A stretch of DNA of 49,473 nt from a virus (IMGVR_UViG_3300045999_002383:1-49473); one strand, 5' to 3'; positions 1-49,473 are shown, counted from the first letter of the stretch. Program-made: numbers and translations. Notes: generated by a model from the letters alone, not told the origin.

Positions 1-106
1 CGGGCAAGAACCCCCCGAGTAGGCTTACTTGCTTAGTCTCAACGTTCTCTGGACTACTTGACTTTAGTTTCTTTGAAGTTTTGTTCTTAGGAGTTTTAGT
101 GGCCAT
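1..106 (-). CDS. Lys/Ser-rich protein, N-terminal part (cut by window edge)
   Basis: An ATG at 106-104 opens a frame that stays open to the left edge, so only the first 35 residues are visible. They begin MATKTPKNKTSKKLKSSSP and are rich in Lys, Ser and Thr. The start overlaps the TAA of the preceding gene (TAATG), which is the coupling style used throughout this genome. Function is not recognisable. The basic N-terminus resembles the small Lys-rich proteins at 36.9-38.3 kb in composition only. Confidence 0.6.
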   Translation of the reverse strand, partial: MATKTPKNKTSKKLKSSSPENVETKQVSLLGGFLP

Positions 107-468
107 TACTTCACTCTCCTCGGAGTCTTACCGCTGATGTCATACACTTCTTCTTCTGAGGACTTCTTAGGAGAAGACGCCTTTGGTTTACGAGCCGCAG
201 GCTTTGGCTCAGTCGTAGGTGAACCCAAGTTTGGGACAACTAGCTTGTGAGGAATTGGGTCGCCTGCAACAGCTCCCTCACGAGTTGTAGGGACTAACCT
301 GACCTCATGCTTTGGGAGGGTCGCGTCCAGCTGAGCAGTGTGCTCAAGAGCCATTTGCCCTTGGTTAGGAAGATACGTGGTAAGTGTTCGAAAATCTCCC
401 TTACCTTTTCTGGCTTGAATGCCAAAGTACAGCTTTAGCTGTTTTGAGTTCTCAATACCGCCGGGCAT
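106..468 (-). CDS. hypothetical protein, basic C-terminus
   Basis: This 120-residue protein is not recognised. The first 70 residues look folded and mixed in composition, with a segment LKLYFGIQARKGKGDFRTLT. The last 40 residues are a Pro/Lys/Ser-rich, probably disordered basic tail (KPAARKPKASSPKKSS). The start ATG overlaps the TAA of the 561-residue gene upstream, and its own stop overlaps the next start, so it sits in a coupled chain of three genes. The neighbourhood offers no functional clue beyond a phage late or accessory region. Confidence 0.65.
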   Translation of the reverse strand: MPGGIENSKQLKLYFGIQARKGKGDFRTLTTYLPNQGQMALEHTAQLDATLPKHEVRLVPTTREGAVAGDPIPHKLVVPNLGSPTTEPKPAARKPKASSPKKSSEEEVYDISGKTPRRVK

Positions 469-2153
469 TACGTAATCACATCCTTACCGTGAGTGTCTTT
501 GGCCCACTGAGCCAACTCATTAAGTCCCTGCTTGCCTAGTATTCGCTGGGTGTCATCAGGGATTGCTAGTCCATCCATGATGTGTTTTACAGCAATCTTG
601 GTGTGAGTCTGAAGTGTTGGTGGGTGAGTAGTACTAGGCTTATCCGGAATAGGTCTACGTCGTTGAGCTGCTGCCGTAGGAGCCTGAGGCGCTGTTGGTT
701 TGCGAACGTCAATCAAGGTCTCTCCGGGTTTGCCTACAGGTCGACCGTCTTCATACCTTTGGGTAAACGCAAGCTCTTTACCAACATCTCTACCTAGGTC
801 TGACAATGGCGCTCTGTCAGACCTATTTGCTGAAATAGCGTCTTGCAGCTTTCGGTAGTTATCGTGAAGAGTTCCAAAATGCTTTTTGGCTTTTGCCAAA
901 CCATCCTTGTTAAGAGGATAAGTGTGAATCATGCCCTTGTAATTAAACCTCAATGGCTCAGGGTTAGGGTTGCGTACACCCGAACTTGCACTAGGGCGGT
1001 CTCTAACTTGCTGCAAAATGTCTTCAACAGTAGATTTGTGCAGCCCATTGGCAAGGTCTGCAGGAAGAGGGTGATTTGCTGCAGCAAAAACTCCGCGGGA
1101 AATTGGTGCGGCTAGGTGCTTAGTGACTGCCCTCAGGTGACCTGCGGCTGCGCCTAATAGTCTGGATGCGTCATCATCTCGGCTACTTGCCAGAGCTTTA
1201 CCCGCCATGTCTAGGTGGCGCTTAGCTTCGGCAACGCTGTTCATGACCTTTAAGTGTCTGGTTCCAAATGAGTTTAGGTCATCTGAACGTTGGTCAGCTT
1301 TGTTCAGGCCGTCTAGCAAAAGCTCTCTGCGCTCGCTTCCCTCAGCAACCTTAGGTGTACCATCGGGCTTGCGCTCATTCAAGCTGCGGGCGATGTTTGC
1401 GGCTTGCCCAGCAGTGTCCTGTGCCATTTGAGCAGCAACTTGACGAACGTGTCCGCCCAAGTGCACCAGTGGGGCTAGTGTGGAGTGAATGTGCAGCAAG
1501 TCAGCGTGGTGCTCCGACAGGTTTCCGCGGGTTCCCAGCATGTCTGCGTCAACTACAGCGTAATCATCGCCTAGGCCGTTTAGTTGAGAGGACTTTGGGG
1601 ACTCTTGACGGTATTGCTGGGCCTCTATTTGCTGAGAGACACCGTGTGCTTTTCCGTGTTCCTTTTCAACAGCGTCGTGTGCGTCCCAGTTTGCCTGAGA
1701 ATCGCTAGCAACTTTGTTTTCTTGCCGTTGTTGAGCGGTTAAAGGTACGGCGTTACCTTCGTAGTCAGTTTCTCTGTGAGGTATTTCAGGTCTGGCACCG
1801 CGCACACTAGTGGGGATGTAAGATGCGCCCTTTTGCTTAGGAATAACCTTGGTTTTACCAAATTGCTGAACGTTTGATGCGGCTTCTGTTAAGGGCTTAG
1901 GCTCTGTGTAACCACTGACCCCTACCCAACTTGAGTGCCACTTGTTTTTTGCTAGAACTCCACCAGTAACTGGGTGGACAGCAACTCCGCCTACGTACTT
2001 AGGCTTCGGGTTATCACGCTGCTCCGGAGTAACTGAGCGGGCAGGTGCACCTGCTGGAATGTCTTTCCATTCATTATTTTCAGGTGTGGCTGACTTCTGT
2101 GGTGCGGAAGTGGTTCCTGCACCAAGTTTCATGTCAGCTAAACTTCTACCCAT
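468..2153 (-). CDS. large hypothetical protein (561 aa), disordered ends and helical middle
   Basis: An AAGGA Shine-Dalgarno sequence lies about 7 nt before ATG 2153. Residues 1-180 are rich in Pro, Gln, Lys and Asn with little predicted order (for example GGVAVHPVTGGVLAKNKWHS). Residues 200-350 are Ala/His/Leu-rich and probably helical, with several His residues. The C-terminus from about 490 is again Pro/Thr/Gln-rich, then ends in a short helical segment. No catalytic motif is seen. The low-complexity ends and large size would fit a virion-associated or internal protein, but that is inference. Family unknown. Confidence 0.7.
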   Translation of the reverse strand: MGRSLADMKLGAGTTSAPQKSATPENNEWKDIPAGAPARSVTPEQRDNPKPKYVGGVAVHPVTGGVLAKNKWHSSWVGVSGYTEPKPLTEAASNVQQFGKTKVIPKQKGASYIPTSVRGARPEIPHRETDYEGNAVPLTAQQRQENKVASDSQANWDAHDAVEKEHGKAHGVSQQIEAQQYRQESPKSSQLNGLGDDYAVVDADMLGTRGNLSEHHADLLHIHSTLAPLVHLGGHVRQVAAQMAQDTAGQAANIARSLNERKPDGTPKVAEGSERRELLLDGLNKADQRSDDLNSFGTRHLKVMNSVAEAKRHLDMAGKALASSRDDDASRLLGAAAGHLRAVTKHLAAPISRGVFAAANHPLPADLANGLHKSTVEDILQQVRDRPSASSGVRNPNPEPLRFNYKGMIHTYPLNKDGLAKAKKHFGTLHDNYRKLQDAISANRSDRAPLSDLGRDVGKELAFTQRYEDGRPVGKPGETLIDVRKPTAPQAPTAAAQRRRPIPDKPSTTHPPTLQTHTKIAVKHIMDGLAIPDDTQRILGKQGLNELAQWAKDTHGKDVIT

Positions 2154-2162
2154 TGTTTATCC

Positions 2163-2525
2163 TTAAATATCTTGAAGGCTGTTTCTGGAAGCACCTGAGT
2201 AACCACCGACTCCGCCCGAATACCAAGAAACTCTCGGTTCAGTGTACACTCTATCGATGCTTACCACATCGTCAATTGAGGGCTGATAACGTACTCCATA
2301 ACCGATTCGGTCAGGGAATAAGCGGATTTGAGGCAGGGGTGGGCGAACCATTTGCTGGAGCTGTGCTCCCGGCATAGTAGCCGCTAGAAGCGCTTGTTGG
2401 GTAAGTCGTTCTTCATTAGACGACCATGGGCCTGCGTAAGTCCAACGCGGCTGTACTTGATTAGGTACTAGAGGGGGACGCCACGGCTTTGTGTGGTCGT
2501 ATACGCCATCGGTAGTCTGTGGCAT
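2163..2525 (-). CDS. hypothetical Pro/Gln-rich protein
   Basis: A strong GGAGG Shine-Dalgarno sequence sits 4-5 nt before ATG 2525. The 120-residue product is rich in Pro, Gln, Trp and Tyr (for example RPPLVPNQVQPRWTYAGPW) and has no cysteines, transmembrane segment or recognisable motif. It follows the 175-residue gene by one base. Together with the genes up to 3804 it forms a set of small Gly/Pro/Asn/Gln-rich proteins with individual strong ribosome sites. Such compositions are common among minor virion proteins, but a virion role is only a guess. Confidence 0.65.
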   Translation of the reverse strand: MPQTTDGVYDHTKPWRPPLVPNQVQPRWTYAGPWSSNEERLTQQALLAATMPGAQLQQMVRPPLPQIRLFPDRIGYGVRYQPSIDDVVSIDRVYTEPRVSWYSGGVGGYSGASRNSLQDI

Positions 2526-2526
2526 G

Positions 2527-3054
2527 TTACCTCCAAGTCGGCTTCAGATAGGACAGCTGGTCGGCTCTGCGCACGTTTAGGGTGCTAGGGCTATCAGAAA
2601 CCATGTTGGCCTTGCCGTCGTTTACAAGGTGAGGAGGGGCAGTAATTTGCCATTGTGGGGCTTGCCTAGGAATTCGGTATACACCAGAGGCTGCGTCATA
2701 CTTAGCTCTCATCTGGCGTTTAATACCCATCTGGTCATTAAACTCTGGTCCCCAGTAGTATGCGCTCCCATCAATGCGCTCACCCTTGTGTACGCCTCGT
2801 TGGTACTGCTTGTCACCGACTCTTGACTTGATGCTATCCAACAGGCGGTCATCACGACGCGAACGGATAGTGCCCAGATACCCATCAGGATATTCGGCAG
2901 AAGGTACCCTACCTGTTCCGATACGGATAGCATCAAGGTCTGAACGTGCTACACCGCCACCGTAGCCACCTTGGTTGTTATAGCCGTTTAGACCATTACC
3001 ACCAAGCGACTGCCAGTTTTGGTTAGGGGCAAAAGAGTTGTAATCACCGGGCAT
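2527..3054 (-). CDS. hypothetical Gly/Asn/Tyr-rich protein
   Basis: This 175-residue product opens with a Gly/Asn/Gln/Tyr-rich segment (NGLNGYNNQGGYGGGVARSD, residues about 21-40). A more ordinary region follows with many Arg and Asp residues (for example GTIRSRRDDRLLDSIKSRVG). The Tyr/Gly/Asn-rich start looks disordered. The start is three bases downstream of the previous stop and follows GGGAG. No known family is recognised. It belongs to the run of small proteins at 2.1-3.8 kb. Confidence 0.65.
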   Translation of the reverse strand: MPGDYNSFAPNQNWQSLGGNGLNGYNNQGGYGGGVARSDLDAIRIGTGRVPSAEYPDGYLGTIRSRRDDRLLDSIKSRVGDKQYQRGVHKGERIDGSAYYWGPEFNDQMGIKRQMRAKYDAASGVYRIPRQAPQWQITAPPHLVNDGKANMVSDSPSTLNVRRADQLSYLKPTWR

Positions 3055-3057
3055 GTA

Positions 3058-3336
3058 CTAGCTCCCTGCTGGGGTTGGCCCCATTGCTTGAGCGCCGTCT
3101 TCAGCACCGTAAAAGGTTCTTCTTTGAAATTTGCTGTACGAAGCAACTTTGCCCGGAGTAACATCGCCACTCTTAAACGCAAAAGCACCAGATTGAAGAT
3201 TTTCTTTTCCAAGGCCAGCCATGCTGTGAGATGCGGGCGCTTTGAAACCAGCTTGCTGTTCAAAATTTGAGAAATCAGGCCCAATGACTTTGCCTGAACG
3301 GAGCTCGGCGTATGACAAGTTGGGGTTGCCGCTCAT
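3058..3336 (-). CDS. hypothetical protein, 92 aa
   Basis: An AGGAGG Shine-Dalgarno sequence with about 5 nt spacing precedes ATG 3336. The 92-residue product (starts MSGNPNLSYAELRSGKVIGP) is of mixed composition with Phe, Ser, Gly and Gln and no cysteine. No domain is recognised. It is tightly packed between two similarly unrecognised small genes, which supports it being a real translated gene despite its size. Confidence 0.6.
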   Translation of the reverse strand: MSGNPNLSYAELRSGKVIGPDFSNFEQQAGFKAPASHSMAGLGKENLQSGAFAFKSGDVTPGKVASYSKFQRRTFYGAEDGAQAMGPTPAGS

Positions 3337-3345
3337 GGCTACCTC

Positions 3346-3804
3346 CTAGTACTGGTCAGTAACTGCGCCCATGAAGTTAGGGTTCTGACGTCCCATAACA
3401 GATGGAATAACACGGGCGTTTGCCATGGTAGGACCTACGGTTGGGTCAACAGTAAAGTCGGTGTTGGCGGTTACTCGGTAAGAAGCGCCTAGCCTCTCGC
3501 TGTACAACACGTTGTTACGGTGACCTACGCCACCAGCGGTTGGGTCAGCAGCCTGAGTGTTGTGCTTAGCTACCAACGTGCCATTTTCTGGCATGTTCTG
3601 CTCTGGCGACATTACCTCGTGAGGAGTGTCGATAGAGCCCTCACCTAGTGAAACGCGTGCGCTGTCTTGGTTCTTTGCCATTTCGTACTGCTCCTCAGCG
3701 GTATTGTGGTCTCGTCCATTGGTCGGACCTGCCGACTCAAGGTGGTTTGATGGAGCTCCCTCACGACGACGCATTGCGTGTCCTTTGTCAGTCCACTTGG
3801 CCAT
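3346..3804 (-). CDS. hypothetical protein, 152 aa
   Basis: AAGGAG lies 5 nt before ATG 3804. The first half (MAKWTDKGHAMRRREGAPSN) is polar, Glu/Asn/Gln-rich and probably disordered. The second half contains Val/Thr/Pro-rich segments such as TVDPTVGPTMANARVIPS. No family is recognised. It is the first gene after a 42-base gap downstream of the SpoVS-like gene, so it may begin a separate group of genes from 3.8 kb to the left edge. Confidence 0.65.
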   Translation of the reverse strand: MAKWTDKGHAMRRREGAPSNHLESAGPTNGRDHNTAEEQYEMAKNQDSARVSLGEGSIDTPHEVMSPEQNMPENGTLVAKHNTQAADPTAGGVGHRNNVLYSERLGASYRVTANTDFTVDPTVGPTMANARVIPSVMGRQNPNFMGAVTDQY

Positions 3805-3846
3805 AAAGACTCCTTAAATAAAATGTACTACCAGAATACGGCTAAT

Positions 3847-4143
3847 TTAGCTAGCTGTAATGGTAAAAATGATTGCAGAAATCTCACCATCACGGGATTC
3901 AATAGTGGTAAAGCCCGGCTTGCAGGTGAGGTCTAGCCCTCTAGGAGCAGCGTATCCTCGTGCAATTGCAATGGATTTAACTGCTTGATTCACAGCTCCC
4001 GCGCCTACTGCACGTAGTTTTACTGAACGGGTGTCGTAAACAGCGTGTGCAATAGCAGATGCTACGGCCTGTGGATTGGACCCAGCGCTTACTCGAAGGA
4101 ACTCTTCTTCAGGGGCTGGAGTGAGGTTTTCTTTGTCTGTCAT
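3847..4143 (-). CDS. spoVS: SpoVS-family (stage V sporulation protein S-like) protein
   Basis: Residues about 15-96 match the pattern of the small Alba-like SpoVS family: an opening LRVSAGSNPQAVASAIAHAV, then the diagnostic block VKLRAVGAGAVNQAVKSIAI, then ARGYAAPRGLDLTCKPGF and a final Ile-rich strand. At 98 residues it is near the usual 86-90, with a short acidic N-terminal extension (MTDKENLTPAPEEE). In Bacillus the family affects septation and spore coat assembly. Relatives also occur widely outside spore formers, and a nucleic-acid-binding role has been suggested from the fold. Here it lies directly downstream of recombination nucleases, so a nucleoprotein role is plausible but inferred. 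It does not imply a sporulating host. Confidence 0.88.
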   Translation of the reverse strand: MTDKENLTPAPEEEFLRVSAGSNPQAVASAIAHAVYDTRSVKLRAVGAGAVNQAVKSIAIARGYAAPRGLDLTCKPGFTTIESRDGEISAIIFTITAS

Positions 4144-4209
4144 TTAGTATGCCTTTGTTGTCGGAATTAGTGCACCGCCTCAACAAATAATGGTGACAGA
4201 AACTTAAAG

Positions 4210-4809
4210 CTAATTGTCCCTATACTTATCGTCTTTTAATTGTTCTACAATTGCTTTTTCTACGGCATCTGAAGCTATCCCAGCGGCTAATCTGGCCAAG
4301 GCGTAGGAGTCAGCAGCGTTGTCATCATTAAACTCTACGTTCCAACGCTTATAAATCTGCATCAGCATCTCTTGCTTCTTAGCGGTGCCCTTGCCTGTTG
4401 CATACTTCTTAAGGGTCATTGGTGGAACCTGCAGTGGTCGTCTGAGGTGTTCCTCGTATGGAATAACGCTGTATAGGTTTCCATCAAAGTAATCCCAGAT
4501 AGTCAGCTTTACCAGACCTGCTAGCTCTCCCAGTTTTAGGGCTGAGTGAGACGCAAGTACAGTGCCCTCCATGGCAATCTCGGTTACCCGACAATACTGA
4601 CTATCTAGGAAATCAAACTTGTCCATCATCCAATGACGGATGTCTGCTAGACGACGCACACCGAAGTAGGGGGACTTGTATACCCAAGTTTCATAGCAAG
4701 ATGGGTCTGAGACATTAACTGCGGTCATCGCAAATCCAGTAAGGGACTGGTCAATACCCAGTGCGACTGGGCCGTCTACTAGCCCGCCGTCGAATGTCTT
4801 CTCAGTCAT
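4210..4809 (-). CDS. RuvC-like Holliday junction resolvase
   Basis: This is a RNase H-fold nuclease of the RuvC type, 199 residues, close to bacterial RuvC in length. Visible acidic residues are D20 in VALGIDQSLTGFA, E81 in EIAMEGTVLASHS, and the C-terminal pair in FNDDNAADSYALARLA (D163 and D167). A basic loop, TLKKYATGKGTAKKQEM, matches the RuvC DNA-contact region. Such enzymes cut four-way or branched DNA during recombination-dependent replication and before packaging. It overlaps the preceding PD-(D/E)XK nuclease gene by 8 bases, so two branch-type nucleases are translated side by side. Confidence 0.88.
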   Translation of the reverse strand: MTEKTFDGGLVDGPVALGIDQSLTGFAMTAVNVSDPSCYETWVYKSPYFGVRRLADIRHWMMDKFDFLDSQYCRVTEIAMEGTVLASHSALKLGELAGLVKLTIWDYFDGNLYSVIPYEEHLRRPLQVPPMTLKKYATGKGTAKKQEMLMQIYKRWNVEFNDDNAADSYALARLAAGIASDAVEKAIVEQLKDDKYRDN

Positions 4810-5230
4810 TTACTTTCCACATCTTGCAAAACTTCATTAGTCCTTTAATAGGAACTAGTACGCCAAGGCTTGCCGCTGAGTGTGCGTTCGCAATTGGTTG
4901 TGCGCTTTTTGGTGGGTCAACAAACTCAATGTACTTACGAAGGTGCTCAGTCTTGACAATTAGCATGGCAACACCATCTGGCGATGCCTGCACCCACCAC
5001 TTAGCTTCAGTGACATTAATGCCAGACGGTACCGCATCACTCTGGTCTGGTTTGCGGAACTTGTGAGTTTCCACGTAGATGTTCCCAGTCTCGTTGATGC
5101 GGTAGTCCGTCTTCACTTCAAACATGTTATTGTTCTCGGCATCATCGAAGAACAGCTCTAATAAATCCTCCCCAACATTACCCCGCTCTAAATCACGGTC
5201 GAATCTTGGTTCGTATCCAACTGCTCTCAT
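4802..5230 (-). CDS. PD-(D/E)XK-type nuclease-like protein
   Basis: AGGAGG precedes ATG 5230. The 142-residue product has the compact signature of small phage PD-(D/E)XK enzymes: E21 in GNVGEDLLELFF, then MFEVKTD with E38 and K40, then E54 in GNIYVETHKF. The C-terminal half is a probable beta/alpha extension (KWWVQASPDGVAMLIVKTEH). The likely activity is Mg-dependent DNA cleavage, perhaps of branched or broken ends. The exact substrate cannot be told from sequence. Overlap with the RuvC-like gene suggests joint expression in recombination or repair. Confidence 0.75.
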   Translation of the reverse strand: MRAVGYEPRFDRDLERGNVGEDLLELFFDDAENNNMFEVKTDYRINETGNIYVETHKFRKPDQSDAVPSGINVTEAKWWVQASPDGVAMLIVKTEHLRKYIEFVDPPKSAQPIANAHSAASLGVLVPIKGLMKFCKMWKVND

Positions 5231-5248
5231 ATGCCCTCCTGTGTATTC

Positions 5249-5518
5249 TTAGGCTGCTACCGACGGACTCTTTACGGAGTCACCGTGAATCTGCTTTACT
5301 AAATTCTGAATAGCGCCTAGACGGAAGCCTGACCAGTGCTGCTCACCTGCCACCACAACAGGAGCTGCGCTGTATCCGAGCTCTTTGGTAACGTACTCCA
5401 TAGCCTCTGCGTCAGCTGAAAGGTCTACGATGTCGTAGTTAATTCCACCTCTAGTCAGGGTCTTCTTGGTCATATCGCACTGTGGACATGTTGGTGTGGT
5501 GTATACAGTAACCTGCAT
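5249..5518 (-). CDS. nrdH: NrdH-like glutaredoxin
   Basis: This 89-residue thioredoxin-fold protein starts MQVTVYTTPTCPQCDMTKK, with the redox pair C11-P-Q-C14 in the position typical of NrdH. It carries the cis-Pro segment SAAPVVV and the NrdH-type motif WSGFR near residue 62. NrdH donates electrons to class Ib ribonucleotide reductase, but no reductase gene is in this window, so it may serve the host enzyme or one encoded elsewhere. I chose ATG 5518 because AGGAG lies 7 nt upstream. An earlier in-frame ATG at 5572 would add 18 non-family residues and overlap the previous gene. Confidence 0.88.
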   Translation of the reverse strand: MQVTVYTTPTCPQCDMTKKTLTRGGINYDIVDLSADAEAMEYVTKELGYSAAPVVVAGEQHWSGFRLGAIQNLVKQIHGDSVKSPSVAA

Positions 5519-5559
5519 TTGGGGTCTCCTAGGACTAGATTTGGACAATGAGTTCTCCA

Positions 5560-6024
5560 TTATAGAGACCATTCTTTTCTAGTTGACCTCAAATCATTTG
5601 ACCTTCTGGTGAGTTCTCTACTAACAAGGGCGATATCCCTTTCATAGTTGGACAACATCATTTCTACGAGTTTCCTGTATGCGTACTTCTCTTCAAATTC
5701 AAGGGCTAGGTCTTGAACATCTTGTTCTACAGAAATCTGAGCTTTTACCAGAGTGATACGCTCGCCCTTGACTGCACTACCCATTCGCTGTACTAACAGC
5801 TTGTTTTCTAGAAGGTCTAGCTTACGCTGGACAGCCCTCTCTTCAATCTGGGCAATAGCCAGTTGGGTTGAGGCGTAGTCTGCCCAAGCAGTTAGAACGG
5901 TGAACTTCTCCCCTAGCTGCTCACTGCTTAACAGAGTAATGTCTGCTGGTAGACTCCCCACATCCATGGTGGGCTTCTGAATTGCTAGGCCTAGCTCTGC
6001 TAGCTTATCTAACGCGTACGACAT
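5560..6024 (-). CDS. hypothetical coiled-coil protein
   Basis: This 154-residue protein starts MSYALDKLAELGLAI at ATG 6024. That ATG overlaps the TAA of the Cas4-like gene (TAATG) and follows GAGG. A longer frame begins at 6078 but lies inside the upstream gene and is not preferred. Residues about 50-150 are strongly helical with heptad-like Leu/Ile/Val spacing and many Glu, Lys and Arg residues, so a coiled coil is likely. No enzymatic motif is seen. Its place immediately after a Cas4-like nuclease suggests an accessory factor in DNA end processing, but this is inference from position only. Confidence 0.75.
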   Translation of the reverse strand: MSYALDKLAELGLAIQKPTMDVGSLPADITLLSSEQLGEKFTVLTAWADYASTQLAIAQIEERAVQRKLDLLENKLLVQRMGSAVKGERITLVKAQISVEQDVQDLALEFEEKYAYRKLVEMMLSNYERDIALVSRELTRRSNDLRSTRKEWSL

Positions 6025-6866
6025 TATTCCTCGTACCCAGTGCACTGAGGGCAAGTCCCGCCAACGTTGTTGTTGCAAACTGGGGCTTGGTTGCTCTCTA
6101 CGGCCTTGACAACCTTCTCGGCATTCTCGAAGATGTGGCGCACTAGCTCGTAGTCAGCTCTAATAGAAAACTCTTTATAGTCTTGGTCTGCTTTCAGCTC
6201 ATACAAGAACACAATCTCGTTGACCTCGTGACCCATACGCTTCATTAGCTCTAGGTACATCTGGCCTTGTAGCAGGTGAGAGTTGAATGGTCGACGAACG
6301 TTTTTCCATGCAGCCATAAAGTCTGAGCTATCTAGGAATAGACCGGGGTCTTCGTTACGGATAGTGCCGGGGCCGATGGACTTAATTTCAATGAGGCAGT
6401 CATCACCAATACCCTTAATCCAGCCGTCAGTGTGACCTTTAATGCGTAGAGCGTCATCAAACAGAGTTACTTCAGCGTACTCTAGGCGAGTGTGGTCACA
6501 GTGCTCACAGTTGCTAGGAGAGGTTCCCCAAGTAATCTGACCGCAAGCTAGGCACTTGAACTTACCGTGCAAGTTGCCCATCTCGTAAAACCAGTTCTGC
6601 CACTTAGCGTGAATGGCGTGGCCTTCGTCAAAGATAGACTGCAAGCGCAGGTTTGGTCGCTCTTGAATCTTTGGGTAACCCTTTAGCAGGAAGTAAGAGG
6701 CACGACGGCACCAGTTACGCTTGATAATCTCGGAAGGGTGCAGCACGTCAGTCGCACGGTCTCCCAATGGCCTAGCCAGCAGGTGACGCTCGACGTCTCC
6801 TACAAGCCTAGTCTTGTGCTTTTTAGCATCTAGAAACTTCTTTAAGTCTGATTTTGCCACTGCCAT
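6024..6866 (-). CDS. Cas4/RecB-like PD-(D/E)XK exonuclease with Fe-S and zinc cysteines
   Basis: The 280-residue protein has the Cas4-type layout. C53 lies in HPSEIIKRNWCRRASY. H82 lies in DEGHAIHAKWQ. The nuclease core is GHTDGWI (D147) followed by CLIEIKS (E160, K162) and the QGQMYLE motif at 200-206. A C-terminal cysteine group (C264, C272, C275) with C53 would complete an Fe-S cluster. An inserted zinc-ribbon-like group (C105, C108, C120, C123) interrupts the middle. Related enzymes resect DNA ends. No CRISPR array or cas1/cas2 is near, so a recombination or repair role in the phage module is more likely than CRISPR adaptation. Confidence 0.88.
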   Translation of the reverse strand: MAVAKSDLKKFLDAKKHKTRLVGDVERHLLARPLGDRATDVLHPSEIIKRNWCRRASYFLLKGYPKIQERPNLRLQSIFDEGHAIHAKWQNWFYEMGNLHGKFKCLACGQITWGTSPSNCEHCDHTRLEYAEVTLFDDALRIKGHTDGWIKGIGDDCLIEIKSIGPGTIRNEDPGLFLDSSDFMAAWKNVRRPFNSHLLQGQMYLELMKRMGHEVNEIVFLYELKADQDYKEFSIRADYELVRHIFENAEKVVKAVESNQAPVCNNNVGGTCPQCTGYEE

Positions 6867-7198
6867 TATTTGCCCTCTCGTTCTTTAAAGACAAAGTCTT
6901 TGAGACTTATCTTACCTCTATATTGTTTTTGCCACTTACGTACAAGGGCGTTTCGTTCTCTGTGGGACATTCCTCCCCAGATACCGTGCTGCTCTTCTGT
7001 AATGATGGCTTGCCACAGACACTCGGCGCGTACAGGGCACGGAGGAGAGTTCCTAGTGCCGTTGCAGTAAACCTTAGCCTCTGCCGCTATTTTGTTATAA
7101 AGTTCTTTATCCCTTGGTGGGTAAAATATTTCTGTGTCAGCGGTGGCACAGGCAGCGTCTACTCTCCAAGAGTGGTCAAGGTGTTCATCTAGAATCAA
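6866..7198 (-). CDS. whiB: WhiB-family Fe-S transcription regulator with altered Cys spacing
   Basis: The 110-residue protein has four cysteines (C17, C45, C54, C60), the CPVRAEC block, and the WhiB turn GIWGGMSHRER at 72-82, followed by a basic C-terminus. WhiB proteins bind a 4Fe-4S cluster and act with the principal sigma factor. They are essentially confined to actinobacteria and their phages, which is the best host clue here. The usual Cys-x2-Cys pair is expanded to Cys-x8-Cys (C45 to C54). The only sensible start is TTG 7198, which overlaps the upstream gene by 14 bases and has no clear ribosome site. Confidence 0.9.
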   Translation of the reverse strand: MILDEHLDHSWRVDAACATADTEIFYPPRDKELYNKIAAEAKVYCNGTRNSPPCPVRAECLWQAIITEEQHGIWGGMSHRERNALVRKWQKQYRGKISLKDFVFKEREGK

Positions 7199-7502
7199 GT
7201 TTATGCACTATCTCTAACAGGTCGGTTTCCAACATAACTACGTAATCCTCCCCGTCCAAGTGCATTCCAAACACAGGCATACGCCCGTCCATGATTGCCT
7301 CGTTTGTTATCTTCTTGAGTTCTGCTGACTGAATTGTCTTGGACTTCTTTCCGGTCCACTTGTGTTCAATCAACAACTCTTCTGACCGCACATCGCCCTT
7401 GCGCGACCAGAACGCCCCAGAAGCAGCAGTACGAGAACCGCCAATAGCCTTAGCTAGACGGTCCTCGTGCTTTCGAGACTGCTTCTGTCCTTCAGACCTC
7501 AC
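7185..7502 (-). CDS. Hjc-like Holliday junction resolvase / PD-(D/E)XK nuclease
   Basis: This 105-residue protein has the compact resolvase pattern: E13 in RKHEDRLAKAIGG, the G-D pair in SRKGDV (D37), and the core LLIEHKWT with E46 and K48. Length and motif spacing match small Hjc-type or phage endonuclease-like resolvases that cut branched DNA. It starts at GTG 7502 in a GTGA overlap with the stop of the 75-residue gene upstream. It lies two genes downstream of RecA and directly before WhiB. With the RuvC-like and the 142-residue nuclease it gives at least three candidate junction or branch nucleases. Confidence 0.8.
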   Translation of the reverse strand: MRSEGQKQSRKHEDRLAKAIGGSRTAASGAFWSRKGDVRSEELLIEHKWTGKKSKTIQSAELKKITNEAIMDGRMPVFGMHLDGEDYVVMLETDLLEIVHKLDSR

Positions 7503-7726
7503 GATAGTGGGTTCTCCACTAGCTTGAGAGCGTGAAGGAGACCTTCAGTATATTGAGTGTGCTTGCCAGCTCTAATAGCCATTGTAATGTCTCGGTTAAT
7601 TACCCAAACTAGACGGTTACGTAGCTCCTGCTGACCATCCTTACGGAAGCCCTCAATCTGCTCCTGCTCGTGCTGTGCCATAAGCTCTTCCTGCTCTGCT
7701 ATGGACAGCTCATTCATCTTACTCAT
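7499..7726 (-). CDS. hypothetical small helical protein between RecA and resolvase
   Basis: The 75-residue product is acidic and Gln/Glu-rich at its N-terminus (ELSIAEQEELMAQHEQEQIE), then has a helical region LRNRLVWVINRDITMAIRAG. No family is recognised. GGAG lies 7 nt before ATG 7726. It overlaps the recA end by 8 bases and shares its stop with the resolvase GTG start, so it is locked into the recombination gene group. Its role is unknown. Confidence 0.65.
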   Translation of the reverse strand: MSKMNELSIAEQEELMAQHEQEQIEGFRKDGQQELRNRLVWVINRDITMAIRAGKHTQYTEGLLHALKLVENPLS

Positions 7727-8762
7727 CGCTCGCTCCTACAAATGAATCTGGTATAGATAACACTTTAGCACGAAGCTCTGACAACAAGTCAAGCTCCTCG
7801 CGTAGTGAAGCTACGAAGGAGTCTTGGCCCTGCCACTTACGCTCACCGTAGTAAATCCAACCACCCTTGCGGTCTACGATTTCCTTGACCATAGACATGG
7901 CAGCAACCTCACGAGCAACATCAAAGTCACCAGCAAAGTTAGATGCGGTGTCTTGGAAGTAGAAGTCTACGTAGGCTACACGCTGTGGAGGAGCGGTCTT
8001 GTTCTTGATAACACGAATCTTGATGCGCTGACCTACACGCACCTTGTTGACTCCTGTACCTTCTTCAATCCACTCATCGCGCTTGACCTCGGCTCGGGTA
8101 AAGAACGCGTAGTTCTTGCCTTCACCACCGGGGGTAGTGCGTGGGTCTCCGTGCATTACGCCAATCTTCATACGGTATTGATTGATAATCAAACCTAGAA
8201 TAGGACGCTCGTCCTCTACTAGAGACCGCTTCATAGCAGCACCGACTACACGGAAGAACTTGTTGGTGAGCAACGCTCCCTTACCAACAGTCATTTCGTT
8301 CATGTCCTTCTCCATCTCTGGAGCTGGGCTTAGTGCTGGCAGAGAGTCAATCACGATGGCATCGATAGCCTTGGACTCAGCAAACTCAATTACAGCTTGG
8401 TATGCCTCTTCCATAACGTTTGTCTCTACAACGATGATACGACTAGTGTCTACGCCACACATTTCTGCGTACTCTGGAACCCACTGCTCAGCAGCTACCC
8501 ACACAGTCATGTGGTCTGGGTTGGCCTCTTGATTGGCAGCAATGGTCTTTAGGGCAATCGCCGTCTTACCGTGGCTTGGCTCACCGATGAGTTCGTTCCA
8601 CTGGTTCGCAGGGAACCCGCCACCTAGAACGTAGTCAAAGGTAGTAGAGCCAGTAGTAATCCTCTTTAATAGGTCTGAGCGGATGCTTTCGCCTAGCACA
8701 ACCGTGTTGTCACCAAAGCGCTTGTTTAGTTGCGCCATAATCTTAGCGACTTCAGGATTCAT
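7719..8762 (-). CDS. recA: RecA/UvsX-type recombinase
   Basis: The 347-residue protein has the RecA ATPase core. Walker A GEPSHGKT is at 60-67, the Walker B strand is AIDAIVIDSLPAL, the L1/L2 region includes LGLIINQYR, and the RecA signature is TTPGGEGKNYAFFTR. It lacks the long N-terminal domain and has a shorter C-terminus than bacterial RecA. It forms filaments on ssDNA and drives strand exchange, supporting recombination-dependent replication and repair. An AGGAGG ribosome site precedes ATG 8762. It is surrounded by nucleases and small coupled genes. Confidence 0.93.
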   Translation of the reverse strand: MNPEVAKIMAQLNKRFGDNTVVLGESIRSDLLKRITTGSTTFDYVLGGGFPANQWNELIGEPSHGKTAIALKTIAANQEANPDHMTVWVAAEQWVPEYAEMCGVDTSRIIVVETNVMEEAYQAVIEFAESKAIDAIVIDSLPALSPAPEMEKDMNEMTVGKGALLTNKFFRVVGAAMKRSLVEDERPILGLIINQYRMKIGVMHGDPRTTPGGEGKNYAFFTRAEVKRDEWIEEGTGVNKVRVGQRIKIRVIKNKTAPPQRVAYVDFYFQDTASNFAGDFDVAREVAAMSMVKEIVDRKGGWIYYGERKWQGQDSFVASLREELDLLSELRAKVLSIPDSFVGASDE

Positions 8763-8931
8763 CTTTTCCTCCTCTTAGTAGGTCTAGTACACGAGTGCGT
8801 ACTTCCTCTGATAAAAGCATATCTAGCTTAACCATAGTCATGCAACGAGCCAACTCGTCTTCACGACCCAGCTTGTAACCATCGTCAAAATGGTTTCGTA
8901 GGTCTTCTTTATAGCCCTCGCTAAGCTCCAT
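8752..8931 (-). CDS. hypothetical small protein upstream of recA
   Basis: This is a 59-residue acidic/basic helical protein (starts MELSEGYKEDLRNHFDDGYK). I use ATG 8931, which overlaps the TAA of the preceding gene (TAATG) and follows AGAGG by 5 nt. A GTG at 8952 would add seven residues but lies further inside that gene. Its central segment (DDGYKLGREDELARCMTMV) resembles the 62- and 74-residue neighbours in pattern. The three may be diverged copies, each with a Y-x-x-G motif followed by a helix. Confidence 0.6.
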   Translation of the reverse strand: MELSEGYKEDLRNHFDDGYKLGREDELARCMTMVKLDMLLSEEVRTRVLDLLRGGKDES

Positions 8932-9155
8932 TAGAGCCTCTCTTTTGCCCACTCAAGTACTGCTACGGCAATTTCATCGTGTGCATTACGCTTTAGCTCA
9001 ATCGCTGAGTCAATGTTGTCTAGTGCGCAGTTTCTTCCAGATTCAAGTCCTGCTTCGTACTCTCCGGTATAGTGCGCCTGCATTACGTCTACAAGAGTCT
9101 GCAGGAACTCAACCTGCTCAGTCAAAATTCTGATTTGCTTCTTCTTAGATGCCAT
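8931..9155 (-). CDS. hypothetical small coiled-coil-like protein
   Basis: The 74-residue product opens with a Lys-rich stretch and a leucine-patterned helix (QIRILTEQVEFLQTLVDVMQ), followed by YTGEYEAGLESGRNCALDNI. GGGAG lies about 7 nt before ATG 9155. It sits in an overlapping series of four tiny genes between the zinc-finger gene and recA. No family is recognised. The segment YEAGLESGRNCALDNI resembles YKLGREDELARCMTMV of the next gene, which hints at duplication. Confidence 0.6.
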   Translation of the reverse strand: MASKKKQIRILTEQVEFLQTLVDVMQAHYTGEYEAGLESGRNCALDNIDSAIELKRNAHDEIAVAVLEWAKERL

Positions 9156-9333
9156 TGTTATTCTCCCTCTTACTGTTGTTTTTAATAGCTAGTACAGCGT
9201 CGTACAGCCCCTTGCTTTTTAGCAAAGCGATAATCCTGAGCTGCTCTTCTGCTATACCCGCGGTCTTACCGCGTACCATGCCGTCTCGGTAGTGCTCGGC
9301 GGCAATTTCTAGTGGAACTACTGGTGACTCCAT
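9145..9333 (-). CDS. hypothetical small protein, 62 aa
   Basis: The product starts MESPVVPLEIAAEHYRDGMV and contains YRDGMVRGKTAGIAEEQLRI, similar in pattern to the Y-x-x-G segments of the next two genes. It ends in a basic Asn-rich tail. ATG 9333 overlaps the preceding TAA (TAATG) and its end overlaps the next gene by 11 bases. No domain is known. A structural or accessory role near RecA is possible but unsupported. Confidence 0.55.
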   Translation of the reverse strand: MESPVVPLEIAAEHYRDGMVRGKTAGIAEEQLRIIALLKSKGLYDAVLAIKNNSKRENNNGI

Positions 9334-9710
9334 TAATCTACCCTTCCAATGATGCCTTGTGGATTGTAATTGTTGGTAGCGTCATTACCTCTAGCGCCCT
9401 TGGCATCTCCTACTACCCTAGCACCTGTTAATGAGCCGTATTTACTGCCGGACTGCTCCATGGGGTAACCGCACTCATAGCAGCGCGGTTTAGAGCCGTT
9501 AAAACCAAAATACTTATCGGAACCACAGTCAGGACACGTAGTAGTCTGTAAGGCGCTCTGAGCCTTTACGGTAGGCTGCTGAGGTGTTGGGGCTTGGTAA
9601 GCTGTCATCGGCACCTGAGAGGGTGCCTGAGGGACGCTCTGAGTCCTTGCTGGGGGTGGGGTGGGCTGCTGCTCTTGGAGCTTCTTTGCCCACCAGTCTG
9701 CGTTATTCAT
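9333..9710 (-). CDS. zinc-ribbon protein with Pro/Gln-rich N-terminus
   Basis: The 125-residue protein has an N-terminal helix (NNADWWAKKLQEQ). A Pro/Gln/Thr-rich linker spans about 15-50. A zinc ribbon follows at about 58-84 with paired cysteines in TTCPDCGSDKYFG and PRCYECGYPM. The C-terminus is Gly/Asn-rich and ends in QGIIGRVD. Zinc ribbons of this sort bind nucleic acid or partner proteins. It follows the 136-residue gene after PolA with an ATGA overlap, so it belongs to the replication/recombination cluster. Precise function is unknown. Confidence 0.72.
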   Translation of the reverse strand: MNNADWWAKKLQEQQPTPPPARTQSVPQAPSQVPMTAYQAPTPQQPTVKAQSALQTTTCPDCGSDKYFGFNGSKPRCYECGYPMEQSGSKYGSLTGARVVGDAKGARGNDATNNYNPQGIIGRVD

Positions 9711-10117
9711 CGATACCTCTTCGGAATTTCTAGTAGTCCCATGTCAACTAACTGAGATATAGAACCTACAATAGCGGCTGAGGAGACTTGTTCAAGTAGT
9801 TTTCGGCTATCCCACCACAATTCGTCTGGTAAGGACTGCAAAGAGTCAGGCACATTACTTCTTTGATATTCAATTGAACCTTGAGCAAGAGCTTGAGAGT
9901 GAGCGTAAATCATCGGCATCAAATGAGAGATTTTATCTAGACGCTTGTCGCTCTCTTCTTCTTCCTTCTCTGCAATCTCTTCGCTAATTGGTCCGCAGCC
10001 TAGAATGACGCTGATGTCGTGAGCGTCGGCCATCTGTGAATCAAGGATGAACCCTCTAAGCCGAGCGTTAATCTCAGCAATAGTAGGTTCTGGTGAACGC
10101 TTTCTAAACCACTTCAC
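9707..10117 (-). CDS. hypothetical protein downstream of DNA polymerase
   Basis: This 136-residue protein starts at GTG 10117, overlapping the TGA of polA as GTGA, so it is translationally coupled to the polymerase. The basic N-terminus (KWFRKRSPEPT) is followed by an acidic helix (SEEIAEKEEEESDKRLDKIS) and a C-terminal helical region ending IPKRYR. No motif identifies it. Similar small genes often follow phage polymerases, but no specific link is claimed. Confidence 0.68.
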   Translation of the reverse strand: MKWFRKRSPEPTIAEINARLRGFILDSQMADAHDISVILGCGPISEEIAEKEEEESDKRLDKISHLMPMIYAHSQALAQGSIEYQRSNVPDSLQSLPDELWWDSRKLLEQVSSAAIVGSISQLVDMGLLEIPKRYR

Positions 10118-12117
10118 TTAGCTTCTCCCCACTTATCAACGATGTTTACTTCGGCAATAAGAGGGACAGTAATGGCCGGAATGGTGATGCCTTCCATAGC
10201 TCTCCTAATAGCTTCAGCAGTTTCTTCTGCGCGGTCTTCAGGTGTAATTGTTACCAATTCATCGTGAACCGTTAAAATCAAGTTTATATCTGGTTCTTCT
10301 ACAAATGACGCGTGGGCACGCACAAGAGCCAACTTCATAATGTCGGCAGCAGAGCCTTGGATAACCGTATTGAACGCTTGGCGTTCTGCTCTAGCTAGAA
10401 GACCCGTGTCTTTACTAAGAAGGTCTGGGATGTAGCGACGTCGGCCAAACAACGTCTCAACGTAAGGAATTGGCCTACGCTCTTTGGCAACCATCACCAC
10501 ACGAGACTTATATCGGCTAATCGAGATGAACTTCTGCTCAAAGTTCTTAAGAAGGTCCTTGGCCTCGGTCAAGCTGCAGCCAATGGAACTGGCAATCTTG
10601 TCAGGGCCAACGCCATAAGATATAGCTAATACGAGCACTTTACCTGCTTTACGGTTTACGCCCATCGTGTCACCAATCGTGGTGTAGATGTCTCCGCCAG
10701 TTAGATAGTTGTTCATTAGAACAGGGTCTTGTGATAAAGCTGCAATTACTCTCGGCTCAATCTGAGAGTAGTCAGCAACAACCAACTTGTGTCCCGGTGG
10801 GGCAATAAACAAGTTACGGACTAGCTTTCCGTAGTCACCAGAAGAGGGGATGTTCTGAAGGTTCGGTTCTGAAGAACTGAAGCGACCAGTCTCCGCACCA
10901 TTCGCCTTGAAGTTGGTGTGAACTCTACCGTTAATTAGCAAGCTCTTCTTGGTTATGGTCTTCTTCTTGCCGTTGGTCTCACGCTCTACCTCACCTCCGG
11001 TATACGGGGTAACGTAAGTAGTCATGAGCTTATTTAGGTCTTGATACTCGAGGAGAGCATCTACTAGCTCATCCTTGCCTCGAAAGACTTCTAGTGCCTC
11101 TGCACTCACAGAGAACATGCTGGGGCTAAGCTCTTCTTGACGGCGGACTGCTTCCTTACCCTTTGGAGTAAGAGCGTTCTGGAACTTTGGGTTTGGCTTT
11201 AGTCGTGGCTTACCAGTGTCTGGGTTTACACCAAATAGTAGCTCCTGCTTAACCTGAACAGAGTTGATAGCGAATACCTTACCTGCAGACTTAAACACCT
11301 TAGTTTTTGCTAACTCTAGGTCTTCACTGATTTGTTCTGACAAAGCATTTAGCTGGTCTTGGTCAATGTACGCTCCAGTCAGCTCCATGTCACAGAGAGC
11401 GCCAAGCACGTCCATCTCAAGTCTCCAAACGCTCTTTAGGTTGCCCTCAAGCTTAGGAGCCAGTGCTTTATACAACTTCCAAGTAACCTCAGCGTCAATG
11501 GCAGCATACTTAGCCACAGTGTCAAAGTCGTGCTGAGAGATGTCTTCTCCAACACCCTTCTCAATGTCGATGTTTAGCTCCCGCTTCACACACGCCTGAA
11601 GTCCAAGGTCAAACTTATTCTGGTTGTTAATAATGAAGGATGCCATCAAAGTGTCAAAGTAAGGCTTGACTGGCACTTGCTTCCGGTAGTACTTAGCTAC
11701 CGACTTCAGGTCAAACTTAACGTTGTGGCCAACCTTGAGCTGCTTGCCAAACATCAGGGGCTTAATAGCAGCAAACACCTCAGCAGGGTTTAGCTGAACT
11801 GGTGGCTCGCTAAACTGTGGAATCCAGTGGGCCTTGTTCTTGGAGAAGTGAGCGTCAGTTAGAGAACGACCTTTGGCAATCTGTGCTTGACCAGCCTTTA
11901 GTAATGGCTTTGTATAAAACTCAAACTCACCGTTTGGGTGTCCCATGGGAATGACGTCTACTCGTCCCTCAGTAGCAAACGCAATCCAGCAAACGTCATT
12001 GACAACAGGGAGAAGTCTCTGCTCGCCAATGGTCTCAATATCAAAAGCAAACGCATCTACCTTCAGGTAGTGCTGAACAAACTCTTGGAGTTGTTCCTGT
12101 GTGGTAATTAAATTCAT
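10114..12117 (-). CDS. polA: family A DNA polymerase with 3'-5' exonuclease
   Basis: The 667-residue protein joins a DnaQ-like exonuclease to a Pol I-type polymerase and lacks the 5' nuclease domain. Exonuclease acids are visible: D26 and E28 in FAFDIETIG, D136 in GHNVKFDLKS, D208 in AAIDAEV. Polymerase motif A is VVADYSQIEPR (D449). The finger helix is GKVLVLAISYG, with K493, L497 and Y501. Motif C is VHDELV (near residue 617). The template-facing block RAERQAFNTVIQGSAADIMK is intact. The position equal to E. coli Phe762 is Leu497. It is the replicative polymerase, and it lies behind a terminator-like hairpin that separates it from the ssb gene. Confidence 0.95.
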   Translation of the reverse strand: MNLITTQEQLQEFVQHYLKVDAFAFDIETIGEQRLLPVVNDVCWIAFATEGRVDVIPMGHPNGEFEFYTKPLLKAGQAQIAKGRSLTDAHFSKNKAHWIPQFSEPPVQLNPAEVFAAIKPLMFGKQLKVGHNVKFDLKSVAKYYRKQVPVKPYFDTLMASFIINNQNKFDLGLQACVKRELNIDIEKGVGEDISQHDFDTVAKYAAIDAEVTWKLYKALAPKLEGNLKSVWRLEMDVLGALCDMELTGAYIDQDQLNALSEQISEDLELAKTKVFKSAGKVFAINSVQVKQELLFGVNPDTGKPRLKPNPKFQNALTPKGKEAVRRQEELSPSMFSVSAEALEVFRGKDELVDALLEYQDLNKLMTTYVTPYTGGEVERETNGKKKTITKKSLLINGRVHTNFKANGAETGRFSSSEPNLQNIPSSGDYGKLVRNLFIAPPGHKLVVADYSQIEPRVIAALSQDPVLMNNYLTGGDIYTTIGDTMGVNRKAGKVLVLAISYGVGPDKIASSIGCSLTEAKDLLKNFEQKFISISRYKSRVVMVAKERRPIPYVETLFGRRRYIPDLLSKDTGLLARAERQAFNTVIQGSAADIMKLALVRAHASFVEEPDINLILTVHDELVTITPEDRAEETAEAIRRAMEGITIPAITVPLIAEVNIVDKWGEAK

Positions 12118-12127
12118 ACGGCCCCGT

Positions 12128-12185
12128 AAAAAAGTGTTGGGGAGGTCACGCTAGCAAGAGAGGAGGGAGACGGCGTGACCTCCCC
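12128..12185 (-). terminator. hairpin plus U-tract between ssb and polA
   Basis: A perfect 13-bp inverted repeat (arms 12139-12151 and 12173-12185, loop 21 nt) reads GC-rich on the minus strand. It is followed after about 5 nt by six consecutive U residues (12128-12133). This is the only clear intrinsic-terminator shape I found in the window. It sits 11 bases before the polA start, so it may act as a partial terminator or attenuator that lowers polymerase expression relative to ssb. The ribosome site for polA (GGGG close to the ATG) lies just past the U-tract. Confidence 0.7.
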
Positions 12186-12199
12186 GATTTGGTGTGGGA

Positions 12200-12883
12200 C
12201 TAGTTGGTACCAGTACCGACTAGCTGACGTGCGACCTTGAGGTGCTCCTCATAGGTCTTCACGTAGATTGACTTTGCATCGTAGCGAGGGGCAGTAGCTG
12301 CGATTGCGTCAATCTCTTCGTAGTCTAGGTCCCACTCCTCGGCAAGGTCAGTGGCCTTGACGCGGTCTACAGTGAACTGAGTCTCACGACCCATTCCCTG
12401 ACGAGAGATTGCCCAGTAGTACTTGCTTAGAGGTCCACGGCGTGGGTCCTCGTTGGCAGCCTGAAGCTGTCGTGCAAGAGTTACTGAAGCGGTTAGAGTC
12501 TGAACTTCTGGCTGCTCTAGCGAGAGGTTCAGGATGTTGAAAGCTGCTTTTGGACGAGGAGTAAGACCTGCGATAACAGTTAGCGGGTCATCATCACCTA
12601 GAGCAACAAACGAGCGCCAAGACAGGCTTCCGTTGTCGTTTGGAACCTGTACCCAGTGCTGCTGGTAAACAGCAAACGGCTCGTTGTCCAAGAAACGCAC
12701 TAGCTGTGCCTTCTCCTCGAACTTGAAGTCGGTTGGGTAGTTGCTGGATTCACGCTTTGGCTTAGATGCTGCAGTAACAGCGTCCCAGCCTGCCTGAATA
12801 GTGGTGCCGTGCTTTGGCTCGGCCTCTACTACGTCGTCGACGAAGTAGTTTGTTGCATCGATGTCGGGCTCAATAATAGCCAT
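12200..12883 (-). CDS. ssb: phage single-stranded DNA-binding protein (probable)
   Basis: The 227-residue protein has a central region (about 50-190) of the type seen in phage ssDNA-binding proteins: KFEEKAQLVRFLDNEPFAVY, QHWVQVP, and KYYWAISRQGMGRETQFTVD. The N-terminus is acidic. Unlike many SSBs it lacks a long acidic C-terminal tail. The context supports the call: it is followed by the hairpin and polA, and preceded by the MerR-like gene in a replication operon. It would coat ssDNA for the DnaB/PolA machinery. The family match is by pattern and moderately secure. Confidence 0.7.
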   Translation of the reverse strand: MAIIEPDIDATNYFVDDVVEAEPKHGTTIQAGWDAVTAASKPKRESSNYPTDFKFEEKAQLVRFLDNEPFAVYQQHWVQVPNDNGSLSWRSFVALGDDDPLTVIAGLTPRPKAAFNILNLSLEQPEVQTLTASVTLARQLQAANEDPRRGPLSKYYWAISRQGMGRETQFTVDRVKATDLAEEWDLDYEEIDAIAATAPRYDAKSIYVKTYEEHLKVARQLVGTGTN

Positions 12884-12898
12884 GGGTTATTTTTCTTT

Positions 12899-13399
12899 CT
12901 AATCGGAGACGTTACTCGGTTTTGACTTGGCTACAGCTTCCTTCCATCGGTAAGTGATTACCTCTGTTAGGTCGCCTAGCAGTTTCCACTCTACACGAGC
13001 TGAGCCTAAAAGTCCACGCTTGGCGAACTCTTCGATAGCAATGTCAATTAGTGGGCGTGTATACACACGGTTACCATTAACCTTCTTGCCGTTCAGCTGT
13101 TTTGAGCGGAGCCTGTAGGGAGCCATCGGGATGTATCCCTTCTTCTCCCACAGGCGGATGGTGACAATCTGCTTTTCTAGTGCCTGTGCTAGCGCACCAA
13201 TAGTAAACAGCTCTGTCTCCACTCCATTCAGGGTTTTAATGACTGGGTTTTCATCCCAACCATTAGACTCCCCGAAAGCTTGTGCGCGCTTCTTTTGCGC
13301 GACAGGTGTGTCGGGGCGGCGTGGCTGACGAGAGCCCGGAACTTTATCCAGACCTTCGAAAGCCTTGAGGATTTCCTCCTCGCTACGCATTCCCGGCAT
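12899..13399 (-). CDS. MerR-like helix-turn-helix DNA-binding protein
   Basis: This 166-residue protein has a Pro/Arg-rich N-terminus followed at about 65-115 by a MerR-type winged helix: LFTIGALAQALEKQIVTIRL, then WEKKGYIPMAPYRLRS, then GNRVYTRPLIDIAI. This is the usual helix, recognition helix and wing arrangement. The C-terminus is probably helical. There is no effector-binding domain, as is common in phage versions. GAGG lies about 8 nt before ATG 13399. It could regulate replication genes or act in replication itself, as it is embedded between ssb and helicase genes. Confidence 0.75.
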   Translation of the reverse strand: MPGMRSEEEILKAFEGLDKVPGSRQPRRPDTPVAQKKRAQAFGESNGWDENPVIKTLNGVETELFTIGALAQALEKQIVTIRLWEKKGYIPMAPYRLRSKQLNGKKVNGNRVYTRPLIDIAIEEFAKRGLLGSARVEWKLLGDLTEVITYRWKEAVAKSKPSNVSD

Positions 13400-13401
13400 G
13401 C

Positions 13402-13644
13402 TTAGTCCTCAGTGTCAAAGGATGCAGCGTTAGCTGCTTGCTTTTTCGCTTCTTCTGCAAAACGTCGTAGAACGCTACACAGGTCTGGAATTTCATCAAC
13501 GAATAGAACCGTGGGGGTGTCTACACCCTCTAGCCACATCGTGACGAGAGGAAGCTTGTTGCCCTCAACGTCTGTTAGGTAATCTGCTTCAAAGCTAATG
13601 TCGCCTGAAGTCAGCCAAGTTTCTGGGTCGTATTCTTCAATCAT
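13402..13644 (-). CDS. hypothetical acidic protein, 80 aa
   Basis: The product is strongly acidic (starts MIEEYDPETWLTSGDISFEA), with a compact beta-rich first part and a C-terminal helix ending AANAASFDTED. The start overlaps the preceding TGA as ATGA, so it is coupled to the 146-residue gene. It has no cysteines and no known motif. It is part of the replication operon by position. Confidence 0.65.
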   Translation of the reverse strand: MIEEYDPETWLTSGDISFEADYLTDVEGNKLPLVTMWLEGVDTPTVLFVDEIPDLCSVLRRFAEEAKKQAANAASFDTED

Positions 13645-14081
13645 TTCTTTACAGTCCTCAATGCCCAGACTACAGATACTGGGAACATCTCGTCCAGCTC
13701 TACCTCGGTTAGCTTGCCCTCGTAGTGAGCGGCCATAAGTGCATCCTCGTCAATGACGCGAACCATCTTGTACACCGAATCTCCAAGACCGTTGGCTTCG
13801 ATAATCTCTTCTGCCTTAGTCTCGTCAAGCTTGCGAGTACGACGACCAGACTTCTCAATACGAAGTACGCCCTCAATAGGAGCGTCCAGTGGGAACTGAA
13901 TGTTGCCCTTCTCGTCCTCGAAACCTTCCTCTTCAATGTAAGAGAAAATCTTCTCGCGTAGCTCCTTGCGGCGCTCGTCCATGTGGTCAATGCTGGCCAC
14001 AAGACGGATGTACTCAGTAATCTGAGCGTTTGGGTCATCTGGGTTTGAGAACTCTCTTGGTTCTCCAATTGGCTTTACCAT
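13641..14081 (-). CDS. hypothetical charged protein, 146 aa
   Basis: AGGAGG precedes ATG 14081. The protein is acidic and helical. It begins with a Pro-rich segment, then a probable coiled coil (YIRLVASIDHMDERRKELRE), then IEKSGRRTRKLDETKAEEII, a basic patch followed by a helix. The end is hydrophobic (VSVVWALRTVKK). No family is recognised. It follows the SNF2 helicase gene by 8 bases and is coupled to the next small gene. Confidence 0.65.
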   Translation of the reverse strand: MVKPIGEPREFSNPDDPNAQITEYIRLVASIDHMDERRKELREKIFSYIEEEGFEDEKGNIQFPLDAPIEGVLRIEKSGRRTRKLDETKAEEIIEANGLGDSVYKMVRVIDEDALMAAHYEGKLTEVELDEMFPVSVVWALRTVKK

Positions 14082-14089
14082 AATCCCTC

Positions 14090-15655
14090 CTAGATTAGTT
14101 TGGTTGTGAGGAAGTCTATAAGACTACCGATAGTCAAATCAACTCCTCCTTTAGAGTTTATACCCTCTCCATCCAGAATTGCTCCTGCGATGTTTGATTT
14201 CTGTTTCAGCGTGTCGTACTGTCTCTGTTCAATCGAATCTTTGATGAGAATGTCTTGAATAGTGATAGTGTGCCACGTCGAAGACGCACGATTGATTCGG
14301 CCGTTCCTTTGGACAGCCAATCCAGCAGACCAAGGCTGGTCATAATTAACCAGTAGATTAGCCTGAGGAAGGTCAACACCATAGCCACCAGCGTCACTGC
14401 TAATAAAAACACGGACCCTATCAGTAGTCTGAAAAAGAACTTTTGCATCCTCTTTCTCCTTTGCGTTCATTTTACCTGTGTACTCGACAGCTTCAATTCC
14501 TGCCTTTTGGAGTGCCGACTTAAGGTCGGTCACTGCGCCTAGGTAAGAAGCAAACACGACTGCTTTATAACTAGGGTCGATTTCTAGATGGTCTTTTAAG
14601 TATGTAATAGTTGCATCTAGCTTTGGTTTCTTTAGAAGGTCTTCAAGCATTGACGAAATACTGTGTGCATAGCCGCTGCCTCCGTTACCTTCTTCTGCTA
14701 GTCGAGCGCTCTCTCTCAGTGCAACTGGAGTAGAACAGAGCATTCTCATAGCGGTGATGCGGGACATAATCTGACCCCGCAGCTCATTCATTGGGTCGTC
14801 AGCTTTGTTCAACTGACCGTAGTGTGATGCAAGATTAAATCCAGAACCAAAGGTTTCGCGGGCTTGAATCAGGAGCTGCATCAAGTCTTCTGAAATGTAG
14901 TTGTATACCTTTTGAGCTTTGGAGTCCAGTGGGATTAGTAGTGGCTCACGGTAGATGGCGTTCGGCAAGTACGGGGCCACATCTGCATCTTTCTGTGACT
15001 TGCGTACTGAGGCTGTGGATAAAGTCTTATGTAGAACTGGAAGGTTTCGGTAGCGGTCTACTCCTCCGAAGTGGTTCCGGACAATAAAGGCTTTATCAAA
15101 TAAATCAAAACGACCTAGAATACTGCTGTCAACGAATTGCATAATGCTGTACAGCTCTTCTGGTCTTCCATTCTCAATAGGAGTTCCTGTAAGAGCAAAC
15201 TTAACTGGAACTGGCTTTGCCAGCTCTTTTACCTTCTTGGCTCTCTTCGCTCGAAAACCTTTGATGGCGGTCGCTTCGTCACAAATGATTCCAGCAAACT
15301 TAAAATCTTTAACAGTATCCCAATCATTTACCACCTGCTCGTAGTTCATCACGGTGTACCCGTGCTCACCAACTTGTGAGTATTGTTCCGCTCGTTGCTT
15401 CGGAGTTCCGTCAATAACAATTGCCGTCGTGTCTGTGAACTTAGCAACTTCTTTTTGCCACTGGTATTTAAGAGAGGCTAGGCACAGAACTAGCACTGGG
15501 CCGTTTATTTTGCCAGCCTCACGCAGCTCTTCTACTGCGGCTATAGTCATGGGGGTTTTACCAAGACCCATCTCATAAGCAACCAGCATTCGTTGCTTAG
15601 CGACCATCTGGGCTACCGCCTCAGTTTGGTACGGCTTGAGAGTCCCCGTAAACAT
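14090..15655 (-). CDS. SNF2/DEAD-like superfamily 2 helicase
   Basis: The 521-residue protein starts with a SNF2-type Q region (LKPYQTEAVAQMV). Walker A is AYEMGLGKTPMTI at about 27-39. The DEAH-equivalent is IICDEATAIKG, with motif III FALTGTPIENGRPEELYS. The C-terminal RecA-like half has VVFASYLGAVTDLKS, the motif V block VRVFISSDAGGYGVDLPQAN, and motif VI QRNGRINRASS. Related phage enzymes remodel DNA-protein complexes or unwind branched DNA. AGGAG lies 9 nt before ATG 15655, and the gene overlaps the primase end by 35 bases. Confidence 0.9.
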   Translation of the reverse strand: MFTGTLKPYQTEAVAQMVAKQRMLVAYEMGLGKTPMTIAAVEELREAGKINGPVLVLCLASLKYQWQKEVAKFTDTTAIVIDGTPKQRAEQYSQVGEHGYTVMNYEQVVNDWDTVKDFKFAGIICDEATAIKGFRAKRAKKVKELAKPVPVKFALTGTPIENGRPEELYSIMQFVDSSILGRFDLFDKAFIVRNHFGGVDRYRNLPVLHKTLSTASVRKSQKDADVAPYLPNAIYREPLLIPLDSKAQKVYNYISEDLMQLLIQARETFGSGFNLASHYGQLNKADDPMNELRGQIMSRITAMRMLCSTPVALRESARLAEEGNGGSGYAHSISSMLEDLLKKPKLDATITYLKDHLEIDPSYKAVVFASYLGAVTDLKSALQKAGIEAVEYTGKMNAKEKEDAKVLFQTTDRVRVFISSDAGGYGVDLPQANLLVNYDQPWSAGLAVQRNGRINRASSTWHTITIQDILIKDSIEQRQYDTLKQKSNIAGAILDGEGINSKGGVDLTIGSLIDFLTTKLI

Positions 15656-16628
15656 AAGCTTGTTCTCCTAAGATTGCAGACTTGGCATTCTCAATGCCCC
15701 ACGCAATCTCTTCATCCGTTAGGTCTCCCGGGTCTTTCTTCCCAGTCGTGCCGTAGTTAAAGTAAAACAGATTAATACCGTATTTTCTAGCCCAGTCACG
15801 CATCTGGTCACAAGCCTTCTTGCCTGCAGCATCCACGTTAGGGTTATCAAAGGCAGCAATTACCTTATTAGAAAACCTTAGTAGTTTAGCCTGAGCCTCT
15901 GACACTATTGCCCCAAACGTTGCAACCGAGCCAGTAATCCCCGAACTCTCAATACGCACACAATCGAGGGGCGACTCGACAACAATAGCGATGTCTTCCT
16001 GCATCTGATTTACACCGAATAGAGTCTTGGACTTCTGCATCCCCGGTGGTCGATTCTTGAAGGTGCGCTCAATAGTGCCCTTCTCCTGCCAACCAATTAG
16101 CTTGTTGGTGTGGGCTTCACGCACGGGCAGAATCCAAGTTGCAGTTCTGTCGTTCCAAAGAACCCCATACTTCTCAGCAGCCTCAGCCGTAATCGCTCGG
16201 CTCTCTAGCGCTTCTTCGGTAGGAGGGATGTAGAGCGCCAGCCTAGACTCAGACATTGGAAGGGGCCGTGGAGGGGGCGTGATGTACTGAGGTAGGCTGG
16301 CAAACTTTTGCTTGAGGTCATCAATGGTGACCTCAATTGCAGTGGCTAGCCAGTTGTTGGCAGCAGAGTAGTCGTACTGGTTTCCTTCAAGCCCCCAGAC
16401 GGTTGTATACAACTCCTTTACATCGCAGACTAGCTGCTGAAGGTTACCCTTGTAGCCACAGCTAAAGCAGATGTGCTGACCAGTCTCTAGGTGAATAAAC
16501 CACGAAGGGTTGTGGTCAGGTGAGCCAGTAATGCGTTCGTGCATAGGGCAGATAGCCTTAGCGTTGTCGGCGCTGGACTCGTAGTACTCAATGTCTAGCG
16601 CATCTAGCGCTCTCGCTACGTTATACAT
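15621..16628 (-). CDS. dnaG: DnaG-like primase
   Basis: From ATG 16628 the protein has 335 residues. A CHC2-type zinc site is formed by C27, H30 (ICPMHER) and C54, C57 (HICFSCGYKG). A TOPRIM domain follows with E in DIAIVVESPLDCVRIESSG and the acidic pair in KVIAAFDNPNVDAAGKKA. The middle links LYIPPTEEALESRAI to the catalytic core. It makes RNA primers for replication. The frame extends 56 codons further upstream, but those lie inside dnaB in another frame and do not resemble primase. ATG 16640 is a second candidate start. Overlap with dnaB (8 bases) suggests coupled synthesis of helicase and primase. Confidence 0.88.
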   Translation of the reverse strand: MYNVARALDALDIEYYESSADNAKAICPMHERITGSPDHNPSWFIHLETGQHICFSCGYKGNLQQLVCDVKELYTTVWGLEGNQYDYSAANNWLATAIEVTIDDLKQKFASLPQYITPPPRPLPMSESRLALYIPPTEEALESRAITAEAAEKYGVLWNDRTATWILPVREAHTNKLIGWQEKGTIERTFKNRPPGMQKSKTLFGVNQMQEDIAIVVESPLDCVRIESSGITGSVATFGAIVSEAQAKLLRFSNKVIAAFDNPNVDAAGKKACDQMRDWARKYGINLFYFNYGTTGKKDPGDLTDEEIAWGIENAKSAILGEQAYVYGDSQAVPN

Positions 16629-17880
16629 TGCCCATACCATAAGGAATTGAGCAGTACTTGCAGGAAGCAGAGTCGGTGATGTCGTGGAAGCAACCTGCAT
16701 CCCAGCGCCATGTAATGGCCGTGGAGTCAGGGGGGCAGTTACGCGACTGCACGATACGCAAGGTGCGAGCATCGTCAACAGCTTCGATAGGCTCAAGACC
16801 TAGGATTACATCCGAGTCTTGGAAGAACGAAGACGAGTAACCGATGGAGTCGGCAGAAACCTTGCCGCCCTTCATCTTCCAGAGCAACGTCTGGGTGGTA
16901 ATGATTACTGGAATGTCTAGCTTCTGAGCCACACGTTTTAGTCCACGGGTGATGTTGGTTAATGCCTGAGGAGTATTTGCCTCACCAGTTACTTGGTCAA
17001 GCATTAGGTACACACCATCGACAAACAAAACGTCTGGAGTCAGTTGCTCTGCCTTAGCGACTAACGAATCGATAGTTAGACCGTTAATAGCGTCCACAAA
17101 GTGAAATGGGTGCTTAGTTTTCAGAGCATCAAGGGACGTCAATAGTCGGTCCTCTTCGTTACCCGTCAGCTTTCCACGGCGGAAGCGCCCACTGTTCAAG
17201 TTAGCAGACATGGCCAAGTAGCGCTGAACCTGCTCGTGGTTGTTCATCTCAAAAGACTGGAACATTGGAATCTTGCCAGCGTTGTGGATGTTAGCCGCGA
17301 TTCTCAGAGCAATCTGTGACTTACCTGTCTTAGGAGGAGCAATCACAGTGATGAGCTGTCCGCCCTGTAGACCAGCAGTGGCCTCGTCAATCTTGGCGAA
17401 TCCAGTTGGCAGACCTAGCAGCACAGAGTTCTGGATGTTCTCATACTCTTCCCAGAACGCGTCTGGGTTCTTGGTGACGTCAATGTGAGTAGTACCAATC
17501 ACGCCCTGAGCGTTGACGGTGGTAAGCGTCTTGCTCATTTCCGCTAGTGCGGATTCGTGGTCGTTGTGGCCCATCTTCTCAAGAACGGTCTCAAGACCAT
17601 TACGGGTGAGCTTGTTCCTTCGGAACTCGACCATCTTGTCAATCAAGTAGTCGAGAGTGTCTTCTACACGAACAGCCTTGAAGTTAGGGAAGTTATCCGT
17701 AACGGCGATGATAGTTGGGACTTCACGGTAGTTGGCGTAGTGCTCACGCACAAACTTCCAAACACGACGTAAGTCGTCGTCTACAATCCAGTCGTCCTTA
17801 ATACCCCGCTCAATAACGGGGATAATAACGCGGTCCGTTATTACTTTGCTAACTAACCGATATTCGTTGTCGTATGCCAT
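16621..17880 (-). CDS. dnaB: DnaB-like replicative helicase
   Basis: The 419-residue protein has a small N-terminal helical domain, then the RecA-fold helicase. The lead-in GLPTGFAKIDEATAGLQGGQ is followed by Walker A APPKTGKS at 181-188, then FQSFEMNNHEQVQRYLAMSA, then Walker B in LFVDGVYLMLDQ, and a sensor region IPVIITTQTLLW. The C-terminus has an Arg-finger-like region (RTLRIVQSRNCPP). It would unwind the fork as a hexamer. GGAGG precedes ATG 17880. A DnaC-type loader and a winged-helix protein lie three and four genes upstream, giving a full loading set. Confidence 0.92.
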   Translation of the reverse strand: MAYDNEYRLVSKVITDRVIIPVIERGIKDDWIVDDDLRRVWKFVREHYANYREVPTIIAVTDNFPNFKAVRVEDTLDYLIDKMVEFRRNKLTRNGLETVLEKMGHNDHESALAEMSKTLTTVNAQGVIGTTHIDVTKNPDAFWEEYENIQNSVLLGLPTGFAKIDEATAGLQGGQLITVIAPPKTGKSQIALRIAANIHNAGKIPMFQSFEMNNHEQVQRYLAMSANLNSGRFRRGKLTGNEEDRLLTSLDALKTKHPFHFVDAINGLTIDSLVAKAEQLTPDVLFVDGVYLMLDQVTGEANTPQALTNITRGLKRVAQKLDIPVIITTQTLLWKMKGGKVSADSIGYSSSFFQDSDVILGLEPIEAVDDARTLRIVQSRNCPPDSTAITWRWDAGCFHDITDSASCKYCSIPYGMGNV

Positions 17881-17899
17881 CTGCCCTCCACAGGAAATA

Positions 17900-18319
17900 T
17901 TACAAGTTGTTTAGGTCTAAGCCCCATGACCCGTACCGAGCAACTTGGTTCGGTAAATCTATCACAGCTTTTAGGTTTGGTCGATATGGTAGCTCACCGA
18001 CTAGGTCGTGAAAGCTTCCGTACAACTCAGCATAGTTAAATGGGTTGCCACCGCGGTTGTCTAGACGAGCCATTAACTTGTCCACATCTTCTTGGGTCCA
18101 ACCTTCGTCTTCAAAAGCAGCCAGCTCAATTGCTAGGCCGTAGTTAAAGGAGGAGTTCCAGAGCTTAGATAGCTCGGCATTGTTTAGCCCAGTTACCTTT
18201 CGTGCAGTCTTGGTCTTACCAAAGAGGGTCTTAGCGGTCATGGTCTCAGACCTAGCAACTACCTCCATGGCCACAATGATGCGTGGCGGAGTCTCGTTAG
18301 AGATGTTGCCGTTAATCAT
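17900..18319 (-). CDS. hypothetical protein between SWIM protein and DnaB
   Basis: This 139-residue protein is coupled to the preceding gene by an ATGA overlap at 18316-18319. The N-terminus has RIIVAMEVVARSETMTAKTL, then a basic loop KTKTARKVTG. The centre is helical with an acidic run (ELAAFEDEGWTQEDVDKLMA). The C-terminus is Tyr/Pro/Asn-rich (NPFNYAELYGSFHDLV). No known family. Its location among loader and helicase genes suggests an accessory replication role, but there is no motif to support that. Confidence 0.65.
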   Translation of the reverse strand: MINGNISNETPPRIIVAMEVVARSETMTAKTLFGKTKTARKVTGLNNAELSKLWNSSFNYGLAIELAAFEDEGWTQEDVDKLMARLDNRGGNPFNYAELYGSFHDLVGELPYRPNLKAVIDLPNQVARYGSWGLDLNNL

Positions 18320-18624
18320 GAGATGACCTCTACTTTTCCGTACTTGATAATAAACTCACGAAAAGCCTCGGCGCTAGAAGTCGCAGCAACAGCGTCTTCA
18401 TCGTCAATCTCTACTGGGATTGATACGGTGTAGTGCCCATCGTTTTCCTGCATGTTCTTCTTAACGTACTTAGTGTGAGCACATCCACGAGCAGAGCTGT
18501 GCGAAGGGCAAGTGCACTTAACTAACTTTGCGTTTAGCGAGTCCACCTCTACCTCAGCAACCCCATAAGGCTCTAAGAATAGCTGAACCGTTCTCCAGTC
18601 GTGAGTCATTACGTTCTCTCTCAA
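18316..18624 (-). CDS. small SWIM-type zinc-finger protein
   Basis: The 102-residue protein carries a SWIM-type zinc motif, Cys-x-Cys-x8-Cys-x-His: C37, C39, C48 and H50 in VKCTCPSHSSARGCAHTKYV. SWIM fingers bind DNA or protein partners in recombination and transposition factors. The rest is a small alpha/beta protein with an Asp/Glu-rich C-terminal part. It starts at TTG 18624, in a TTGA overlap with the dnaC-like stop and 5 nt after AGGAGG. An in-frame ATG at 18609 is possible but lies 20 nt from that ribosome site. The freestanding form in a replication operon is unusual. Confidence 0.78.
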   Translation of the reverse strand: MRENVMTHDWRTVQLFLEPYGVAEVEVDSLNAKLVKCTCPSHSSARGCAHTKYVKKNMQENDGHYTVSIPVEIDDEDAVAATSSAEAFREFIIKYGKVEVIS

Positions 18625-19346
18625 TTGTTCCTCCTCAAATCAGTTTCTCCGATTACTATACGCTGAAAAGCTTCATGCGCAAAACTCTGCATGGCCTCAC
18701 CGTACTTTTGCTTCCACATCGACAAGTCGAGGTTAGTCGTAACTATTGTAGGCAATCCCTTGTCGTATCGAGCTCTAAGAAGCTCGTCGAACCCAGCAGC
18801 GTTGTAGTCACTCTTCAGCTCCTTGCCCAAATCGTCTAGAACTAGGACACGAACATTCAAATGGTCCATAACAGACCTGCCGTGGAATCCTTCCATCTGC
18901 AGTTGCATCTCACGACGCTCTGCAGGTTCTGCATCAATCATCGCCTTCTTACGGTTCATAAAATCTGGCACAGTCATGTAATAGATTGGCCGAGACATTA
19001 CCCCGTAGTCGTCCGATGAATACTTAAATAGCTTGCGAATTGCAGCGTCGTCGTTTGGCAGTCTGCGAATCAGCTCCATCAGGCAGATTACCGAGTGAGT
19101 AGTCTTGCCCAAGCCAGCCTCGCCATCAAACAACAAGCCGACACCAGTCTCGCCTAAGCCACCAGTGCGCATGACTACTCGCCCTTCTAGGACGTCAGTA
19201 ATCCAAGTGTCGATTCGCTTAGGGAACTTGCCCAGCTTCTTGATTACGTCTGCTGGCTCCATACCCAAGAAACGGTGTGGGATGTTGGAGCTGTGAAGTA
19301 GCCAGCGTTGCTGGTTAAACCCCAAGGTTGCGATGTCATACGCCAT
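18621..19346 (-). CDS. dnaC: DnaC/IstB-like helicase loader ATPase
   Basis: This AAA+ protein has 241 residues. Walker A GEAGLGKT is at 75-82. Walker B is VRVLVLDDLGKELKSD. The sensor region LPTIVTTNLDLSMWKQKYGE is followed by the Arg-finger region FAHEAFQRIVIGETDLRR. This is the DnaC/DnaI/IstB arrangement. The N-terminal 60 residues, where helicase contact would lie, include the probable helix ADVIKKLGKFPKRID. AGGAGG lies 5 nt before ATG 19346. With the DnaB-like protein it forms a phage-encoded helicase loading system. Confidence 0.88.
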   Translation of the reverse strand: MAYDIATLGFNQQRWLLHSSNIPHRFLGMEPADVIKKLGKFPKRIDTWITDVLEGRVVMRTGGLGETGVGLLFDGEAGLGKTTHSVICLMELIRRLPNDDAAIRKLFKYSSDDYGVMSRPIYYMTVPDFMNRKKAMIDAEPAERREMQLQMEGFHGRSVMDHLNVRVLVLDDLGKELKSDYNAAGFDELLRARYDKGLPTIVTTNLDLSMWKQKYGEAMQSFAHEAFQRIVIGETDLRRNN

Positions 19347-20334
19347 TAGTCCTCCTCAAAGACTCTTCGTATCGCTCAAGTGCCAATCGCCCCGGCATTG
19401 AGTTGTCGAACTGTTCTCCGTCTGAAGCATACAGGAATTCGACCCGCGGTGTAGACGACACGGCCTTTTCCGAAGGTGCCTGACGAGCTGGTAGCCCCAA
19501 GTTCTGCAGTGCTTGGTCAAAATTGTTAGCAAACATCTTTAGGAAACGACCAGCTAGGAATGCTGGCCTGTCCCTGCCTTGACCTTGAACCCAAGGGTCT
19601 TCAAAGAACATCTTCATAATCTCCAGCTCAATCAGAGCATTGGAGTCGTACTGCTTACGCATCTTAGACAAAGCGCCACGGACATTGCCAGTGTTGACAA
19701 GGTTTGGTACACCGGGGATAGCTTGGTAAAGCCTAGAGGCAAACTCTGAGGCAACATCTGCAGCAGTCCACTCTTCCTGTGGTCGCAGGTTCCTAGTCTT
19801 AGGGTCGCGCTTGCTTACCTTGGCTGAAGGTGCCTTCTGAGTAATCTCACTGTCGAAGAGTCCAAAACCACTGACCTCGTCATCTTCTGACCACTTTCCA
19901 ATCACTTTAAATTCCTTCCTCTTTTTTGTGCCCTTCGGCACTAAATAAGACGTAGTCTTATTTACTTCTTTATTACTAATATCAATATCAGTAGTTATAT
20001 CTATATCAGCTGTTGACCCCACATTTTTGTGGACTGGTAAGTTGTGGGGTAGAGATTCAGACCCCACATTTCTGTGGGATGGTGCAATCAGCGTGTACTC
20101 GTTGTAAGAAAGCTTCCCTAGGTTCCGCTTGGTGCGAGCCGTAGCAACCAACTGCTTTGACTCAAGACTCCTAAGAGAGCGACGAACAGACTCCTCGCTG
20201 GACTGGGTATGCCGAGCTAGTTCTTCCATAGAAACCCGTGCCACGTTGTTCTTTGACAGCAGGCACAGCACATCGAGCAGCCGATACTCAGCTGCCGACA
20301 GTGGGGTAAAAAACTTTTCCTCGGCGGTACACAT
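19336..20334 (-). CDS. winged-helix replication protein (DnaD/replisome organiser-like)
   Basis: The 332-residue protein begins with a winged helix (about 10-95): LSAAEYRLLDVLCLLSKNNV, then SMEELARHTQSSEESVRRSL, a typical helix-turn-helix, then LESKQLVATARTKRN. A long polar linker spans about 95-200. A C-terminal helical domain at 200-290 (VASEFASRLYQAIPGVPN and IELEIMKMFFEDPW) resembles the replisome-organiser/DnaD-type arrangement. It overlaps the DnaC-like gene by 11 bases, which fits a role in origin recognition and helicase loading. The exact family is uncertain. Confidence 0.75.
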   Translation of the reverse strand: MCTAEEKFFTPLSAAEYRLLDVLCLLSKNNVARVSMEELARHTQSSEESVRRSLRSLESKQLVATARTKRNLGKLSYNEYTLIAPSHRNVGSESLPHNLPVHKNVGSTADIDITTDIDISNKEVNKTTSYLVPKGTKKRKEFKVIGKWSEDDEVSGFGLFDSEITQKAPSAKVSKRDPKTRNLRPQEEWTAADVASEFASRLYQAIPGVPNLVNTGNVRGALSKMRKQYDSNALIELEIMKMFFEDPWVQGQGRDRPAFLAGRFLKMFANNFDQALQNLGLPARQAPSEKAVSSTPRVEFLYASDGEQFDNSMPGRLALERYEESLRRTNGV

Positions 20335-20345
20335 AGAGCGATATC

Positions 20346-20597
20346 TTATCGCCTAGGTTGCCTATCCACCACGACAGGCCGAGAAATTACAGAAAGTACA
20401 GTGAGAGCAAAAAATCCAGCTGCGGGAGCAACGACTGCAAGTCGGATGTCCTGAATGCCGAGAATCCAGCCCGAGAGAGCTGCTAACGGTAAAGTCAAGC
20501 CCACCTTGACAAAAGTTGGAAAGATGTACTTGGCAAGAAGTTCCGTGATGTAGCCGACGGCCATGCCTGAAATGATTGCGATTAGTAGTAGGTCCAT
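20346..20597 (-). CDS. small membrane protein (holin candidate)
   Basis: The 83-residue protein has two or three hydrophobic segments: about 2-20 (LLLIAIISGMAVGYI), about 32-50 (VGLTLPLAALSGWILG), and about 53-74 (LAVVAPAAGFFALTVLSVIS). A short basic tail (VVVDRQPRR) follows. Size and topology suit a phage holin, and it sits at the junction of tail and replication genes. No endolysin gene is beside it, so the lysis role is an inference; another small membrane function is possible. Confidence 0.6.
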   Translation of the reverse strand: MDLLLIAIISGMAVGYITELLAKYIFPTFVKVGLTLPLAALSGWILGIQDIRLAVVAPAAGFFALTVLSVISRPVVVDRQPRR

Positions 20598-20600
20598 AAC

Positions 20601-22871
20601 CTACATTGTAATGCCAGTTACTTCTTTGCCTGCGTAACTGGTCACGAAGTATGGGGTATTAGAAGGCAAATAGTTTTCTAGTTCTTGAATAAGCCTAATA
20701 ATTTTTACCTGCTTGTTTGCGTACAAGTGAGAGCTGGAGTTGTTCTCAGTTCCCGACCAAGTGACCCCGTACTCAGGGGGGAATGACCCGTCAAAGTAGT
20801 CGCTGGGTTGATACGCCTCTTCAAGCTGCGCGGCGTCTAAGTACAACACGTTGCCGTCAGGGTTCTCTACAACAATCTCGACCAAGAACTCAAGTAAATC
20901 TGTGTCAAAAGTTTCGTCTACGTACACCTCGACAAAGGCACGGCCCCACTCACTGCTGACAGAGACCGCATCACTTGAAGATGTTACGGTGTTCGTTCCA
21001 TCAGTAGCGGTTACTCGCAGGATAACTTCTTCAATGTTAGCGTCAACACTTAGGTACGTAGAAAACACGTAGGACTTATCTACAGGCTTATCTCCTGCGG
21101 CAGTCTCCGCAGAAATGACAACTTCTGAAGAGCCAAGGGTAACCGCTAAAAGACTGTCCCCAACAAAGACGTAAGGAAGAGTGCTGTCAGTGTACTCAAA
21201 CGAGTCCTCACCTGTAATAGTCCAGCCAGCCACCGTTCCGTCAAACGATGGGTTCTTAATGTAGTTTTCTTTACTGGACTCTAAGAAGATATTGACTGCA
21301 CGAGCTTCTTCGTAAGCAGGGCTAGGGTCAGCAGAAGTAGACTCTGCAAACTGGATTAAGTCAATGTAGTAGGTTCCGATGGCGCTAAAAGAAATAGAGA
21401 TAGAGGCGTAAACTGCAGTCTCAGTTGTTACTACTGCTGGGTAGTCAATCGTAGTAGACTCTACATCCTCCAAAGTTCTGGTGTAGGTAATTGAGTCAGC
21501 AGTAGTGCTAAGGATAGTGTAAATACCATCTAGCTCTGCCCCCAATCCAGAAATCTCGACGGTGTCTCCAGAAGAGAAAGAGTGGTCAGCAGTAAACACC
21601 ACGGTGACTACGTTAGAAGAAACACTGTACGACTCAATAGTGAAGGACTCACCCGGAGCAGTACCTGTCATATCAAACTTTGTCCAGCTACTTCCCGCTC
21701 CGCTTGAAGATGTCACAGGGGTAGTACTAATTACTTCGCCACGTTTGTTGTGCCATGTAATAGTTGCAGTGGTAGTTGGGCTACCGCTAACAGATGTTTT
21801 CACATAGTAGCTGAGCTCATAGTCGTGCCCAAACTGAACTGGGACAGCTCTTGTAATAGGGCGGTAGTACCCCAGCTCCATACGAGCGGAGCTGTTGGTG
21901 CTTGTAAACTTTGCGCAGTATCTGTCGTCAATAGACTTTGACTCTGCAGTAGGCGGAAGTACGGTGGTTTCTACCGAAAGAGTGGCTGGGCCTACAGTTC
22001 TCCAATAGCCAGTGCTCTTATTGAACGTGCTGTCTTGATTTGATAAAAGCAAGTTCTTACTAAGAGAAATTCTGGGGGCAAAACCAGTCAAGGACTCAAC
22101 CATGGTTGAAAGCCCCAGAAGAGTTCCCTTGCGAGCGTACATGTACAGGGCTTCACGAGTCATACGCTTTTTACGAATGATTGCCTCTGGCTCTTCTTCA
22201 GCCAGACCAAATTCACGAGATTTAAGTTCTAGAATACCGGGGTTGTAGTTCTTGCCAGAAAAGTCTGGGAGCAGTAGCTCAGCTAAAGTGAGGAGTTCGT
22301 CTACTGTAAAAGACATGCCTTGCAAGAAGCTGTATAAGTCAGACGACGGGTCGATTGTTCCTAGGGGACTTTGCTCAGAGGAGGTAAACACACGAGGAAG
22401 CAAGTCCATAAAGTTAATGTGAGTGCTGAGCAAGTTACTACCGTCTGGAAGGGTAGTGCCGTGTTCTTTTGGAAGAAGTACGACTAAGTCATCTGCTCGT
22501 ACCCACAGGTTGTCAGCACTGCGGCGCACCCACATGCTGTAGTAAGTCCAGCGCCCGGAGACAAGCGCAATGTCGTTCTTTGAGTCTAGGTCTAGGAAGT
22601 TATCTTCGCCGTCAACATACAGGGTGTCACCAAACGTTGATGGGTCGCCGTTTTGCTCAAATAGAACCACACCGTCTTCGGCAGTTTCTGCGTAGCCATT
22701 TTGGTTACGAACAAGTCGGAGACCATTAATCGCACCTGTCGGGTTACTCCATGTCAGTAGGATTTTGGCGTAATCAATAGCGGTTGCATTAAACGGCTCA
22801 ACAGAAAATGGAAAACGAGGTGCCTCACCATAGTAAGCACCCTTATAAACTATGTTGCCGTATTTAGCCAT
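20601..22871 (-). CDS. tail/baseplate protein (tail protein I-like) with carbohydrate-binding-type modules
   Basis: This is a 756-residue mosaic. Residues about 1-140 are beta-rich. Residues about 140-290 contain the segment FMDLLPRVFTSSEQSPLG followed by SFTVDELLTLAELLLPDFSG, which resembles P2 gpI-type baseplate proteins. From about 295 on there are two jelly-roll-like modules, the first near LSVETTVLPP and the second at NYIKNPSFDGTVAGWTITGE, typical of CBM-like virion domains. The C-terminal 60 residues form a compact end. A role at the baseplate rim or in receptor contact fits the gene order after J-like, gp25-like and hub genes. Confidence 0.75.
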   Translation of the reverse strand: MAKYGNIVYKGAYYGEAPRFPFSVEPFNATAIDYAKILLTWSNPTGAINGLRLVRNQNGYAETAEDGVVLFEQNGDPSTFGDTLYVDGEDNFLDLDSKNDIALVSGRWTYYSMWVRRSADNLWVRADDLVVLLPKEHGTTLPDGSNLLSTHINFMDLLPRVFTSSEQSPLGTIDPSSDLYSFLQGMSFTVDELLTLAELLLPDFSGKNYNPGILELKSREFGLAEEEPEAIIRKKRMTREALYMYARKGTLLGLSTMVESLTGFAPRISLSKNLLLSNQDSTFNKSTGYWRTVGPATLSVETTVLPPTAESKSIDDRYCAKFTSTNSSARMELGYYRPITRAVPVQFGHDYELSYYVKTSVSGSPTTTATITWHNKRGEVISTTPVTSSSGAGSSWTKFDMTGTAPGESFTIESYSVSSNVVTVVFTADHSFSSGDTVEISGLGAELDGIYTILSTTADSITYTRTLEDVESTTIDYPAVVTTETAVYASISISFSAIGTYYIDLIQFAESTSADPSPAYEEARAVNIFLESSKENYIKNPSFDGTVAGWTITGEDSFEYTDSTLPYVFVGDSLLAVTLGSSEVVISAETAAGDKPVDKSYVFSTYLSVDANIEEVILRVTATDGTNTVTSSSDAVSVSSEWGRAFVEVYVDETFDTDLLEFLVEIVVENPDGNVLYLDAAQLEEAYQPSDYFDGSFPPEYGVTWSGTENNSSSHLYANKQVKIIRLIQELENYLPSNTPYFVTSYAGKEVTGITM

Positions 22872-22885
22872 TTATAGTTCCGACC

Positions 22886-23191
22886 TTATTCTGGCTGGAT
22901 TGCAAACCAATCGAATGTAATGGTGTCAGTACCAGTTCCTGCAAGAGTTGCGGTAAACCCGCTTGAAGTAGCAGTTACTCTAATCGTAGCGCTCTTAGAG
23001 CCAGTGACTTGGGTAAAGACCAACGGAGTAGAGGTGAACGTTCCTGCCGTAAATGTGACAGCTTTAGTTGCAGCCCCTGCAGTAAGAGCTTGGCTTTCAG
23101 AGCCGTACGCTTCGACCGCTTGAGGAATTTGGGCACCAACGTACTGCCACTCAGTGCCGTCCCATACTTTAACTCTTTTATAAGTAGTCAT
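22886..23191 (-). CDS. small tail-tip/fibre protein
   Basis: The 101-residue protein starts MTTYKRVKVWDGTEWQYVG. This short W-D-G-x-x-W repeat is common at the start of phage fibre modules. The rest is a Thr/Ala/Val-rich beta sheet (ATRVTATSSG-like strands) ending WFAIQPE. AGGAG precedes ATG 23191. It lies directly between the fibre gene and the gpI-like gene. It is probably a small receptor-facing or fibre-connector subunit, by composition and place. Confidence 0.68.
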   Translation of the reverse strand: MTTYKRVKVWDGTEWQYVGAQIPQAVEAYGSESQALTAGAATKAVTFTAGTFTSTPLVFTQVTGSKSATIRVTATSSGFTATLAGTGTDTITFDWFAIQPE

Positions 23192-23198
23192 TTATCTC

Positions 23199-23981
23199 CT
23201 AAACGTATTGTAGCCAGACGTCGCCATTGGCACCGTCTCCAGAAGCAGGGGCTGAGGTGGACGCAGTGATACGGCGGTATCCACTGGAGGTGCTTGTTGG
23301 GGAAGGGTCCGAAGACAAAATTACACCACTTGGGTCAAACGGGTCTACGTTGACAGAAGAGTCAATCCAAATAGTTCCAGCGATTACTCCAGTAGGCTCA
23401 GTGGATTGATAGTAAACAGTAGGGCGAGCGTCAACATACTCTTGAATGTCAGTGCTACCAGTTACAATGACCGAGCTAGGTGCAATGTTGGTTAGGGTGT
23501 TAGTTGCGCCGCTAATTGTTTTGTTGGTTAGCGTCTCAGTTCCTGTTACTGTGGCAACAGTGTTTGAGCCAATTTTAATAGCACCGTCTTTATCAATCTT
23601 TGCAACAGTGGTATTTGAAGCGTTCTTAACTTGAAGAAGGTCTGCAGTTTGACTGGAAATAGCCTGCAAAACTAATCCAACAGTGCTGGTCGAGCCCGGA
23701 GTGATAGTACTTCCGCCAGAAGACTGAACGCGGTTATTGTAGGAGGTGTATACACCAGCTTCAATGTTTTCGATGCGTGCTTTTAAGGTTGCCCACGAGG
23801 TATCGGTAGCAAAAGTTCCGCCAGACCAACCAGCAGGCTTAGCGGTAATGTACGTACCAATGACTGTCTGCATCTCGGTGACTTCGTCATAAACTTGGTT
23901 TACATCCGCGGCTAGAATAACGTCCAGCAAGTCACGACGTCTATTAAACGTCTTAATTGCTGCGGGGTATACTGCAGGCAT
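23199..23981 (-). CDS. tail fibre protein
   Basis: The 260-residue protein starts with a helical region (FNRRRDLLDVILAADVNQVY) typical of fibre attachment ends. It follows with Ser/Thr/Gly-rich repeats and the fibre motif SNTVATVTGTETLTNKTISG at about 130-150. The C-terminal part contains IAGTIWIDSSVNVDP and ends in GANGDVWLQYV. The LTNKT-type repeat is widely seen in fibres of aquatic phages. AGGAG lies 6 nt before ATG 23981. Confidence 0.78.
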   Translation of the reverse strand: MPAVYPAAIKTFNRRRDLLDVILAADVNQVYDEVTEMQTVIGTYITAKPAGWSGGTFATDTSWATLKARIENIEAGVYTSYNNRVQSSGGSTITPGSTSTVGLVLQAISSQTADLLQVKNASNTTVAKIDKDGAIKIGSNTVATVTGTETLTNKTISGATNTLTNIAPSSVIVTGSTDIQEYVDARPTVYYQSTEPTGVIAGTIWIDSSVNVDPFDPSGVILSSDPSPTSTSSGYRRITASTSAPASGDGANGDVWLQYV

Positions 23982-24041
23982 AAGCTTCTCCTAAATACTA
24001 TGTCTATTTTCGCTGGTTTGCCCTCCAGTTACTGCCTGAAC

Positions 24042-24890
24042 CTACTTAACCTTACTTACAGTCATGAGAACCGAAGGAATAGCTGGTCTTGAGGGGCCAG
24101 TAGAGGCGGCTTCTGAATGCAGAGCCACTCCCGTCCCGTTTACAGACCATGCTATCTGCCAATAATCGGACGCTCCACCGCCTTCTAAGAAAAAATTCCA
24201 TGAGGCAATTACCCAAGGTGCTTTATCGCCTGTAGTTATTCGACTGTTTGTGTTAGGAACATTCTGGCCATTCTTCATTAACCAAATGTCAATGTACCTA
24301 TCCTGACTTACAGAGTTAGAAAATTGCGCAGAAAATTGCATGTTAAAAACTCCTGTACCAACTAGCGACAGCTTGTTAGTGTCAGAAACGGTTACATTTG
24401 AGCACTGCATTTCTACTTGGTCAAAAGGTAAAAAATAGCGAGTGTTTGCCGAAGCGGTTGTCCCTGCCATTGAGTAGAAAGACCCGTAACACCGATTTCG
24501 TACTATGTTCAAAATGGTCTCTGTTACGTCAACGTCTTTAGTTCCGTCTGGTCTAGAAACTACCTCAAGTAAATCAGTTATTTGAGGAACCACAGCAGTG
24601 GAAGAGACGCGGGATGCGTAAAGTTTATACTTTCCAGAAATTTCTTTACCAAAAGTTCCGACCCAAATTGGAAACGACGGGTCTCCATGTTCAAACATTA
24701 CCCAGACACCCTGCTTAACAGCAGGGGGCTCTAAAGAAACCCCTGAAGGGTCTAGCGGCCACGCCCATTGAGTAGGGGAGTCGCCTAGAATTGCCGGAAC
24801 AATTACTCTAAGCCTACGTTGATTTAGAGGGTCTTTATTGCTGTATACAGACCCTCTATAAATACCGTAGTGCTTGCGTATTCCTTCCAA
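24042..24890 (-). CDS. baseplate hub/spike protein: gp5-type OB fold plus jelly-roll C-terminus
   Basis: Residues about 5-90 match the N-terminal OB domain of T4 gp5/VgrG-type proteins: HYGIYRGSVYSNKDPLNQRR, then VKQGVWVMFEHGDPSFPIWV. There is no lysozyme domain. Instead residues about 130-280 resemble a TNF/C1q-like jelly roll (RYIDIWLMKNGQNVPN and SDYWQIAWSVNG), which is common in fibre tips. The start is a TTG (24890) with a weak ribosome site, since no other start precedes the OB fold. It lies directly downstream of the J-like gene in the standard baseplate order. Confidence 0.8.
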   Translation of the reverse strand: MEGIRKHYGIYRGSVYSNKDPLNQRRLRVIVPAILGDSPTQWAWPLDPSGVSLEPPAVKQGVWVMFEHGDPSFPIWVGTFGKEISGKYKLYASRVSSTAVVPQITDLLEVVSRPDGTKDVDVTETILNIVRNRCYGSFYSMAGTTASANTRYFLPFDQVEMQCSNVTVSDTNKLSLVGTGVFNMQFSAQFSNSVSQDRYIDIWLMKNGQNVPNTNSRITTGDKAPWVIASWNFFLEGGGASDYWQIAWSVNGTGVALHSEAASTGPSRPAIPSVLMTVSKVK

Positions 24891-24893
24891 GGC

Positions 24894-26771
24894 TTAGCTC
24901 ACTCTTGTAACAGTAATCTCGTACTGTGCAATGGTGATTCCGTCACCTGCAATAACCAGCAACTCAACAGGAGTAGTGCCCACAGGAGTAGAGACTGCGA
25001 AAGGCGAGCCTGAGGTTCTAACAGTTGCGCCTTCTTTTAGCACTGCTTGAGAGCTAGTAGTTGTTGCAGTCAGGTTTACAGACGTAGTGCCGTTTGGAAC
25101 CACTAACGAGTACGAGTAGAAGCTAGAACTAAAGGCTGGGCTCAGTGTTCCTGCGCTGCTAGACAACGCAGACAAGGTAGCAATAGAAGAGTACGCGTCT
25201 ACTTCAATCTCGTCAGCCAAGAATACAAAGATTTCGTCTGGCTCACCAATAAGGATTCCACGAGAAGCAGTGTCTGCGGAACGGTATAGTCCAGTTACCT
25301 TAGCGTTCAAAATTCCCGGAATCTGTCGAAGCAATGCCTCAATTTCTTCAGGGTGAATAATCTGATTGAACGAAGAGTTGCTGTAAGAAAAGCGGTCAAG
25401 AATAGCTTTTCTAATAGCCGCCTCAATAACAATTTCGGTGTACTGAGCTTGCCTAGTGTAGAAAATGTCTACAGAAACCGGAACGTAAGTCGGAGGGGAC
25501 ACAGTCACCGTAACACCCAGCTGAGTTTTGTTTACAAGAAACTCCTCTATGTCTGATTGGAGAGTGGTCCACTCAGGGAGAAGTACTCCTCCGTCATCTG
25601 GGTTGCCGCTGTACCCCGGAAATTGGTCAATAGAGTCTTGATTTCTTTGAGGAGACACGTACACAGTTACGGAGCTCCAGATGTCTGCAACAGCCTTCGC
25701 TTTACCAGCGCCATTAACCTGCAGAGATAGGGATGCGTAGTCGTTAAGAGACACCGCACGGTTCAAAGCAGTAAGCGCCTTTGGTGCGTTTACCTTGATG
25801 CTGGCGATGTCTTCCGGGCTTGCTCCACCTACACCTACAGTTGTATTGGTAACTTCTAGAGTAGTGCTCAGAGCAGCTAGTTCGGATTCGCTAAGCTCTG
25901 GGACATACGTAATCTCAGTAACAAGGTTGGTAGAGATGTTTCCGCGAGCGCCGCCACCAACTAAGTACTTAGCCTTTAGTACAGTGTTTAGGTTCGGGAT
26001 AATTCCAGAGATACCATCTCCAAAAGTAACGTACACGTAATTGCTGGCATCAGTGGTTACTACGTAAACTGGGTCATTTGGACCATAGTCCATTACGTGA
26101 GAAACTTCCTGCCATTTCTCAAATATGTCTCCGTTTTGTACCCAAACTTCAACAGAACCTTCGACCACTTGGTTTTCAAACAAGCGGTAAGTCTGCTCAG
26201 GAAGACCATTAGACACACCTAAAAGCTCACCAGAAATGTCAGAAGAGCTAAGCGCAGCATTAGTAGGGCGGTCAGCAATCTGTTCGTATTGGTATGCGGT
26301 CACTGTTTCAGAACCACTAACTCCAGAAACGGCCGCAGGAACCGTAACTGCTTCTGCAATAGAGAAAATTAACTCAGAAGTAGTATCTTCGTCAGTAATA
26401 GTTGCGCTGAACTGAGTGCCAGCAGGAAGAGTAACGGCGGTAGTGTCAGAGTTTACAAGTTGCAAGGTCAGCGAAGAAGCACGGTAACCTGCAGGGAAAT
26501 ACCCGTAAGACCTAGCAATGTTTAGCACACTTTGGCGCTGAGTAGCTGTTGGTAGGTACGACTCATTTGCCACGCGGTCAATGTAGTAGTTAAGAACGTC
26601 TCCCATGTAAGCAAAGGACTCGACAAGAGCTAGTCCAAAGTCAGCTGGGTTGTCTCCAGACCAAGCGGGAAGGCGAGTTTTAATGCGGTTAATGAGGTCT
26701 TGTCTAAGAGAGAAGTAGTCTCTGGAAGTGTAGTCGACTGCTACAGGTGGTTCATTTATAGGGGTCGCCAT
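24894..26771 (-). CDS. baseplate wedge protein (gpJ/gp6-like) with cadherin-like C-terminal domain
   Basis: The 625-residue protein begins with the baseplate J signature: VDYTSRDYFSLRQDLINRIK, then NPADFGLALVESFAYMGDVL and NYYIDRVANESYLPTATQRQ. The remainder to about 520 is the usual J-like body. The last 95 residues (about 530-625) form a beta sandwich of cadherin-like type, with FSSSFYSYSLVVPNGTTSVN and YEITVTRVS at its end. That domain is a common surface add-on. GAGG precedes ATG 26771. The gene overlaps the gp25-like gene by 16 bases in the conserved order gp25, J. Confidence 0.88.
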   Translation of the reverse strand: MATPINEPPVAVDYTSRDYFSLRQDLINRIKTRLPAWSGDNPADFGLALVESFAYMGDVLNYYIDRVANESYLPTATQRQSVLNIARSYGYFPAGYRASSLTLQLVNSDTTAVTLPAGTQFSATITDEDTTSELIFSIAEAVTVPAAVSGVSGSETVTAYQYEQIADRPTNAALSSSDISGELLGVSNGLPEQTYRLFENQVVEGSVEVWVQNGDIFEKWQEVSHVMDYGPNDPVYVVTTDASNYVYVTFGDGISGIIPNLNTVLKAKYLVGGGARGNISTNLVTEITYVPELSESELAALSTTLEVTNTTVGVGGASPEDIASIKVNAPKALTALNRAVSLNDYASLSLQVNGAGKAKAVADIWSSVTVYVSPQRNQDSIDQFPGYSGNPDDGGVLLPEWTTLQSDIEEFLVNKTQLGVTVTVSPPTYVPVSVDIFYTRQAQYTEIVIEAAIRKAILDRFSYSNSSFNQIIHPEEIEALLRQIPGILNAKVTGLYRSADTASRGILIGEPDEIFVFLADEIEVDAYSSIATLSALSSSAGTLSPAFSSSFYSYSLVVPNGTTSVNLTATTTSSQAVLKEGATVRTSGSPFAVSTPVGTTPVELLVIAGDGITIAQYEITVTRVS

Positions 26772-27184
26772 GTGATTTCCTCACTAATTGGTTGGTCACC
26801 GTTGATAGTTGCCACTCCAACTTGGAGTGAAAAGGTGTTTGAGTTAGGTGGAGTGTAGGTCACTTCCGCGTTAATAACTCTGGTTTGTTCATCAATAACT
26901 ACTGTCACATCTTCTAACGAACATGCTGGTAAGTAGTCTAAAAATGCATTTCTAATTTCAGTAAGTAAGAGAGCTTCAGTTTCTTCTTCGGTTTCAAATA
27001 CCGATGTAGCTGCTGTGCACCCAAACTCAGGCCTGTAAACTCTTTCGCCAATTGCTGTGCCAATAACGCTTCTAACACGGTCAGCCCAAATCTTTGCTGG
27101 GTCAACAGTTGCAGCAATAGTGCCATACTCATCGATTCTAAACGGCAAAGAGATAGTTAGTTCGCGTATTTGACGTATCGCCAT
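26756..27184 (-). CDS. baseplate wedge protein gp25-like (GPW/gp25)
   Basis: The 142-residue protein from ATG 27184 has the gp25/W fold pattern: a short strand ISLPFRIDEYGTIAATVD, the helix PAKIWADRVRSVIGTAIGER, VYRPEFGCTAATSVFE, and the trailing LLLTEIRNAFLDYLPACSLE. gp25 links the baseplate hub to the wedges. The start overlaps the TAA of the hub gene (TAATG) and follows GGAAG. An earlier in-frame start would add five residues inside that gene. Confidence 0.87.
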   Translation of the reverse strand: MAIRQIRELTISLPFRIDEYGTIAATVDPAKIWADRVRSVIGTAIGERVYRPEFGCTAATSVFETEEETEALLLTEIRNAFLDYLPACSLEDVTVVIDEQTRVINAEVTYTPPNSNTFSLQVGVATINGDQPISEEITWRPL

Positions 27185-28443
27185 TATCTTCCACTCCAAA
27201 CAGTTCCGAGTTGACTAAACCCTTGTTGAGACTCCACATAAATAGGTCTTTTAGAAAGTAACCTGACCGAAGACGTATTGGTCGCGCTAGCTCGTAGGCT
27301 ACTAAGAGCAGCTGCAGTTAAGTTTACAGTTCCGTGTGCCTTACCGTCTGGCTTTCTTGTAGAAGTAGCTACGGTTTTTCCAAGACCATCTGACATTACC
27401 CTGCCTTCTACGGTGTACTGCCCAGTAAACCAAAAAGAGTGAGTCACACTAGCAGTTACCCAGTAGCCGTCTGTTTCTGGCCCCGTTCCTTGTATAAGTA
27501 CAGTGGAGTAAGGGTGAACTCGAGGGTCACCTTGACCAATAACATGTGCAACTGTGGAGAATTGTAACGCACGCGCTTCTTCGTAAGCAGCGTTCCTAGC
27601 GGAGGTTGCACTATGTACAACTTCGTCGGAATAAGCAGAAAATAAAGTAGGAGTTTCTTTTTGACGTAATGCTGTGCCATGCCTATTTGGAGAAGAGTTT
27701 GCCCCAAAAACTTGCCCAGTAACAGGGTTAACTCCTGAAGTTACTCTAGTCGTACGTTGAGGCAGCACATCGTGGTCTAAATAGTCACTGTTTAGTACAG
27801 TAAAAGAGTCTAGAGTTCTATCAAATGGTTTTCCATCGCTTGGCGTAGCTACGGGCTCCGCTGCAAGCACTGCTGAATCTGGCATGAAAACGTCAATTAA
27901 AGTGTCAGCAGGAGTAAAGTACATGGTCCCATTTCGGACTAAACACACATACCCAATTCGTTTAGCCTGCTGCTGAAGCCACTCCCAATAACTTTGCCCA
28001 GTTATGGCAAGAGTCTCAAACCTACGAGAAGTTGGAACGCTTACAAAAGCAAGGTTGGCTTGTTTAGCAATTTTTTCAGCTGCCTCAGTAATTGTGCTAT
28101 TTTTAAACACTAGTTGACTTTTTGTTTTTAACACATAACTTGTGCCAACACAAACCACTTTAAAGTCTTGCTCTATTTGACTAGCGGTTTGTTTAGACAC
28201 AACATTCACGTACCCACACCATGAGGTTACACGTCCGTTCTGATTCCAAGTAAAAACTACTGGAGTTCCTGTCTTAAGAACTTGAAACCAAAGCGCACTA
28301 GTACGCTTAAATTTAAGGGTCAAAATGTCGTGCGAACCTTTCTCCTGCTTAAGTTCCACGAAACTAGGCACCGCAGTCAAAGACGGAGCAGTAGGAAACG
28401 CAACTTTATAGGATGTACTTCTACGGTACTTAAAGCTATCCAC
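27184..28443 (-). CDS. baseplate hub protein (late control D/gp27-like)
   Basis: The 419-residue protein matches phage late-control D/gp27-like hubs in overall pattern. It has an N-terminal beta domain (ELKQEKGSHDILTLKFKRTS), a region on mediating contact (TVTWNQNGRVTSWCGYVNVV-like strands), and a central domain around TITEAAEKIAKQANLAFVSV and YWEWLQQQAKRIGY. The D-like segment PYSTVLIQGTGPETDGYWVT is near 320-340. It forms the trimeric hub under the tube. GTG 28443 is the start and overlaps the LysM-type gene by 8 bases. Confidence 0.8.
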   Translation of the reverse strand: MDSFKYRRSTSYKVAFPTAPSLTAVPSFVELKQEKGSHDILTLKFKRTSALWFQVLKTGTPVVFTWNQNGRVTSWCGYVNVVSKQTASQIEQDFKVVCVGTSYVLKTKSQLVFKNSTITEAAEKIAKQANLAFVSVPTSRRFETLAITGQSYWEWLQQQAKRIGYVCLVRNGTMYFTPADTLIDVFMPDSAVLAAEPVATPSDGKPFDRTLDSFTVLNSDYLDHDVLPQRTTRVTSGVNPVTGQVFGANSSPNRHGTALRQKETPTLFSAYSDEVVHSATSARNAAYEEARALQFSTVAHVIGQGDPRVHPYSTVLIQGTGPETDGYWVTASVTHSFWFTGQYTVEGRVMSDGLGKTVATSTRKPDGKAHGTVNLTAAALSSLRASATNTSSVRLLSKRPIYVESQQGFSQLGTVWSGR

Positions 28444-28714
28444 TTGTTGGAATCCTAATCGTAGCTCCTACAGGAATGTTAACTGGGTCTATAAACTCCG
28501 GGTTGTAGTCCATTATTCGCCACCATTGGTTAGCGTCTCCTAGAAGCCTCGCAGCAACGTTTTCAATTCGGTCACGCTCTCGCCAGCCATAGTAGTAAAA
28601 ATTTGATTGGTCAGTAGGAAACTGACGCATAACAGACAAATTGTAACTACCTCTATTAGAGCTGTACGTTTTTGAGAACATCCCACTTGCATATCTGCTG
28701 TCAGTGTAAATCAT
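28436..28714 (-). CDS. LysM/tail protein X-like baseplate protein
   Basis: This 92-residue protein has the LysM/tail-X type C-terminus: ERDRIENVAARLLGDANQWW, then RIMDYNPEFIDPVNIPVGAT, and IRIP at the end. The first 45 residues are a Tyr/Ser-rich extension (SKTYSSNRGSYNLS). In contractile systems such small proteins (gp53/tail X type) bind peptidoglycan or join hub and wedge. The position between a tube-initiator-like gene and the hub gene is the standard one. Confidence 0.82.
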   Translation of the reverse strand: MIYTDSRYASGMFSKTYSSNRGSYNLSVMRQFPTDQSNFYYYGWRERDRIENVAARLLGDANQWWRIMDYNPEFIDPVNIPVGATIRIPTSG

Positions 28715-28735
28715 CTAATGTCTTTCTCAGTTGTT

Positions 28736-29854
28736 TTACTTATTTGGGTTAGCGGGGTCATCAGAAGCGTACTCCCAAGGCCACTTCAAAGGACCCTGAC
28801 CATTGTTCACAACAGTCACCGTAGCGCTGGTGCCGCCCGGTTCCCTAAGCGGACCAGTTTGAGCTGGAGGCTCCGTAACGCGCGTGTAGGTTTTAGGCAA
28901 CTGTGAGGAAATGTCAGGAAGACGCTGAATCCCAATGGATACCTCGCTAAACGTCGGCACCATTCTTTCTGTAAAAAGAACATGCGTAATGTCAAGGCTT
29001 ACTATACGCCCCAAGTATCTAAGAGACTTTCCTAAGTGAATTTCCACAGGCTTGCCACCTAGCCATCCTAAATCAGAAGTTTTCTTGTCCCAGCTCATTC
29101 CCCTGCCAAGAAAACTTTCGTAAGCATAACCCAAAAGAGTTCTGAATAAAAACTCCATGTCATACATGGTGCCCCTATTATAAATGTCACTTAATTCAGC
29201 GGTGCTTGGGGCTCTTCCGGCAAATACGTTAGGAGATACTCCGGCTTTTAGTTTGCCAGTAGCTGGGTCAAAGTACTTCATGTCATTAATACGGTTGAGG
29301 ATAAGCTGAAGGCTTATTGTTCCAGACCCAGAGGCCGAGCCAAAGGTCAAAAACTTTTCACGACCACTAGCCATAAGGGTAACGTCTACTGGCTGAGGGC
29401 CACCATAAGCCATAGATAAAGACCCCGGGTTATAGTGAAACTGAAACCCGTAGTTTACTTTGTCAAAACTCTCTGGAGAAGGAAGAGGAACTGTTTTAGC
29501 GGCATCTTTGTCGTCTGTTGTTGGCGTAGCTTCTTTGTGAATAGAAGCGGCAATCATACCCTTGTATGCCTGAGCCTTTGACCACAGCGTAGTTGCCATG
29601 TCTATTGATGAGGGGGTATTCCCTGCAGAGTCGGTTTGCAAGATTCTCCACAAGCCATTTCGACCATTTAGCCCACTCTGGTTGCCAATGTTAAACCCGC
29701 CCGTTTGAATACTTTGACTTCTAAAGTATGCTTCCTTAGAGATACCTGCGTTGTACACTAACCTACTAGTGGTTTTCAGTGGCTCAGCAGGGTCTCTCCA
29801 CCCAGTATTGTTGCCGTAATTAATGTACGCAACAGAGTTTTCATAGGCAGTCAT
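28736..29854 (-). CDS. tail tube initiator / contractile-injection tube-type baseplate protein
   Basis: The 372-residue protein contains the segment YGFQFHYNPGSLSMAYGGPQ, whose F-x-Y-N-P-x-S core is typical of proteins that connect tube and baseplate in contractile injection systems. Further on are TISLQLILNRINDMKYFD and VEIHLGKSLRYLGRIVSLDI, a beta-rich core. The C-terminus is Pro/Gly-rich and flexible. It follows the tape measure with a TAATG overlap and precedes the LysM-type gene, which is the usual place of gp48/54-like or Afp7-like genes. The specific family is inferred from this motif and order. Confidence 0.75.
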   Translation of the reverse strand: MTAYENSVAYINYGNNTGWRDPAEPLKTTSRLVYNAGISKEAYFRSQSIQTGGFNIGNQSGLNGRNGLWRILQTDSAGNTPSSIDMATTLWSKAQAYKGMIAASIHKEATPTTDDKDAAKTVPLPSPESFDKVNYGFQFHYNPGSLSMAYGGPQPVDVTLMASGREKFLTFGSASGSGTISLQLILNRINDMKYFDPATGKLKAGVSPNVFAGRAPSTAELSDIYNRGTMYDMEFLFRTLLGYAYESFLGRGMSWDKKTSDLGWLGGKPVEIHLGKSLRYLGRIVSLDITHVLFTERMVPTFSEVSIGIQRLPDISSQLPKTYTRVTEPPAQTGPLREPGGTSATVTVVNNGQGPLKWPWEYASDDPANPNK

Positions 29855-32064
29855 TACGCCCTCGCCATCTTGTTCATCATGGAATCTTCCTCAAGAGTTC
29901 GTTTTACCATTACCGCAAATCGCTTGGCCTCATCATCACTCGCGTTTGCAATAGTTAAGTTGATAGTCACGTTGTGAGCGCTGCCACCACGAGACTTTCG
30001 TTGAGTTAGAGTGGCTGCGTTAGAACCCCCAGCAGCTGCAGATAAGTAACCATCAGAGTTACCTCCCGTGTACCCGTCACCACCTTCTCCAGCACCTGCG
30101 GTTCCTGCAGCGCTAGTGGCACTAGTGGCACCGCTAGCCGCGCTACCTCCTGTCCAAGGAGCAACCCCTTCTACAGAAGAAGACCCAGAGGCAGTTGGCG
30201 CGGCGGAATAGCCGCTTACACCTGTGGTCAAAAGAGGAGACCCGCTACTAGAAGCTCCTGCAGAGGACGACTCTACTGAAGACGAGGACGAGCTTGATGA
30301 GCCAGAGACATCCCCTGAGCCAGAAGACGACTGGTCAGGGTTAGACGCAGGTACAGAAGACGCAGTTCCAGAAAGGAATGGCTCCGGGTCAATTGCATCA
30401 GCAGTGCTACGGCTCTTTGATAGAGCAAAGTGAAGGTGAACACCTGAAGATTTAGTGCCCGTGTTTCCCGCTGTTCCTACGGGCTGTCCTGTCTTAACCG
30501 TGCCAGATGCTGTTATAGAAGTTAAGTGGCAGTAAAAAGTAAAATAGCCATTTCCATGGTCAATTAGAACGTAGTTACCTAGCTCCCCACCACCGCTTGT
30601 CGAGAGTACGGTTCCCCCCGCAGCAGCGTAGACAGTTTGTCCAGCTTTTGCTTCGTAGTCCACACCCTTGTGGCCATTAGGCCAAACAATCTTTCCGGGA
30701 GTATAAGAGCTAGTCTTTTGACCAAACCTTGCAGTAATCTTTGCAGGATTAACAGGGTGTACTAGTTTAAACGCTCCTTGAGAAGAGGAATCTCCACCAG
30801 AACTTGCGTTAGAGGTTGTGGAAGAGTCACCTCCAACAGGAGCTCCCCTGCGCCCGCCACCTGCAGATGCATTTCCTACAGTATTGTCTCCACCAAGACC
30901 TATTAGCCCAAGCGCGGCTTGGCCTAAGCCACTAACTATGCTGCCGATTCCTCCAACTATGTTCATAGCTCCTTGACCCAGAGCGTCAGAAGCGAACATG
31001 CTGCTAGCCGAGTGAAATCCTCCGAATATCGAAGCGGCAGCTCCACCAGCTTTTGCCAGTCCTTCAAGTGCTTTAGTGGCGGCTTTAATGCCTACTAGAT
31101 AGGCGCCTTCGGCACCGCCCATAGCGTCTGTTTTAGCAGTGTTAAGGTCATAGCCGGGAAGGTAAGGATTCTCATTTCCTTCTTTTTTAGCTTTGTCCAT
31201 CATTTTCTGCATAGCTTCAGGGTCAGACAAGTCCATGTTGTTACCGCGGGCACGCTCAATCATAAATTGCTTGAACATTTCTTGCTGGTCCCCAGTCATG
31301 CCACTGTTAGCAAGCTCTACTCCAAGGTTACCTGCGTAAATAGAGTCAAGAACTTCTTCTTCAGTAGCATCTCCAAGGGAAAGCTTGTCTGCAAGCTCAT
31401 TAAAGATTTGGCCTTGAGTTTTTCTCTTACCCGTCTCCATGTCCGAAGTCAGAATGCCGTATCTATTTAAAAAGTTGCCAGACCCTTGACCAGAATTTAG
31501 CCCGGCAATAGCTGCCGCAGACTGCTCGTTTCCCATGTTTAAGTATTTAGCCGCATTACCTACGCTTCTGGTTATTTGCTGGTAATGACTTCCGTAAGCC
31601 GTATTAGCCGCTACTCCTTGGCTAGCAAGATAGTTTGCGACATTAGCGTCCGAGCCCGGTGCCGTAAGTCCCCCACGCATACCTTGAAGAGTAGCCTGTT
31701 GCATCTGACCGCGGCTCATGCCCATTCCGGCACGAACAGTTGCGTTATAGAAGGTTCCCGCACGTTGAACTGTGGCCTGAACATCCGGCATAAGCTGACC
31801 AGTACCCTGAGCTATTTGCCCGAAGCCAGAAACAACTTGTCCTACGCCACCAGCTACTCCAGAAACTTGCCCAGAAGTTACGTTTGCAGTTGTCGCTGCT
31901 GTGGCTACATTAGCTAAAGAATTTTTTAAAAGGTTTCCTGCGCCACTTACAAGGCCGCCACCAACACCAGTGCCACCCTTAATGTTGCCCATCATCTGGA
32001 TGAGCTTGATTACTTGTGACTCAAGCTTATTTACGCCACTTGCGAGGGATTCATTAAAAGCCAT
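29854..32064 (-). CDS. tape measure protein with M23 peptidase domain
   Basis: This 736-residue protein is Gly/Ala/Ser-rich with long helical and hydrophobic stretches. An M23 (LytM-type) zinc peptidase lies at about 430-560: IVWPNGHKGVDYEA gives H465 and D469, and GVHLHFALS gives H545. Ser/Gly-rich linkers flank it. The domain would cut host cell-wall crosslinks during infection. The call rests on position, directly after the frameshifting chaperone pair and before the tube-initiator-like gene, and on the composition. For a myovirus, 736 residues implies a relatively short tail. Confidence 0.88.
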   Translation of the reverse strand: MAFNESLASGVNKLESQVIKLIQMMGNIKGGTGVGGGLVSGAGNLLKNSLANVATAATTANVTSGQVSGVAGGVGQVVSGFGQIAQGTGQLMPDVQATVQRAGTFYNATVRAGMGMSRGQMQQATLQGMRGGLTAPGSDANVANYLASQGVAANTAYGSHYQQITRSVGNAAKYLNMGNEQSAAAIAGLNSGQGSGNFLNRYGILTSDMETGKRKTQGQIFNELADKLSLGDATEEEVLDSIYAGNLGVELANSGMTGDQQEMFKQFMIERARGNNMDLSDPEAMQKMMDKAKKEGNENPYLPGYDLNTAKTDAMGGAEGAYLVGIKAATKALEGLAKAGGAAASIFGGFHSASSMFASDALGQGAMNIVGGIGSIVSGLGQAALGLIGLGGDNTVGNASAGGGRRGAPVGGDSSTTSNASSGGDSSSQGAFKLVHPVNPAKITARFGQKTSSYTPGKIVWPNGHKGVDYEAKAGQTVYAAAGGTVLSTSGGGELGNYVLIDHGNGYFTFYCHLTSITASGTVKTGQPVGTAGNTGTKSSGVHLHFALSKSRSTADAIDPEPFLSGTASSVPASNPDQSSSGSGDVSGSSSSSSSSVESSSAGASSSGSPLLTTGVSGYSAAPTASGSSSVEGVAPWTGGSAASGATSATSAAGTAGAGEGGDGYTGGNSDGYLSAAAGGSNAATLTQRKSRGGSAHNVTINLTIANASDDEAKRFAVMVKRTLEEDSMMNKMARA

Positions 32065-32297
32065 TATGTCCTCACAACCTTACCTTGCTCTTTAGCCAAT
32101 TCAATCCAATTCTTTCGCTCTCTCGGAGTTAGCTCCTTGAGTTCGTTTAAAGTCCACCCCGGATGGACGTCTCCAATAAACGACCATTCTCGAAGTAACC
32201 ATGAGTAGTCAACTCGGCTAGAATCGAAACAAAGTTCCGATGTTAACCGGAGCGACCACCTCTCCGCCGCATTCTGGGCATGCAGCCTTAACCTCAT
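32064..32297 (-). CDS. tail assembly chaperone, frameshift extension
   Basis: This reading frame overlaps the 3' end of the 271-residue chaperone by 80 bases. The first 24 residues are the out-of-frame shadow of that gene. From residue 25 on (DSSRVDYSWLLREW and GWTLNELKELTPRERKNWIE) it looks like a real C-terminal helix-rich extension ending in AKEQGKVVRT. It has no convincing start of its own. The likely product is a fusion made by +1 shifting at UUU-CGA (32224-32229), giving 269 + 53 = 322 residues. Its stop overlaps the tape-measure ATG as TAATG, the standard place for this extension. Confidence 0.78.
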   Translation of the reverse strand: MRLRLHAQNAAERWSLRLTSELCFDSSRVDYSWLLREWSFIGDVHPGWTLNELKELTPRERKNWIELAKEQGKVVRT

Positions 32298-33033
32298 CTA
32301 GTACTGGGCCGAATGCTCTCTTGTCGAGAGCCTTTGCAATCTCTCTACGGTCTGCTACTCCAATGTTTTGAATTTGATTGCGGCTGATTACTCCGCTTCC
32401 ATCAATCTCAATAACAGTTCCTTCTAGAAGAAGGGTGGTAAGTTCTGCAATAGTCTTGTCTGCATTCATAGTCAGTTCTTTTTGAACTTTTCCTGAAGGC
32501 AGAACCACCGTGTAGTCATGCTTTTTAGTCGTTACAGTAAACCTACGGTCACCAATTGGGTCACTAAGCTTTTTGACTTTGATATCATCATCAATGTCGA
32601 TTTGAAGGGTCTTGTAGTCCTTACATCCAGAACAAAACGCAGTGAGGTCAGCCGTTGAACCAAACGTAGCCTTATAGATACCCAGTAGTAGGGCGTCTCG
32701 GTCTCCTGCAAACATCTGGTCAAGGATGTCTTCAGAAGCAGGCTGGTCACCAATTCGGACTACACCACGAGATAAAATAGTGTGTAGTACCTTACCTAGG
32801 GTGTTTGATTTAGAAATAGCCTCTTCATCTCTTCCGTTAAGTTCACGGACTTCTGCTTCCCGAGTGACCTCCCCGAGTGGAGTTAGGAATCCACCGGGGA
32901 GAGTCACTACGGTTTCAGAAGGATGAGTAACCAATGCAAGTTCTTTTTCTGGCGCAGTTTCCTGCGACATCTTTTGAACTAGTTGATTAGCTAGTGCTGG
33001 GTTTTCTGCTGCATTTAGAGAATTTGTTGCCAC
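32218..33033 (-). CDS. tail assembly chaperone, short form
   Basis: The 271-residue protein lies between tube and tape measure, where tail assembly chaperones are found. The middle has VREAEVRELNGRDEEAISKS-type charged helices typical of them. Two Cys pairs, AFCSGCKDY and ACPECGGEV, probably bind zinc, similar to gp26-like proteins of other myophages. GTG 33033 follows AGGAG by 8 nt. It ends GTLFRF-stop. Just before the stop is a +1-shiftable UUU-CGA, so a longer form is expected at lower abundance to control tape-measure chaperoning. Confidence 0.8.
   Translation of the reverse strand: MATNSLNAAENPALANQLVQKMSQETAPEKELALVTHPSETVVTLPGGFLTPLGEVTREAEVRELNGRDEEAISKSNTLGKVLHTILSRGVVRIGDQPASEDILDQMFAGDRDALLLGIYKATFGSTADLTAFCSGCKDYKTLQIDIDDDIKVKKLSDPIGDRRFTVTTKKHDYTVVLPSGKVQKELTMNADKTIAELTTLLLEGTVIEIDGSGVISRNQIQNIGVADRREIAKALDKRAFGPVLDEVKAACPECGGEVVAPVNIGTLFRF
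32224..32232 (-). other. candidate +1 programmed frameshift site (UUG-UUU-CGA)
   Basis: In the chaperone frame the codons before the stop read GGA ACT TTG TTT CGA TTC TAG. A peptidyl-tRNA-Phe on UUU can slip one base to UUC, its better match, while CGA waits in the A site. The downstream frame then runs 53 codons to the tape-measure start. UUU-CG with +1 slippage is the same core as the influenza PA-X site (UCC-UUU-CGU). No -1 slippery heptamer is seen that would give the needed frame. Confidence 0.65.
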
Positions 33034-33057
33034 GTTTTATACTCCTGTGTTTAATAT

Positions 33058-33651
33058 TTAGTTAAAAGGTGCTGCTGAGGTGGTTAGGTTGGTAGCCCAG
33101 TTGACGTCAAAGCCTTCGTGAACAAGAGTTGCTTGCTCAACGAAGATTGCGTTGTCACCTGCGTTAAGGTCAGAGTACGCTACGGAAGTAATCCATGCGT
33201 TGTAAACCTTGAAGCGCATTGCAACGTGGTCGTCACCGGAGTTTGAACCCGTGGTAACACCCTGTCCCGGAATCGGGTGTGAAAGCACACGAATCTCTAG
33301 GTCGGCACGGAAGCTAGCTCCCTGTACGTTCTTCGAACCACCCTGAACGGTAGCAAATAGCTGACGCATCCACTCCCAGTTCTGCTTGGTGTTTAGAATA
33401 ACGCCTCGCTGTAGGGTGATAGGGGAGAAGGTGGTCTGTCCCGGAATCTGGTGAACAGTGGTGTTGTAACCACCCTCACGGTAAGGGATAGAGTCGGTGG
33501 TTACGGACAGGCCCGAAACCGATGTAAACCCCATAGTGACGTTGTCCATCCAAGTTGCATTCTTGTCGTGGGGTTGGAATGTGACCAGAAATCTAAAATT
33601 TCTGATTGGGTCAGTGGTAAGACTTGACCTGTTGTTTAGTATTGTTGGCAT
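33058..33651 (-). CDS. tail tube protein (gp19-like)
   Basis: The 197-residue protein follows the sheath gene and matches myophage tube subunits: it starts with DPIRNFRFLVTFQP, then TMGFTSVSGLSVTTDSIPYR (the G-F-x-x-V-S-G-L signature), then QIPGQTTFSPITLQRGVILN and TKQNWEWMRQLFATV. The core is a beta barrel that polymerises as hexameric rings through which DNA passes. AAGGA precedes ATG 33651. Length is near the usual 150-200. Confidence 0.92.
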   Translation of the reverse strand: MPTILNNRSSLTTDPIRNFRFLVTFQPHDKNATWMDNVTMGFTSVSGLSVTTDSIPYREGGYNTTVHQIPGQTTFSPITLQRGVILNTKQNWEWMRQLFATVQGGSKNVQGASFRADLEIRVLSHPIPGQGVTTGSNSGDDHVAMRFKVYNAWITSVAYSDLNAGDNAIFVEQATLVHEGFDVNWATNLTTSAAPFN

Positions 33652-33668
33652 TGTTTATCTTCCTTCGG

Positions 33669-35168
33669 TTAGGCAGCAGTCTTTTGGCTTAGGTTAATTA
33701 CCACAAACTCAGCTGGGTACTGCAAAGCCACACCAACTTCGATGTGAACTTCACCCTGCTCAATAGTGGACTGTGGGTTGTTCTCCGAGTCAACCTTGAT
33801 AAAGAAAGCCTCGGCTTCGTTTGCGCCGCGAAGACCGCCTGCGTTTCTGTAGTCACCCAAGAAGACAGCAATTGAAGAGCGAAGACGTGCCCATAGAGCC
33901 TCGTCGTTGTTCTCAAATAGTGCAAACTCGGTTAGGCCCTCTAGCTGCTTACGGATGTAGTTCAAGCTACGGCGCATGTTTACGTACTTGTTAGCAGTGC
34001 CGTCTTGAAGAAGGGTGCGGGCACCCATTGCTACAACACCAGAGCCCGGTAGGTTTCTCAGTGCGTTTACTGGACTTGCACCAGTGTTCAGGGTGTCTAG
34101 CTCAGAAGAAGTAAAGGTCTTCTCTAGAGCAACAGCACCACGGATGCTTGCACGGATACCAGCAGGAGCCTTGAATGGGCCGTACTGCTTGTCGGTAGCG
34201 ATGTACAAACCAGCAACAGCTCCAGAAGGACCAATCTTGCGCAACGACTGAGGGCTGCGACCTAGTGGGTCTCCAACGTAGATGTTCGGGTAGTACACAG
34301 CGACGTTAGCGCTGGCGGTCAACGAATCTGCAAAAGTGATTGCCTCTGCCACAGTCTGGTCTGGGTCAGTGTCGGCAACAACAAAGCTAGAGTTGTCTTC
34401 TGCCCAAGCAATCACACCGTTAATAACAGTTGCGCCGTTGGTGCCGCCTAGAAGTGGGACTGCATCTGGTGCAAAAAGAACTAGAGGACGGTTTAGCTGG
34501 CTAAAGTCGTCAACAGCTCCAACGTAGTCATCGTCATCTGGTGCAGTACCGTTAGAGCCGCCAGTCAAAGGCAGAACCGAGGTAGATGGAGCGCTGTTGT
34601 TTGAGGTAGTAACAGTGCTGATGAACTTTGAGCTAGTGTTTACAACGCTGTCAATGAAGTCAGGCGAGGTAGGAGTGTTGAACTTGATGTTAACAAAGCG
34701 CTCCAAGATAGCGTCGTTAGCTACGTTGCTTCCAGTACCTGCAACCTGCTCCTTGTAGACAGTTAGGTTGTAGTAACCAGACTGAGTACCAGCGGATACT
34801 TGCACGCGGAGGTTGTTTGCGTCGCTGCCTCGGCTCAATGAAGTAACAGTAGTGATGGTGGTAGAGCCAACAGCAGTAGTGATTACTACCGAAGCAGGGT
34901 CAGCGTCATCTGCCAAAACACGCTTTACAACGAGCTCAGAGCCACCGTTTTGGAAGTACGATGCTACGGCAAAGGTTGCTGGATAAGCAGCCTCGTAACC
35001 GCCAAACTGCTTTACAAAATCGTACCAAGAGGTGACTAGAGTAGGGGTTTCTGGACCCTGCGCGAATTGAGCCAACACAGCACCAGCAGCATCTGCGGTA
35101 GCGGTGGACGCAATCGGAGCAGGAAGTAGGCGCTCAGTAATGTAGACGCCCGGACGACTATACGTCAT
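33669..35168 (-). CDS. contractile tail sheath protein
   Basis: The 499-residue protein has the sheath signature: start TYSRPGVYITERLLPAPI, then VTSWYDFVKQFGGYEAAYPA and FAVASYFQNGGSELVVKRVL. The C-terminal domain contains YVNMRRSLNYIRKQLEGLTE and ALWARLRSSIAVFLGDYRNA. A strong GGAG site (AAGGAGAAAAA before ATG) suits a highly produced structural protein. The variable middle domain (about 90-230) is Thr/Ser-rich and outward facing. It defines this phage as having a contractile tail. Confidence 0.95.
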   Translation of the reverse strand: MTYSRPGVYITERLLPAPIASTATADAAGAVLAQFAQGPETPTLVTSWYDFVKQFGGYEAAYPATFAVASYFQNGGSELVVKRVLADDADPASVVITTAVGSTTITTVTSLSRGSDANNLRVQVSAGTQSGYYNLTVYKEQVAGTGSNVANDAILERFVNIKFNTPTSPDFIDSVVNTSSKFISTVTTSNNSAPSTSVLPLTGGSNGTAPDDDDYVGAVDDFSQLNRPLVLFAPDAVPLLGGTNGATVINGVIAWAEDNSSFVVADTDPDQTVAEAITFADSLTASANVAVYYPNIYVGDPLGRSPQSLRKIGPSGAVAGLYIATDKQYGPFKAPAGIRASIRGAVALEKTFTSSELDTLNTGASPVNALRNLPGSGVVAMGARTLLQDGTANKYVNMRRSLNYIRKQLEGLTEFALFENNDEALWARLRSSIAVFLGDYRNAGGLRGANEAEAFFIKVDSENNPQSTIEQGEVHIEVGVALQYPAEFVVINLSQKTAA

Positions 35169-35209
35169 TTTTTCTCCTTAAATAAAGTGATTAAACAGGG
35201 GGGAACAAG

Positions 35210-35857
35210 TTATTCGGTTATTGTGAACGGTTCGATAGAGTCATAGTAGGCGGAACCGGGACGTGGACCTGCGTCGTCAGAGTTAAGCTCGTCCATGTGT
35301 ACGCTAGTGACCTGATACAAGGCACGGTTGTACAGTGGCTGAGCAATCTCGCTCGATACTCGGACGGTGATTGCGTTCATAAAGAGTCGCTTACCACCTT
35401 CTACACTGTCTCGTTTTGTTACGTCCAGCACATCAAGGCGACGTACCGTATTGTCGTCTGTTTCTAAGACGCCAAATCTAATAGGCAATTTTGTCTGAAG
35501 AAGCTGAGCAATAATCTCGCGGTCATGTCTAGGATGGCGAGAGTAAGTCGTTATCTGATAGTCAATGTTGACTGGAATAGGAAGTTCAGTCTGAAACTCT
35601 ACGCCGTCTTCCCAGTCGCTAGGCTTTAGATAGTTTGCAGAGGCTAGGCCACGGTGCTCTCTTTGGGTGTCCCTGACGATGTCAATCATGTCGATTGTGA
35701 TGTACGGGTACGCCTGAGTACGAATCTCTTGGTCAGGCACACCGAACCACACACCCACTTCGCGGGTAGTGCTTTCTTGCTCTGACTTCTGGTCAGTTAC
35801 GTTAATCCCTCTAAGCAGATTACGAAGAGCACCATCTTCAGAAAGTAGAAATGTCAT
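35210..35857 (-). CDS. neck/tail terminator-like protein
   Basis: The 215-residue protein sits just upstream of the sheath. It contains RTQAYPYITIDMIDIVRDTQ and ELPIPVNIDYQITTYSRHPR then HDREIIAQLLQTKLP, a pattern typical of phage tail terminator or tail-completion proteins. The C-terminal part is acidic. The ATG overlaps the stop of the gp10-like gene (ATGA). It probably caps the tube and sheath and joins the neck. The role is inferred from place and fold-like pattern. Confidence 0.72.
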   Translation of the reverse strand: MTFLLSEDGALRNLLRGINVTDQKSEQESTTREVGVWFGVPDQEIRTQAYPYITIDMIDIVRDTQREHRGLASANYLKPSDWEDGVEFQTELPIPVNIDYQITTYSRHPRHDREIIAQLLQTKLPIRFGVLETDDNTVRRLDVLDVTKRDSVEGGKRLFMNAITVRVSSEIAQPLYNRALYQVTSVHMDELNSDDAGPRPGSAYYDSIEPFTITE

Positions 35858-36168
35858 ACGAGCTCACCCAGTGCTTTCTCTACTAAAGAAAAATACTTTT
35901 CGTGAATGTTTTCGTCCCTATTAAAGAACTTTCTAATTGCGGCAGTTGGACGCATAACTTGGCTTCCGTACTCAAACGTCTTTGCGTCTTCGGCGTACAT
36001 GCCTGAGATATCGACTTTAAAGTCGTTCATTTCATAGTCAATAGACACGGCTGAAGCCGCCTGTGGAGGCCAGCCCAAAGAAACTAGGTAATCACGAAGG
36101 TCTCTAGTTAGAACTTGTGCGGCATTTCTAGATGCGTTGTGCAGCTTGTTTTCAAATGAGATTGTCAT
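35854..36168 (-). CDS. HK97 gp10-like neck/head-tail connector protein
   Basis: From ATG 36168 the protein has 104 residues and starts MTISFENKLHNASRNAAQVL. The pattern FEYGSQVMRPTAAIRKFFNR near residues 65-85 recalls the conserved EYG block of HK97 gp10-type connector/neck proteins. The gene is embedded between connector and tail-terminator genes, which supports the call. A GTG start at 36225 would extend it 19 residues into the upstream gene and has no good ribosome site. Confidence 0.65.
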   Translation of the reverse strand: MTISFENKLHNASRNAAQVLTRDLRDYLVSLGWPPQAASAVSIDYEMNDFKVDISGMYAEDAKTFEYGSQVMRPTAAIRKFFNRDENIHEKYFSLVEKALGELV

Positions 36169-36361
36169 CTGGCCTGCCTGTCCAAGAATCTGGCTTAGCG
36201 AACTTGCGGTTGTTATAACCTGCACTTAGCCCAATGAGGTAGGCGTTAGGCTGTGGCGGACGGTAGGTCACCATTCCTTGATAAGCTCCACGTAGGAACT
36301 CTTGCTGGTCTGGGTCGTTATAGTCCGCAACTTTTTCCCACCAAGGCTTAAAGTCACGCAT
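36152..36361 (-). CDS. hypothetical small protein in the connector region
   Basis: The 69-residue product starts MRDFKPWWEKVADYNDPDQQ and ends TGRPDDNLI. It is Tyr/Trp/Pro/Asp-rich. AAGGA lies about 8 nt before ATG 36361. A TTG 36 bases upstream is less likely since it lies in the hairpin region. It overlaps the gp10-like gene by 17 bases. Function unknown; the position suggests a neck component. Confidence 0.6.
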   Translation of the reverse strand: MRDFKPWWEKVADYNDPDQQEFLRGAYQGMVTYRPPQPNAYLIGLSAGYNNRKFAKPDSWTGRPDDNLI

Positions 36362-36387
36362 AGCAGAATCCTTTTTCAGGCGCAGGT

Positions 36388-36441
36388 CTAGCCGCAAAGC
36401 TAGGCAGGCTCCGCACGGATACCTGCCCTATTAGGATAGGG
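36388..36441 (-). other. three consecutive hairpins after the HNH gene
   Basis: Reading the minus strand from 36441 down there are three adjacent inverted repeats: 36426-36441 (CCCTA/TAGGG), 36403-36427 (GGCAGG/CCTGCC with an internal TCC/GGA) and 36388-36403 (CTAGC/GCTAG). Neighbouring arms share one or two bases. They lie between the HNH stop and the next start. No U-tract follows, so this is not a standard terminator. It may be a structured leader or a boundary left by HNH gene insertion. Confidence 0.5.
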
Positions 36442-36445
36442 AAAT

Positions 36446-36829
36446 TTAGCTGTTTTGGCTGGGTGAACTGTACCTATTAGAACTGTCTTTATTACGTAGC
36501 GTTTTTAGTGCGTGACAGTTGTGGCACATGGTCATCCAGTTACTAATCTCGTTGTTGTATTTATTGCCATCAATATGGTCAACGGTTAACTGGCAGTCAT
36601 CTTCAGGTAAGAACCCGCATCTCTCGCAGTAGTCCTTCTTGTGAGCTACCCAAGGGCGTTCAATGTGGGTTTTAGTAGTGATGTACTTTCTATAACAACG
36701 GTAGTAAGTCTTTGTTTCGTCTTTACGCTGGTTATGAGACTTCTTTATCCGAACAGAAGTGCCACAAACGGAACAATCCCCCACCAAAGCGTCTTCATTG
36801 ACGTTGGTGAGGGAGTGCTTTATAGCCAC
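36446..36829 (-). CDS. HNH homing-type endonuclease
   Basis: The 127-residue protein has an HNH core at about 68-110: CERCGFLPEDDCQLTVDHID, then GNKYNNEISNWMTMCHNCHA. Paired cysteines (C-x2-C twice) hold zinc, and the DHID His is catalytic. A further Cys pair near 19-22 (DCSVCGTS) is a separate zinc site. GTG 36829 follows AAGGAG by 5 nt. Freestanding HNH genes are typical mobile insertions between phage structural genes. The strong internal hairpins just after its stop are consistent with an insertion boundary. Confidence 0.88.
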   Translation of the reverse strand: MAIKHSLTNVNEDALVGDCSVCGTSVRIKKSHNQRKDETKTYYRCYRKYITTKTHIERPWVAHKKDYCERCGFLPEDDCQLTVDHIDGNKYNNEISNWMTMCHNCHALKTLRNKDSSNRYSSPSQNS

Positions 36830-36850
36830 GCTAGCTCCTTGTCGGGATTA

Positions 36851-36910
36851 CTAGTTAGGTAGCTTATCATCCTTTTTGCCACATGTGCAGTTTTCGCATT
36901 TGCAAGTCAC
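36851..36910 (-). CDS. metallothionein-like microprotein, 19 aa
   Basis: GTG 36910-36908 overlaps the TGA of the 45-residue gene (GTGA). The 19-codon frame reads MTCKCENCTCGKKDDKLPN and ends in TAG 36851. Four of the first ten residues are cysteines in C-x-C-x2-C-x-C order, the spacing seen in metallothionein metal clusters, followed by a Lys/Asp tail. There is no other gene in this interval before HNH. Translation depends on coupling, as no separate ribosome site is visible. It may bind Zn, Cu or Cd, or simply be an accidental ORF. Confidence 0.5.
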   Translation of the reverse strand: MTCKCENCTCGKKDDKLPN

Positions 36911-37044
36911 TTTTTCTCCTTCATCTTGCCTTTAGAGTTCTTCATTCTATCGGGCAGCTTTTGGTTGCGCTTCATCTCTGGGTGCTTTTCGTAAGAAGGC
37001 TTCTTAGGGTCAAGTCCTTCTACTTTTTTGCTTGGTCTAGCCAT
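36907..37044 (-). CDS. very small Lys-rich protein, 45 aa
   Basis: ATG 37044 overlaps the preceding TAA (TAATG). The 45-residue product begins MARPSKKVEGLDPKKPSYEK and ends KMKEKK, about one third Lys/Arg. It was missed by length cut-offs but is locked in the coupled chain. No domain is recognised. It belongs with the basic proteins of 37.0-38.3 kb, and probably binds nucleic acid or is a virion internal component (inference). Confidence 0.6.
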   Translation of the reverse strand: MARPSKKVEGLDPKKPSYEKHPEMKRNQKLPDRMKNSKGKMKEKK

Positions 37045-37325
37045 TATTTCTTTCCTGCTCTGCGCTTGTTTTCTTTAGCGGTGTTCTTGCCTTTATCCAT
37101 CAGCTGAAGGTTACCCTTACGGTCATCGCTGTGGTTGTTGTTCTTGTGGTCTACGGTCTTTTTCTTGCTCTTAATCTTGCCATGCTCTGACTCGTAGTCA
37201 GCACGAGCCTTGTTCTTAGAAGTTGTAACCCACTTACCATCTACCTTTTCCTTGTAGACGTAAATAGGTCTACCACCATTGGCTTTAGAACCCTTGTATG
37301 GTCCAAACTTCTTTTTCTCAGCCAC
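37044..37325 (-). CDS. small basic HNH-like protein
   Basis: The 93-residue protein from GTG 37325 starts MAEKKKFGPYKGSKANGGRP. Its C-terminal half holds KTVDHKNNNHSDDRKGNLQL followed by KGKNTAKENKRRAGKK, the VDHxxxNxxDNRxxNLxL-type end of HNH nucleases. The N-terminal half lacks the usual Cys pair. It may be a small nuclease or a DNA-binding derivative. The GTG at 37334 would overlap the previous stop; the chosen start matches the MAE-K-type starts of the neighbours. Confidence 0.7.
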   Translation of the reverse strand: MAEKKKFGPYKGSKANGGRPIYVYKEKVDGKWVTTSKNKARADYESEHGKIKSKKKTVDHKNNNHSDDRKGNLQLMDKGKNTAKENKRRAGKK

Positions 37326-37327
37326 TA

Positions 37328-37636
37328 CTACCACTTAACCTTGTCGGCCCAGTATGCTGCAGACATCTTGCCCTTAGCAATGTTCTTGGCGTGACGAGCC
37401 TTGAAGCTCTTACGCTTAGCCTTCATGCGCTCGCTCTCGCCTTCCTTAGGCTTACCTGCGGTCTCAGCGCCCTGCTCACCGAAGCGGATAGTCTTAATCT
37501 TGTCGCCTTCTTTAGCAACAACGATGTGAGACTTCTTAGCCCCCGGAGTAGCCTTAGGCTTGTTATACCCAGACACACCAGCACGCTCTAGACGTGGGTC
37601 CTTCTTCTTGCCGTGAGGCTTCTTGTGCTCAGCCAT
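37328..37636 (-). CDS. small basic conserved phage protein (FKARH-AKNIAKGKMSAAYWA type)
   Basis: The 102-residue basic protein begins MAEHKKPHGKKKDPRLERAG. The segment GVSGYNKPKATPGAKKSHIV is followed by VVAKEGDKIKTIRFGEQGAE, and it ends RKSFKARHAKNIAKGKMSAA then YWADKVKW. I have met this C-terminal block as a conserved domain of unknown function in diverse phages and some uncultured bacteria, but I cannot assign a role. AGGA lies 5-6 nt before ATG 37636. The strong net positive charge suggests nucleic-acid contact. Confidence 0.78.
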   Translation of the reverse strand: MAEHKKPHGKKKDPRLERAGVSGYNKPKATPGAKKSHIVVAKEGDKIKTIRFGEQGAETAGKPKEGESERMKAKRKSFKARHAKNIAKGKMSAAYWADKVKW

Positions 37637-37644
37637 GTTAGTTC

Positions 37645-37887
37645 CTATCTGTGCTTTGCTGTCTTTTTAGCAATCTTCTTTGGTTGTGCTACGTGCTGCT
37701 TCCCCTCTTTACCGCCATCACCTTTTGCTTTAGCTCGGTTAGTAGCGGCCTTTTCAGCAGGGGTTAAGTCATTCCAAGCCTTCTTTGGCAAGTAACGCTT
37801 CTTTCCTTTGGACTCTGAGCCGTCGTGGGTTGTCCACTCCTGCTTAGTCCAGTTCTTAAGAGACTTCTGGGATTTAGCAAGTGCCAT
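37645..37887 (-). CDS. small basic protein, 80 aa
   Basis: The product starts MALAKSQKSLKNWTKQEWTT and continues with KGKKRYLPKKAWNDLTPAEK then AATNRAKAKGDGGKEGKQHV. It ends KKIAKKTAKHR. The W-T-K-Q/E-x-W and R-Y-L-P-x-x-A-W patterns are a conserved unknown phage domain as I recall it. ATG 37887 overlaps the previous TAA (TAATG). Strongly basic. Likely to coat or compact nucleic acid, or act inside the virion (inference). Confidence 0.72.
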   Translation of the reverse strand: MALAKSQKSLKNWTKQEWTTHDGSESKGKKRYLPKKAWNDLTPAEKAATNRAKAKGDGGKEGKQHVAQPKKIAKKTAKHR

Positions 37888-38078
37888 TACTTGTAGCCTC
37901 CGCCAGCCTTCTTATACTCAGAAGCTAGGAGCTGCGCCTTACGTGCCGACCACTCACCGGGGTCTCCACCCTTGGTGCCAGCTTTAATCTTTTTGAATAA
38001 AGCCTTGCGCATCTCAGGCTTGGTGTAGTTGCCAGCCTCGTTTACCTTAGACTTAGTAGTCTTCTTTTTCTCAGCCAT
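37887..38078 (-). CDS. small basic protein, 63 aa (KPEMRKALFKKIKAG-type domain)
   Basis: The product is MAEKKKTTKSKVNEAGNYTK followed by PEMRKALFKKIKAGTKGGDP, GEWSARKAQLLASEYKKAGG and GYK. The GGDPGEWSARKAQLLASEYK block is another conserved small domain of unknown function found in phages and some bacteria. The TAATG overlap couples it to the 65-residue gene upstream. About one third Lys/Arg. Confidence 0.72.
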   Translation of the reverse strand: MAEKKKTTKSKVNEAGNYTKPEMRKALFKKIKAGTKGGDPGEWSARKAQLLASEYKKAGGGYK

Positions 38079-38275
38079 TAGTCGGTCTTGTGGGTCTTAG
38101 AGTAACGAATCTTTGCCGAAGGCTTACGGATAGTACCGCCCTTACGAGCCTTTGGTTTTGCACCGCCACCGCGATACTTAGTGCTGTCAAGCGTAGTCTC
38201 TACGCTTCCAGCTGGGTTCTTGCCCACACGGGCAGCCACACGGGTTTTGCGAATACTCTTGCGTTCTTCAGCCAT
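38078..38275 (-). CDS. small basic protein, 65 aa
   Basis: The product begins MAEERKSIRKTRVAARVGKN and ends AKIRYSKTHKTD, with about 19 Lys/Arg in 65 residues. There is no cysteine and no recognised fold. The central GGGAKPKARKGGTIRK is a typical disordered, DNA-contacting composition. ATG 38275 overlaps the connector gene stop as TAATG, so production tracks that virion gene. It opens the basic-protein cassette that runs to 36907. Confidence 0.65.
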   Translation of the reverse strand: MAEERKSIRKTRVAARVGKNPAGSVETTLDSTKYRGGGAKPKARKGGTIRKPSAKIRYSKTHKTD

Positions 38276-38847
38276 TAGTCCTCCAACAGCGTTCGTAGGT
38301 CAGGGTCAGGTCGTTGTGCATACTTCAGGAACTGCGGGTCGTTGACTAGCTCTTCAGCGTTAACTTCGTTGCAGTCAATGGTTACTACTGCCCAGCGGAA
38401 GCCAAAGTGACCGCGAGGGTTAATACGGGTAGGAGTAAAGACCTGTCCACGGTACAAAATACGGTCTTTAATAAACTGGTTTGGCTCATTACGAAGAATC
38501 TCAGGAAGCTTACGGCGGATGTCATCTGCGTTGATGACTAGGCGCAAAGTATCGCTGGTGTAGAAACCACGCTCGTTAGGGATGTTTCCACCACGAGTAA
38601 TCTGTGCCATAACAGTCCTGAGTTTGAACGGAGCCATCCAACGCCGTCCGCCGCCCTCAACAGAGCTTGATACATCGTAGATGTCGTCTACGACATTATT
38701 GTCTGCGTCTTGCACGTACCAGTCTTGCCAACGGAACCAGTCCACGTCAATACCGACTTTTTCACCAAGCTCCTCAGCCATAGCCTCGTACATAGCCTCG
38801 GCTTCATGGTTAATGTCAAATCGTCCTTGGAGCTTAGAGCCTCTCAT
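38275..38847 (-). CDS. virion connector-region protein, 190 aa
   Basis: This protein lies between the 97-residue connector-type gene and the basic-protein cassette. It contains VDWFRWQDWYVQDADNNVVD, a beta region FKLRTVMAQITRGGNIPNER, then FQ-type strands near GRVFTPTRINPRGHFGFRWA and an acidic C-terminus. Many head-tail connector or head-completion proteins of myophages have this size and position. No specific family motif is seen. GAGG lies 5-6 nt before ATG 38847. Confidence 0.6.
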   Translation of the reverse strand: MRGSKLQGRFDINHEAEAMYEAMAEELGEKVGIDVDWFRWQDWYVQDADNNVVDDIYDVSSSVEGGGRRWMAPFKLRTVMAQITRGGNIPNERGFYTSDTLRLVINADDIRRKLPEILRNEPNQFIKDRILYRGQVFTPTRINPRGHFGFRWAVVTIDCNEVNAEELVNDPQFLKYAQRPDPDLRTLLED

Positions 38848-38849
38848 GG

Positions 38850-39143
38850 TTACCTCACTTGCTGACGTAAGAACTGTTCAAAGTTGTTAATGTGGTAAAT
38901 AGCTGTAACGTATGTTGGAAGGGACATTCCGTACTCGACGCCCACGGTAGGAGTAGTGAGGCTGTTAGCAAGGAGCTGCGCCATTCCTACTATCTCTTCT
39001 GCAAGGAATGCTTTCGCCTTAGCCACAAAGTCAGGGTCAGCGTCTGCGTAGTCCAACAAAGCTACAGACTGGTTAAAGAAAACAACTTCATCTTCAGAAA
39101 CAACCGCAGGTCCGTTAGCTGTGTGCATAAATTTGTAGTCCAT
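38850..39143 (-). CDS. connector-region small protein, 97 aa
   Basis: The product starts MDYKFMHTANGPAVVSEDEV and contains FVAKAKAFLAEEIVGMAQLL, then VGVEYGMSLPTYVTAIYHIN, mostly helical. It lies 3 bases upstream of the 190-residue gene in the head-tail region. No known motif. A head-tail joining role is suggested by position alone. Confidence 0.58.
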   Translation of the reverse strand: MDYKFMHTANGPAVVSEDEVVFFNQSVALLDYADADPDFVAKAKAFLAEEIVGMAQLLANSLTTPTVGVEYGMSLPTYVTAIYHINNFEQFLRQQVR

Positions 39144-39147
39144 ATTG

Positions 39148-39312
39148 TTACCACTTTCTTAGAGGGCAGGTTGCGTCTTCGAGTTTTACTTTTGCGTTCA
39201 TAGTGCAAAAGCACTCCGCACATTGGCGGGTAGGGGCAAAAAAGCGTGGGCATTCTTTGCAGATTTCATACCGTTGTACTGGGTCTTTAATAGTTAAAGG
39301 AAGTTGTTCCAT
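39148..39312 (-). CDS. 54-residue Cys-cluster protein related to GlcNAc-transferase tail
   Basis: ATG 39312 overlaps the fibre gene TAA (TAATG). The product contains ICKECPRFFAPTRQCAECFC then TMNAKVKLEDATCPLRKW. The pattern C-x2-C...QC-x2-C-x-C-x-M...K...A-x-CP-x-x-KW is the same as that at the C-terminus of the 430-residue glycosyltransferase (42279-43571), which has CYNCEFF, QQCKKCGCHM and ECPVGKW. It probably binds zinc. The free copy lies right beside a fibre gene. It is too short for the usual length cut-off but clearly real by this similarity. Confidence 0.75.
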   Translation of the reverse strand: MEQLPLTIKDPVQRYEICKECPRFFAPTRQCAECFCTMNAKVKLEDATCPLRKW

Positions 39313-40457
39313 TAGCGTGCTCCAAAGTTATCTACGATGTTTGTTTGATTTGCACTGGCAGAGCCTGAGGTTGCTGCGATTGTCTTAATTATACCCAAGT
39401 TGCCTGTAATAGTCGGGGAAGTTGCAGTGTAGTTAAGTTCTGTAGCAGGACCAGTCTGACCCTCTACACTGTACGCTTTAACGTTTACTACGTTGTCAGT
39501 AGTAGTTACTTTCAGGCTCTTTGTAGGAGCAGAAGTGGTTACGGTTTGAACGGTAGAGATGGTCCCACTTACTGACTTAATAAGACGAACGCTGTAGCTC
39601 GTTGTAGTGGTGGCAGTGGCCTCGTAAGAGCTAGTGACAAAACAAGTACTGCCTTCTAGAGTTCCACCGTTTGGGCAGTAGTAATAGCTAGAGTACGAGT
39701 AGCACCTATTACCTTCTAGGGTACATCCTCCGGGACAAGTGGTAGTTGTCGAGGAACAGGAGGTGGTACTGTTAGTCGGAGTGCTAGTGCAGTAGATATA
39801 GCTGCCCCACTCTTGGCAGGTTCCGCTAATACAGGCACCACCAAGCTGAGTGCACTGCGAGCCACAGGCAATACCAATTGGCTCGTAGCCATACCTTATC
39901 TCTTCAGCATAGTACTGAGTTGTGGTAGTTGGATACTCACAGAGTTCCTGAGTGTACCCAATTGACGCAGGGTACCCATTAAGGGTGTTACAAGTACTGC
40001 CACTTAGAGTTCCTCCATTAGGGCAGGAGTAAGACGTAGAAGTAGTCTGGTAGGTAATGGCTGCCCACCAGTTATTTTGGTCAGTTACCCAGAACGCCGC
40101 GCCAACACCAGCACCGCTTGGGATGTCTACCGTTATGTCGTAGTTTGGAACAGGTTTAATAAGAGGAGTGGTAGCCAAAGCGCCGCTTGAGGGGGCTGTA
40201 TCGCTACTCGCTTGAGAAGACGCGATGCCCCACGAACCCTTGAGAGTTGTCCACTGAGCGATACCGTTACTGGCTGTGCTCAGAGTAGAGCTATTAAGTC
40301 TATTGAAATCGTCAGAGATGTCGGCAGAGTGCCATACTCGCCAAGCGCCTGCTACCTTGATGTAGCCTGCAGCAACTTGTCTCCAAGAGCCAGAGACCTT
40401 GACGTACGGAGAAGCCACGGTCCTCTGAGAACCGCTAACTTTAATAGAACCGGGCAA
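39312..40457 (-). CDS. virion fibre-type protein: beta sandwich with 14-Cys repeat insert
   Basis: The 381-residue protein has three G/W repeats at its N-terminus (IKVSGSQRTV, YVKVSGSWRQ, YIKVAGAWRV). A beta sandwich (about 45-138 and 286-381) is split by an insert at 139-285. The insert holds 14 cysteines and three copies of CPNGGTLxGxTC-type units (CPNGGTLSGSTC, CPGGCTLEGNRC, CPNGGTLEGSTC). The flanks FNRLNSSTLSTASNGIAQW and NNWWAAITYQ align with those of the 45370-46509 protein, so they are paralogues. TTG 40457 follows GGAGG by 6 nt. Receptor-binding or decoration role inferred. Confidence 0.75.
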   Translation of the reverse strand: MPGSIKVSGSQRTVASPYVKVSGSWRQVAAGYIKVAGAWRVWHSADISDDFNRLNSSTLSTASNGIAQWTTLKGSWGIASSQASSDTAPSSGALATTPLIKPVPNYDITVDIPSGAGVGAAFWVTDQNNWWAAITYQTTSTSYSCPNGGTLSGSTCNTLNGYPASIGYTQELCEYPTTTTQYYAEEIRYGYEPIGIACGSQCTQLGGACISGTCQEWGSYIYCTSTPTNSTTSCSSTTTTCPGGCTLEGNRCYSYSSYYYCPNGGTLEGSTCFVTSSYEATATTTTSYSVRLIKSVSGTISTVQTVTTSAPTKSLKVTTTDNVVNVKAYSVEGQTGPATELNYTATSPTITGNLGIIKTIAATSGSASANQTNIVDNFGAR

Positions 40458-40514
40458 AAGAAACCTCCGTGAATACTACCTATAGTTTCTCGCAATGTGG
40501 CTATAAATACAGCC

Positions 40515-41567
40515 TTAACGACCTGCTTGGTAGAACGTTAGGTTGTTTTGCAGTCGCTGATTGCTAGGCTCAAGTTGAGCTGCTTGTAGCCCGTACTCTA
40601 GCGCTTTCTCTACGTCCTCTTCCCAGTAACTAGCGATAGCTGCTAGGTCATACGGCAGGGACCCCCAAGCAAACTCTTCACAGAGATAGTCCAGTGGCTT
40701 CTCTTTTATAGCCAAGGCTTTCTCGGCAAAGTGTAGACAAGATGCCCAAGACTCTGTTTCGTATAAGTGCTGAGCCAACTCGACTAGTGCTTCTCTTCGG
40801 TTAGGCGACTCGTTGTGTGCTTTAATAAGCCAGTCTGCTCGGCTATCTGGCTCTATCTTCGCTAGATACCTCATCGAAGCGGCACGTTCTGGGGCCCACG
40901 TAGCTCTAGGCAAGGAAAGATGCCGCTTAAACTCCTCAGCAGCTTCGTAATACTGATTGTAGAAGAACAGCTCTCTAGCGTAGTAAAAAGCGTTTCGGTC
41001 ATCTGAAGGGTCTTCTTCTACAGACAACTTAAGTAGAGGCAGGTATTGGCTTCGTGGTTTTGTATTGTCTGGATAGTGGTGTATCTCTAAATCTACCCAG
41101 TCCTGAACCTCTGGGATTCCATACACGTTAAGGACCTCGTGAACAGGGTGCTTCCAGCGGTAGTTCTTTCTAGTGTGAATCTTATCTCCGCCATACTGAA
41201 GTCCCGGAGTGCCGTCTTGCTTCCATGACCACGTGTACGTGTATCTAGGTCTCGTAACTCCCTTGGTCAGAGCTGCTTCTAGGCCCGCTCTCCAATCTGG
41301 GAGTAACACTTCATCCATATCAAGGGCTATGCAGTAGTCAATGTCGGCAGGTAGCGCTGCTAGTGCAGCGTTTCTTGCGTCCTCAAACCGCCATGGAGAA
41401 ATTGAGATAGAGACAACGTTGACCCCAAGACGCTGAGCCAATCTAGCCGTGTTGTCCGTAGACCCTGTGTCAGCAATTAGTAGATAGTCCGCATCCTTAG
41501 CAGACTCATACCACCGTTTTACAAACTGCTCTTCATTCAAAGCGATTGTGTAGACAGCTACCTTCAT
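40515..41567 (-). CDS. family 2 glycosyltransferase with TPR-like C-terminus
   Basis: The 350-residue protein begins MKVAVYTIALNEEQFVKRWY, then YLLIADTGSTDNTARLAQRL, the GT-A nucleotide-sugar fold. The DxD motif is in YCIALDMDEVLLPDW (D83, D85). Residues about 190-345 are helical repeats of TPR type (AEEFKRHLSLPRATWAPERA, ALVELAQHLYETESWASCLH). It would transfer a sugar to an unknown acceptor. ATG 41567 overlaps the methyltransferase stop (ATGA). Together with the GlcNAc-transferase-like gene and two fibre genes it suggests glycan addition to virion or DNA. Confidence 0.88.
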   Translation of the reverse strand: MKVAVYTIALNEEQFVKRWYESAKDADYLLIADTGSTDNTARLAQRLGVNVVSISISPWRFEDARNAALAALPADIDYCIALDMDEVLLPDWRAGLEAALTKGVTRPRYTYTWSWKQDGTPGLQYGGDKIHTRKNYRWKHPVHEVLNVYGIPEVQDWVDLEIHHYPDNTKPRSQYLPLLKLSVEEDPSDDRNAFYYARELFFYNQYYEAAEEFKRHLSLPRATWAPERAASMRYLAKIEPDSRADWLIKAHNESPNRREALVELAQHLYETESWASCLHFAEKALAIKEKPLDYLCEEFAWGSLPYDLAAIASYWEEDVEKALEYGLQAAQLEPSNQRLQNNLTFYQAGR

Positions 41568-42298
41568 AGGGTTAGCTCCGCTCGTCTGTTAGCCGCTTGC
41601 CCTTGAGTTTCAGAGATGTCATTTGAGATGCCCACTCTACCCAGTTGAGCCGCAGTCACCGCTACAAGTGCGGAACCGCCGAATGGGTCTAGGACCACAT
41701 GGTTAGTCTTAGAAAACATCTTTATACACCTAGATACCACTTCTTTGTTCATAACGTCTAGAACGTGAAATCCTTCTTTATCTAAAGCAGTGTCTACGGG
41801 GTCTTTAAGGTTATTAAACGGCAGTTCCCAGACAGGGTTAGAGTAGCGCTTTACTTCCATGTGGTCGTAGTACATCTCCGTGCTTTTTGCAAAGTGATGC
41901 CACATAGTTATTGACTCTGTCTGAATCCGCTCTCCTCTAAACGCGCCCTGCTCAGGGTCGGACTGCACGAATGTTCCGGCCAAGTTAAAGTCTGTTGACA
42001 AGAGGACTTCTGCAGCCAACTTCATGTCAAATCCGTTTCTAGAAGAATTAGCCATTACTAAACTTCCAGACGGCTTAAGAACTCGGTACATCTCTTTAAC
42101 AGCTTTTAGGTAAAGCTTTAACATCTTCTTTTCGTTATTACTAACGTTTATCTGCAGAGATGATTCCCCTCCATAACGCCTGACATCTGTAGAAATGTAG
42201 GGTGGATGAGTAATTATCAAATCAATAGAGTTAGAAGGGAGACCTAACTTTGTTGCATCGCCCTGAATAATTGTTAGGTTATTGGGCTGAAGACTCAT
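41564..42298 (-). CDS. DNA N6-adenine/N4-cytosine methyltransferase with HPPY motif
   Basis: The 244-residue protein has motif IV first (DLIITHPPYISTDVRR, residues 26-41) and the S-adenosylmethionine motif I near the end (VVLDPFGGSALVAVTAAQLG). This is the permuted beta-type order. The catalytic tetrapeptide is HPPY rather than D/N/S-PPY. Motifs V and VI (MYRVLKPSGSLVMANSSRNG) are typical. It would modify the phage or host DNA; the target site is unknown. It overlaps the end of the GlcNAc-transferase-like gene by 20 bases. No cognate restriction gene is seen. Confidence 0.88.
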   Translation of the reverse strand: MSLQPNNLTIIQGDATKLGLPSNSIDLIITHPPYISTDVRRYGGESSLQINVSNNEKKMLKLYLKAVKEMYRVLKPSGSLVMANSSRNGFDMKLAAEVLLSTDFNLAGTFVQSDPEQGAFRGERIQTESITMWHHFAKSTEMYYDHMEVKRYSNPVWELPFNNLKDPVDTALDKEGFHVLDVMNKEVVSRCIKMFSKTNHVVLDPFGGSALVAVTAAQLGRVGISNDISETQGQAANRRAELTL

Positions 42299-43571
42299 CA
42301 GGTACCGCGCTCCACTTTCCTACTGGACACTCTGCGTGTGGAAGAGACGTCTTCCAAGGCATGTGGCAGCCACACTTCTTACACTGCTGAGTCAAGGAGA
42401 TGAAGAACTCACAGTTGTAACAGAAGTCCATGCGAAGTTGCTTTACCTTGTCGTCAACCCTGCCAATGCGGGGGTCTAGCATGTCCCATGGTCTAGCCTT
42501 CTTTGGCTCTTGTGGCTCAGGGGATGGCTCATCAGCGTGGTCGTGCACTTCAGGGTCCTTACAGTCAGACTTAGGCGATTGTAGCGTCCAAGTACTTGGG
42601 TAGATTGTTTCTGGAGTTTGTCTGCCGTATTTAAGGCTTACGTTTGCGTACGACTCATAGTCGGCTTTAGGAACGCGTATAACGTCGTTATCCAAGAAAG
42701 CGCGATAGTTGCTCTGCATTTTTTCTTGCATCTTTACAACGTCTTCTTCAGAGAGATAGCTAGCAGCAGCCTTTCGTCGAGATGCACTCATCTGGCCTTC
42801 TGCTACGTATAGGTGCTTAACCACAGCCTCGGTGACGTTAGGAAACACCAGTGACCAGCCAGACCCCATCAAGTTAACGCTCTGCACTATCTCTTCTTCA
42901 AAGAATATGACAGAGGAATCTAGCCCCAAGTTCTCTGCAAACTTCTTGTCGCCAAAGGCAAAGTTCGCGTTAAATTTAGGGGAAGGAACAAAGCGGTCAG
43001 TAGTAGTCGACACCCTTGACAGAGGGACCGTATCCCAAGAAGGAAGTCCTGCATTGCTGACATAGGGCCTGTACAGCGGGTAGTAAAAGCCGTAGTGAGG
43101 GTTGAGGCCCTCAGGGAACTCCAGAGTCCTATTGCCGTTCTCATCTAGGAAGTAGTTGCCAGCGTAGGCAGTGAGAAGAGTGTGGCTATTATCGGTAGCC
43201 TTCTTTGCAAGGTGTAGTAGACCAATAAGAATCTCATCCCAATTTTCTAAGAACATAGAGTGAGAGTCAATCTGCAGGACGTAGTCTTCGTCTTCGTACA
43301 GGCTGTGGGACAGTTCTCTGCCCTGACCCACACCCAGCACTTCTAGGGCGTTCTTACTGGTTATCTTTACAAAACGGTGGCGTATGTTAGGGGATATAGA
43401 CTTTGCCTCTTTAGACACGTCTTTGTACCACTTAGAAGATGTGCTTTGCACCGCTAAGCCAACGTTGACTCTGCTTGGTTGAGAAGCTTTGCTGTACAAG
43501 TCTTTAAGAGTAGGGATAAGCTCTTCGTCATCTAGAGCCGCAATTGCCACGTAAATAGTAGGTAATGTCAT
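42279..43571 (-). CDS. GlcNAc-transferase-like enzyme with C-terminal Cys cluster
   Basis: The 430-residue protein has the polypeptide GlcNAc-transferase-like pattern: IYVAIAALDDEELIPTLKDL at the start, GLAVQSTSSKWYKDVSKEA, and LYEDEDYVLQIDSHSMFLEN, where DSH (102-104) replaces DxD. The middle holds FNANFAFGDKKFAENLGLDS and IFFEEEIVQSVNLMGSGWSL. Residues about 382-421 form a Cys cluster (CYNCEFF, QQCKKCGCHM, ECPVGKW) shared with the 54-residue protein at 39148-39312. It may add GlcNAc to Ser/Thr of fibre proteins. Start ATG 43571 overlaps the stop before it. Confidence 0.85.
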   Translation of the reverse strand: MTLPTIYVAIAALDDEELIPTLKDLYSKASQPSRVNVGLAVQSTSSKWYKDVSKEAKSISPNIRHRFVKITSKNALEVLGVGQGRELSHSLYEDEDYVLQIDSHSMFLENWDEILIGLLHLAKKATDNSHTLLTAYAGNYFLDENGNRTLEFPEGLNPHYGFYYPLYRPYVSNAGLPSWDTVPLSRVSTTTDRFVPSPKFNANFAFGDKKFAENLGLDSSVIFFEEEIVQSVNLMGSGWSLVFPNVTEAVVKHLYVAEGQMSASRRKAAASYLSEEDVVKMQEKMQSNYRAFLDNDVIRVPKADYESYANVSLKYGRQTPETIYPSTWTLQSPKSDCKDPEVHDHADEPSPEPQEPKKARPWDMLDPRIGRVDDKVKQLRMDFCYNCEFFISLTQQCKKCGCHMPWKTSLPHAECPVGKWSAVPDESSAQ

Positions 43572-44236
43572 CTAAACACCTTCTTATTCCACGATACTCG
43601 CTTATACCACGCAAGCGGTGCGTTCTGGTTTTCGTATCCTCTATTAAAAGTGTATGGCTTACCAGTGTCTATAACTGTGCTATCCCATTCATCTCGCTTA
43701 AACGGGATGGCTTGAATCATGGGGGTACCAGCAGGAATTACTCCCTTAAAGTCTTCCCGTATTACAAATGGGAAGTTAATAACCATAGGGTGAGTGTCCG
43801 TATCTACAACCCCAGAGAAAGAGTAGAACGGTAAGTCTTGACGGTTTAGTGGGTGTATAAAAAGGGTGCTATAGCCCTTAGGAGTTTTGATGTGCCAGCT
43901 GTTCATCCACTTATGTGGCTGAGGGTCAAACCCCGGAAGTATAGGGACGTCTTTGGTTTGGACAGGCATGTGGTCGCTATTTACTTTAAAAGCAGCGTTG
44001 CTGATAATCTGCTTGCTCTCGTGGTCGTACATCACGTCTGCAGACAATGGAATCATGTACCCGATAGTAAACGCATCCAGTACTGGAATGCACTTTTTAA
44101 CAGTCTCTACACGGTCCTCTACGCCGTTCATTTGTCGGTACCAGTCAGGAACTAGCCTCGAAGCAGGGGCCGGACGCAACAAGTCCAAGTGTGGCAACTC
44201 GGAGTGGAAGGTTATGTTTTTACCTGTTATCTTCAT
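43568..44236 (-). CDS. unknown phage protein, paralogue A (222 aa)
   Basis: The protein aligns with the 232-residue product at 44642-45340 over its length. Both contain PxWYxx, a KKCxPxxD motif (ETVKKCIPVLDAFTIGYMIP), KTPKGYSTLFIHPLNRQDLP, and GVIPAGTPMIQAIPFKRDEW. The C-terminus ends WYKRVSWNKKVFR against YKRIFWKRKDYR. No enzyme motif is known to me. HPLNRxDLPF and the GVIPxGTPxxQxIPxKR blocks look like conserved core strands of an unrecognised fold. It sits in the gene group with glycosyltransferases, so a role in sugar or fibre biology is possible. Confidence 0.7.
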   Translation of the reverse strand: MKITGKNITFHSELPHLDLLRPAPASRLVPDWYRQMNGVEDRVETVKKCIPVLDAFTIGYMIPLSADVMYDHESKQIISNAAFKVNSDHMPVQTKDVPILPGFDPQPHKWMNSWHIKTPKGYSTLFIHPLNRQDLPFYSFSGVVDTDTHPMVINFPFVIREDFKGVIPAGTPMIQAIPFKRDEWDSTVIDTGKPYTFNRGYENQNAPLAWYKRVSWNKKVFR

Positions 44237-44645
44237 CTTGTTTTCCTAGGTCAAACTTCTTGGGAGAGATATTTGGGGTTGGAAGTACTAACTTTCCATC
44301 CTTGTATTTTGTTCCAATCTGAGGGTGCTCTCCCTTAGCGGGGTTGAACTCCACAAAAGTAGGCTGGTGCATCAAGATGGACGCCATTCTAGGCTGGACC
44401 CTCATTACATCCACAACCTCATCGTCAACCACAATCGCTAGAAAGGTGATGTCTTTCCAAAGGTTTGTGTTGGGCATCATGCCCTGAGGATTTGTGGCAG
44501 GCTTTTTAACTCTAGAAATCTTGTCTAGCCAGATAGAGAAGGCTCTTTTTAGCAGGTCCCACGTGCTTAGCTTTTGGACTTTATTAGGAGAGACCTTTAC
44601 AACTACTCTTTTTTCAGGTCTATCCTTTTTAATCTTAGGCTTCAT
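44220..44645 (-). CDS. hypothetical protein between paralogues, 141 aa
   Basis: The 141-residue protein starts MKPKIKKDRPEKRVVVKVSP, a very basic N-terminus, followed by a hydrophobic/helical region (WDLLKRAFSIWLDKISRVKK) and the beta segment FLAIVVDDEVVDVMRVQPRM. The remainder resembles a small domain with PTFVEFNPAKGEHPQIGT. It overlaps both neighbours by a few bases, which suggests coupled production with the two paralogues. Function unknown. Confidence 0.62.
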   Translation of the reverse strand: MKPKIKKDRPEKRVVVKVSPNKVQKLSTWDLLKRAFSIWLDKISRVKKPATNPQGMMPNTNLWKDITFLAIVVDDEVVDVMRVQPRMASILMHQPTFVEFNPAKGEHPQIGTKYKDGKLVLPTPNISPKKFDLGKQDEDNR

Positions 44646-45340
44646 CGATAGTCCTTTCGCTTCCAGAAGATACGCTTGTATAAAGTTTCTGGCTCTCTAA
44701 CTATTGTCCCTTGAATCATGTCAACGTCAGCCATGCCTGTACTGTCATCAACCATCAGCCAAGAAGACCTCTTAATAGGAATAATCTGAGCAAAGGGAGT
44801 GCCCTCTGGAATCACTCCCTCGAAGCCCTCCCTAAGGAAGAAGGGAATGTTACCCGACGCGTTAAACTGGTCGCTGTCTACAATTCCAGCAGAGATTGTA
44901 AAAGGCAAGTCGTATCTGTTTAAAGGATGCACTACTAAAGTAGACCAGCCACGAGGGGTCTTCCACCCCCAGAAACCAGAGAATACCATGTGGTTTGGGT
45001 AGTGCCCAGCAGGGCGGGGCATAGTTGCTCCTAGGTTAGCGGGGCGTTCATCAACAAACTTGCTAAGCTCCGGCGGGCCGTTCCATGTGACTCTAGGGTT
45101 GCCCTCCTCGTCTTTAGTTACATAAAGTTCGACAGGGGTGGTTAGCACGTAGCCTGACACCATCGTGTCCATAAAGGGCATGCACTTTTTTAGGCCAGCG
45201 TGCTCTTCTTGTTTAGGGTCATCCTTATGGATGTAAGTGCTCTCAGCTTTTTTATACCACTCTGGTAGGACATTTTTAGTAGGAGTAGGAACTCCCCAAC
45301 TATTGAGGTTGGCTTTAGCTGCAAATCGTATAAGTTTCAT
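44642..45340 (-). CDS. unknown phage protein, paralogue B (232 aa)
   Basis: This is the second member of the pair with 43568-44236. Shared blocks in order: PEWYKK near 25, LKKCMPFMDTMVSGYVLTTP, KTPRGWSTLVVHPLNRYDLP, ISAGIVDSDQFNASGNIPFF, LREGFEGVIPEGTPFAQIIP, and IKRSSW. The pair looks like an ancient duplication, since overall identity is modest. No signal peptide or transmembrane segment. AAAGG lies about 6 nt before ATG 45340. Function unknown. Confidence 0.7.
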   Translation of the reverse strand: MKLIRFAAKANLNSWGVPTPTKNVLPEWYKKAESTYIHKDDPKQEEHAGLKKCMPFMDTMVSGYVLTTPVELYVTKDEEGNPRVTWNGPPELSKFVDERPANLGATMPRPAGHYPNHMVFSGFWGWKTPRGWSTLVVHPLNRYDLPFTISAGIVDSDQFNASGNIPFFLREGFEGVIPEGTPFAQIIPIKRSSWLMVDDSTGMADVDMIQGTIVREPETLYKRIFWKRKDYR

Positions 45341-45369
45341 GTGGGCCTTTTAAATACCGATAATTTAGT

Positions 45370-46509
45370 CTAGTTCTTTTCTATTGAAATTTCTCCGACA
45401 GAGTAGCTTTGTGAGTAACTGCTAGGAACAACTGTTATTCCATACGAAGGAGAGATAGCCGCTCCAGTAGCCGTGTAGACAATGTCGCTACCAATTTGAG
45501 TGACCAAAGATGGGTCTGAGTACACCTTAGTCGTAATCTGGGTTCCAGAAGTAAGTACCTTCATTGACTGAGGAGCAGTCTCTCCGATTAACTGATTAAC
45601 AACAGTAGTAACTACGTTACTTACAGACCTAAAAACACGTAGGTAGCTTGGATAGCACGTGCCACAGTTGTAGAACGGACCACTGTAACCAGTGGCATTT
45701 CCTACACCGTTAGTGTTCGCATTGGCCAGAGCATTAGCATTTGCATTAGCGTAGTTAGGGGTGGCGGCGTTTTCCTGAACGCAGGCATTACACCCTTGGT
45801 AGTTTTGACATGCGTAGTAGCTGTTGGCGCAGTTCACTCCGTTGTAGCACGAACAGTAGTTGCTGGCACAGTTTACGCCGTTATAGCAGGAGCAGTAGTT
45901 ACCTTGGCAGTTACCACCAGTTTTGTTCTTGGTGTTATACGCGTTATATCCGTAGCAAGTGTAGCCACAGCAGTTTGAGGTGTTGTAAGAACCGCAAGTG
46001 TATCCACAGCAGTTTGAGGTGTTGTACGCGTTACATACGTAATAAGACGCGCAACAAGTTGGGCCATTAGCCCACGCAATACAGCTGCCAGCGGTGTACC
46101 CTGAAATGTAAGAATATGAGTAGGTGTAGTTATAGGCATACACATACGTATAGTTGTACGAGTAAGTGTAGCTGTTGTAAAACTCAGTACAGTTACAGTC
46201 TTCAGATTGGCGGTACACACCGACTGCCCACCAGTTTCCTGCATCAGTCACCCAGAGGGCAGCTCCGCCACCAGCCCCAATGTCAGAAAGTGAAATAGCC
46301 ACGTTCTGGTTGGGCATGGTTACCGCAGCAATAGGGTAGTCGGTGCTACCGCCTACTGCTTTGTTGCTAGAGATAGAGAAGGCCCCTCGAACAATGTTCC
46401 ATAGAGAGCCGTCGGATGCTACGCCTAGAGAAGCGGCATCAGTTCTGTTAAAGGTGTCTACAAATCGTCTACGAATGGAGCTAATTGCTCCAGATATAAG
46501 TTTTCTCAT
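45370..46509 (-). CDS. virion fibre-type protein: beta sandwich with 24-Cys Tyr/Asn-rich insert
   Basis: This 379-residue paralogue of the 39312-40457 protein begins with a beta sandwich (FNRTDAASLGVASDGSLWNI, then GGAALWVTDAGNWWAVGVYR). At residue 101 it is interrupted by about 185 residues. The insert begins with alternating Tyr (YTYSYNYTYVYAYNYTYSYS), then carries 24 cysteines in total. It includes two 13-residue repeat pairs (YNTSNCCGYTCGS at 162-174 and again at 175; NYCSCYNGVNCAS at 204 and again at 217), and an Asn/Ala run. The second sandwich half resumes at YLRVFRSVSNVVTTVVNQLI. The insert site is the same as in the paralogue. Confidence 0.78.
   Translation of the reverse strand: MRKLISGAISSIRRRFVDTFNRTDAASLGVASDGSLWNIVRGAFSISSNKAVGGSTDYPIAAVTMPNQNVAISLSDIGAGGGAALWVTDAGNWWAVGVYRQSEDCNCTEFYNSYTYSYNYTYVYAYNYTYSYSYISGYTAGSCIAWANGPTCCASYYVCNAYNTSNCCGYTCGSYNTSNCCGYTCYGYNAYNTKNKTGGNCQGNYCSCYNGVNCASNYCSCYNGVNCANSYYACQNYQGCNACVQENAATPNYANANANALANANTNGVGNATGYSGPFYNCGTCYPSYLRVFRSVSNVVTTVVNQLIGETAPQSMKVLTSGTQITTKVYSDPSLVTQIGSDIVYTATGAAISPSYGITVVPSSYSQSYSVGEISIEKN
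45655..46200 (-). repeat. in-frame repeats in fibre gene: 39-bp units and Tyr-X/Asn-Ala dipeptide tracts
   Basis: The insert coding DNA contains a 23-bp exact repeat, 45965-45987 and 46004-46026, spaced 39 bases. A second 39-base period lies near 45818-45900 for the NYCSCYNGVNCAS units. An Asn-Ala alternating tract is encoded at about 45.69-45.76 kb and a Tyr-alternating tract near 46.10-46.19 kb. All are in codon phase, so the protein repeats arise from codon-level duplication. This gives a means of variation in the exposed protein. Confidence 0.72.
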
Positions 46510-48071
46510 TAAGTGGTCAAATCTCCAGATAGTAGCCAGCTGTTTGATGCCCGCTTAATTAGAGACGCAACTGAGTACTGTGCTCTAGTCTTAGTCCCCG
46601 TAGCACCTACCAGCGTAATGCCAGAGTTGCTCACGGTAACTTGCCCTGTGCCTGTTTGCACTAGCATGAGGGTGGTTCCCACGGGGAAGTTAACCGACGC
46701 ATCTTGGGGAATGGTAACTGTAATCGCAGACGAACTAGACAGCTCCACCAGCTTGTCTTTATCAGTAAGCACAAGCGTGTAGTTACCAGTCTGTTGGTTA
46801 ATTCCGACAACTGCGGGGGCGTCAGCACCCGCTGGTCCCGTAGGGCCTGTAGCACCGTCTGCACCTGCTGGTCCCGTAGGGCCTGTAGCACCGTCAGCTC
46901 CACCCGCATTTGATACAGAAATGGTGCCGTACATCATAGAGTGGTTTTGGCACTGGTAGTACAAAGTGTTAGGAGCGTTAAACGGAACTTCAAATATTAC
47001 AGTTCCAGAATCAGTTCCTGCACCAGTTACGCCTGTTGTGTAGACGTTTCCAGCGTTGTACCCGCCTCCAGTGGTTTGAATCCAGAATGGGTGACCTGCA
47101 GCATTTACATCGAACACGTACCTCATGCCGCGAACAAGGTTTAGCGTAGGGTTAGTGGCACCATTAATTGAGTAGGTCATAGAGCCGCCATCAGTGACGG
47201 CAAAGGTTATTCCTCCGCTAGCTCCTGTAGGGCCAGTTGGTCCCGTAGGCCCTGTCGGTCCTTGCGCTCCAGTAGGACCAGTAGGACCAACGGTAGCAGA
47301 AGTAAACTCTGTGTAATTGATAGCGTCAGTACCGACCACAAAAGTAGCAGGGTCAGAAACAAACCCTACAAAACCCTTGTTTACGTTAGTGTCTCCGTCT
47401 TTAATAAAAACGTACATACCCGGGATTTCACTGGCTTCATCACAAAGCCCACAACGAGTCAAGACCCATGGAGTTCCTGAGTCCCCTTGAGTCGTTAGGT
47501 TGTATCTGCCGTTGTGCGCTGCATTAGTCTGGTTCTTTACAAGAACACCGCGAAAACCATTACCGGTAGTAATAGTGGTAACGCCGTCAATTGCAGGGAA
47601 CGCACCGTTTGAAGTAGCGGTAAGAGTAGCTCCCACACCTAGAGTGCCGTTGCTATACGTTGCAGAAAGGTTTTCAGTAGTAGCCGCCATTACAGATGGC
47701 TTAGCGTAGATACCCTGTGCAATATCGTCTACGTAAGAGACCGTTGCAACAACAGCGGTGTCAATTTCTACAATTCCGCCAGCGTACTCGATTCCATTAC
47801 CTGCAGTAAAAGATGGGAGGGGACCAGTAGGTCCAGTTGGACCAGTGCTTCCCGTAAGTCCAGTAGAGCCTGTAGGACCTTGAGGGCCAGTGTCCCCCAC
47901 AGGTCCAGTAGGGCCAGTGTCACCAGTAAGCCCTTGAGGGCCAGTTGGTCCTTGAGGCCCAACGCTTGATGAGGCAATCTTCCAAGTAGAGCCAGTCCAC
48001 ACCCAACTTCTCGAGCCAGATGTAAATACGTCATCGACGTCAGGTGCGTCAGGAAAGTTAATCGCGGGCAT
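46509..48071 (-). CDS. collagen-like tail fibre with cupredoxin-like domain
   Basis: From ATG 48071 (GGAG 5-7 nt upstream) the 520-residue protein has an N-terminal head. Collagen-like Gly-X-Y runs follow at about 38-84 ([16 protein letters not shown]), 263-283 and 389-416. A beta module is near 125-260 ([20 protein letters not shown]). A cupredoxin-like domain at about 288-386 has H327 in [11 protein letters not shown] and C374, H377, M379/380 in [10 protein letters not shown]. The C-terminus is a small fibre tip ([18 protein letters not shown]). It likely forms trimers. A TTG at 48083 would add four residues, but ATG fits better. Confidence 0.85.
46831..46895 (-). repeat. 36-bp tandem repeat encoding collagen-like [12 protein letters not shown] units
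   Basis: Two near-identical 29-bp copies (46831-46859 and 46867-46895) with a 36-base period encode the third Gly-X-Y region of the fibre. The match is far closer than needed to encode similar collagen repeats, so recent slippage or unequal duplication is likely. Such repeats can change fibre length. Confidence 0.7.
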
Positions 48072-48106
48072 TAAAGTCTCCAATAAAGGTACTACTAGTT
48101 TGCCGT

Positions 48107-48118
48107 ATACAGCTGTAT
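48107..48118. promoter_or_regulatory. 12-bp perfect palindrome upstream of collagen-like fibre gene
   Basis: ATACAGCTGTAT is self-complementary and lies in the 85-base gap between the small fibre-associated gene and the collagen-like gene. This is one of the longer gaps in the window. It could be an operator or an mRNA hairpin start region. No clear -10/-35 pair is seen. A one-off palindrome of this length is weak evidence. Confidence 0.25.
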
Positions 48119-48156
48119 TATGCTGGTTATCCTAGTAAAGCTTGTACTGGTTAAGG

Positions 48157-48501
48157 CTACTCACTCGGGGGCGGAGCTTCGTCCCATACTTGAGCAGTCT
48201 CATTCCACAGATATACCTTGCTATCTTGTGGGTACGGAATTGGGGACATCCAACGGCAGGTGTCCTCGTCAAGGGTCCACGACTCAAAAGGCTTAGGAGG
48301 GATGAATGCGTCAAGCTCTTCATCGTAGGTATACCCGATACCAGCAAAGTTCTTGCGAATAGTAGCGTTGTAGGAAGTCTGCACCCAACGGCCACCTAGA
48401 TTTTCTACAAACCAGTCATAGCCCTCATTAGGAAGGTTATTGTCGCCTACAAGAACACGTAGGACAACGTTATTCTCATCAAGTTCTGCGAAGTGTGACA
48501 T
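48157..48501 (-). CDS. small fibre-associated protein (tail fibre assembly-like)
   Basis: The 114-residue protein starts MSHFAELDENNVVLRVLVGD and has the conserved blocks GGRWVQTSYNATIRKNFAGI then GYTYDEELDAFIPPKPFESW. It ends PYPQDSKVYLWNETAQVWDE. I have met this family often beside phage fibres, as a short fibre-associated or chaperone-like protein, but I know no assigned role. ATG 48501 overlaps the Gly-rich gene TAA (TAATG). The frame is open 62 codons further upstream, but that stretch is inside the Gly-rich gene. Confidence 0.78.
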   Translation of the reverse strand: MSHFAELDENNVVLRVLVGDNNLPNEGYDWFVENLGGRWVQTSYNATIRKNFAGIGYTYDEELDAFIPPKPFESWTLDEDTCRWMSPIPYPQDSKVYLWNETAQVWDEAPPPSE

Positions 48502-49340
48502 TAGATTGCATACCTTACAATTACAATACCAGAACCGCCGGAGTAGCCGAAACCGCCACCGCCACCGCCGCCAGTGTTTGGCATTGCGTTTTCGCCTTCG
48601 CCAGAGCCGATGTTTCCGCCACCACCGTTTCCACCACGCTGTGTAGTGTCTCCCTGACCTTGGCCTTGACCACCGCCCGCATACCAATAGGTACCAGAGA
48701 CATTTTCGCCAGTGCTAGTAGCCGCACCCCAAGCTGAGTATGAGGAAGAGCCGTTACCGCCAGAGCCACCACGCACAGCCACACCGTCATAAGTCAGGCT
48801 TCCTCCAGCAGCACCAGCTCCACCGCCACCACCGCCACCGTAAGCAGGGTAACCAATTCCACCACCGCTGTTACCTTGCCCAGCGGTTCCCGCTCCAGCA
48901 CCTGAGGCGTAACCACTACCACCACCGGAACCACCTGTTAGTGCACCAGCTCCTCCTGTAGACGAGCCACCACTGCCTCCCAGTGCGGTAGTTAGTGCGC
49001 CAAACTGAGAGTTACCACCGCTTGCACCTCGTGCACCGCCGTAGCCTCCGCCACCGACTCCAGCGCCACCAGCACCTACAGTTACGGTGTAGGCTCCTGC
49101 AGATAAAGATTGATTAGTAAATCCAAGTAGACCACCTGCTCCACCGCCACCACCGTACCACTGTCCAGTAGCGCCTCCACCAGCCACTACAAGCATCTCT
49201 GCGGTTACAGGAGCGAATACAGTAAAAGTTCCACTAGATGTAAACGTGTGGTATCTGTACCCACCACTTTCTACAATAGTTCCACCAGTGGGCAGGATTA
49301 GAGCGCCTGCGGCTCCTACCATTCCTAATGTAAAGGGCAT
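48501..49340 (-). CDS. Gly-rich adhesin-like fibre tip protein
   Basis: The 279-residue protein has a short beta start (MPFTLGMVGAAGALILP), then YRYHTFTSSGTFTVFAPVTA and MLVVAGGGATGQWYGGGGGA. A large Gly/Ser-rich body follows (AGGAGVGGGGYGGARGASGG), typical of polyglycine-helix adhesins of phage tails, then the end GFGYSGGSGIVIVRYAI. The Gly-rich loops may form the receptor-binding surface. ATG 49340 overlaps the preceding stop. Distinct from the collagen-like fibre, as Gly runs lack Gly-X-Y order. Confidence 0.82.
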   Translation of the reverse strand: MPFTLGMVGAAGALILPTGGTIVESGGYRYHTFTSSGTFTVFAPVTAEMLVVAGGGATGQWYGGGGGAGGLLGFTNQSLSAGAYTVTVGAGGAGVGGGGYGGARGASGGNSQFGALTTALGGSGGSSTGGAGALTGGSGGGSGYASGAGAGTAGQGNSGGGIGYPAYGGGGGGGAGAAGGSLTYDGVAVRGGSGGNGSSSYSAWGAATSTGENVSGTYWYAGGGQGQGQGDTTQRGGNGGGGNIGSGEGENAMPNTGGGGGGGFGYSGGSGIVIVRYAI

Positions 49341-49473
49341 TATGCCGCCAAGTCTCCAACCAGTACGTACGTGCTAGTGGCGATGCACTTAATTGTGGCA
49401 GGTGCGTATTGAGCAGACGTCTTACGGTTGTTATTTTTGCTATTTAAAGTAATTCCAGACCCCGGCGTAAATC
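49340..49473 (-). CDS. tail fibre protein, C-terminal end (cut by window edge)
   Basis: The frame is open from the right edge to TAA 49342-49340 and gives FTPGSGITLNSKNNNRKTSA, QYAPATIKCIATSTYVLVGD and LAA. The pattern N-x-K-x-x-x-RK-x-x-x-QY-x-x-A-T-x-K-x-I-A-T-x-x-Y-V-L-x-G-D-L is typical of the end of phage fibre proteins. It is coupled to the Gly-rich gene by TAATG. Only 43 residues are visible. Confidence 0.7.
   Translation of the reverse strand, partial: FTPGSGITLNSKNNNRKTSAQYAPATIKCIATSTYVLVGDLAA

Follow-up and report, generated by a model that had tools for sequence, protein, structure and literature searches.

The window, by which we mean the whole stretch of 49,473 bases analysed here, is the record of an uncultivated virus (IMGVR_UViG_3300045999_002383), a contractile-tailed phage. 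Its phage markers are a sheath, a T4-type tube, a baseplate wedge, a baseplate spike OB domain and an M23 peptidase, and its replication and recombination genes encode a DnaB helicase, a DNA polymerase and RecA. Two genes, here called fibre A and fibre B, have as their context a tail/baseplate module that includes a sheath, a tube, a baseplate wedge and a collagen fibre. The features considered are the following, in plain coordinates of the window.

39148..39312, minus strand: 54-aa protein with six cysteines, phrog_13558, weakly DUF6171-like; candidate partner gene
39312..40457, minus strand: fibre A, 381 aa, with N-terminal KVSGSWR-type repeats, a split ConA-like scaffold and a Cys-rich insert
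40059..40319, minus strand: fibre A scaffold, N half, residues ~47-133, ending in the NWWAA strand
39591..40058, minus strand: fibre A insert, residues 134-289, 14 Cys, CPNGGTLxGxTC units, predicted beta-ribbon stalk at both ends
39315..39590, minus strand: fibre A scaffold, C half, residues 290-381, from VRLIKSVSGTIS
45370..46509, minus strand: fibre B, 379 aa, with a scaffold as in A and an unrelated Cys/Tyr-rich insert
46222..46464, minus strand: fibre B scaffold, N half, residues ~16-96
45643..46221, minus strand: fibre B insert, residues 97-289, 24 Cys, with a Tyr-alternating stretch and, in two pairs, Cys units of 39 nt (13 residues)
45373..45642, minus strand: fibre B scaffold, C half, residues 290-379, from LRVFRSVS
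46509..48083, minus strand: as context, a collagen-like tail fibre adjoining fibre B on its upstream side

Fibre A starts with a TTG codon preceded by a GGAGG just upstream. The first-pass annotation had described both open reading frames, with 14 and 24 insert cysteines, and they are present as described: all 14 cysteines of A lie within residues 145-272, and all 24 of B within residues 105-285. The repeat units claimed for the inserts are likewise there. In A there are two exact CPNGGTLxGxTC units and one degenerate unit, with 80% identity at the DNA level over 51 nt. The 13-residue units of B hold three cysteines each and appear in the DNA as 39-nt direct repeats, with 97% identity in one pair and ~80% in the other.

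The two proteins share a split beta sandwich whose halves are both homologous and which is interrupted at the same hairpin, as had been proposed. The N halves match with a blastp E of 2e-13 (z 18 against shuffles), and the C halves reach a local score of 93 against 34.7 +/- 6.2 for shuffled sequences, none of 2000 scoring as high. The inserts themselves have no detectable similarity, as the earlier reading held (score 86 against 71.8 +/- 10.8 for shuffles, 57 of 500 as high).

Family membership and scaffold fold

A and B had been regarded as a pair of paralogues. Their homology stands, but the view of them as a pair only gives way to a widespread family, recovered by scaffold searches of viral contigs. 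The query, an alignment restricted to the N-half scaffold and free of cysteine, found 69 loci. In nearly all complete proteins a Cys-rich stretch comes straight after the NWW strand and is followed by an xR/K..K/Q.V.GTVS strand. Extra scans with other scaffold motifs, again ignoring cysteine, raised the total to 102 distinct members (less than 90% identity), of which 101 carry a Cys-rich insert of 66-491 residues at the same hairpin. The prediction of hypervariable inserts on a conserved scaffold in many relatives is thereby borne out: the 101 inserts form 27 clusters at 45% identity and occupy a single insertion point. It is the scaffold that is conserved, and its two halves belong to one fold.

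The family is essentially unseen among cultured phages. A tblastn search of cultured phages with A and B returned nothing, and among named phages there was no direct match to A, B or three further members (L036, L033 and L160); another member, L049, matched Burkholderia phage SURPRISE13 weakly and in its N-terminal part only. Pfam and PHROG held no family for A or B except for the N-terminal repeats of A, and neither collection gave a Dit match for the two proteins.

In AlphaFold models built on family alignments the scaffold is predicted with confidence to be a beta sandwich (pLDDT ~90-95), and a ribbon of long paired strands runs from it into the insert (residues 129-144/281-296 in A and 92-110/279-296 in B). 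The insert of B is modelled with a pLDDT below 50, and knobs are modelled at low confidence, so that the stalk-and-knob arrangement discussed below rests on the ribbon together with the cysteine parity. In Foldseek searches of the PDB the scaffold matched concanavalin-A-like lectins, the evolved-Dit carbohydrate-binding module (CBM) of phage J-1, rotavirus VP8* and the central fibre of mycobacteriophage Douge, all weakly (E of at least 0.05). In a viral library the matches were six uncultured phage proteins with E below 1e-12, followed by actinophage minor tail proteins from Arthrobacter, Rhodococcus and Gordonia phages (E 4e-6 to 9e-4). For the scaffold, models and fold matches together predict a concanavalin-A-like lectin fold, from which a beta-ribbon runs on into the insert.

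Homologues without the insert place it in the fold. The single match in bacterial genomes, a Paenibacillus protein (L129; family profile E 9e-5, HMM E 8e-10), has the same domain with the tight turn NWWFVQGASGTGKYELYKK, and in the alignment the insert stands in place of this turn. L129 in turn matches Gordonia and Rhodococcus tail proteins with E values of 3e-8 to 1e-4, so the homology between the family and annotated tail proteins runs indirectly, through L129. By this bridge and the fold search, the same beta sandwich is found in the ConA-like tail domains of cultured actinophages, namely minor tail proteins or tail fibres of Gordonia phages Beenie (gp27) and Barco (gp31) and Rhodococcus phage ReqiPepy6 (gene005), and the fold is also present in the Douge central fibre gp20 (PDB 8ZDP). 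The Douge fibre domains bind host glycans (PMC13033339). Where the actinophage domains have a tight hairpin, the A/B family has its Cys-rich insert. A viral contig protein (L281) also does without the insert and has a 14-residue loop with no cysteine.

Cysteine number in the inserts

Across the family cysteine is confined to the inserts, with 1,520 cysteines in 14,964 insert residues and 6 in 17,719 scaffold residues. The inserts are high in tyrosine (12.4% against 2.8%), threonine, serine and glycine and low in lysine, leucine and isoleucine, and charged residues are scarce.

The number of insert cysteines is even in all 101 members, ranging from 4 to 46. This parity was seen first in 40 of 40 members and was then set as a prediction, with later members, whose insert boundaries were drawn by HMMs of the two scaffold halves, serving as the test. 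It held in 25 of 25 and then in 36 of 36 (one insert-less protein excluded), 61 in all. Eleven fragments whose open frame contained no C half were not counted; of the three inspected, two (L300 and L268) are broken and one (L249) is altered downstream. The members are not independent and represent 27 insert clusters at 45% identity. Counts of control residues were even in 28-48 of 65 inserts (Tyr 38, Ser 36, Gly 32, Thr 32). Among 152 pairs of related inserts the cysteine number differs in 89, and in none of them by an odd number.

Two trivial sources of parity were considered and rejected. Repeat units with even cysteine numbers do not account for it: the units of B hold three cysteines and other members have one-Cys units, and the totals are still even. 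Nor does the choice of boundaries, which were set by a scaffold regular expression or by HMMs blind to cysteine. The plain reading of the counts is that each insert cysteine would pair with another cysteine of the same chain. Because the number is always even, the rule is very strong indirect evidence for disulfides, and the disulfide-bonded loops of the first-pass annotation gain strong indirect support from it. It is also a sequence rule that can be checked on any new member.

It counts against disulfides that phage proteins are made in the cytoplasm, which is normally reducing. Neither the window nor the relatives yielded a dedicated thiol oxidase, thioredoxin was present in 2 of 42 related records, and the Erv/ALR search was uninformative, its control being silent. 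The small six-Cys gene is closely linked to fibre A, its ATG overlapping the fibre stop codon (TAATG). The six-Cys protein occurs in 38 of the 42 fibre-bearing records, and 29 of 49 fibre genes have its gene on their own strand no more than 1.7 kb downstream, where 1.7 would be expected. Relatives of this protein in cultured cyanophages and Stenotrophomonas phages are located elsewhere, so the gene is not exclusive to fibres. That it might serve in folding the fibre is a guess.

Turnover of the inserts

The inserts change faster than the scaffold that carries them. In close relatives of A and B all insert cysteines are kept (14 of 14 and 24 of 24), and insert identity is 75-80% against mostly 84-97% for the scaffold. 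Among proteins with N scaffolds 80-90% identical, insert identity ranges from 78% down to 28%. One pair, L182 and L183, has N scaffolds 89% identical and unrelated inserts with 12 and 24 cysteines, and L180 and L182 form another such pair on N scaffolds 80-89% identical. At scaffold identities below 50% the inserts are mostly no closer than shuffled sequence.

In close pairs the dN of the insert usually exceeds that of the scaffold by a factor of 2 to 20. In most of these pairs the insert dS is also higher than the scaffold dS, a pattern that exchange of inserts would produce. The inserts have pairwise dN/dS values below 1, which counts against positive selection on them. Exchange of whole inserts together with growth of repeats fits these sequence comparisons better than point diversification under positive selection.

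Receptor-binding proteins diversified by retroelements (Mtd, tentaclins) likewise place a hypervariable site on a conserved lectin-like scaffold of a tail protein (PMC10743442). They have a C-type lectin fold, a reverse transcriptase and a template repeat, whereas the A/B family varies by whole-insert replacement, repeats and length. Its fold is ConA-like and not a C-type lectin with a variable repeat. No reverse transcriptase (PF00078) was found in the window or in any of 42 related records, many of them fragments, although the search controls were positive. A diversity-generating retroelement is therefore not the source of the variation, as far as the fragments show.

A candidate receptor-binding device

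We consider it probable that A and B are tail-fibre tips which present an exchangeable disulfide knob for receptor recognition. Homology and gene neighbourhood suggest a location on the tail fibre, and homology to tail-fibre domains together with variability points to receptor binding. In the proposed mechanism, A and B would be receptor-binding tail-fibre proteins of a contractile-tailed phage, and their conserved part would be a concanavalin-A-like sandwich as in minor tail proteins. The short hairpin of that sandwich would be replaced by a beta-ribbon stalk bearing a Cys-rich knob, stabilised by intramolecular disulfides, for which the even cysteine number argues, and lacking a hydrophobic core. 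Since such a knob would be closed by its own disulfides and would have one point of entry and exit, it could be replaced, extended by repeats or mutated without harm to the scaffold, and so may act as a plug-in surface that recognises changing host receptors. The first-pass annotation had suggested a receptor-binding or immune-evasion site; for a virus of bacteria immune evasion is unlikely.

Two alternatives chiefly compete with this reading, a structural or adhesive role for the knob and metal binding; metal binding is disfavoured. The knobs may be real disulfide structures that serve structural reinforcement or general adhesion, such as fibre durability in open water or sticking to particles. 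Knobs built of repeats, reaching 491 residues and 46 cysteines, would suit such a role, as would the low-complexity Tyr/Thr/Asn repeats and the subfamilies in which the insert is fairly constant (for example L051, L027 and L034). Against this, inserts are swapped on near-identical scaffolds and change faster than they do, and the scaffold is homologous to lectin-type domains of tail fibres. We regard the structural or adhesive role as unlikely.

That the inserts are instead metal-organised domains, holding zinc or Fe-S clusters and not disulfides, seems to us improbable. CxC, CxxC and CC spacings are indeed frequent, thiolates would be favoured by a reducing cytoplasm, and the linked six-Cys protein resembles a zinc ribbon. 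However, the cysteine counts are not confined to multiples of 4 (22 of 65 are 2 mod 4) and histidine makes up 0.7% of insert residues, which together disfavour Cys2His2 or Cys4 sites; the cysteine spacings vary widely and show no recurring Cys4 signature, and the charge-poor composition rich in Tyr, Thr, Ser and Gly is typical of secreted disulfide domains. Least probable of all is a display role other than attachment, such as superinfection exclusion or decoration of the infected cell, in which A and B would not be tail parts: they do lie among auxiliary genes (glycosyltransferases, a methyltransferase) outside the baseplate cluster, but a collagen-like tail fibre gene adjoins fibre B and the insert-less homologues are annotated as minor tail proteins or tail fibres.

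The proposed knob-bearing fibre tip has parallels in known systems. Bovine ultralong CDR-H3 loops share with the arrangement proposed for the A/B family a beta-sandwich scaffold, a two-stranded ribbon stalk and a diverse disulfide knob with paired cysteines. The bovine loops have 52-63 aa, 4-8 cysteines in diverse pairings and a knob without a hydrophobic core (PMC6440498), compared with 66-491 aa and 4-46 cysteines in the A/B family, where the stalk is predicted; they differ in belonging to an unrelated fold family and in being diversified somatically. The evolved Dit and Tal proteins of siphophages carry CBMs inserted in loops of a lectin-type (galectin) tail-tip scaffold (PMC7291167), and insertion in loops of a conserved lectin-type scaffold is what they have in common with A and B. 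Their inserts, however, are folded CBMs that share one recurrent fold and are not disulfide knobs, and their scaffold is Dit; the likeness of A and B to the J-1 Dit CBM is at the level of fold only. The A/B family would be a modular tail adhesin that functions like ultralong CDR-H3 loops and evolved Dits, and it belongs to neither.

Short Cys repeats of 12-13 residues, the kind seen in insert B, are known from Tenebrio-type antifreeze proteins and others. In the A/B family such repeats occur in some members only, and a search of the PDB gave no sequence match. Searches of open-access literature turned up no account of Cys-rich variable inserts in phage fibres.

More tentatively, and with somewhat less than an even chance of being right, tailed phages may possess a general antibody-like device, in which freely exchangeable disulfide knobs grown by repeats sit on the beta-ribbon stalk of a conserved lectin-type scaffold and are diversified by swapping the knob as a whole, with no retroelement, and a linked small Cys protein may aid folding. 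If the proposal of a knob-bearing fibre tip is true, phages would have an equivalent of the stalk-and-knob antibodies found in cattle, and natural libraries of disulfide-locked binders, with up to 46 cysteines, on a single scaffold. It would raise the question of how phages produce disulfide-rich parts in a cytoplasm that is reducing. It would also explain how some environmental phages renew their receptor recognition without a diversity-generating retroelement.

The small six-cysteine protein beside the fibres

Fibre A is followed directly by a gene for a small protein of PHROG family phrog_13558, whose start codon overlaps the fibre stop.
39148-39312, minus strand: phrog_13558 protein, six cysteines in the pattern CxxCPxF...CxxCxC...CPxxKW
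The family was found in 38 of the 42 related fibre-bearing records, and its linkage to the fibres is strong: 29 of 49 fibre genes have a phrog_13558 gene within 1.7 kb, against 1.7 under the null. Phages G004, G005 and G006 (loci L160 and L161) carry two or three family fibres each, with unlike inserts, and both fibres of G006 have their own phrog_13558 gene after them. The small protein is a candidate partner in fibre folding or assembly.

Atypical fibre frames

L300, 7193-7747, minus strand: fibre frame, broken inside the insert
L268, 1018-1617, plus strand: fibre frame, broken inside the insert
L244, second frame, 2-727, minus strand: scaffold-like domain, then a long Tyr/Thr repeat stretch
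The L300 and L268 contigs are near-identical and break at the identical insert position; the remaining fibre half is still open, but in a different frame. The break may be a shared mutation, an error or a frame switch. The Tyr/Thr stretch at L244, a frame cut by the contig end, lacks cysteine in its visible part; this frame adjoins a Cys-rich paralogue.

Genes between fibres A and B, and a SpoVS-domain protein

40515-41567, minus strand: GT2 glycosyltransferase with TPR
42279-43571, minus strand: GlcNAc-type glycosyltransferase fused to a phrog_13558 domain
43568-44236, minus strand: phrog_7084 paralogue 1, function not assigned by family
44642-45340, minus strand: phrog_7084 paralogue 2, likewise
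3847-4143, minus strand: SpoVS-domain protein (domain match, E 2.7e-28)
This last protein is encoded by the phage genome in the window. The phrog_7084 pair sits shortly downstream of fibre B. The interval separating the two fibre genes holds both glycosyltransferases, one of them ending in the further phrog_13558 copy as its C-terminus, and an N6/N4 DNA methylase. Fibre or host glycans might be modified by these enzymes.
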